NCBI GenBank assembly: GCA_902761575.1
Contig: CACWKU010000009.1
Location: forward strand, 1-32,745
DNA from: an uncultured bacterium
GTDB taxonomy: Bacteria; Verrucomicrobiota; Kiritimatiellia; RFP12; UBA3636
Length of the DNA: 32,745 nt
Direction of reading: 5' to 3'
Shown here: one piece after another, positions 1 through 32,745 of the stretch
How the letters are laid out: every line of letters begins with the position of its first letter
How positions within the stretch are numbered: position 1 is the first letter of the stretch
Notes under the pieces: generated by a model
The model's database searches: none
The model's input: the letters and a program-made list of their open reading frames with translations, nothing else
What the model was told of the DNA's origin: nothing
Position numbers and translations under genes: made by a program

Positions 1-943
1 AGCGCGTGCGGTCGTCGAGGCCGAGCTCGCGCGCGTTCGCGTTCGCGGCGCGGACGACGTCGCGCCCCGAGTCGGCGCCGACGACGCGCCCGATCCCCGC
101 GGCCTTCGCGGCGGAGAGCCCGAACACGCCGACGCCGCAGTAGAGGTCGAGCAGGCGCGCGGGCGCCGCGGCGCGGAGCGCCTCGATCGCGGCCTCGACG
201 AGCGCCCCGCCCACGGCGCCGTTCATCTGCCAGAAGCCGCGCGCCGGAACGCGCATGCGGCCGAGGATCGGCGTCTCCTCCGTAAGGTCCGGGAGCGGCT
301 CCGGCGGCCGGCCGCGGTCGCGGGGGCGGTCGACCCAGACGACCGCGCCGTCGGCCCTCGTCCAGCGCAGGCCGACCTCCGCGCCCGCGCCGGCGTAGCG
401 CCAGAACGCCTCGTCCGCGCGCATCGCCGCGAGCTCCGCGCCGATCTCCGGGACGGAGAGGGGACACGAGGGGACGTCGACGACCGTCTCGTTGTCGTCG
501 CCGAAGTAGCCGAGGACGCGCCGCCCCGCGCCGTCGCGCGCCGTGTGCATCGTGCACTTGTTGCGGTAGTGCAGCGCCTTCGGCGAGACGAACGGCTCCG
601 CGAGGAGCGCGCCCGCGCCGGCGAGCCCCGCCTGGCGCACGAGGAAGTCGCGCAGCTGTTCGTTCTTCCACGCGAGCTCCGCCTCGTGGCGCGCGTGGCC
701 GTAGACGCAGCCCGGGACGGGCGTGCCGTCCGGCAGGAGGCACTCGGGCTCCGCGAGGCGGTCGGGCGAGGGCTCCAGGACGCGCACGAGCCGCGCCTTG
801 CGGAAGGTCTTCCGCTCCTCGGTCACCTCCGCCTCGACGAGCTCGCCGGGGCAGGTTCCGGGCACGAAGCACACCGCGCCGTCCGGCGCGCGGGCCACGC
901 CCGCGCCGCGGTAGGCGATGCGGTCGATGCGGAGGGCGATCAT
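1..943 (-). CDS. RNA (uracil-5-)-methyltransferase, RlmD/TrmA family (3' end cut by window)
   Basis: This is a SAM-dependent RNA m5U methyltransferase acting in the cytoplasm on rRNA or tRNA. The ATG is at 943 and the frame stays open to base 1, giving about 314 residues; the catalytic Cys region lies outside the window. The N-terminal ~55 residues look like a TRAM RNA-binding domain. A cysteine-containing stretch with PGCVYGH follows at ~90, then the family motif FWQMNGA at ~235 and SAM motif I DLYCGVGVFGL at ~265. The start overlaps the stop of the upstream deacetylase gene by four bases (ATGA), so the two are probably translationally coupled. The family is clear. The exact target (23S U1939, tRNA U54 or other) cannot be decided; only two Cys are seen where RlmD proteins usually carry four Fe-S ligands. 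Confidence 0.85.
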   Translation of the reverse strand, partial: MIALRIDRIAYRGAGVARAPDGAVCFVPGTCPGELVEAEVTEERKTFRKARLVRVLEPSPDRLAEPECLLPDGTPVPGCVYGHARHEAELAWKNEQLRDFLVRQAGLAGAGALLAEPFVSPKALHYRNKCTMHTARDGAGRRVLGYFGDDNETVVDVPSCPLSVPEIGAELAAMRADEAFWRYAGAGAEVGLRWTRADGAVVWVDRPRDRGRPPEPLPDLTEETPILGRMRVPARGFWQMNGAVGGALVEAAIEALRAAAPARLLDLYCGVGVFGLSAAKAAGIGRVVGADSGRDVVRAANANARELGLDDRTR

Positions 944-1986
944 TCGCCGGCCTTGCGGACCGTGACGCCGATCCAGTTGCGCGGCAGGTCGAAGACGATG
1001 CGACCGTCCTTCACGGGGACCTCGAGGTCCGCCGCATCGGTTCCCTTGCGCGCGCTGCGCTGGCAGGCGACGCGGGCCTTCGTCCAGCCGGCGGGTGCGT
1101 CGCAGACGATGGTGAGCGGGCAGTCGTAGAGCAGGGTGAGGTTGCCCTCCTTGGCGGGGTCGAGGCCCGGGAGCAGGACGTCGTAGCCGTCCTCGGACGC
1201 CTTGAGGACCTGGAGCTTCGCGGCGTCGCGTTCGGTCGCGTACTTGTGCACGTCGATCGCGGAGCCGACCCAGAGGCGGCCGGCCTTCGCGCGGGCCTCG
1301 AGGTCGTCGAGCATCCTGCCGTGCTCCTCGAGGTCGAACGTGATCCAGTCGCCCCCGACGCCGTGGAAGATGAGCGACTCCCAGCCGCCGGTCCTCTCCG
1401 CGCGGTCGAACGCCTCGGCGGCGAGCGCGGCGGTCTTCATCCGGAAGGTCGGGTTCTGGCCGTCCTTGGGGCCGCCGACGTTGCCGCCGAAGTCGTGGCG
1501 CAGGACCTCGTGGTGCTCGGCGAGGACCTTCGCCTGCTCGTCGGGCTTCACGTCCCAGCGCACGGCGCCGGGGAGCGCGAACGAGAGCAGCGCGTCCTCC
1601 GGCAGCCCGGCGATCCTCCGCAGCATCGCGCCGTTGAGCGAGATCTCCTCCGCGAACTGCGCGGCGTTCGTGACGCCGCCGTGCGCCCACGTATGGTCGC
1701 CGAGGAAGATCGTGTCCGGATGCTCCTTCGCGATGCTCCAGCGCGCGAGCTTCGGGTTCGCCGGATCGCCGCCGAACCAGTTGCAGCAGATGTAGAACGT
1801 GCCGGGCAGGCCGCGGCGGATCAGCTCGGGGACGGCGTTGTTGAACCCGGAGTCGAGGCCGTCGTCGTAGTAGAGCGAGACCGCGCCCTTCGCGTCGCCC
1901 TTCCATTTGGCGATGCGGACGGGGGACTCGTCGGCGGCGGAGGCGAGGACGGCGAGGCAGAGGGCGGAGGAGAGGAGGGCTTTCAT
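940..1986 (-). CDS. secreted polysaccharide deacetylase (CE4, NodB-like)
   Basis: This 348-residue protein has a signal peptide (residues 1 to ~18, ending near ASA-A), so it acts outside the inner membrane. The NodB fold motifs are visible: SLYYDDG at 37-43 supplies the catalytic-base and metal aspartates, GDHTWAHGG at 96-104 gives the HxxxH metal ligands, and SLIFHGVGG near 208 carries the late His. CE4 enzymes remove N- or O-acetyl groups from peptidoglycan, chitin or xylan-type glycans; the substrate here is unknown. About 80 C-terminal residues after the NodB domain look like a small beta-rich module. No promoter of the local type precedes it, so it is probably co-transcribed with the lipoprotein gene at 2085-2663. 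A hairpin repeat lies nine bases before its ATG, and no Shine-Dalgarno is evident. Confidence 0.85.
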   Translation of the reverse strand: MKALLSSALCLAVLASAADESPVRIAKWKGDAKGAVSLYYDDGLDSGFNNAVPELIRRGLPGTFYICCNWFGGDPANPKLARWSIAKEHPDTIFLGDHTWAHGGVTNAAQFAEEISLNGAMLRRIAGLPEDALLSFALPGAVRWDVKPDEQAKVLAEHHEVLRHDFGGNVGGPKDGQNPTFRMKTAALAAEAFDRAERTGGWESLIFHGVGGDWITFDLEEHGRMLDDLEARAKAGRLWVGSAIDVHKYATERDAAKLQVLKASEDGYDVLLPGLDPAKEGNLTLLYDCPLTIVCDAPAGWTKARVACQRSARKGTDAADLEVPVKDGRIVFDLPRNWIGVTVRKAGE

Positions 1987-1995
1987 GGTTGGGTC

Positions 1996-2057
1996 GCCGC
2001 TTTGCGGCTGGAAGTGGCGGCTTCGCCGCCGAAGTGGCCGCTACGCGGCCGAAGTGG
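1996..2057. repeat. three-unit hairpin repeat, ~20-bp period
   Basis: Three tandem units each contain a short perfect hairpin followed by GAAGTGG. Stems and loops are GCCGC/TTT/GCGGC (1996-2008), GGCGGC/TTC/GCCGCC (2016-2030) and GGCCGC/TAC/GCGGCC (2036-2050). GAAGTGG follows at 2011-2017, 2031-2037 and 2051-2057. The stem sequence differs between units but stays complementary, whereas the linker is constant. The array lies between two minus-strand genes and ends nine bases before the downstream ATG at 1986. It may act as an intercistronic RNA structure. Confidence 0.85.
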
Positions 2058-2084
2058 TTGGTGTCGGGGATGAAAGAACGGGGA

Positions 2085-2663
2085 CTACTCGCCGCAGAGC
2101 TGGGAGCAGAGGGCGCGGAGGCGGTCGAGGAAGAGGGATACGTGCGGGTCGGGCCAGACGGAGCGCGAGGTCCACTTGCGGCGGTCCATGCAGCCGCGGA
2201 GGTAGAGGAGGTTTTCTCCGGAGGCGGCCTCGTCGTCGTCCTCCGCGTTGCCGAGGAGCCAGGGCTTCTCGCGGGCGACGAGCCCCTCGATGGCGAGCGC
2301 GCCCGGGGAGCCCTCGGCGAAGAGGAAGACGTCCGCGCCGGCGGACGGCCGCCGCGCGGCGGAGGGGCCGCCGACGAGGATCGCGACGGCGAGCGGGCGC
2401 ACGTGCGGGTCCTCGCGCGCCTCGCGGGAGAGGCTCGCGCCGCCGAAGGAGATCGAGGCGGCGACCGGCTCGCCGGGCGGGAGGACGTCGGCGGGCAGGA
2501 CGAGCGCGCGGCGGGCGTCGTTCTCGGTGTATCCGGACGAGGTCGAGTCCGAGACCCAGACCGACGTGCGGCGCTCGTATTGCGGTTCGACCTGGACGCA
2601 GCCCGCCGCGAGCGCGGCGAGGGCGAAAAGGAGCGCGGAGCGCGCGAAGGGGTTCGCTTTCAT
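2085..2663 (-). CDS. hypothetical lipoprotein
   Basis: This 192-residue protein of unknown function starts with a classic lipoprotein signal: positively charged MKANPFARS, a hydrophobic Ala/Leu run, and the lipobox LAAGC with the lipidated Cys at ~22. No family is recognised. The mature part is rich in Ala, Arg and Glu. A Cys-containing C-terminus (ALCSQLCGE) offers three cysteines late in the protein. The start is fixed by its promoter, whose -10 box ends eight bases before this ATG, implying a leaderless mRNA. It is divergent from argB, and the deacetylase gene follows about 98 bases downstream on the same strand. Confidence 0.75.
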   Translation of the reverse strand: MKANPFARSALLFALAALAAGCVQVEPQYERRTSVWVSDSTSSGYTENDARRALVLPADVLPPGEPVAASISFGGASLSREAREDPHVRPLAVAILVGGPSAARRPSAGADVFLFAEGSPGALAIEGLVAREKPWLLGNAEDDDEAASGENLLYLRGCMDRRKWTSRSVWPDPHVSLFLDRLRALCSQLCGE

Positions 2664-2671
2664 GGGGCCCG

Positions 2672-2700
2672 ATTGTCGCAGAACCCGCGTCCGGCGTCAA
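2672..2700 (-). promoter_or_regulatory. promoter of the lipoprotein gene
   Basis: The -35 box TTGACG (2700..2695), a 17-bp spacer and the -10 box GACAAT (2677..2672) are seen on the minus strand. The -10 box ends 8 bases before the ATG at 2663, so transcription should start at or next to the start codon. Confidence 0.75.
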
Positions 2701-2753
2701 ACGGCTCCGGTCCGGACCGGGGGCGCGCAGCGCCGGCCGGGCGAGAATCTTCC

Positions 2754-2782
2754 TTGTCTTTCGCGCGGGGATTCGCTAGAAT
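2754..2782 (+). promoter_or_regulatory. promoter of argB-argD
   Basis: The -35 box TTGTCT (2754-2759), a 17-bp spacer and the -10 box TAGAAT (2777-2782) are seen. The ATG of argB follows after 9 bases, predicting a leaderless or nearly leaderless transcript. Confidence 0.8.
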
Positions 2783-2791
2783 CGCCGCCCC

Positions 2792-3670
2792 ATGCAACTT
2801 TCCGACCCCATCGCCAAGGCCGGCGTCCTCGTCGAGGCGCTGCCCTACATCGCGGACTTCCGCGGCGAGATCATCGTCGTCAAGCTCGGCGGCAGCGTCC
2901 AGGAGGACGCCGCCGCCCTGCGCTCGACGCTGACCGACGTGGCGTTCATGCGCGTCGTCGGCATGCGCCCGATCGTCGTCCACGGCGGCGGCAAGGCCAT
3001 CACGCGCGCACTGAAGGAGGCCGGGGTCGAGACGCGCTTCGAGGCCGGCTTCCGCGTCACCGACGAGGCGTCGATCCGCATCGTCGAGGACGTGATGAAG
3101 AACCGCGTCAACGCCGAGATCGTCCGCATCCTCTCCGAGTGCGGCGTCGAGGCCGCGGCGCTCCACGGCGACCGCGTCTTCTTCTCCACGCGCAAGACCG
3201 GCGAGGACCCCGCCACGGGCGCCCGGCTCGACTGGGGCTTCGTCGGCGAGGCCGCGCACTGCGACACGGGGCCCGTCCGCGCGCTCTTCGAGGCGGGCGC
3301 GGTGCCCGTCATCTGTCCGCTCGGCCGCGGCGCCGACGGGCTCGTCTACAACATCAACGCGGACGACGCCGCGGCGGCCCTCGCGATGGCGCTGCCCTCG
3401 CGCAAGCTGGCCTACGTCTCGGACGTGCCGGGCCTGCTGCGCGACCCGGCGGACCCCGCCACGCTCATCGAGACGCTGCACGCGCCGGACGTCCCGGACC
3501 TGGAGCGCGCGGGCGTGATCTCCGGCGGGATGCTCCCCAAGATCGAGAGCAGCCTCGCCGCGCTGCGCGCCGGCGTGCGCAAGGTCCACCTCGTGGACGG
3601 CCGCATGCCGCACTCGCTCCTCCTCGAAATCTTCACCAACAAGGGCGTGGGCACCCAGATCGTCAAGTAG
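2792..3670 (+). CDS. argB: acetylglutamate kinase
   Basis: ArgB (292 residues) phosphorylates N-acetyl-L-glutamate with ATP, the second step of arginine synthesis, in the cytoplasm. The amino-acid kinase fold is clear: VVKLGGSV at 29-36 with the phosphate-contacting Lys31, VHGGGKAI at 63-70 for substrate binding, and SGGMLPKIESS near the C-terminus with the second catalytic Lys. Length is normal. The promoter ends nine bases upstream of this ATG, which fixes the start. argD follows after 25 bases, so the two form an arginine operon. Other arg genes are not in the window. Confidence 0.97.
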   Translation: MQLSDPIAKAGVLVEALPYIADFRGEIIVVKLGGSVQEDAAALRSTLTDVAFMRVVGMRPIVVHGGGKAITRALKEAGVETRFEAGFRVTDEASIRIVEDVMKNRVNAEIVRILSECGVEAAALHGDRVFFSTRKTGEDPATGARLDWGFVGEAAHCDTGPVRALFEAGAVPVICPLGRGADGLVYNINADDAAAALAMALPSRKLAYVSDVPGLLRDPADPATLIETLHAPDVPDLERAGVISGGMLPKIESSLAALRAGVRKVHLVDGRMPHSLLLEIFTNKGVGTQIVK

Positions 3671-3695
3671 GGCGACCCGCGCGAAAGGACCACAC

Positions 3696-4901
3696 ATGAG
3701 CAACGACAACACGGAAGACACCGCCGCCCTCTGCGCCGACTACCAGATGGACACCTACGCCCGCACGGCGACGATCGTGAAGGGCCGGGGCAGCCGCGTC
3801 TTCGCCCCCAACGGCAACCAGTTCCTCGACTTCACGAGCGGCATCTCCGTCGTGGCGCTCGGCCACGCGCACCCCGCCGTCGTCGAGGCGATCAAGGGCC
3901 AGGCCGAGACGCTGGTGCACGCCTCCAACCTCTTCTACACGCCGCAGGTCGGCCTGCTCGCGCGCAAGCTCTCCAAGGCCGGGCTCGGCGGCAAATGCTT
4001 CCTGTGCAACTCCGGCGCCGAGGCGAACGAGGCGATGATCAAGCTCGCCCGCCTCTGGGGCTCGCAGAACGGCGGCCGCTACGAGATCGTCTGCATGCGC
4101 GGCTCGTTCCACGGGCGCACGCTCGCGACGCTCTCCGCCACCGGCCAGAGCAAGGTCCAGAAGGGCTTCGACCCGCTGATGCCGGGCTTCGCGTTCGCCG
4201 ACTTCAACGACCTGGAGAGCGTGAAGGCCGCGGTGACGGAGAAGACCGTCGCGGTGCTCTTCGAGTGCGTCCAGGGCGAGGGCGGCGTCGTGCCCGCGAC
4301 GGAGGAGTTCGTGCAGGGCGTCCGCGCGCTGTGCGACGAGAAGGGCCTGCTCATGCTCTGCGACGAGATCCAGTGCGGCATGGGCCGCACGGGGAAAATG
4401 TGGGCGTTCGAGCACTACGGCGTCGCCCCCGACGCGTTCACGTCCGCGAAGGCGCTCGGCGGCGGCCTGCCGCTCGGCGCGCTCATCGCCTCGCCCGCGC
4501 TCTCCGGCGTCTTCACGCCCGGCTCGCACGGCACGACCTTCGGCGGCAACCCGGTCGCGTGCGCGGCCTCGCTCGCCGTGTTCAAGGTCTTCGAGGAGGA
4601 GAAGGTCGTCGAGCACGCCGCCGCGGCCGGCGAGCTCTTCCGCAAGGGCCTCGAGGCGTTCGTCGAGAAGTACGACCAGCTCCTGGAGGTGCGCGGCAAG
4701 GGCCTCCTGCTCGGACTCGTCCTGAAGGAGCCGCGCGCCGGCGAGCTCATCGACGAGCTGCGCAACGGCGGCCTGCTCGCGTGCAAGGCGGGCGACTCCG
4801 TCGTGCGCTTCCTCCCGCCGCTCAACGTCTCCGACGACGACCTCGAGGAGGGCCTCGAGATGGTCGGCGACGCGCTCGACATCCTCTTCGGCGAGGGCTA
4901 G
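3696..4901 (+). CDS. argD: acetylornithine aminotransferase
   Basis: ArgD (401 residues) is a PLP-dependent class III aminotransferase that converts N-acetylglutamate semialdehyde to N-acetylornithine using glutamate. Many ArgD enzymes also serve lysine synthesis as DapC. Visible family features are NSGAEANEAMIK (105-116), GSFHGRT (136-142), the PLP Asp in LLMLCDEIQCGMGRTG (Asp223) and the Schiff-base Lys252 in TSAKALGGGLPLG. A good ribosome binding site AAAGGA (3684-3689) sits six bases before the ATG, as expected for an internal operon gene, unlike the leaderless argB. The gene converges on the glycine-rich protein gene, with a perfect palindrome between them. Confidence 0.96.
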   Translation: MSNDNTEDTAALCADYQMDTYARTATIVKGRGSRVFAPNGNQFLDFTSGISVVALGHAHPAVVEAIKGQAETLVHASNLFYTPQVGLLARKLSKAGLGGKCFLCNSGAEANEAMIKLARLWGSQNGGRYEIVCMRGSFHGRTLATLSATGQSKVQKGFDPLMPGFAFADFNDLESVKAAVTEKTVAVLFECVQGEGGVVPATEEFVQGVRALCDEKGLLMLCDEIQCGMGRTGKMWAFEHYGVAPDAFTSAKALGGGLPLGALIASPALSGVFTPGSHGTTFGGNPVACAASLAVFKVFEEEKVVEHAAAAGELFRKGLEAFVEKYDQLLEVRGKGLLLGLVLKEPRAGELIDELRNGGLLACKAGDSVVRFLPPLNVSDDDLEEGLEMVGDALDILFGEG

Positions 4902-4930
4902 CCGCCCGTCGTCCCCACGGCTCGCACGCG

Positions 4931-4958
4931 CCGTGGCGGGGTGCGCACCCCGCCACGG
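4931..4958. terminator. 28-bp perfect palindrome between convergent genes
   Basis: The sequence at 4931-4958 equals its own reverse complement over 28 bases (CCGTGGCGGGGTGC and its complement). It lies between the stop codons of argD (plus) and the glycine-rich gene (minus). It probably serves as a bidirectional terminator or 3'-end stabiliser; there is no U-tract, so intrinsic termination is uncertain. Confidence 0.7.
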
Positions 4959-4974
4959 GCGCCGGGGGGAACTA
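4952..4974 (-). repeat. gene-end repeat, copy 1
   Basis: A 23-base segment ending in the minus-strand stop codon nearly matches 6965-6986: about 20 of 22 aligned bases are identical, with one indel. Both copies begin gccacgggcg and end in the stop (cta) of a minus-strand gene. Confidence 0.55.
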
Positions 4975-6888
4975 TTTGATCAGGATCAACGTGCCGGGCG
5001 GGTCGGCGAGGTAGCGCAGAATCAGGACGCCGCAGCCGCCCTTGCCGCCGATGCCGTCGGTCTGTCCGCCTCCTCCGCCGCCAGAGCCCGTGCCGTCGCG
5101 CCCGGCATGGCCCCATGGGCGGCGGTATTTTGGGCTCTGCAGAGCGGTCTCGCCGTCGCCGCCGATGCCGGAGCCGCCGATGCCGTGGTTGCCGCGCACG
5201 TTCGAGCTGCCCGACCACCCTGCGCCGCCGCCGGCGGCGTAGAAGCGCGACTCGCCCGTGATGTCGAACGCGAGTCCGTCGCCGCCGTTGCCGAGGCAGT
5301 CCGAGGTCGAGCCGGCCTTGCCGTCCGTGCCGGGAGAGCCCGCGCCGCCGCCGCCGCCCGGGTTGTAGCCGCTCGGGGCCGCGTTCCCGCCGGCGTGTCC
5401 GATCACGACGCCGTCGTCCGGCTCCGCGGCGCCGCCGGCCTTCTGCACGGCGCCGCCGCCTCCGCTTCCGCCGGGATGGCCCGCGTAGCGCGTCGAACCG
5501 CCCCCGTAGCAGCCACCGGCGCCGCCGCCGGGGGCCACGAGCGAGACGCGCCCGTTCCGCGAGACGAGCGACGAGGCACCGCCATCCCCGCCGTCGGCGA
5601 TGCCGCCGGCGCCGATGGCGACGTCGTAGATGCCGCCGGAGAGATGGATGCCGTTGGTGTGGACGAGCCCGCCCGCGCCACCGCCGCCGCCGGTCGCCGT
5701 GCCGCCCGAGCCGCCGCCGCCCACGAGCAGCAGTTCGGCGTCGAAGCCGCGTTTCACCCGCAGCTCGCCGCTCCCGCGGAACTCGTGGACGACCCAGTTG
5801 CGCTTGAGCTCCGGGTCGCGCCACGTGGAGACCGTGCCGCCGACGGCCCAGGCGCTTTCACGGTCCGCCGGCTCCTCGCTGGCGGCCGGCGGCGCGACGA
5901 GGAGGATCACGACGCCGTCGGCGCCGTTGGCGCTTTCGAGCGTCGTGCCGCCGGCATTCCAGCCGCCGCCGCCGCCGCCGCCGCCGCGGTTCGGGGCGGC
6001 GTCCGTCGCGTTGACGACCGAGCCCTCGAACAGCCCCGCGCCGCGTCCGCCGCCGCCGAGGCCGCCTGCACCGCCGTGCTTGAAGTTGGAGCGCCGCACG
6101 CCGCCGCCGCCGCCGTCGCCATAGGAGACCGCCGCGCCCGTGATGTCGGAGACGACGCCCGGGCCGCCGTCGCCGGCATGCTCGTAGTTGCCGTCCTCGT
6201 CCTGGTAGGCGTCGTTGTTTTTCGACGTGTGAAGCACCTGCGAATCGCCGCCGGGGCCACCCGCGCCCGCGCCGCCGCCGCCGCCGCCGCATCCGGTTCC
6301 GCTGGAGCCGGAGTTCGTCGCCTTGCCACCGGGAAAGCATCCTTCCGCACCGGCCTCGTAGCCGATCAGAGTCGCGGCCTGCTGATCGCACGCGCCGCCG
6401 CCGCCATTGCCCCAGGTCCGAGGCGATTCGACGTCCCAGCGACCGTCGTTGCTGTACCCCCAGCCTCTCGCTCCGCCGCCGCCAAGCGCGACGACCTCGA
6501 AGGCCGAGCATGAGACGGATGACGGGAACCCATTGTGGCCGCGGGCCTGCTGCGACCCCTGGTTGCTCCGGTAGCCGCACGGGCCGACGACAACCTGGTA
6601 TGCATCGTCCGTCTTGAGAAATGTGGGCGTTTCCGGTGTCCAGTCGACAACCTGCCCGCCGGCTCCGCCGCCAAGGCCGCCGCCACCACCGCCGCCCACG
6701 ACAAGCAGACGTAGGAGTCGCACGTCGGAAGGAACCGTGAGCGTGCCGTGCGACGTCATCGTCACGACGTGCGCGCCGGAGATGGTCGGGTGGTCCGTCT
6801 CGGCGAACGTGCCGGTGTAGGAGACGAGGTTCTCCGCGAGCGCGAGCGCGGGAGCGAGAAGCGGGAGGATCCGAAGGAGTCGTTTCAT
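4972..6888 (-). CDS. secreted protein with two glycine-rich domains
   Basis: This 638-residue protein starts at ATG 6888 with signal peptide MKRLLRILPLLAPALALA, so it is exported. It carries two related glycine-rich domains (about residues 65-325 and 385-638). Each begins with a beta-strand-plus-Gly run (LRLLVVGGGGGGG; AELLLVGGGGSGG), followed by Gly/Ala/Asn/Asp-rich stretches and a closing strand (DGVVILLVA; CGVLILRYLA). This is the pattern of the bacterial glycine-rich domain family common in PVC proteins and adhesin-like surface proteins. Function is unknown; a structural or surface role is a guess. Six or more Cys (e.g. ACDQQ, EGCFPGG, GTGCGG) suggest disulfides. The DNA is dominated by GCC/CCG-type triplets, a likely source of length variation. 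The minus-strand frame stays open much further upstream (to ~8763), but that part is out of frame with the aminotransferase gene and is not coding. Confidence 0.8.
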   Translation of the reverse strand: MKRLLRILPLLAPALALAENLVSYTGTFAETDHPTISGAHVVTMTSHGTLTVPSDVRLLRLLVVGGGGGGGLGGGAGGQVVDWTPETPTFLKTDDAYQVVVGPCGYRSNQGSQQARGHNGFPSSVSCSAFEVVALGGGGARGWGYSNDGRWDVESPRTWGNGGGGACDQQAATLIGYEAGAEGCFPGGKATNSGSSGTGCGGGGGGAGAGGPGGDSQVLHTSKNNDAYQDEDGNYEHAGDGGPGVVSDITGAAVSYGDGGGGGVRRSNFKHGGAGGLGGGGRGAGLFEGSVVNATDAAPNRGGGGGGGGWNAGGTTLESANGADGVVILLVAPPAASEEPADRESAWAVGGTVSTWRDPELKRNWVVHEFRGSGELRVKRGFDAELLLVGGGGSGGTATGGGGGAGGLVHTNGIHLSGGIYDVAIGAGGIADGGDGGASSLVSRNGRVSLVAPGGGAGGCYGGGSTRYAGHPGGSGGGGAVQKAGGAAEPDDGVVIGHAGGNAAPSGYNPGGGGGAGSPGTDGKAGSTSDCLGNGGDGLAFDITGESRFYAAGGGAGWSGSSNVRGNHGIGGSGIGGDGETALQSPKYRRPWGHAGRDGTGSGGGGGGQTDGIGGKGGCGVLILRYLADPPGTLILIK

Positions 6889-6916
6889 GGCCGGGGCGGG
6901 TGGAGGACTGAGCGGC

Positions 6917-6945
6917 ATTATAGCGCAGGGGTCGATGGAAGGGAA
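6917..6945 (-). promoter_or_regulatory. promoter of the glycine-rich protein gene
   Basis: The -10 box TATAAT (6922..6917) is consensus; the -35 box TTCCCT (6945..6940) is weak at a 17-bp spacing. There are 28 bases between the -10 box and the ATG, with no clear Shine-Dalgarno. Confidence 0.55.
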
Positions 6946-6964
6946 GCGCGGAAGTCCGGGCGCC

Positions 6965-6986
6965 GCCACGGGCGTCGGTGGGACTA
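6965..6986 (-). repeat. gene-end repeat, copy 2
   Basis: This is the partner of the element at 4952-4974. It covers the stop codon of the aminotransferase gene and the 19 bases after it. Confidence 0.5.
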
Positions 6987-8294
6987 CGCGCCGATGTAGG
7001 CGCGGATGCTGGAGCCGATGCGCTCGAGCGTGCGGGCGCGCTCGGCGTCGTCGGGGTTTAGCAGCGTGATGCGGAAGCCGTTGAGGTCCGTGTGGAAGCC
7101 CGTGAGCGGCGTCACGCAGACGCCGTCCGAGCCCATCATGTAGTGGACGAAGCGCTTGTCGGGGGCGACGCCCTCGTTGCTCTTCTCGACGAACGCGCGC
7201 ACGGCGGGGTCGGCGATCGGGAGCGACTGGCCGGGCTGCAGGACGCCGTCCTCGAACGTGACGGCGTAGTAGAACGCGCCGTGCACGGGGCGCGCGATGA
7301 CGCCGGGGACGGTGCGGAAGTACTCGTAGACCTGGTTGGCGCGCGCCTCGAACATCTTCGCGCGGCGCGCCTTGAGGGCCGGCCAGCGCGGATCGCCGTA
7401 GATGCGCGGCAGCGCCATCTGGGGGAGCGTGGTGGAGCACACCTCCATCATCTTGCTCTTCACGAGGATGCCGCAATACTCGTTGAACGCGGGGGACGCC
7501 TTGCGGTTGAGCATCTCGATCCAGCCGCAGCGCGAGCCGGGCCACGGCACGTCCTTGCTGAGGCCGCGAAGCGCGAGGCCGGGCACGTCGTCGCCGAGCA
7601 CCTGCGAGAGGTGGACCTTCTCGACGCCGTTGAAGACGATGTTGCAGTAGATCTCGTCGCAGATCACGAAGAGGCCGTACTTGCGCGCGATGGCGACGAT
7701 GCCCTCGAGCGTCTTGCGGGGGTAGACCGCGCCCGTCGGGTTGTCGGGATTGACGAGCGCGATCGCGACGACCTGCGGGTTGTAGCGGACCTTGTTCTCG
7801 ATCTCCTCGAGGTCGGGCAGCCAGCCCGAGGCGGGGTCCAGGCGGAACTGCAGGTGCGGGTAGTCGCCGCGCTTGCCCTCGTTGGAGGTGTGCGTGGGGT
7901 AGGAGGGCGACGGCATGAGCACGCGCGCGTCCTTCTTCATCAGGTCGTAGATCTTGTCGACGCCGTCCGCGATGCCGTTGAGGAAGAGGATGTCGTCCGG
8001 CCCGACCTTCGTGCCGCCGGGGCGCTCGTTCGCCTTGGCGGCGAGGAACTCGCGCGTGGCGAGGACGCCGCGGCTGGGGCAGTAGGCGAAGGACTTCTCG
8101 TCGTTCGCGACGAGGTCCGCGACGATCTCCTTGATCCAGGGCTCGACCTTCTCGCCCGCCGCGACGGGGTCGCCGATGTTCTCCCACGTGATGGGGCGGC
8201 CCATGCGCTGGAGCGCGTGGCCGAAGTCCACGATCTCGCGGATCTCGTAGTGGAGGTTGCGGTAGCCTTCGAGGACGATGGGGGGGTGCTGCAT
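6984..8294 (-). CDS. PLP-dependent class I/II aminotransferase
   Basis: This 436-residue fold-type I aminotransferase is probably cytoplasmic and active in amino-acid metabolism (aspartate/alanine or aromatic type). Motifs are GVLATREFL (76-84), NPDNPTGAV (182-190), CDEIY (212-216, PLP-binding Asp213), the Schiff-base Lys247 in LRGLSKDVPWPG, and the substrate carboxylate Arg near NGFRITLLNP at the C-terminus. Insertions around 365-395 make it slightly longer than the usual ~400. The substrate cannot be read from the sequence; AlaA/AlaC-like alanine aminotransferases are the closest remembered type. The start is fixed by a TAGAAT box nine bases upstream (leaderless). It is divergent from the SurA-like gene, the two promoters lying back to back. 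Confidence 0.88.
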   Translation of the reverse strand: MQHPPIVLEGYRNLHYEIREIVDFGHALQRMGRPITWENIGDPVAAGEKVEPWIKEIVADLVANDEKSFAYCPSRGVLATREFLAAKANERPGGTKVGPDDILFLNGIADGVDKIYDLMKKDARVLMPSPSYPTHTSNEGKRGDYPHLQFRLDPASGWLPDLEEIENKVRYNPQVVAIALVNPDNPTGAVYPRKTLEGIVAIARKYGLFVICDEIYCNIVFNGVEKVHLSQVLGDDVPGLALRGLSKDVPWPGSRCGWIEMLNRKASPAFNEYCGILVKSKMMEVCSTTLPQMALPRIYGDPRWPALKARRAKMFEARANQVYEYFRTVPGVIARPVHGAFYYAVTFEDGVLQPGQSLPIADPAVRAFVEKSNEGVAPDKRFVHYMMGSDGVCVTPLTGFHTDLNGFRITLLNPDDAERARTLERIGSSIRAYIGA

Positions 8295-8303
8295 GGGGGC
8301 GGG

Positions 8304-8332
8304 ATTCTAGCCGTTCGCCCGCCCGCGCGCAA
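8304..8332 (-). promoter_or_regulatory. promoter of the aminotransferase gene
   Basis: The -35 box TTGCGC (8332..8327), 17 bp and the -10 box TAGAAT (8309..8304) are seen on the minus strand. The ATG at 8294 follows after 9 bases. Confidence 0.8.
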
Positions 8333-8356
8333 GCCCCGGGCGCCCCGCGCGTGCGG

Positions 8357-8385
8357 TTGCATCCCCCGGACCCTTCTGCTAGAAT
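8357..8385 (+). promoter_or_regulatory. promoter of the SurA-like gene
   Basis: The -35 box TTGCAT (8357-8362), 17 bp and the -10 box TAGAAT (8380-8385) are seen. The ATG at 8393 follows after 7 bases. An earlier in-frame ATG at 8384 overlaps the -10 box and so cannot be in the transcript, which decides the start. Confidence 0.85.
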
Positions 8386-8392
8386 GCCGGCC

Positions 8393-9364
8393 ATGCACGA
8401 ACGCACGCCATTCCGGGCCGTCCCGGCTCTTGCCGCCATTCTCCTCGCGCTCGCCGCGGCGCCCGCCGGCGCGGCGCCCGCGGGCGGCCTGGTCGACGGC
8501 CAGGTCGCCGTCGTGAACGGCCGCGCGATCACGTTTTCCGAGGTGGTGCGCGACGTTCCGCTCCACGCCGAGGCGCTGCGCGCGGAGGGCGCCGCCCCGG
8601 CCGACGCCGAGGCCCTCTTCCGCGCCGCGTTCCGCCGCGCGCTCGACGACGCCGAGAACCGCGAGCTCGTCCTGCAGAAGTACGAGCAGGGCGAGATGCG
8701 CCTGCCCGAGCATGCGATCGACCGCTTCGCCGCCGAGACGCTCCAGACGCGCCACGCCGGCAACCTCCAGGAGCTGCAGCGCCAGCTCGCCGCGCGCGGC
8801 GAGACCTACGCCGAATGGCGCGAGAACCTGCAGAAGCAGATGATCGTGATGTCGATGCGCCAGACGTTCGTCGACGGCCACGCGGCCGTCTCCCCGAACG
8901 AGATCGCCGCGGCGTACGAGGCCCGCAGGGCGGAGTTCTCGCGCCCGGCGCGCATGCACCTGCGCGTCGTCTCCGTCCCGGCGGCGGACACCAATGCCGT
9001 CGCGGCCTTCGCCGCGCGCCTCGCCGCGGGCGAGGGCTTCGGCGCCGTGGCGGCGGACCTCGCGCCGGGGCAGGACGGCGACTACGGCTTCGTGGGCGGG
9101 GACAACGCGCTCGCGCCGCTCTTCATGGACGCCGCCTCCGCGCTCGCGGACGGCGCCGCCGCCGGTCCGCTCGAACTGGCGGGCAAGGCGTACTTCCTCC
9201 ACCGGATCGAGTCCGAGGACGCGAAGACCATCCCCCTCGCCGAGGCGTGGGAGACGCTCCGCTCCGACCTCCTCGCCGCCCGCCGCCGCGAGCTCTTCAG
9301 GGCCTGGACCGGCCACCTCCGCGCCGCCGCCTCCATCCGCGAGACCCTCCCCTGGAAGGAGTAG
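8393..9364 (+). CDS. SurA-like periplasmic chaperone / parvulin peptidyl-prolyl isomerase
   Basis: This 323-residue exported protein has a signal peptide over residues 1 to ~28 (hydrophobic AALLALAAAPAGA-type core). After it comes VDGQVAVVNGRAITFSEV, the strand-helix entry typical of the SurA N-terminal chaperone domain, with helical segments to ~170. A single PpiC/parvulin-like domain spans ~175-285 (MHLRVVSVPA at its start, GDYGFVGGDNALAP in the middle), and a C-terminal helix ends at 323. SurA escorts outer-membrane proteins to BamA, which is encoded at 23149-25494. There is one parvulin domain where E. coli SurA has two. The parvulin catalytic residues are not obvious, so the role may be purely chaperone. 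Confidence 0.85.
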   Translation: MHERTPFRAVPALAAILLALAAAPAGAAPAGGLVDGQVAVVNGRAITFSEVVRDVPLHAEALRAEGAAPADAEALFRAAFRRALDDAENRELVLQKYEQGEMRLPEHAIDRFAAETLQTRHAGNLQELQRQLAARGETYAEWRENLQKQMIVMSMRQTFVDGHAAVSPNEIAAAYEARRAEFSRPARMHLRVVSVPAADTNAVAAFAARLAAGEGFGAVAADLAPGQDGDYGFVGGDNALAPLFMDAASALADGAAAGPLELAGKAYFLHRIESEDAKTIPLAEAWETLRSDLLAARRRELFRAWTGHLRAAASIRETLPWKE

Positions 9365-9419
9365 CCTTGCGGTCCCGCGGTTTGGAAGACGATGATCCCC
9401 GTCACATCGGTTTGGTCGG

Positions 9420-9448
9420 TTGCAACGAGGACTCCCTTTTGCTAGAAT
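9420..9448 (+). promoter_or_regulatory. promoter of the surface-polysaccharide operon
   Basis: The -35 box TTGCAA (9420-9425), 17 bp and the -10 box TAGAAT (9443-9448) are seen. An ATG at 9457 follows after 8 bases. It has the same architecture as the chromosomal promoters around it, although the operon it drives has a different base composition. Confidence 0.8.
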
Positions 9449-9456
9449 GCGCCGCC

Positions 9457-9678
9457 ATGCAAATTCTTCCGCCGCCACGGACGCCTCCCCCCGCCGAAGC
9501 ATTCGCCGCGCCGGCGGAAGTTCCGGCCTTTCCGGACATTGATTCAAAAACCGACACCGAACGGCGTCTGTACGAATCACAGGACTTCTACGGGGCCCAG
9601 TTCTCTCCCGACGAGGCTCGAGCCTTTCTGGCGAACCAGACCGGGATGAATGACTTCTCTGTTCCGCGGGGTCTTTGA
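9457..9678 (+). CDS. small hypothetical protein leading the polysaccharide operon
   Basis: This 73-residue ORF begins exactly at the leaderless start dictated by the TAGAAT promoter. The first ~28 residues are Pro/Ala-rich (MQILPPPRTPPPAEAF). The rest is charged and helix-prone (DTERRLYESQDFYGAQ, SPDEARAFLANQTG). There is no signal peptide or membrane segment and no recognised family. Its 3' end overlaps the 5' end of wzm (if wzm starts at 9650) by 29 bases, so it could act as a translated leader for wzm. Base composition changes within it from GC-rich to moderate, so it may straddle the junction of the acquired cluster. A remnant of a longer gene is the main alternative. Confidence 0.6.
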   Translation: MQILPPPRTPPPAEAFAAPAEVPAFPDIDSKTDTERRLYESQDFYGAQFSPDEARAFLANQTGMNDFSVPRGL

Positions 9679-10513
9679 GACGATGAACGGTATTTCCTCA
9701 CTCGTCCTGAGTTTCCTTTCGGTCCCGACAATCGCCTGGCGGAACCGGAGTCTTCTGTTAATGCTTTCCCGTCGCAATGTGGAAAGTCGATACAAAGGAT
9801 CGGTGCTCGGACTTGTGTGGAGCTTCGTGCAGCCGCTTCTAATGATGACAGTCTACACCATCGTATTCGGAGTGTTCTTTGGAGCAACGTGGCCCGGCGA
9901 GATCGGAAGAAATCCCTGGGCTTTTCCCGTGCTTGCTCTTTGCGGCATGTCAACCTTCAGCATCTTCTCAGAAAGCGTTTCCGCCTGTTGCGGGGAGATT
10001 CTCGGAAACCCGAACTATGTCAAGAAGGTGCTCTTTCCGCTGGAGCTGCTGCCCTTTTCGCGGGTGCTTGCAACCGTGGCCTTGAATCTGACCTGGTTCG
10101 TCCTTCTGTTCTTCGGCGCCGTCTTTCTTCTGGGCAGAATTAGTTTCACCATGCTGCTCCTGCCGGTAATGCTCGTCCCGTTGATACTGTTTACGCTCGG
10201 CATCTCGTTCTTTGTCTCATCTCTCAGCGTCTATCTTCGCGACACACAGCATCTGGTATCCGTGGTAATACAGGTTCTTTTCTTCCTGACCCCGATTTTC
10301 TACTCGCTGGAAGGAATTGAACCACGCGCGGCCACAATTCTGAGCATGAGCCCTCTTGCCTACGTCGTCGAGACGATTCGTGCGGTTTTCATCTATGGAC
10401 AGATGCCGAACTGGCATCAGTTTGGCATGGTGACGACGGTCTGCTTCGTCGTCATGCAGCTTGGCTTTGTTTGGTTTGAAAAGACGAAGAAGGGATTTGC
10501 GGATGTCATCTGA
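9650..10513 (+). CDS. wzm: polysaccharide ABC exporter permease (Wzm type)
   Basis: This 287-residue ABC-2-type permease has about six membrane spans. The family signature region is clear: MLSRRNVESRYKGSVLGLVW followed by SFVQPLLMMTVYTIVFGVFF, the amphipathic entry and first spans of Wzm/KpsM-like proteins. Later spans sit around FVLLFFGAVFLLG and LLLPVMLVPLILFTLGISFF, and the typical late segment LFFLTPIFYSLEGI precedes the last span. With Wzt (11864-13099) it would move a completed, lipid-linked polysaccharide across the inner membrane. The start could be ATG 9650 or ATG 9683; neither has a strong Shine-Dalgarno. Unusually, the permease and ATPase genes are separated by the CMP-sugar synthetase gene. 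Confidence 0.92.
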   Translation: MTSLFRGVFETMNGISSLVLSFLSVPTIAWRNRSLLLMLSRRNVESRYKGSVLGLVWSFVQPLLMMTVYTIVFGVFFGATWPGEIGRNPWAFPVLALCGMSTFSIFSESVSACCGEILGNPNYVKKVLFPLELLPFSRVLATVALNLTWFVLLFFGAVFLLGRISFTMLLLPVMLVPLILFTLGISFFVSSLSVYLRDTQHLVSVVIQVLFFLTPIFYSLEGIEPRAATILSMSPLAYVVETIRAVFIYGQMPNWHQFGMVTTVCFVVMQLGFVWFEKTKKGFADVI

Positions 10514-10542
10514 CATCCGACGCCACCAATGGGAGATTGTCC

Positions 10543-11859
10543 ATGAAGGTTTACGCGTTTGTCCCGGCGAAGGGAACGTCAGAACGGGTCGAAAACAAGA
10601 ACATGCGCTTTCTGGACGGCGAGCGCCTGTACGTGCGCGCCCTGAAGACGCTGCTTCGATGCAAGGAGATCGACAAGGTCTTCCTCGACACGGAATCAGA
10701 GGAAATGTATTCCCTTTGCGATTATCTTCCGATCCAGTTCATGAAACGCGACCCGGCGCTCGCCAACAATAAGACGGACGGCCACCGCATGTTCATGAAC
10801 GAGGTCGAGACAAACCCGGATGCCGACATCTATGTCCAGATGCTCTGCACGTCGCCCTTTATCGCTCCGGAAACGATCGATTCGGTCATTCGCGGCCTGA
10901 AGGCCGACGAGCGCCACGACTCCGCCATCCTGATGCGCTCCGAAAAATGCTATGGTTGGAAGGACGGGAAACCGGAATACGACATCCACCACATCCCCAA
11001 CAGCAAAGACCTTCCCCCGACTATCACCGAGACCATGGGCCTGTATGTTCAGCGCAGGGAGAGCGCTCTGCGAACGCATCGCCGTTATGGCGATCGTCCG
11101 CTATTCGTCTATGCCGCGCCCGCCGAACAGGTGGATGTCAACACCCCGGAGGACCTCGCCTTCGCCGAAATTGTCGCCAAGGGCATACGTAGCGCGAAGA
11201 ACCGCCGCCTAGAAATGGTCAAGCACCTGCTGACTTCGTCCGCGATGTCGGACGTGCTTGACGACCTCAAGGTCGAGATCGGGGCGGATTGCGGTGCTGT
11301 CCTGTCCGGCTGGACGACGAACGCCGGAAGCCGCAAAATCATCGGGAGAGCCTCGACACTGCGGCTTCGCCGCCTTGGTCCCGGCGAAGACTTCAACGGA
11401 ATCTACAAGGCCCTTGACTCCTACAGGGGAATGACCGACAACAGCATCATCTGCGTCGAGAACGAAGTTCCCGAATGCGCGTACTTCGGAGGCCTGAATG
11501 CGCGCATGGCGATCCGTGCCGGGGCCGTCGCCGCGATCATCGACGGCAAGACGCGAGACGCCGTCGAGACGGCGCAGTTGAATTTTCCTGTCTATTCGCG
11601 CGGGTACAACGCCCAGGACGTCCGCCGGCGGGCGACGCTTGACTATGTTGACAAGCCGGTTCGCATCGGCGGCGCAAAGGTTTCGCCAGGCGACCTGATT
11701 TTCATCGACGACTGCGCCGCCGTCGTCATCTACCAGAAGCACGAAGACGTCGTCCTGAACCGCGTGTGCGCCACATTCGAGAACGAGACGAATATATCCT
11801 CCGCGATCTTTTCGGGCGAAAGCGCGGACGCCCTTGTCCGGAAATACGGGGCGTTTTGA
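10543..11859 (+). CDS. CMP-ulosonic/acylneuraminate-type cytidylyltransferase fused to RraA-like (aldolase-family) domain
   Basis: This 438-residue two-domain protein starts at ATG 10543 with GGGAG at 10531-10535. The N-terminal domain (1 to ~215) is a CMP-sugar synthetase of the NeuA/PseF type: FVPAKGTSERVENKNMRFLD (6-25) is the CTP-binding loop, MLCTSPFIAPETID (100-113) is the usual follow-up, and EQVDVNTPEDLAFAE (195-209) is the C-terminal metal-site signature. The C-terminal domain (~226-405) is of the RraA/HMG-aldolase family: GGLNARMAIRAGAVAAIIDG (316-335), then KTRD with the Arg338-Asp339 pair, and GDLIFIDDCAAVVIY (383-397). RraA-family aldolases release pyruvate from branched keto acids, and RraA itself binds RNase E. 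The fused domain could make, trim or sense a pyruvate-derived keto-sugar acid before activation; that is inference. No other sugar-precursor gene is in the operon. Confidence 0.87.
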   Translation: MKVYAFVPAKGTSERVENKNMRFLDGERLYVRALKTLLRCKEIDKVFLDTESEEMYSLCDYLPIQFMKRDPALANNKTDGHRMFMNEVETNPDADIYVQMLCTSPFIAPETIDSVIRGLKADERHDSAILMRSEKCYGWKDGKPEYDIHHIPNSKDLPPTITETMGLYVQRRESALRTHRRYGDRPLFVYAAPAEQVDVNTPEDLAFAEIVAKGIRSAKNRRLEMVKHLLTSSAMSDVLDDLKVEIGADCGAVLSGWTTNAGSRKIIGRASTLRLRRLGPGEDFNGIYKALDSYRGMTDNSIICVENEVPECAYFGGLNARMAIRAGAVAAIIDGKTRDAVETAQLNFPVYSRGYNAQDVRRRATLDYVDKPVRIGGAKVSPGDLIFIDDCAAVVIYQKHEDVVLNRVCATFENETNISSAIFSGESADALVRKYGAF

Positions 11860-11863
11860 CAGT

Positions 11864-13099
11864 ATGAAAGACCAAGGCGAAATCGTTATTTCGGTTCGCG
11901 GCGTTTCGAAGTGCTTTGAAATGTACGCGAAGCCGATCCATCGCCTCTTCCAGCTGCTTTTTGCGAGACGAAAAAAGTTCTTCAGGGAGTTCTGGGCGCT
12001 CCAGGACATAGACTTCAACGTCCGCCGCGGGGAATGCGTCGGCATCATCGGTCGCAACGGGGCCGGCAAATCGACGCTCCTCCAGATTGTCACCGGAACG
12101 CTTCAACCGACGTTAGGGACGGTTGAAATCAAGGGGCGGGTTGCGGCGCTGCTGGAACTCGGCAGCGGGTTCAATCCCGAATTCTCCGGACGCGACAACA
12201 TCTACATGAACGCATCCATCCTCGGTCTGGCCAAGGATAAGATCGACGAAAAATACGATGAAATCGTCAGCTTTGCCGACATCGGGGATTTCATCGACCA
12301 GCCGGTTAAGACCTATTCGTCCGGAATGATGGTGCGTCTGGCATTTGCCGTCAATGCATTTGTCGATCCCGACGTTCTCATTGTCGACGAGGCACTTGCC
12401 GTGGGGGACATCGGATTCCAAATGCGGTGCATGCAGCGCCTCCGAGAGCTGATCGCCAGGGGAACCACCCTGCTTTTCGTCACGCACGACCTGGGGCTGG
12501 TCTCGTCGTTCTGCAGCAAGGTGCTTTTCCTTCAGGGCGGACGGCAAATGGCCTTCTCGACCGACGTGGTTGCCACCATAAACGCCTTCAGGGAAAGCGT
12601 CCGGGTTGCGCCGGTCGCCGCCGCTGACGACTCCCGTCGAAACGCCGAGGTGTCGGAATACCGATTCGGAACGCATGACGCCACCATCGAGAGCTGTGAG
12701 GTCTTCGAATCGTTTGAAAAACCTCTGGACCTGAGCGCGATCGTCGCCGGGCGGAAGTATCTTGTTCGGGTGACGATGAACGCCAAAAGAGACATCTCCA
12801 ACGTCGTGCTGGGCATGTCATTCCGGAACAGGGAGGGGGTTGACGTGTGGGGCGAGAACACGGTCGGCATCTTCGGCATGGGATTCCGACTGAAGGCTGG
12901 CGTCAACACACTGGTCTTCGAGACCTGTTTCAACGCCAATGTCGGAGAGTATGGAATCACATGCGGAATTGCCGACATTTCCGTTAACCCCAGAATTGAA
13001 CTGGACCAACGGTGGCCTCTTCGCAAGATCACCGTCGTTTCCGAACACCCGGGCCAGGGCGTATGTTACGGGCCGTGGAACTTCGTGGAGCAAACATGA
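11864..13099 (+). CDS. wzt: polysaccharide ABC exporter ATPase with C-terminal glycan-binding domain (Wzt type)
   Basis: This 411-residue protein starts at ATG 11864, four bases after the previous stop. The ABC domain has Walker A GRNGAGKST (63-71), the signature YSSGM (151-155), Walker B VLIVDEALAVGD (171-182) and switch His208. Residues ~285-410 form a beta-rich C-terminal domain like the Wzt carbohydrate-binding domain (VRVTMNAKRDISNVVLGMSF; GVNTLVFETCFNANVGEYGI). In the O9a-type export paradigm this domain recognises the modified non-reducing end of the finished chain, so its presence implies a chain-terminating cap. The acyltransferases or the CMP-sugar transferase in this operon are candidates to add it. 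The stop overlaps the next start (ATGATG, 13096-13101). Confidence 0.93.
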   Translation: MKDQGEIVISVRGVSKCFEMYAKPIHRLFQLLFARRKKFFREFWALQDIDFNVRRGECVGIIGRNGAGKSTLLQIVTGTLQPTLGTVEIKGRVAALLELGSGFNPEFSGRDNIYMNASILGLAKDKIDEKYDEIVSFADIGDFIDQPVKTYSSGMMVRLAFAVNAFVDPDVLIVDEALAVGDIGFQMRCMQRLRELIARGTTLLFVTHDLGLVSSFCSKVLFLQGGRQMAFSTDVVATINAFRESVRVAPVAAADDSRRNAEVSEYRFGTHDATIESCEVFESFEKPLDLSAIVAGRKYLVRVTMNAKRDISNVVLGMSFRNREGVDVWGENTVGIFGMGFRLKAGVNTLVFETCFNANVGEYGITCGIADISVNPRIELDQRWPLRKITVVSEHPGQGVCYGPWNFVEQT

Positions 13100-14076
13100 T
13101 GGGCGAGGAAGCGTTCAACGCGCCGAACCGCGATGCGATGGTGGACATACTGAAGGGGCTTGCAATTTCGCTCGTCCTTTTCGGACATTGCCGTTCCGAG
13201 TTGAACTACCTGTCGAGGCTTTGCGTTGGTTGCCATATGCCGGCGTTTTTCTTTGCGTCCGGACTCGTTCTTTCGACCAGAAGAAGCATCGCGGGGTTTA
13301 CCCTCTCCAAGTTGCGGACGCTTGCATGGCCCTTCCTGACCGCATCGCTCCTGTACTGGGTCGCGCTGCCCGGTTCCCGCGAATCGATTGTCCGGGACAC
13401 GCTGACGTTCACCGGCAGCGGGCCGCTTTGGTTTTTACCGACGCTCGGCATAGCCCTGCTCGTGGCCCGAATGACCATTGGCTCAGACGGGCGCGTTTGG
13501 TTGAGAGTTGGCCTTCTTCTGCTTTGGCTTGCGACATGTCTTCTGCCGTGGCGCCTTGCACCCGTCATCCACGAATCTCCAGGTCTCGTGATCCTTGTCC
13601 GCTCGGCAATCGCCTTCGGGTTCGTCTATCTCGGTTGGATGGGTCGGGATATCATTCGTGGATGGAGTCTTCGCCGTTTTCTTCCGGCGGCGGCGGCGTA
13701 TTTCCTTCTGGCCGAATTACTGAGGACGCGCTTCGTCTTTGACCTTCGTTGCGCGATCGTTCCCGACGCGGCCGTCTATCTTTCTCTTGCGCTTTGCGGA
13801 ATCGCCGCCCTTGTGCTGGCATCCCGTATCGTTTCACGCCACGAAACCGGGCTCAAACGAGGACTTGTCTGGCTGGGACGAAACAGCCTGTGCCTGATGA
13901 TCACTCACTGGGTTGCCCTTTTCTACATAAAACCGATTGCACAAGAGAGCGTTTCCGGGCACCTTCTCCAACAGCTGGTCTGCTTTGGATTCGTCTTCCC
14001 CTGGTCTCTTGGGGCGACCATACTGGTGGACAGGTACATTCCGTGGTTTGTGAGATTCGGGGGGCGTGCCGCATGA
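13096..14076 (+). CDS. membrane acyltransferase (acyltransferase-3 family)
   Basis: This 326-residue multi-spanning membrane protein opens with the family hallmark RDAMVDILKGLAISLVLFGH (catalytic His) and then GCHMPAFFFASGLVLS. About ten hydrophobic segments follow, including RTLAWPFLTASLLYWVALPG and the late LGRNSLCLMITHWVALFYI. Such enzymes O-acylate (usually acetylate) sugars of surface glycans on the inner membrane or its periplasmic face. It lies between wzt and a glycosyltransferase gene with four-base overlaps on both sides, so it is part of the same operon. The start is ATG 13096; ATG 13099 is possible. Specificity is unknown. Confidence 0.88.
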   Translation: MMGEEAFNAPNRDAMVDILKGLAISLVLFGHCRSELNYLSRLCVGCHMPAFFFASGLVLSTRRSIAGFTLSKLRTLAWPFLTASLLYWVALPGSRESIVRDTLTFTGSGPLWFLPTLGIALLVARMTIGSDGRVWLRVGLLLLWLATCLLPWRLAPVIHESPGLVILVRSAIAFGFVYLGWMGRDIIRGWSLRRFLPAAAAYFLLAELLRTRFVFDLRCAIVPDAAVYLSLALCGIAALVLASRIVSRHETGLKRGLVWLGRNSLCLMITHWVALFYIKPIAQESVSGHLLQQLVCFGFVFPWSLGATILVDRYIPWFVRFGGRAA

Positions 14077-15665
14077 GAATCCTAAAGGTCCTGTATTGGG
14101 TTTCGCCCCTCATAGAACTTGACTGGCCGTTCCAGAAGGAATCCTGGGTTCGCGACCTGGTTCCGAGGATCAACGCCGCACTGGAGGCCAACTTCGAGAT
14201 CGGCGATTCCCTTGTCTGCGTCGGCGAGGAAATCCGGCATCTCATGGAGACCAAGTCGCTGGCGGTTCCCGGACGAATCCTTGCGTTTTCCCAGCGCGAA
14301 CTTCTGGACGACTATACGCTGGATGGGCTTGCCGAAAGGCGACGGTTTTTCGCAACCGGGGAGGCCTCGCGCTATTACGGCAATCTGGCCCGTCGCTTTC
14401 TGGAAAAAACCGGCGGCGATTATCGGCCCGATGTGATCTTCTCCTTCAACGAGTCCCCCTTCCTTCGCAAGCTGTACCCCGAAGCCATCCACCTTTCCGT
14501 TGAGCATTCGGTCTTTTCACGGAGACCCTATCCTCGCACGTACGCGTTCGACCCGTTCAGCGACGGCAACAGCCGCCGGTTCCTGTCCTCGACGATGTGC
14601 GCGGATATCAACGCCATCGACGCTTCTCCGGACGACCTCGCCGCCATTGGCAGGATGCGTGAAACGGTAATGGAAGCTCTAACCTCGAATTCGGCCATAA
14701 CTGAGTATTTCATGGAACTTCGCAGGTCTTTCGACCACGTCATTCTCATGCCCCTGGGATACGAGCGTAACTATGACACCCTTGTGACGCGGAGTTATTC
14801 AGGGCAGTTCGAGTTCGTTGAGCATGTCCTTGACAGCGTGGATGCAAAGACGTGCATCCTGCTCACCCAGCATCCGACCATCCACGCGATCCGCCCGGAG
14901 CGAGTTGAGGAACTGAAAGCCATTCATCCCAACCTGAGGCTGGAATCTTGGTTCGGCAGCGTCGAGAACTTTTCCCAGGCGGCCATGGCCTATTGCGACG
15001 GTTGCGTTGTCGCCGAATCCTCCCTGGCCTATCAAGCCGCGTTTCTTGGCAAGCATCTGATTTCACCAGATGGTTTCTGCGAGGGGATTGCGGACTCGAC
15101 CGACATTTCAAGAATTGCCGATACGCTTGAACGGCCAACTCGGAAACGAGACAACTTCTTTGCATGGGTGCTGAACCATTACGCAGTGGATACGGATTTC
15201 ATTCCCGAGTACTTGAAGGCCGCAATCTGCTCCTTCCCGCGCGCGGAATCCTGGACCGGGCCGGACTTTGGCAGTTGGCCTTCCGCCCATCCGGGCGTCT
15301 CCCTGTCCGCACTTGTTGACAAGTGGAACGCGGAATGTGTCAAGCCCTTTCTTCGTTTTTTCCCTACAGGCAGACTTGTCCCCCGCGATTTCGATCTGTC
15401 TTCATCTGCCCAGAGGACGATTGCAGAGCTTCGGAATCGGCTCGAATCGCAACAGGACGAACTGCGACGGCTTTTTGATGACAGGGACCGGATCATCGCG
15501 GACAGAGCCGAAATCCGGAGTCAGTTGGATGGAATCGTGTCATCTCGCGTCTATCAATTCGTTCTGGGCCTTCAATCCGTCATGAGCGCCTTGATCCCGC
15601 GGCCCTCTCGGTTGCGACATGCGCTTGCAAAGGTACGCGGTTCCTTGAGGAGAAAACAACAATGA
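14073..15665 (+). CDS. glycosyltransferase with CMP-sugar-type HP/SS motifs and C-terminal coiled coil
   Basis: This 530-residue cytoplasmic protein starts with the ATG that overlaps the previous stop (ATGA). The N-terminal half is alpha/beta. The stretch CILLTQHPTIHAI (His267-Pro268) followed by CVVAESSLAYQAAFLGKHLI (Ser316-Ser317) fits the 'HP' and 'SS' motifs of GT-B enzymes that use CMP-sialic acid or CMP-Kdo, including the KpsC/KpsS/WbbB-like Kdo transferases and bacterial sialyltransferases. Residues ~445-488 are a charged coiled coil (AELRNRLESQQDELRRLFDD), followed by a basic, amphipathic tail probably used for membrane contact. A CMP-sugar synthetase gene in the same operon agrees with a CMP-sugar donor. 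A chain-capping transferase with a coiled-coil spacer is a reasonable model but unproven. The closest family assignment is by motif memory only. Confidence 0.65.
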   Translation: MRILKVLYWVSPLIELDWPFQKESWVRDLVPRINAALEANFEIGDSLVCVGEEIRHLMETKSLAVPGRILAFSQRELLDDYTLDGLAERRRFFATGEASRYYGNLARRFLEKTGGDYRPDVIFSFNESPFLRKLYPEAIHLSVEHSVFSRRPYPRTYAFDPFSDGNSRRFLSSTMCADINAIDASPDDLAAIGRMRETVMEALTSNSAITEYFMELRRSFDHVILMPLGYERNYDTLVTRSYSGQFEFVEHVLDSVDAKTCILLTQHPTIHAIRPERVEELKAIHPNLRLESWFGSVENFSQAAMAYCDGCVVAESSLAYQAAFLGKHLISPDGFCEGIADSTDISRIADTLERPTRKRDNFFAWVLNHYAVDTDFIPEYLKAAICSFPRAESWTGPDFGSWPSAHPGVSLSALVDKWNAECVKPFLRFFPTGRLVPRDFDLSSSAQRTIAELRNRLESQQDELRRLFDDRDRIIADRAEIRSQLDGIVSSRVYQFVLGLQSVMSALIPRPSRLRHALAKVRGSLRRKQQ

Positions 15666-17467
15666 AACGCATAACGACGATGATCATCACCTATAATCAC
15701 GAGGCCTTTATTGCCAAGGCCATCGAAAGCGCCGTGCGCCAGAAAGGGAATTTCGACCACGAAATATTGATTTCCGACAACGGCTCCACGGATGGCACTC
15801 GTCAAATCGTCCGGGAATACGCCGCTCGATATCCCCTTCTGATCAGGGACGTCTCGAACGATGTCAACATCGGCATTTCGGGAAATATGCGGAAATGCTT
15901 TTCCCTGGCCACCGGCGACTATATCGCAATGCTGGAGGGCGACGATTATTGGACGGACGTCTCCAAGCTCGACAAGCAACGGAAGTTTCTCGAAAAACAC
16001 GAGGAATGTTCCATGGTATTCTCGCGCATTCGCGTGAACCGAGACGGAGAGTTTTCGTTGCTTCCGCGACATGACAGATTGCCGACTTTGATCGGCGTTC
16101 GCGATTTGCTGGATTCGGAGGAAATGAACCCGATCTGCAATTTTTCCTGTAGCATGTTCCACGCCCGGTATATCCGTAGTCTGCCCGATGTCGCCTACGA
16201 GGGGCGGCTAAGCGAGATTACGGTTGCTTTCTACATGGTTCAAATCGGTCCGATCGGGTACATCGACGAATGCCTTTCCGATTACCGCATCCATGCCAAC
16301 GGAGTGTTTGCCGGTGCCACGGCTCTCGAGCAGACACGGCAGGCCTTGCAGACCTTCTTGACGGTCAAGAAGGTTGCTTTCATTTCCTGCTGGCCGCAAT
16401 TGACGAAGACCATTGAGGGTCTGAAACGATCCCTATGCGATGTGATTTCTCCGCGTATCAGCATCGTTACGATCGCTTTGAACAACCTTGAAGGCCTAAA
16501 GAAGACTGCAAAGAGCGTGCTTGAACAAAACAGTTCCAACTTCGAGTGGATTGTTATCGATGGCGGCAGCACAGATGGATCCAAGGAATTTCTTTCTTCG
16601 CTGGAACGCCAGCCGGATTATTGGGTTTCGGAACCGGACAATGGCCTCTATGATGCCATGAACAAAGGAATACAGGCCGCAAAGGGAGGATACGTACTAG
16701 CGATGAACGCAGGCGACACCTTTCGTTCATCCGACACGCTGAAGACCGTTCTGGACCACGGACTGAACGCCGATGTCGTCTATGGCGACTGGGTCCTGGA
16801 ATTTCCCGACCACGAAGAATTCCGCAAGGCACCCGACGTACTGCCTCCGTTCTTCTTTTTCCAAGAAGGGGGCAACATTTGCCAGCAAGCGATGTTCGTC
16901 CGAACGTCCATCCTAAAGAAGTCTCCGTTCGACACGCATTATCGTGTCGTTGCCGACTGGGCAAAATGGAGGGAATTGATGCTGTCGGGCTGCTCTTTCG
17001 CTTACGTACCGGTAACAGTCTGCAATTTTGAGGCCGTGGCGGGGGTTAGCAGCTATGGGGCCACTTTCCTCAACGTCAATGACACATTGCTGCTGAGAGG
17101 GTCATTCCCGCAAGGCATCATCGAGGAATCTCTTCGACTGCAGGCGATGGGAACCGGACATCTCGCGGCATCGCAGTGGCCTCAGACAGGATCCAATCCA
17201 TTTCTGCTCATGGTTTTGAAACCGCTCAAACGTATTTCCTTTGCATTTCGACAGAGAGGGGTGGTAGGTGCAATACGGTATGTAGCCAGTTTGTTCCTGC
17301 CCTTTGGATGTGTTCGTTGGTGGTTAAAAAACCGGTATGGATATTCGATTGGACTCGATCGTTTCAACGCAAGCGGAACGGTCGGGCGCATCACCCGCGC
17401 CCTCTTATTCGTCTGTCCGTATGGTCTGATTTGCATCTGGGATCTGTTTACCAACAAACGGAGATAG
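15662..17467 (+). CDS. bifunctional glycosyltransferase with two GT2 domains
   Basis: This 601-residue protein has two GT-A domains in tandem. Domain 1 (residues 1 to ~250) shows TTMIITYNHEAF, DNGSTDGT (39-46) and EGDDYW (92-97). Domain 2 (~263-500) shows RISIVTIALNNLEG, DGGSTDGS (300-307), EPDNGLYDAMNKGI (324-337) and MNAGDTF (348-354), a pattern like the WcaE-type GT2 enzymes. A hydrophobic/basic C-terminal tail (~515-601) may anchor it to the inner membrane. Two transferase domains in one chain would fit a polymerase that adds two alternating residues of a repeat unit, as in ABC-dependent pathways where chains are completed before export. The start overlaps the previous stop (ATGA at 15662-15665). 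Confidence 0.9.
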   Translation: MKRITTMIITYNHEAFIAKAIESAVRQKGNFDHEILISDNGSTDGTRQIVREYAARYPLLIRDVSNDVNIGISGNMRKCFSLATGDYIAMLEGDDYWTDVSKLDKQRKFLEKHEECSMVFSRIRVNRDGEFSLLPRHDRLPTLIGVRDLLDSEEMNPICNFSCSMFHARYIRSLPDVAYEGRLSEITVAFYMVQIGPIGYIDECLSDYRIHANGVFAGATALEQTRQALQTFLTVKKVAFISCWPQLTKTIEGLKRSLCDVISPRISIVTIALNNLEGLKKTAKSVLEQNSSNFEWIVIDGGSTDGSKEFLSSLERQPDYWVSEPDNGLYDAMNKGIQAAKGGYVLAMNAGDTFRSSDTLKTVLDHGLNADVVYGDWVLEFPDHEEFRKAPDVLPPFFFFQEGGNICQQAMFVRTSILKKSPFDTHYRVVADWAKWRELMLSGCSFAYVPVTVCNFEAVAGVSSYGATFLNVNDTLLLRGSFPQGIIEESLRLQAMGTGHLAASQWPQTGSNPFLLMVLKPLKRISFAFRQRGVVGAIRYVASLFLPFGCVRWWLKNRYGYSIGLDRFNASGTVGRITRALLFVCPYGLICIWDLFTNKRR

Positions 17468-17615
17468 ATGAGAACGATGGAACGGGCGGTCTGTCCAACC
17501 ATGCCTACGGCGGCAAAACGCACGACGGAAACGACCCCTTTCCTGTTTCCGTTTCTTCGGACATGACTGCTGCAAGACTCCCAAGAATAGGGGGTCCCGG
17601 GGAAACAACCCGAAT

Positions 17616-18668
17616 CTGACCCTGGCACAGTTGCTTCTTTCCGTCGGCATCGTGCTGTACCATTCCTATGCCCTTTCGTCCGATTCCGCCATCCCGGGTC
17701 CATGGTACAGGGCTTTCTTCGGCTCTCGGGGGAAAAACCTAGGCACATGGTGCATAAATGGCTTTCTCGTTCTTTCCGGATTTATGCTGAATCGTTCTGC
17801 CGATTCCGGATCAAACGGCGGACTCCGGGCCGCATGCGCTTTCGCCATGAAGCGGTTAATACGAATCTATCCAGGCATCCTCTTTGTGACGCTGGTCGCT
17901 GTATTTGTTGTCGGTCCGGCGTTTACGACCCAGAATGTTCGCGACTATTTCGGCGATTCGGGAACTTGGGCATACCTTTTTACCGGCCTGAATGTTTTCG
18001 CCCGTCCGCCGGTGGCACTGCCGGGTGTTTTTGATGCAAATGCGTTTCGGCAGATTGTGAACGGGAACCTGTGGATGATCCCGTGGTTGATGTGGTGCTA
18101 CATTCTCTTTGCGGCGGCGATACTGCTCCGCCTCCACCGCCAGCGGATTGTCGTGGCCCTGATGTGGGTTCTGGCCCTGTATGGTTGTTCCATTGAACAG
18201 GTCATTGATCCGGCGGTGACGTTCTGCGGACTCTGGGCGCATGATGGGTTGAGGTTGATGGGAAGTTTCGTCACCGGCTGGGCTCTGTATCTGTTTCGCG
18301 ATCGAATCCGGTTCGACGGACGATTCGCACTGGCGATGCTTGTTATGACGCCATTCTGGCTCGATTCAGACGCTCACACCGCCACCAGCTGTCTGCTTTC
18401 CGGCTATGTTCTCTGCACGTTCTGCTTCCATGTCCGTTCGATTCCCCTCACAGAAAGGATTCCCAGAATCCATTGGGAGATATTCCTCCTGTCCTTCATG
18501 GTGCAGCAGGGCGTCACCGCAGTCAACGGAGGGGGCATGCCTCAGATGCCCAACTTCATTTACTCTCTGGCCATCACCATTCCGTTTGCGCTGATTCTAC
18601 ATTCACTTTTGGATCGGACGAGTCAGGCGATTCGATCTCAGCTGTTGCCTCTGCTAGAACGGCCCTAA
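17616..18668 (+). CDS. membrane acyltransferase (acyltransferase-3 family), N-terminus probably frameshifted
   Basis: The reading frame from ~17601 encodes a typical acyltransferase-3 protein: NNPNLTLAQLLLSVGIVLYH carries the catalytic-His segment, CINGFLVLSGFML follows, and about ten hydrophobic spans run to the stop at 18668 (roughly 350 residues). No ATG exists in this frame upstream of the first span; it is open back to a stop at 17469-17471 but reads there as Arg/Cys-rich noncoding-like sequence. The nominal start given here is CTG 17616; TTG 17631 is also possible. ATG 17563 in another frame (MTAARLPRIGG) would join smoothly if one base were added in the G run at 17590-17594. The gene is therefore either non-ATG started, frameshifted or mis-assembled. 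It is the last gene of the operon and would add an acyl group to the glycan. Confidence 0.7.
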   Translation: MTLAQLLLSVGIVLYHSYALSSDSAIPGPWYRAFFGSRGKNLGTWCINGFLVLSGFMLNRSADSGSNGGLRAACAFAMKRLIRIYPGILFVTLVAVFVVGPAFTTQNVRDYFGDSGTWAYLFTGLNVFARPPVALPGVFDANAFRQIVNGNLWMIPWLMWCYILFAAAILLRLHRQRIVVALMWVLALYGCSIEQVIDPAVTFCGLWAHDGLRLMGSFVTGWALYLFRDRIRFDGRFALAMLVMTPFWLDSDAHTATSCLLSGYVLCTFCFHVRSIPLTERIPRIHWEIFLLSFMVQQGVTAVNGGGMPQMPNFIYSLAITIPFALILHSLLDRTSQAIRSQLLPLLERP

Positions 18669-18862
18669 GAAATAACGTTCTAGAGTTGTTTCCCGTAATG
18701 TGTGGCCGCCGGGACGCCAGCCGCTTCCAAAAGAAAAGGTTGAGACTGCGCTCTGCGCGGCCACCGAGAAGCTGAAACCTCTCTCGCATTATGATTCAGC
18801 AAACCCGAAAGGAGCCAAGAGCGCCCGCTCCGTCATATAGTCGGACCATCAGAATGAATCCG
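18669..18862. other. non-coding gap between convergent genes
   Basis: These 194 bases separate the end of the polysaccharide operon from the RgpF-type gene on the other strand. No gene, strong hairpin with U-tract, or promoter of the local type was seen. Base composition is still the lower-GC type, so the right boundary of the atypical segment probably lies close to here. Confidence 0.5.
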
Positions 18863-20170
18863 CTAGGCTGTTGAACCGGAACCGAATGACGGGGACCGTT
18901 GATGGAGGTCCCGTTCGATGATTTCAGCGAGGGGCGGGTTGATGTGGCGGATAAGAGAAAGAATCCGTTCGGCCGCATGGATTGATTGACCATGCATCGC
19001 CTTGACCTTGACCAGGGGCACATTGTGGCGTCGAATCAGGTCGAGGGGGCGTGTCGTGGGATTGAATCCGTGCAGATTCGGAAAAAGGGGCCGTACGAAG
19101 GCGTCCGGAACGAACCCCCGGCCGCGCAAGAACGCCGTGAGCTGGAGTTCGTAGAGGTCGATCGCTTCGCGCCGGGTGGCGCGTTCGGGCCGTTCGGCGA
19201 AAAAGGCCTCCAGGGCCCCCGCGTCGAGGATGGGGCGACGAAACGCGAGAAAGAAGGACTGGAGGTGCGGCACCTCGGTGCGTTGCGTGCTGAACGTGAC
19301 GCCCCAGAAGTCCGCGCGACGACGCTCCATTGCATGGAACATTTCCGAAAACGGGCGCACCGGCGCGTAGCACGACCCGTTGGCGAAGACGAGCTCGCCG
19401 CAGACGGACGGCTCGAGCCATCCGCGCTCGCGCGCAAGGCGCATCCCGATACGCCAGGATCCGAAGTCGTAGCCCCCGTGGTGTCGGAATACGGCCGCCG
19501 ATGCAAGGCCCTCGAGCCTCTCCTCCTCGCCGGAAAGAATCGGCGAATTGAACACGGCGACGACGTTGTCGCACGCTTCGCGCAAGCCGCGAAGGTAGAA
19601 CAGGTCCCTCTCCTCGATCCGGCCATCTCGAGAGAATGTCGCGAACACCGCGGTCCGGGCGCGGGCGCATGGCGCCGCCCCGAAGTCGATCTCCAGGGCG
19701 CGGCTTCCGCCGGGAAACACGGGATCGGGGGGCCTGTCGTCCTCCGCGGACGTCGGACAATCGATGAAGCGCCCATACTGTTCGTAGTGGACGAGAGGGT
19801 TCAGGCCGCTCGCGCGCACCTCCGGATTGAGATCCAAATAGACGGCCCCGGAGAAAGCGGGGGACGGCCGCCATCCGCCGGCGGCGCCGCGCAGGAGGTA
19901 GTGCAGTTCCGGGGACATCCCCGAATCGGCGATCTCCGGATGGTTCGCCGCGTACCATTCGCGGTCGAAGAGGGGCGAGAGCCGGATCGTCCGAAGATCG
20001 ACCGGAAGCCTCAGAAGCAGGATGAGCGCCTTGCGATCCCGGAATCCATCCCGCAGAAGCCGGAGGAAAAGGACCGGATGCCGGACGGCGAATGCGGCGA
20101 GACCGGCGGCCGACCGCACGACGGCGCCGGGCGTGAAGAAGGAGAACAGATGGTCGGCGCGGGAGCCCAT
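18863..20170 (-). CDS. RgpF-type (rhamnan synthesis F-like) glycosyltransferase with N-terminal repeat
   Basis: This 435-residue protein starts at ATG 20170. Residues ~67-134 hold two copies of the short repeat found N-terminal to many surface-glycan transferases (LFDREWYAANHPEIADSGMS ... LHYLLRG; YLDLNPEVRASGLNPLVHYE). From ~165 to ~420 is an RgpF-like domain: TAVFATFSRDGRIEERDLFY, then RHHGGYDFGSWRIGM and ELVFANGSCYAPVRPFSEMF, close to the conserved core of that family. RgpF proteins take part in making rhamnose-rich cell-wall polysaccharides. It is the third gene of a minus-strand operon after the rhamnulokinase-family and TagD-like genes, with a 23-base gap and no nearby Shine-Dalgarno. 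Confidence 0.82.
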   Translation of the reverse strand: MGSRADHLFSFFTPGAVVRSAAGLAAFAVRHPVLFLRLLRDGFRDRKALILLLRLPVDLRTIRLSPLFDREWYAANHPEIADSGMSPELHYLLRGAAGGWRPSPAFSGAVYLDLNPEVRASGLNPLVHYEQYGRFIDCPTSAEDDRPPDPVFPGGSRALEIDFGAAPCARARTAVFATFSRDGRIEERDLFYLRGLREACDNVVAVFNSPILSGEEERLEGLASAAVFRHHGGYDFGSWRIGMRLARERGWLEPSVCGELVFANGSCYAPVRPFSEMFHAMERRRADFWGVTFSTQRTEVPHLQSFFLAFRRPILDAGALEAFFAERPERATRREAIDLYELQLTAFLRGRGFVPDAFVRPLFPNLHGFNPTTRPLDLIRRHNVPLVKVKAMHGQSIHAAERILSLIRHINPPLAEIIERDLHQRSPSFGSGSTA

Positions 20171-20193
20171 GGGACGGAGGTGGGTTGCTCCCG

Positions 20194-20592
20194 CTACGCC
20201 CCGGCCTTCTTCATGAGCTGGGTGGTGGAGACGCCCGGCGTGCGGGGCAGGTAGACGACCTCGACGCCGCAGGACTCCCTGAGCCAGTCGAAACGGCCCT
20301 CGTAGTCCGCGCCGATGATGAAGAGGTCGGCCTTGTGCTCGCGCACGTAGTCCGCCTTCTTCTCCTCGCACTCCTCCTTGAAGACCTCGTCGACGCACCG
20401 CAGCTCCGCGACGATCGCCGCGCGCTGCTCGTAGGGGAAGGCGAGGCCGTGGCTCTTGTTCTTGCTGGCGATGAACTCGTCGCTCGAGACGCCGACGACG
20501 AGTCGGTCGCAGAGCGCGCGGGCCCGCTGCAGGATGCGCAGGTGCCCGTAGTGGAACATGTCGAACGTGCCGAATGTGATTCCCGTTTTCAT
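20194..20592 (-). CDS. TagD-like cytidylyltransferase (glycerol-3-phosphate type), paralogue 1
   Basis: This 132-residue nucleotidyltransferase has GTFDMFHYGHLRIL (the HxGH motif at 14-17) and RTPGVSTT near the end, the ribonucleotide-binding signature of TagD/glycerol-3-phosphate cytidylyltransferases and related adenylyltransferases. Length matches TagD (~130). It is about 57% identical by eye to the paralogue at 22138-22533. It differs where TagD contacts substrate: GADYEGRFDW here against GDDWAGKFDW there, and KSHGLAFPYEQR against RNPWYSFEER. A different polyol- or sugar-phosphate substrate is plausible. The start overlaps the stop of the kinase gene (ATGA, 20589-20592), indicating tight coupling. 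Confidence 0.88.
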   Translation of the reverse strand: MKTGITFGTFDMFHYGHLRILQRARALCDRLVVGVSSDEFIASKNKSHGLAFPYEQRAAIVAELRCVDEVFKEECEEKKADYVREHKADLFIIGADYEGRFDWLRESCGVEVVYLPRTPGVSTTQLMKKAGA

Positions 20593-22061
20593 GCGCGATC
20601 CTTCATGGCGGCGAACCGGGCGAGCGCCTCGTCCCAGGCGGCCGCGGCGTCGCGGTTCGGCGGATAGACGACGGGCGGGTCCGAGATGCGCATGAGTTCG
20701 CGGGCCTCGGCGTGGTCCTTGAGGTCGCCGAGGGCGATCATCTGCACGAGGACGTTGCCCGCGCAGGCGCCCTCGGTCGGGCCACAGAGCACCGGCACGC
20801 CGAGCGCGTCGGCGGTCATCCGGCAGTGCAGCGCGTTGCGCGTGGCGCCGCCGATCATGTTCAGGCCGTCGCGCTTCTCGCCCGTGATGCGCTCGAGCTG
20901 GCCCCAGAGCTCCTTGTAGCGCAGGACCATGCTCTCAAGCGCGCATCGCGCGAAGGCGCCCTTGCTCTCCGGGACGGGCTGGCCGGTGCGCTTGCACCAC
21001 GCGGCGATCTTCTCGTCCATGTGCCCCGCGCGCTGGAAGTCCGGCGCGTCCGGGTCGATGAACGAGACGAACGGCTTCGCCTTCGAGGCCATCTCGGTCA
21101 TACGGTCGTAGGGAACCTCCTCGCCCTGCGCCTTCCAGGCCTTGTGCAGCTCCTGGTAGACCCACATGCCGGTGAGGTTCTTCATGAACCGGATGCCGCC
21201 GGTGATGCCGATCTCGTTGGTCCAGCTGCATTCGTAGGCCTCGTCCGAGAAGATCGGTTCGGGGATCTCCGCGCCGACGAGGCCCCAGGTGCCCGTCGAG
21301 AGGCAGCCCCACTTGCCCTCCTTCGGGACGGGGATCGCGGCGACCGCGGAGGCGGTGTCGTGCGTGCCGACGGCGACGACCTGAGTCGAGTAGCCCTCGA
21401 GGTTGCAGACGGGGCCGAGGATCGTTCCGGGGCGGACGAGCTCGCCGAAGAGGCGGCGCGGAAGGCCCGCCGCGTCGATCAGGTCCCACGCCCAGCCGCG
21501 CGCGCGAACGTCGAGGCACTGGCTCGTGGAGGCCATCGTGATCTCGTTGGAAAGGACGCCCGAGAGCCAGTAGTCCATGAGGTCCGGCACCATCAGGAAA
21601 CGGGCGGCGCGGTCGAGCTGCGAGGCGGGCGACCTGGACTCCGCCACGAGCTGGAAGAGCGTGTTGATCGGCATGAACTGCGTGCCGGTCGCGTCGTAGA
21701 TGCGGCGGCGACCGAGCTTCGCGCACATGTCTTCCATCACGCCGTCGAGGCGCGGGTCACGGTAGGAGTGCGGCAGTCCGGTCAGACGCCCGGCGGCGTC
21801 CACGAGCGCGAAGTCCACTCCCCAGGTGTCGACGCCGACGGAGACGGGGTCGCTGCCGAGAGACTTGGCCCGGCGAACGCCCTCGAGGATGTTGCGGTAG
21901 AGGGCGACCATGTCCCAGTGCAGGCCGCCGGGCAGCGGCGTCTGGGCGTTCTCGAAGCGGTTCGTCTCCTCGAAGCGGAGGCGGGATCCGTCGAAGCGGC
22001 CCGCGATCACGCGGCCGCTGCCGGCGCCCAAGTCGGACGCAACGTAGATTTTTTCGCTCAT
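20589..22061 (-). CDS. rhaB: rhamnulokinase-family FGGY carbohydrate kinase
   Basis: This 490-residue FGGY kinase resembles RhaB throughout: DLGAGSGRVIAGRFDG (10-25) is the first phosphate loop, GVDTWGVDFALVDAAGRLTG the substrate-binding core, then PHSYRDPRLDGVMEDM, VAVGTHDTASAV and LSTGTWGLVG (ATP site), and NMIGGATRNALHCRM near the end. Classical RhaB phosphorylates L-rhamnulose for catabolism. Here no rhaA or rhaD is present. Instead the gene is coupled to a cytidylyltransferase gene and an RgpF-type gene, so an anabolic role (making a phosphate to be CDP-activated) should be considered. The start is fixed by a TAGAAT box eight bases upstream; the mRNA should be leaderless. Confidence 0.9.
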   Translation of the reverse strand: MSEKIYVASDLGAGSGRVIAGRFDGSRLRFEETNRFENAQTPLPGGLHWDMVALYRNILEGVRRAKSLGSDPVSVGVDTWGVDFALVDAAGRLTGLPHSYRDPRLDGVMEDMCAKLGRRRIYDATGTQFMPINTLFQLVAESRSPASQLDRAARFLMVPDLMDYWLSGVLSNEITMASTSQCLDVRARGWAWDLIDAAGLPRRLFGELVRPGTILGPVCNLEGYSTQVVAVGTHDTASAVAAIPVPKEGKWGCLSTGTWGLVGAEIPEPIFSDEAYECSWTNEIGITGGIRFMKNLTGMWVYQELHKAWKAQGEEVPYDRMTEMASKAKPFVSFIDPDAPDFQRAGHMDEKIAAWCKRTGQPVPESKGAFARCALESMVLRYKELWGQLERITGEKRDGLNMIGGATRNALHCRMTADALGVPVLCGPTEGACAGNVLVQMIALGDLKDHAEARELMRISDPPVVYPPNRDAAAAWDEALARFAAMKDRA

Positions 22062-22069
22062 GGGTGGCG

Positions 22070-22099
22070 ATTCTAGCAGAAAATGGCGCGCTGATGCAA
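22070..22099 (-). promoter_or_regulatory. promoter of the kinase-cytidylyltransferase-RgpF operon
   Basis: The -35 box TTGCAT (22099..22094), 18 bp and the -10 box TAGAAT (22075..22070) are seen on the minus strand. The ATG at 22061 follows after 8 bases. Its -35 box lies two bases from that of the divergent promoter. Confidence 0.85.
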
Positions 22100-22101
22100 C
22101 C

Positions 22102-22130
22102 TTGCGGCGGCAGTCGCCGTCTGATAGAAT
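22102..22130 (+). promoter_or_regulatory. promoter of the second TagD-like gene
   Basis: The -35 box TTGCGG (22102-22107), 17 bp and the -10 box TAGAAT (22125-22130) are seen. The ATG at 22138 follows after 7 bases. It is head to head with the kinase promoter, so one protein bound here could control both. Confidence 0.85.
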
Positions 22131-22137
22131 CCGCGCC

Positions 22138-22533
22138 ATGAAGCGAGGCATCACCTTCGGCACGTTCGACGTCTTCCACTACGGGCATCTGCGCATCCTC
22201 GAGCGCACGCGAGAGCTGTGCGACTACCTGGTCGTCGGCGTCTCGAGCGACGAGCTCAACTTCTCCAAGAAAGGTCGCAACCCCTGGTACTCGTTCGAGG
22301 AGCGCGCACGCATCGTCGGGGCCCTGAAGTGCGTCGACGAGGTCTTCAAGGAGGAGTCGCTCGACCTCAAGGCCGACTACATCAGGAAGTACCGTGCCGA
22401 CGTCCTTGTGATGGGCGACGACTGGGCCGGTAAGTTCGACTGGGTGGTTCCGCTCACCGGGTGCGAGGCGATCTACCTTCCGCGCACGCCGGCGATCTCG
22501 ACGACCGCGATCATCGAGAAGATCCGGGGATAG
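22138..22533 (+). CDS. TagD-like cytidylyltransferase (glycerol-3-phosphate type), paralogue 2
   Basis: This 131-residue paralogue of the gene at 20194-20592 has GTFDVFHYGHLRIL (HxGH at 14-17), GDDWAGKFDW and RTPAISTT. These match classical TagD (CTP + sn-glycerol-3-phosphate to CDP-glycerol) better than the first copy does. It is transcribed divergently from the kinase operon by an adjacent leaderless promoter and is monocistronic. A hairpin overlaps its stop. No CDP-glycerol polymerase (TagF-like) is in the window, so the use of its product is open. Confidence 0.9.
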   Translation: MKRGITFGTFDVFHYGHLRILERTRELCDYLVVGVSSDELNFSKKGRNPWYSFEERARIVGALKCVDEVFKEESLDLKADYIRKYRADVLVMGDDWAGKFDWVVPLTGCEAIYLPRTPAISTTAIIEKIRG

Positions 22534-22554
22534 GCCGCTCTCAGGAGAGAGGCC
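22533..22554. terminator. hairpin across two convergent stop codons
   Basis: GGCC-G-CTCTC-AG-GAGAG-A-GGCC forms a 9-bp stem with one internal mismatch. It begins at the last base of the tagD-like stop (22531-22533). The stop of the minus-strand gene (22541-22543) falls in its upper stem and loop. It is probably a shared terminator, with no U-tract. Confidence 0.55.
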
Positions 22555-23146
22555 GGGCGTCCGGCGCGAGCGGGAAGGCGAGGATCGCGCAGAGCAGCAG
22601 CGCGAGGCCGAGCGCGAGGAACGCGGCGGAGACGGCGCGCGCGCGGCGGGGCGTCGCGTTCGCGGCGAGGATCCAGTCGCGCAGGATCCACGGCTTCGCG
22701 ATCCAGAACATCCCCGCGACCGCCATCGCGTAGGCGGCGAGGACGACGAGCAGGCGCGCGGGCGAGGGATGCCAGCGCGCGGCGGAGAGAAGCGGCGTCG
22801 GCACGAGGACGAAGAGCATCCCCGCGGCGCGGCACGAGAGCAGGTCGGGCATCGCGAGGATCACGCCCGCCGCGAGCGCGAGGAACGCGACCTGCACCCA
22901 CGGGAACATCCGCGCCGCCGCGCCCTGGAAGAACTCCAGCATCACGAACGGCGCCCACAGGGCTGCCCACGCGAGCGAGACGACCGCGAGGACGCGGCCC
23001 GGCCAGACCGAGCGCGGGAAGCGCCGCCACCATGCGGCGGCGCGCGCCGGCGCGGCCACGCCCGGCAGCGCCAGCAGCGCCGTCGCGGCGCCGAGCAGGC
23101 CGGAGAGCAGGGCCAGGTGGGGGTAGTCGGGCTTCAGGATGAACAT
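22541..23146 (-). CDS. hypothetical inner-membrane protein
   Basis: This 201-residue protein of unknown function has about five to six hydrophobic spans: LALLSGLLGAATALLALPGV, VLAVVSLAWAALWAPFVMLE, VQVAFLALAAGVILAMPDLL, LLVVLAAYAMAVAGMFWIA and AAFLALGLALLLCAILAFPL. No family is recognised. It starts two bases after the bamA stop, so it is the second gene of the bamA operon. That suggests a cell-envelope role, but nothing more can be said. Confidence 0.7.
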   Translation of the reverse strand: MFILKPDYPHLALLSGLLGAATALLALPGVAAPARAAAWWRRFPRSVWPGRVLAVVSLAWAALWAPFVMLEFFQGAAARMFPWVQVAFLALAAGVILAMPDLLSCRAAGMLFVLVPTPLLSAARWHPSPARLLVVLAAYAMAVAGMFWIAKPWILRDWILAANATPRRARAVSAAFLALGLALLLCAILAFPLAPDARPLS

Positions 23147-23148
23147 GG

Positions 23149-25494
23149 CTAGTTGTCGAAGCCGATCCAGAAGATGAAGTTGCGCTTGCGGGCGTAGTCG
23201 TCCGGCGTATCGACGATGTGCGCGTAGTCGAGGCGGATCGGGAAGCCCACGAAGTCGAAGCGCAGGCCGCCGCCGCAGGTGACGGCGAGGTCCCCGAGGT
23301 CCCAGTCCCACGCGTCGGACCAGACGTTGCCCACGTCGTAGAACGCGGCGAGGCGGATCTTCTCGCTGAAGGGCGTGGGGACGGAGAGCTCCGCGGTGCC
23401 CCAGAGCATCGACCGGCCGCCGACGGGCGAGTAGTCGCCCTCGTAGTCGAGCGAGAGCGCCTTGGGGCCGACGGCGCGGTGGCGGAAGCCGCGGATGTAG
23501 CGGCCGCCGCCGAGGAAGTAGCGCGAGCCGATCGGGACGTCGTCGCCGCCGATGCCGTCCACCGTCGCGGCGCGGCCGGAGAGCGCGAGCGTGAAGCCGA
23601 ACGGAAGGGGGAGGTAGGTGTAGGCCTTCGCGTTGAGCTCCCAGAAGTCGTACTCGGAGCCGAACGCGGCGCTGTAGAGCTTGGCGTGGGCGGTGGCGCG
23701 CGTGCCGCGGCGCGGGACGATCGGGTTGTCGCGCGTGTCGTAGGTCCACGAGAGGCGCAGCGAGCCGAGCAGGTACTTGTCGTCCTCGTCGAGGAAGGAG
23801 AACTCCCTCTCCGGGTCGTCCGCGAGGACGAAGCGCTCGTGCGTCACGTCGTCGAGCGTCACGTACTCGAGCCCGTAGGCGAGTCCGACGCGCCCGACCC
23901 ACGGAACCATCTTGGAGAGTCCGACCGAGCCGCCGACGCGGCGCTCCTCGTACTCGTTGAACTCTCGGTTGTGGATGAAGAGGTCGGTGTCGAGGGAGAG
24001 GCGGCGGTCGAGGAACCAGGGCTCGACGAGCGAGATGTCCAGGTCGGTCGAGTCCGAGGAGACCGTGAGGTCGAGGCGCGCCTTCTGGCCGCCGCCGCGG
24101 AACGACGGCCAGTTGAGGAGGTCGAAGTTGGACTGCGAGACCTGGAACATGCCGATGAGGTGGTCCACGGACGAGAAGCCCGCGCCGAACATGATCGAGC
24201 CGGTGCGCTTCTCGTCCACGTCGTAGAACAGGTCCGCCCAGCCCTCGCCGGCGGGCGAGTCGTAGACGCGGACGTCCTCGAAGTAGCCGAGGTTCATCAG
24301 GCGGCGGCGCGAGCGCTCGGCGGCGACGGCGTCGTAGGGCTTCCCGGGATCCACCACCGTCTCGCGGCGGATCACCTTGTCCTTCGTGATCGTATTGCCG
24401 CGGATGTTCACGGAGCGGACGCGGACGAGCGGCCCCTCCTCGACGCGGAAGAGCAGGTCGAGCGCGTGCGGCGCGGAGGCGGAGGGCGAGGTCGCGAGCG
24501 CGACGGTCGTCCCCGGGTAGCCGCGCGAGCCGAAGTGCTCCTGGACCGCCTTGCGCGCCGCCTCCATCGCGGCGGCGCCGGCGACGTCGCCGGCGCGGAG
24601 CGGGAGTTCGCGGCGCAGGTCGGCCTCTGGGAAGAGCGTGACGCCCTCGAACGCAATCGAGCCGACATGGTAGACGGGGCCCTCGACCACGTCGTAGGAG
24701 ACCTTCAGGCGGCGGCCGTCGCGCGCCTTGCGCGGCGCGGAGACCGTCGCGTCGAGGTAGCCGGCGTCGAGGTACTGGCGGCGGGCGTCGCCCGCGACGG
24801 CGTCGAGGTCGACGTCGGAGAGGCGCGGCGTGTAGACCCAGGACTGCGGGTTGTACCAGTCGTGCTGCTGCGCGTAGCGGCCGAGCGACTCCTCGGGGAT
24901 CGCCTTCGCGCCGGGGAACGAGAGGAAGTCCGCCCTGCACTTCTCGCCCTCCTCCACGGCGAACACCGCGTAGGCGGCGCCGGGGTTGCCCGGGACGGGC
25001 TCCAGCCGCGGCGTCACCCGGACGTCGAAGAAGCGGCGCTTCGCGTAGAGCTCGCGCAGCTTCGCCGCGGCGGCGCCGAGCACGTCGCCGTCCACGAGGT
25101 CGCCGGGCTTGAGGTCGAGCGCCTTGAGCGCGGCCGAGCGGCCGACGCGGTCGCGGCCCTCGAACGTCGGCTCCGCGGCGAGGGTTCGGCGTTGGAGCAC
25201 GGTGAAGACCAGGTCCGCGCCGCCGTCGGACGAGGGCTCGGTCGTGGCCTGCACGTCGGTGAAGCGGCGCGAGTCGAGCAGCGCGCGGACGTCGGCCGCG
25301 ACGGCGGACGGGTCGAGCGGCGCGCCGGGCTGCGAGCCGATGTAGGAGCGGGCGACGGTCTCGTCGAACGGCGCGTCGCCCTGCGCGCGCAGGACGATGC
25401 GCGAGACCTTGGCCGCGCCGGGCGCGGGCTCGACGGGCGCGGCGGCGGCGGCGAGCGCGAGAGGCAGGGCGAGGAGGGCGGCGGGGATGCGCAT
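23149..25494 (-). CDS. bamA: outer-membrane protein assembly factor BamA
   Basis: BamA (781 residues) folds beta-barrel proteins into the outer membrane. A signal peptide covers residues 1 to ~19. Periplasmic POTRA-type repeats, probably five, span ~28-440 (e.g. VSRIVLRAQG; the last begins VRSVNIRGNTITKDKVIRRE). The 16-strand Omp85 barrel follows (GSIMFGAGFSSVDHLIGMFQ onward). The L6-loop motif appears as GGGRYIRGFRHR. The C-terminus is NFIFWIGFDN: the last residue is Asn, not the usual aromatic, with Phe two positions earlier. Length is standard. Its own promoter lies 48 bases upstream. The SurA-like and lipoprotein genes in the window fit the same pathway. Confidence 0.96.
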   Translation of the reverse strand: MRIPAALLALPLALAAAAAPVEPAPGAAKVSRIVLRAQGDAPFDETVARSYIGSQPGAPLDPSAVAADVRALLDSRRFTDVQATTEPSSDGGADLVFTVLQRRTLAAEPTFEGRDRVGRSAALKALDLKPGDLVDGDVLGAAAAKLRELYAKRRFFDVRVTPRLEPVPGNPGAAYAVFAVEEGEKCRADFLSFPGAKAIPEESLGRYAQQHDWYNPQSWVYTPRLSDVDLDAVAGDARRQYLDAGYLDATVSAPRKARDGRRLKVSYDVVEGPVYHVGSIAFEGVTLFPEADLRRELPLRAGDVAGAAAMEAARKAVQEHFGSRGYPGTTVALATSPSASAPHALDLLFRVEEGPLVRVRSVNIRGNTITKDKVIRRETVVDPGKPYDAVAAERSRRRLMNLGYFEDVRVYDSPAGEGWADLFYDVDEKRTGSIMFGAGFSSVDHLIGMFQVSQSNFDLLNWPSFRGGGQKARLDLTVSSDSTDLDISLVEPWFLDRRLSLDTDLFIHNREFNEYEERRVGGSVGLSKMVPWVGRVGLAYGLEYVTLDDVTHERFVLADDPEREFSFLDEDDKYLLGSLRLSWTYDTRDNPIVPRRGTRATAHAKLYSAAFGSEYDFWELNAKAYTYLPLPFGFTLALSGRAATVDGIGGDDVPIGSRYFLGGGRYIRGFRHRAVGPKALSLDYEGDYSPVGGRSMLWGTAELSVPTPFSEKIRLAAFYDVGNVWSDAWDWDLGDLAVTCGGGLRFDFVGFPIRLDYAHIVDTPDDYARKRNFIFWIGFDN

Positions 25495-25542
25495 GGGGGA
25501 AGAAGTGGGCGGCGTTCCGCGCGGGATGCGGGAACGGGCGCC

Positions 25543-25571
25543 ATTCTACACGTTTCCCCGCGCGCGGGCAA
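25543..25571 (-). promoter_or_regulatory. promoter of bamA
   Basis: The -35 box TTGCCC (25571..25566), 17 bp and the -10 box TAGAAT (25548..25543) are seen on the minus strand. The leader is about 40 bases, with no obvious Shine-Dalgarno. Confidence 0.8.
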
Positions 25572-25589
25572 CCCCGCGCGGCGGCGCGC

Positions 25590-25618
25590 TTGCGGGTGGT
25601 GGGGAGGCGTGGTAGAAT
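25590..25618 (+). promoter_or_regulatory. promoter of the TIM-barrel epimerase gene
   Basis: The -35 box TTGCGG (25590-25595), 17 bp and the -10 box TAGAAT (25613-25618) are seen. The leader of about 35 bases carries a strong ribosome binding site AGGAGA (25648-25653) before ATG 25661. Confidence 0.85.
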
Positions 25619-25660
25619 CGAACGGCGTTTCCAACAACCCCTCCCACAGGAGAACGCACC

Positions 25661-26452
25661 ATGCCCGCCAAATACCGCGTCGCCGCCCAGATGTTCGGGT
25701 TCCGCGACTACACCAAGACCCTCGCGGACGCCGCGAAGACCATGAAGCGCGTCAAGAGGATCGGCTACGACTACTGCCAGGTCTCCGGGTTCGGCCCGAT
25801 GGACATGGCCGACCTCCGGCGCGTCTGCGAGGACGCGGGCGTGACGCCGATCGGCGCGCACATCTCGCTGCCGCAGTTCCGCGAGAACGAGAGGAAGGTC
25901 CTCGAGGACTGCCGCAAGCTCGGCATCTCCTACGTCGCCATCCCCTGGCTCAAGGCCTCCGACCAGAAGACGCTAGCCGACTGGAAGGCGCTCTTCCGCG
26001 AGTTCGAGGGCTACGCGAAGCGCTTCGCGAAGGAGGGCGTCGTCGTCCAGTACCACAACCACGCCTTCGAGTTCCAGAAGTTCGGGATCAAGGGCGGCAA
26101 GGGCGGCAGGACCATCCTCGACATGTTCTACGACGGCACGAAGGTCATCCAGGCGGAGCTCGACCTCGGCTGGTGCGCCCGCGGCGGCTACAACCCCGTC
26201 TACTGGGTCCGCAAGGTCGCCGGCCGCATGGACCAGGTCCACCTCAAGGACTGGGGCATCTGGGACGACGCCGGCACGCCCGAGTTCCGCGCCCTCGGCG
26301 AGGGCTCCCTCGACTGGCCGACGCTCGTGAAGGAGTGCAGGAAGGCCGGCGTGAAGGACTTCATCGTCGAGCAGGACACCCAGATCGCCACGAAGGACCC
26401 GTTCGTCGAGTACGGCATCAGCCGCAGGTATCTCAAGACCCTCGGGCTCTAG
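25661..26452 (+). CDS. sugar phosphate isomerase/epimerase (xylose-isomerase-like TIM barrel)
   Basis: This 263-residue cytoplasmic TIM barrel is of the AP-endonuclease-2/xylose-isomerase-like family. Metal-site strands are visible: VVVQYHNHAFEFQ (Glu), VIQAELDLGW (Glu/Asp), RMDQVHLKDW (His) and DFIVEQDT (Glu). These enzymes isomerise or epimerise sugars or keto-sugars with a divalent metal; the substrate is unknown. The gene has its own promoter and a good AGGAGA ribosome binding site. The LptF/LptG-like gene follows 59 bases downstream, with a strong hairpin in the gap. Confidence 0.87.
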   Translation: MPAKYRVAAQMFGFRDYTKTLADAAKTMKRVKRIGYDYCQVSGFGPMDMADLRRVCEDAGVTPIGAHISLPQFRENERKVLEDCRKLGISYVAIPWLKASDQKTLADWKALFREFEGYAKRFAKEGVVVQYHNHAFEFQKFGIKGGKGGRTILDMFYDGTKVIQAELDLGWCARGGYNPVYWVRKVAGRMDQVHLKDWGIWDDAGTPEFRALGEGSLDWPTLVKECRKAGVKDFIVEQDTQIATKDPFVEYGISRRYLKTLGL

Positions 26453-26465
26453 CCCGCGACCCTCC

Positions 26466-26501
26466 GCGCGTCCGGGGCCGCGCCCGCGGCCCCGGACGCG
26501 C
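26466..26501 (+). terminator. 17-bp GC-rich hairpin before the permease start
   Basis: GCGCGTCCGGGGCCGCG (26466-26482) pairs perfectly with 26485-26501 across a two-base gap (practically a four-base loop). There is no U-tract. It lies after the epimerase stop and ends ten bases before the ATG at 26512, so it may terminate transcription, shield the mRNA, or control the start of the next gene. Confidence 0.6.
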
Positions 26502-26511
26502 CGGCCCCCCG

Positions 26512-27648
26512 ATGTCGCTCATCGTCCGCTACCTGCTGCGGCAGTTCCTCGGGCCGCTCCTGACGTGCCTCGTCGCGTTCAACGGGATCTTCGTCCTGTT
26601 CGACCTGTCGGGGCACCTCTCGCGCTTCCTCGACGCCGACCTGCCGCTGCCGATGATCCTGAAGTACTACCTCGGGGTCGTCTGCACGTACTCGCACTGG
26701 TTCCTGCCCGCCTCCTGCATGCTCGCCACGCTCTACTCGATGTGGCAGCTCTCGCACCACAGCGAGCTCACCGCGATGCGCGCGAGCGGCATCTCGTTCC
26801 ACCGCCTCACCCTGCCGTTCTTCTGCACGGCGATCGTGGCGAGCCTGCTCACCTTCGCCAACGAGGAGTGGCTCGCCCCGCCGCTCGGCGCGTGGTCGGA
26901 CCGGCTCAAGGAATCCGGCTTCGCGGAGACGAACCCCGGCCCCGCCGAGAACGTCTTCTTCACCAACTACGAGGCGAACCGCACCTGGCGCATCGCGCGC
27001 GTGGACCTCGCCTCCGACGAGACCGCCGCCCACATCTCCGCCCCGGAACCGGACGAGTCCGGCTTCGCGCCGCCCGCCGTCGAGATCAAGGTCCGCAACG
27101 ACGACGGCCGCAACGTCTGGGGCGTGCGCGCCGACCGCGCCGACTTTCTCGACGGCAACTGGTGGCTCACCAACCCGCGGCTGATGTCCTTCGACATCGA
27201 CGGCATGGAGCTGCCGGACACGGCGGTGCGCGTCGTGGACCTGCCGGGCAACGTCCCCTTCCCCGAGCTCACCGAAAAGCCGCGCGACATCCGCATCGCC
27301 GAACAGAAGGACAACGCCCACCTCTCCTCGCGCGAGATGCTCCGAAAGATGCGCACGAGCCGCGCCGGCAGCATGGAGGACCGCTACGACTTCTGGTATC
27401 GGATCGCGGCGCCCTGGGCCTGCCTCGTCATCACGCTCTTCTCCATCCCCGCCGGCATCACCACCGGCCGCCAGAGCGTCTTCAAGGGCATCCTCCTCGT
27501 CCTCGTCACGTTCTTCTCGTTCTACGCGTTCTCGATCACGCTCAAGTATTTCGGCGAGAAGGGGCTGATCCCCCCCTTCCTCGCCGCGTGGCTCCCGAAC
27601 CTCGTCTTCCTCGCGATCGGCGGCGCGATGTACCGCCGCCTGACCTGA
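26512..27648 (+). CDS. LPS-export permease, LptF/LptG (YjgP/YjgQ) family
   Basis: This 378-residue inner-membrane protein has N-terminal spans (VRYLLRQFLGPLLTCLVAFN; the ASCMLATLYSMWQLSHHSEL coupling region with TAMRASGIS), a periplasmic beta-jellyroll domain (~120-290) and three C-terminal spans (CLVITLFSIPAGITTGR; LLVLVTFFSFYAFSITL; LPNLVFLAIGGAMYRRL). With LptB ATPase it pulls lipopolysaccharide from the inner membrane towards LptC/A/D. Whether it is LptF or LptG cannot be decided. The start at 26512 (GATGTCGCTC) has no Shine-Dalgarno and follows a strong hairpin. Its 3' end converges on the malic enzyme gene with only ten bases between. Confidence 0.9.
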   Translation: MSLIVRYLLRQFLGPLLTCLVAFNGIFVLFDLSGHLSRFLDADLPLPMILKYYLGVVCTYSHWFLPASCMLATLYSMWQLSHHSELTAMRASGISFHRLTLPFFCTAIVASLLTFANEEWLAPPLGAWSDRLKESGFAETNPGPAENVFFTNYEANRTWRIARVDLASDETAAHISAPEPDESGFAPPAVEIKVRNDDGRNVWGVRADRADFLDGNWWLTNPRLMSFDIDGMELPDTAVRVVDLPGNVPFPELTEKPRDIRIAEQKDNAHLSSREMLRKMRTSRAGSMEDRYDFWYRIAAPWACLVITLFSIPAGITTGRQSVFKGILLVLVTFFSFYAFSITLKYFGEKGLIPPFLAAWLPNLVFLAIGGAMYRRLT

Positions 27649-27658
27649 CCGCCCTCCG

Positions 27659-28954
<1,296 letters not shown>

Positions 28955-28993
28955 CGTCTTTCTCCCCGGAGGCGCCGCCTCCGACGGCCGGCT

Positions 28994-29022
28994 ACTCTCC
29001 CACAAACCCGCCGCGGCGTCAA
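28994..29022 (-). promoter_or_regulatory. promoter of the malic enzyme gene
   Basis: The -35 box TTGACG (29022..29017), 17 bp and the -10 box GAGAGT (28999..28994) are seen on the minus strand. A leader of about 33 bases follows. Confidence 0.6.
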
Positions 29023-29027
29023 GCGGC

Positions 29028-29057
29028 TTGCCAGCCGGGGAGGGGGTCTGCTAGAAT
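29028..29057 (+). promoter_or_regulatory. promoter of the YnbE-YdbL fusion gene
   Basis: The -35 box TTGCCA (29028-29033), 18 bp and the -10 box TAGAAT (29052-29057) are seen. An in-frame ATG at 29056 overlaps the -10 box and can be excluded as start; the real one is 29107. Confidence 0.75.
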
Positions 29058-29106
29058 GCGGCATCGTCGGGCGACAACCCGTCCCGGCGAACGAAAGGCG
29101 CACGCC

Positions 29107-29559
29107 ATGAAGACCTCCGCATATCCCCTTCTCCTTTCCGTACTGGCTCTCTCCGGTCCCGTCGCCGGATGCCTCGCCATCAAGACCGAGCACGAGGTGA
29201 AGCCCATCCAGATCACGATGGACGTCAACCTCAAGGTCGACAAGGAGCTCGAGAAAGAGATCGAGCAGGAGAAGAAGGCACCGCCCAAGCACATGGCCGA
29301 GATCAAGGCGATGAGCGACCGCGGCGCGGTCGGCATGGACAACCGCGGCTATCTCGCCGTGCGCGGCGAGCTCTCGGACGACGAGAGGGAGATCGTCGAG
29401 GATGCGAACGCGAAGCGTCGCGTCCGCATGGGCGAGATCGCCGAGCAGACCGGAGCCAAGCGCGCCGACGTCGAGAAGATGCGCGCCGAGAAGATGCTCG
29501 AGCACCTTCCCGCCGGCGCCTGGTACCAGGACGCCTCCGGGAACTGGAAGCGGAAGTAG
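29107..29559 (+). CDS. YnbE-YdbL fusion lipoprotein (DUF1318)
   Basis: This 150-residue envelope protein has a lipoprotein signal with lipobox PVAGC, Cys at ~22. Directly after the Cys, AIKTEHEVKPIQITMDVNLK matches E. coli YnbE (Cys, short linker, P-I-T-I-N-M-N-V-K-I), the strand that augments the YdbH bridge. After a charged helix (KELEKEIEQEKKAPP) comes a YdbL/DUF1318 domain: MSDRGAVGMDNRGYLAVRGE, VEDANAKRRVRMGEIAEQTG and the C-terminal AGAWYQDASGNWKRK. In E. coli these are separate proteins of the YdbH-YnbE-YdbL system for lipid transport between the membranes. No YdbH-like gene is in the window. A weak AAAGG lies before ATG 29107. Confidence 0.85.
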   Translation: MKTSAYPLLLSVLALSGPVAGCLAIKTEHEVKPIQITMDVNLKVDKELEKEIEQEKKAPPKHMAEIKAMSDRGAVGMDNRGYLAVRGELSDDEREIVEDANAKRRVRMGEIAEQTGAKRADVEKMRAEKMLEHLPAGAWYQDASGNWKRK

Positions 29560-29571
29560 GCCGGTCCGCAT

Positions 29572-29603
29572 CCGGCGCCCCGGGCGGTTCCCCCGGCCGC
29601 CGG
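29572..29603. terminator. imperfect GC-rich hairpin at convergent ends
   Basis: The outer stem CCGGC (29572-29576) / GCCGG (29599-29603) and the inner stem CCGGG/CCCGG form an interrupted hairpin. It lies between the stops of the YnbE-YdbL fusion (plus) and the radical SAM gene (minus). It has no U-tract. Confidence 0.45.
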
Positions 29604-29604
29604 C

Positions 29605-30693
29605 TCATGCGCCCGTTCGCGGGTCGGGATAGCGGAAGGGCGTCCCGTCCGCGGCGCGGACCTCCGTCGCGCCGCGGGAGCGGCGCGCGACGGTCGCCGG
29701 CGCGAGCTCGATCTTGCCGGCATGGCCGGGCGGGTCGAGGCAGAAGTTGGGGATGGCCGGGCCGCTCAGGTTCGCGCGCAGGCGCGCCATGATCCGGAGC
29801 CCCGCCGCGAGCGGCGTGCGCAGGTGCTCGATCCCCTCGGCCAGGTCCGCCTGGAAGAGGTAGTAGGGGCGGATGCGGATGCGGTAGAGCGCGCGGCAGA
29901 GCGCCTCCATCGTGGCGGGGTCGTCGTTCACGCCGCGCAGGAGCACGGCCTGGTTCTGCACGGGGATCCCCGCGTCGACGAGCCGCGCGCACGCCTCGGC
30001 CGCCTCGGGCGCGAGCTCGCGCGGGTGGTTGAAGTGGGAGCTCACGAACACGGCGGGCCCGCCGCCGCGGCGCGCGGCGGCGAGGATCCGGACGAGACCG
30101 CGGGTGAAGCGCGCGGGGAGCGTCGCGGGAAGGCGGGTCGCGATGCGCACGACGCGGACCGTGGGGACGGAGCGCAGCGCGCCGAGGATCGCGGCGACGC
30201 GGGCATCCGGCAGGACGAGCGGGTCGCCGCCCGAGACGAGGACGTCCTCCACCCGCGGGTTCGCGCGGAGCCAGCGAGCGACGTCGGCGAGCTCGGCGTC
30301 GGAGACCGCCGGGCCGCCGCGCGCGGAGACGCGCTTGCGGAAGCAGTGGCGGCAGCGGCACGCGCAGGCGTCGCACGCGAGCAGCACCGCGCGGTCGGGG
30401 TAGCGCCGCACGAGGCGCGGCAGCGGCGAGCAGGGCTCCTCGGCGAGCGGGTCGCGCGAGGCCCACGGCGCGGGGACGAGCTCTTCGCCGGACGGGACGC
30501 ACTGGCGGAAGATCGGGTCGGAGAAGTCGGGGCGCTCGACGAGCGAGGCGTAGTGCTCCGTGACGGCCGTCGGGAAGCGCCGCTCCGCCTCGCGCATCTC
30601 CGGCGTGATCTCCAGGCCGGGGAAGAACCGCGCGCGGAGCTCGTCGAGCGAGCGCGCCGCGCGGCGGAGCTGCCGCTGCCAGGAGTCCGCCAT
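29605..30693 (-). CDS. KamA-family radical SAM aminomutase (lysine 2,3-aminomutase / EpmB-like)
   Basis: This 362-residue radical SAM, PLP-dependent aminomutase has the cluster motif C110-ACR-C114-RH-C117 (in LLACDACACRCRHCFRKR), DVLVSGGDPLVL (149-160, SAM-binding region), the substrate Asp283 in QADLAEGIEHLRTP, and the PLP Lys327 in LDPPGHAGKIEL with Asp320. These residues match lysine 2,3-aminomutases, so beta-lysine formation is expected. The length and the lack of a Cys-containing C-terminal extension resemble EpmB (EF-P lysine modification) more than the ~415-residue KamA. No EF-P, epmA or lysine-fermentation gene is nearby; it follows glgA by six bases in one operon. Two additional cysteines lie inside the cluster region (C107, C112). 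Confidence 0.85.
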   Translation of the reverse strand: MADSWQRQLRRAARSLDELRARFFPGLEITPEMREAERRFPTAVTEHYASLVERPDFSDPIFRQCVPSGEELVPAPWASRDPLAEEPCSPLPRLVRRYPDRAVLLACDACACRCRHCFRKRVSARGGPAVSDAELADVARWLRANPRVEDVLVSGGDPLVLPDARVAAILGALRSVPTVRVVRIATRLPATLPARFTRGLVRILAAARRGGGPAVFVSSHFNHPRELAPEAAEACARLVDAGIPVQNQAVLLRGVNDDPATMEALCRALYRIRIRPYYLFQADLAEGIEHLRTPLAAGLRIMARLRANLSGPAIPNFCLDPPGHAGKIELAPATVARRSRGATEVRAADGTPFRYPDPRTGA

Positions 30694-30699
30694 CGGGGG

Positions 30700-32226
30700 C
30701 TACGACCGCGCGACGAGCGGGCGCTTGAGCATCCGCTCGTACATGTCGATGTAGGCCTTCGCGCAGACCTTGTGGTTGAAGCGCTGCGCGGCGTCGCGCA
30801 TGACGCGCGAGACCTCGCGCCGCTGCACGGCGGCCGGCAGCGCGCGGAAGTCCATCGCGCGGTCGATCGCCCACGAGAGCGCGTTGGCGTCGTAGTCGCG
30901 GAAGACGATGCCGTTGCCGGTCGAGCGCGCGGCGTCGATCGTCTCGACGCAGTCGTGGAGCCCGCCCGTGTCGCGAACGATCGGGAGCGAGCCGTAGAGC
31001 GCGCCGACCATCTGCGGGAGGCCGCACGGCTCGAAGAGCGACGGCATCAGCACGAAGTCCGAGCCCGCGTAGGCGAGGCGAGAGAGCGGCTCGTTGAAGT
31101 CCGCCACCGCGACGCGGTTGTGGATGCCGTGGAAGTTCACGATGTCGCGGAACACGCCCTGGTAGGCGCCGTTGGCGACGACGACGACCTGCAGGTTGCG
31201 GTCCCAGTAGCGGTGGACGATCGAGTAGAGGATGTCGGTGAGGAGCGAGCAGCCCTTCTGCACCGGGTCGAGGCGCGAGGGCCAGAAGAGGATCGTGGCG
31301 CCGTCGTCGCGGTCGAGCCCGAGGTCCTCCTGCAGCCGGCGCTTGGCGGCGAGCTTGCCGGCGGACTGCGTGGCGGCCGTGTACTTCACGGGAAGCGCCT
31401 CGTCCGTGGCGGGGTCGTTGTTGCCGTCGGGGGCGTTGAGGATGCCCTCGGCGCAGCCGGCGGCGGCCTTGGCGCGAATCTCGGAGCGGATGGCGTCCGG
31501 GACGAAGTCGTGCTCGCCGCGGACGATCTCGTCGAGGAACGCGGGCGAGACGGTGTTCACGTAGTGCGCGGCGAAGATGCCGGAGGCGAGCAGGTCCACC
31601 GGGACGTTGCAGTTGCGCGTGAACTCGTAGTTGCCGGGCATCGCCGAGTAGTACAGCTCGCTCCAGAACTCGGCCGCGTCGATGCCGAAGTCCTCGATCT
31701 GGGGGAGCGTGAGCTGGCGCGTGTGGATGTTGTGGACCGTGAAGAGCGAGCGGATCCCCATCGCGCGGGCGGCGGCCGGGACGAGGCCCGTCATCCAGTC
31801 GTTGCAGTGCACGAGGTCGGGGCGGACGACCGGGATGATGTTGTTGATCACCTCGCGCTGGAACGCCAGCGCGATGCGGGGGTTCACCTGGTTGTCGCCG
31901 GAGTAGACGCGGTCGCGGTAGTAGAAGAGGCGGTCCTGCGCGAGGTGGATGCGGGACTCGGGGAGGACGGACTTGTAGACGAGCAGCTCGCGCTCGACGA
32001 GGTTCCCCACGTCCATGTGGAACATCTTGCGGTAGTAGGGGAGGGCGACGTGCACGTCCGCCCCGAGCTCGAAGAGCGCGGAGACGAGCGAGGCGGAGAC
32101 GTCCGCGAGGCCGCCGGCCTTGGCGGTCATGCGGTTGGCCATGTTGCCCATCCCGGCCGGGAGGTAGGTGATCTCCGGCGTGACGATGAGGATGGTGGGG
32201 TTCTTCTTCCTGGCGGCTCTGGGCAT
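30700..32226 (-). CDS. glgA: glycogen synthase (ADP-glucose type, GT5)
   Basis: This 508-residue GT5 enzyme extends alpha-1,4-glucan from ADP-glucose in the cytoplasm. It has ITYLPAGMGNMANRMTAKAG followed by GLADV (the K-x-G-G-L-A-D donor loop, here Lys-Ala-Gly-Gly), VHCNDWMTGLVP, FTVHNIHTRQ and the C-terminal FVLMPSLFEPCGLPQM with the catalytic Glu pair region. It starts at ATG 32226 (MPRAARKKNPTIL) with GGAG (32238..32235) upstream. Starts nearer the promoter are excluded because the -10 box lies at 32271-32276. The radical SAM gene follows. Glycogen storage fits a fermenter. Confidence 0.95.
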   Translation of the reverse strand: MPRAARKKNPTILIVTPEITYLPAGMGNMANRMTAKAGGLADVSASLVSALFELGADVHVALPYYRKMFHMDVGNLVERELLVYKSVLPESRIHLAQDRLFYYRDRVYSGDNQVNPRIALAFQREVINNIIPVVRPDLVHCNDWMTGLVPAAARAMGIRSLFTVHNIHTRQLTLPQIEDFGIDAAEFWSELYYSAMPGNYEFTRNCNVPVDLLASGIFAAHYVNTVSPAFLDEIVRGEHDFVPDAIRSEIRAKAAAGCAEGILNAPDGNNDPATDEALPVKYTAATQSAGKLAAKRRLQEDLGLDRDDGATILFWPSRLDPVQKGCSLLTDILYSIVHRYWDRNLQVVVVANGAYQGVFRDIVNFHGIHNRVAVADFNEPLSRLAYAGSDFVLMPSLFEPCGLPQMVGALYGSLPIVRDTGGLHDCVETIDAARSTGNGIVFRDYDANALSWAIDRAMDFRALPAAVQRREVSRVMRDAAQRFNHKVCAKAYIDMYERMLKRPLVARS

Positions 32227-32270
32227 GGCAGGGGCTCCGTGGCGGGGTTGTGGTTTCGGAAAGGGCGCGG

Positions 32271-32299
32271 ACTCTACCACAATCGGCGCGCAATGTCAC
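32271..32299 (-). promoter_or_regulatory. promoter of glgA
   Basis: The -35 box GTGACA (32299..32294), 17 bp and the -10 box TAGAGT (32276..32271) are seen on the minus strand. A 44-base gap to the ATG follows. Confidence 0.65.
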
Positions 32300-32315
32300 G
32301 CCCGCCCGCGGGGCG

Positions 32316-32344
32316 TGGCGACGGCACGGGGAATGTGGTAGACT
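32316..32344 (+). promoter_or_regulatory. promoter of hydF
   Basis: The -10 box TAGACT (32339-32344) has a weak -35 candidate TGGCGA (32316-32321) at 17 bp. There are 21 bases before ATG 32366. Confidence 0.5.
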
Positions 32345-32365
32345 CGGAGCTCTCGGAACCAAGAC

Positions 32366-32745
32366 ATGAGCGACCTCAACCAGACCCCCGCCGGCGAGCG
32401 CGTGCGCATCGCCTTCCTCGGCCGGCGCAACGCCGGCAAGTCCTCGCTCGTCAATGCGATCGCGGGGCAGCCCGTCTCGATCGTCTCCGCCGTCCCGGGT
32501 ACGACCGCCGACCCCGTCCGCAAGGCGATGGAGCTGCTGCCGCTCGGGCCGTGCCTGCTCGTCGACACCGCGGGCCTCGACGACGACGAGGCGGGCGTCG
32601 GCGCGCTGCGCGCCGGGCGCGCCCGGGAGGAGCTTCGCGAGGCCGACGTCGCCGTCGTCGTGACGGACCCCGCCACGGGCTTCGGCCCCGTCGAGCGCGC
32701 CCTCGCGCGCGACCTGCGCGACGCGGGCGTCGCCTTCCTCGTCGC
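32366..32745 (+). CDS. hydF: [FeFe] hydrogenase H-cluster maturation GTPase HydF (3' end cut by window)
   Basis: The first ~126 residues of HydF, the GTPase scaffold that delivers the 2Fe subcluster to [FeFe] hydrogenase. Diagnostic features are the P-loop GRRNAGKSSLVNAIAGQ (19-35), VSAVPGTTADPVRKAMELLP (the G2 region with the HydF-typical DPV-KAMEL continuation) and LLVDTAGLDDDEAGVG (G3). Ordinary Era/Der-type GTPases lack the KAMELLPLGP segment. The rest, including the Fe-S cysteines, is outside the window. Its presence indicates an anaerobe with an [FeFe] hydrogenase. Confidence 0.93.
   Translation, partial: MSDLNQTPAGERVRIAFLGRRNAGKSSLVNAIAGQPVSIVSAVPGTTADPVRKAMELLPLGPCLLVDTAGLDDDEAGVGALRAGRAREELREADVAVVVTDPATGFGPVERALARDLRDAGVAFLV

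Follow-up and report, generated by a model that had tools for sequence, protein, structure and literature searches.

A CMP-sugar-acid synthetase joined to an RraA/HMG-aldolase-like domain within a polysaccharide-export locus

Sequence comparison indicates that a CMP-sugar-acid synthetase joined to an RraA/HMG-aldolase-like domain is a real, conserved two-domain protein, and one that apparently has no earlier description. It is encoded between genes for the two components of a polysaccharide exporter in the window, by which we mean the whole 32,745-nucleotide stretch of DNA from an uncultured bacterium that was analyzed here. Since both halves belong to known families, the fusion represents a new architecture, not a new kind of enzyme. 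In the open-access literature, we found no paper naming both acylneuraminate cytidylyltransferase and RraA, and none combining cytidylyltransferase, Kdo and the RraA family. Taken as a whole, the protein is proposed to be an activator of a Kdo-type ulosonate, and to use that acid as the substrate of its aldolase domain as well, with the product capping an exported chain. We assign this complete reading a probability of about 0.45.

The fusion gene and its product

The fusion gene occupies positions 10543-11859 of the forward strand, with an ATG at 10543, a stop codon at 11857-11859, and a ribosome-binding site (GGAG) 7 nt 5' of the start, and it encodes 438 amino acids without interruption. 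Its two domains and the neighboring genes are as follows.

9650-10513, + strand: Wzm-type ABC transporter permease (PF01061, ABC2_membrane, 3e-17; 53% identical to the permease of locus L050)
10543-11196, + strand: N-terminal CMP-sugar-acid synthetase domain of the fusion, residues 1-218 (Pfam, PDB profile search, Foldseek, motifs)
11197-11859, + strand: C-terminal RraA/HMG-aldolase-like domain of the fusion, residues 219-438 (Pfam, PDB profile search, Foldseek, conservation)
11864-13099, + strand: Wzt ATPase with C-terminal carbohydrate-binding domain (PF00005, ABC_tran; PF14524, Wzt_C)
13012-14076, + strand: membrane acyltransferase, Acyl_transf_3 (PF01757, 1.3e-18; start uncertain, overlapping the end of wzt)
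14073-15665, + strand: GT-B-like protein with a predicted C-terminal helical/coiled-coil tail (homologues in genomes G100 and G171; low-confidence model)
15662-17467, + strand: two-domain family 2 glycosyltransferase (PF00535, two stretches)
17631-18668, + strand: second membrane acyltransferase (PF01757, 3e-11)

In Pfam searches, the window protein matched PF02348 (CTP_transf_3) over residues 6-127, with 66.9 bits against a gathering score of 22.6 (2.9e-18), and PF03737 (RraA-like) over residues 256-395, with 77.1 bits against a cut-off of 24.5 (2.3e-21). Sequence searches of the PDB paired the N-terminal half with PpNeuA and the C-terminal half with 3k4i and the HMG/CHA aldolase 3noj, and profile searches returned the same two identities, NeuA-type synthetases and RraA/HMG-aldolase proteins. 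An AlphaFold model, built from an alignment of nine rows and of modest confidence (mean pLDDT 73.5), was used for Foldseek searches that recovered both folds: CMP-Kdn synthetase 9t4z and CMP-Neu5Ac synthetases for the N-terminal half, and 3k4i, 3noj and other RraA-fold entries for the C-terminal half. The preliminary description of this DNA, made from the letters alone, had called the C-terminal half RraA-like and had placed the gene between wzm and wzt; Pfam bears out both statements, and the Wzm and Wzt neighbors support the tie to polysaccharide export that it drew from them.

Distribution and inheritance

Nine intact full-length fusions were found in several phyla, the other copies being 53-64% identical to the window protein (58-64% for full-length fusions from other phyla). 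Their hosts are Gastranaerophilales/Melainabacteria, an Elusimicrobiota MAG, a relative of the window organism from the same class, and one further bacterium, and the order of domains is the same in all fusion loci. A Methanomassiliicoccales archaeon carries a frameshifted copy, in which the frameshifts may reflect assembly errors or decay. Because nine intact copies exist in several phyla, together with the archaeal one, the fusion is no artefact; the full-length copies rule out a chance frame or annotation error, and the shared architecture in independent genomes rules out a misassembled junction.

The fusion is rare and sporadic, being detected in 2 of 289 genomes of the window's phylum, 1 of 295 genomes of the phylum of the Elusimicrobiota genome and 1 of 293 in the archaeal phylum, and in full-length form in 4 of 289 genomes of the class to which the Gastranaerophilales genome belongs. 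Trees built from the full protein and from its separate halves showed no conflict among supported branches, consistent with one fusion event followed by co-inheritance of the halves. In the window, the fusion lies in a stretch (∼9.6-18.9 kb) of 53-60% GC, set against a background of 66-77% GC, as expected of an acquired glycan island. A phage origin was set aside, since phage records contained no match to the fusion. A relative of the N-terminal domain only (33% identity) is present on a viral contig (L112, 5001-5621), beside GDP-mannose-dehydratase-like and RecA-like genes. Elsewhere in the window, a putative frame at 4972-6600 (- strand), very glycine-rich and repetitive, falls within a stretch of 77% GC.

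The synthetase domain

The preliminary description had assigned residues 1-215 to a NeuA-type synthetase with its metal motif. The enzyme identity is upheld by Pfam, PDB and Foldseek matches, and the domain contains the P-loop PAKGTSERVENKN, K19-N20 and Q99-x-LCTSPF (the TSP motif). The metal motif did not hold up in its canonical form: the DxD expected before TPED is absent, and all nine fusions carry DxN instead (D198-V-N200). Since the same variant recurs in the NeuB-linked synthetases H3, H21 and L033, DxN does not disqualify the domain as a synthetase, and the idea of a dead enzyme was set aside.

Profile searches matched the domain to the PpNeuA CMP-Kdn synthetase and the murine CMP-Neu5Ac synthetase, and it is closer to NeuA/CMP-Kdn synthetases than to KdsB. 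The window protein falls below the NCBIfam cut-offs for KdsB (40.8 vs 193 bits) and PseF (41.6 vs 205.7 bits), and in the tree the fusion N-terminal domains form one clade, apart from the KdsB proteins of their hosts, with NeuB-linked L033 as the nearest non-fused synthetase and sister. In our judgement, which is not a computed value, this domain is very probably a synthetase active on a 3-deoxy-2-ulosonic acid.

Other fusions were seen among the relatives of this domain. In the L033 protein (1495-2889, genome G772), a NeuA-like synthetase with a DIN motif is combined with a KdsB-like one, and the neighboring genes are NeuB-like and phosphoglycerate-mutase-like. At L097 (1501-2646, genome G1260), a CMP-sugar-acid synthetase has a KdsC-like HAD domain as its fusion partner and is encoded upstream of a NeuB-like gene.

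The active site of the RraA-like domain

The Arg338-Asp339 pair singled out in the preliminary description was numbered correctly and aligns with R123-D124 of HMG/CHA aldolase. E415 corresponds to E199 of that enzyme when the 3noj alignment is extended without gaps; the aldolase binds its metal through Asp-124 and Glu-199, and most members of the RraA family bear one of two motifs for metal binding and catalysis (PMC5065237). When loss of catalytic residues across homologues was checked, R338, D339 and E415 proved invariant in 9 of 9 aligned fusions. Position 317, equivalent to D102, is D in five of the nine, E in one, and G (the window), S or N in the remaining three. Glu342, in the arrangement R-D-x-x-E, is present in exactly those three fusions without an acid at 317, the other six having A, K, Q or N (Fisher p = 0.012, n = 9, with no correction for L004 and L036 being close relatives), and the archaeal copy has acids at both positions. 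The fusion thus has the catalytic Arg-Asp pair and further metal acids (E415 and an acid at 317 or 342). The second family motif, attributed to Mazurkewich (2014), reportedly reads G-x20-R-D-x2-E/D, and we take the mapping of the window's 317/342 arrangement onto it as a lead. Catalysis by this domain is plausible because the fourth acid is kept through the swap between 317 and 342; loss of the aldolase metal site through G317 was rejected once the compensating E342 was found.

The domain scores far below the NCBIfam equivalog cut-off for LigK-type HMG/CHA aldolase (TIGR02798, 56.1 vs 304.5 bits) and below the cut-off for the RraA regulator of RNase E (NF006875, 20.4 vs 136 bits). In a rival account, it would have ceased to be an enzyme and serve as an oligomerization or regulatory module that organizes or inhibits the synthetase. 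One of the RraA proteins is indeed a regulator, binding the RNA degradosome and modulating it (PMC5065237), the C-terminal domain diverges faster than the N-terminal one (44-56% vs 63-74% identity), and Gly stands in place of the D102-equivalent acid in the window copy. This account is nevertheless quite unlikely, given the invariant R338, D339 and E415 and the acid at 342 in precisely those copies that lack one at 317. N319 and R361-R363, in the active-site region, are also invariant among fusions, the latter being absent from the PDB relatives shown. We judge, again without computing a value, that an active, metal-dependent site of the RraA type is probable.

A different reaction of the family, dehydration or decarboxylation of the acid before or after CMP activation, has a precedent in FlDet, an RraA-family 2-keto-3-deoxy-D-glucarate dehydratase/decarboxylase for which a 2-keto-3-deoxy sugar acid is an established substrate (PMC8563752). 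Such a reaction is highly improbable here, as FlDet is only 20% identical to HMG/CHA aldolase, and a product that had lost CO2 would lack the carboxylate by which an ulosonic acid is defined.

Genomic clues to the substrate

In the archaeon, genes for KdsA (399 bits), KpsF/KdsD (254) and KdsC (177), all above cut-off, lie directly upstream of the fusion, forming a kdsA-kdsD-kdsC-fusion operon (L041 4653-8185; L006 3761-7296) in which the KdsC-type phosphatase gene overlaps the fusion start. No other strong CTP_transf_3/KdsB protein was found in that genome, and the archaeal fusion thus stands in the position of KdsB, the CMP-Kdo synthetase. KdsA was present in 12 of 12 genomes tested, including all ten fusion hosts, and a convincing NeuB (E < 1e-60) in three of the ten fusion genomes only (G246, G745 and G755). 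NeuB was not found in the other seven, which include the window's, an absence read from incomplete MAGs, and no NeuB lies beside the fusion in the loci examined. A NeuB-made nonulosonate is unlikely in the window genome, where the lone PF03102 match (3.5e-8) falls on a weak KdsA/DAHP-synthase-like locus.

A normal, separate KdsB is encoded in the window genome and in four other bacterial hosts tested. Replacement of housekeeping KdsB by the fusion was ruled out for the window genome, in which an ordinary KdsB lies beside KdsA (contig C63), and because the bacterial hosts tested already own this enzyme, a second Kdo activator needs a reason. The NeuB linkage of the sister synthetase L033, and the closer resemblance of the N-terminal domain to NeuA/CMP-Kdn synthetases, likewise count against Kdo. 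Weighing these clues by judgement, we lean slightly toward a substrate of the Kdo type, either Kdo itself or a derivative, over a nonulosonate, and it seems reasonably likely that the same acid is the substrate of both domains.

Aldolases beside related synthetases

Standalone relatives of the N-terminal domain adjoin other enzymes of pyruvate chemistry. On an Acuticoccus plasmid (L082, 6201-9362), a CMP-sugar-acid synthetase gene accompanies an HpcH/HpaI (HpaI/GarL-like) aldolase, a 2-hydroxyacid dehydrogenase and a HAD-type gene, and the same set occurs on a G1200 contig (L098, 4720-8459); it looks like an undescribed CMP-ulosonate pathway. In genome G287 (L101, 2803-6436), a NeuA-like synthetase, KdsB, a DmpG-like HMGL-type aldolase and a HAD phosphatase are encoded in one run. 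HpaI- and DmpG-type aldolases have folds unrelated to RraA and related pyruvate-enolate chemistry. Five further relatives lie beside NeuB (L033, L079, L107, L096 and L097). An enzyme forming or breaking C-C bonds with pyruvate or PEP thus appears to be a frequent partner of this synthetase family, in a survey that was small, partly hand-picked and had no background control. The proximity of these unrelated aldolases to related synthetases is independent support for the aldolase-synthetase link proposed in the preliminary description.

The lack of NeuB and the aldolase neighbors favor synthesis from pyruvate, in which the C-terminal domain would take over from NeuB or KdsA and build the acid out of pyruvate and an aldose that bears no phosphate, while the synthetase would pull the unfavorable aldol equilibrium forward. 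No NeuB was found in most fusion genomes, including the window's, related synthetases adjoin pyruvate aldolases of two other folds, and the aldolase residues are retained. However, KdsA, KdsD and KdsC already supply Kdo in the archaeal operon, NeuB is also present in three fusion genomes, and the standalone synthetases with aldolase neighbors do not form the sister clade of the fusion in the tree, leaving de novo synthesis rather unlikely. The archaeal kds operon favors a role in remodeling or controlling an acid that has already been made. Provided that Kdo is the substrate, it also disfavors the simple coupling of formation to activation suggested in the preliminary description, because at least in that archaeon the Kdo pathway appears to supply the acid.

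The export locus and a candidate transferase

The window's Wzt is 62% identical to that of L049, a locus with a standalone CMP-sugar-acid synthetase. In genomes G100 and G171, the order is Wzt, a standalone CMP-sugar-acid synthetase, and a homologue of the 14073-15665 protein (33-38% identity) with further glycosyltransferase domains, and the Wzm and Wzt proteins of these sets are 53-62% identical to the window's. The window has the same Wzm-Wzt-synthetase-glycosyltransferase set, except that its synthetase is part of the fusion. The 14073-15665 protein matched no Pfam family and, in sequence searches, no PDB relative; its model is of low confidence (pLDDT 57), and a fold search gave a general GT-B match that included polysialyltransferase. 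We infer that it is a candidate for the transferase that uses the CMP-sugar acid to add a cap, and a candidate new glycosyltransferase family. In five other loci, a DUF115/MptE-like gene abuts the fusion (PF01973 was sub-threshold in the three scanned) and may encode the CMP-sugar-acid transferase there.

Two small cytidylyltransferase-like genes in the window (20194-20592, - strand; 22060-22533, + strand) flank a rhamnulokinase-like gene (20589-22163, - strand), the first resembling glycerol-3-phosphate cytidylyltransferase below that family's cut-off.

Proposed mechanism and comparison with known systems

In the reading we prefer, the N-terminal domain would use CTP to attach CMP to a 3-deoxy-2-ulosonic acid, the likeliest being Kdo or an acid derived from it, and the C-terminal domain, as a metal-dependent (class II) enzyme of the pyruvate-aldolase type, would perform reversible C3-C4 aldol chemistry on the same acid. 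It could convert Kdo to its C4 epimer by retro-aldol cleavage and re-addition, or cleave unwanted free acid; such conversion or control seems somewhat likelier than synthesis from pyruvate and an aldose. The CMP-sugar would then be the donor for the GT-B-like protein, which would cap the chain, and the capped chain would be accepted by the carbohydrate-binding domain of Wzt for export. Unusual capping sugars of ABC-exported polysaccharides could have their origin in the fusion. Its gene would also be a candidate to encode aldolase-type chemistry on Kdo, an activity purified in 1966 by Ghalambor and Heath, as cited in PMC4412817.

The closest parallel for the export steps is Klebsiella O4/O12 (GT137, WbbB), which likewise has Wzm and a Wzt with a C-terminal binding domain. 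There, the binding domain recognizes a Kdo residue at the chain end, and the transferase that adds this residue depends on CMP-Kdo and is part of a protein with a coiled-coil ruler (PMC11231755); cap recognition for export is also treated as a general principle in PMC9445017. We liken this terminator, CMP-sugar-acid-dependent and with a coiled coil, to the 14073-15665 protein, which has no demonstrated homology to GT99/GT137. Unlike the window, Klebsiella uses ordinary CMP-Kdo as donor and has no fused synthetase (PMC11231755). FlDet belongs to the RraA family, as does the C-terminal domain, and acts on a 2-keto-3-deoxy sugar acid, but is catabolic, single-domain and catalyzes a different reaction (PMC8563752). 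HMG/CHA aldolase (LigK/PmdF type, 3noj) shares the fold, the R-D pair, the second metal acid (E415) and the YFGxL motif; the fusion is 22% identical to it, has the unusual invariant R361-R363 and is joined to a synthetase.

KdsB and KpsU are of the same superfamily as the synthetase domain, KpsU (1h6j) being a capsule-specific second CMP-Kdo synthetase, and the archaeal fusion has the same pathway position after KdsA, KdsD and KdsC. The fusion differs from KdsB in its separate clade, its scores below NCBIfam KdsB cut-offs and its second domain. With NeuA-type synthetases (9t4z, 1qwj, 6ifd) it shares the CTP_transf_3 fold, CTP loop, K19-N20, Q99 and TSP motif; it differs in its ∼20% identity, DxN for DxD, the RraA-like domain and the lack of an adjacent NeuB.

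To our knowledge, in all well-known CMP-ulosonate pathways a PEP-dependent synthase makes the acid and a separate enzyme activates it. A broader proposal, possible but speculative, is that the RraA-type domain remodels or makes the 3-deoxy-ulosonic acid through C3-C4 aldol chemistry, for example by epimerizing Kdo at C4 or by building the acid from pyruvate without PEP, and that the synthetase traps the result as CMP-sugar. If true, this would be a CMP-ulosonate route distinct from KdsA or NeuB followed by KdsB or NeuA, and one that has passed horizontally among bacterial phyla and reached archaea too. Viewed alongside the related synthetases that neighbor two other kinds of pyruvate aldolase, the conserved fusion suggests that ulosonic-acid metabolism in surface glycans has an unexplored branch.
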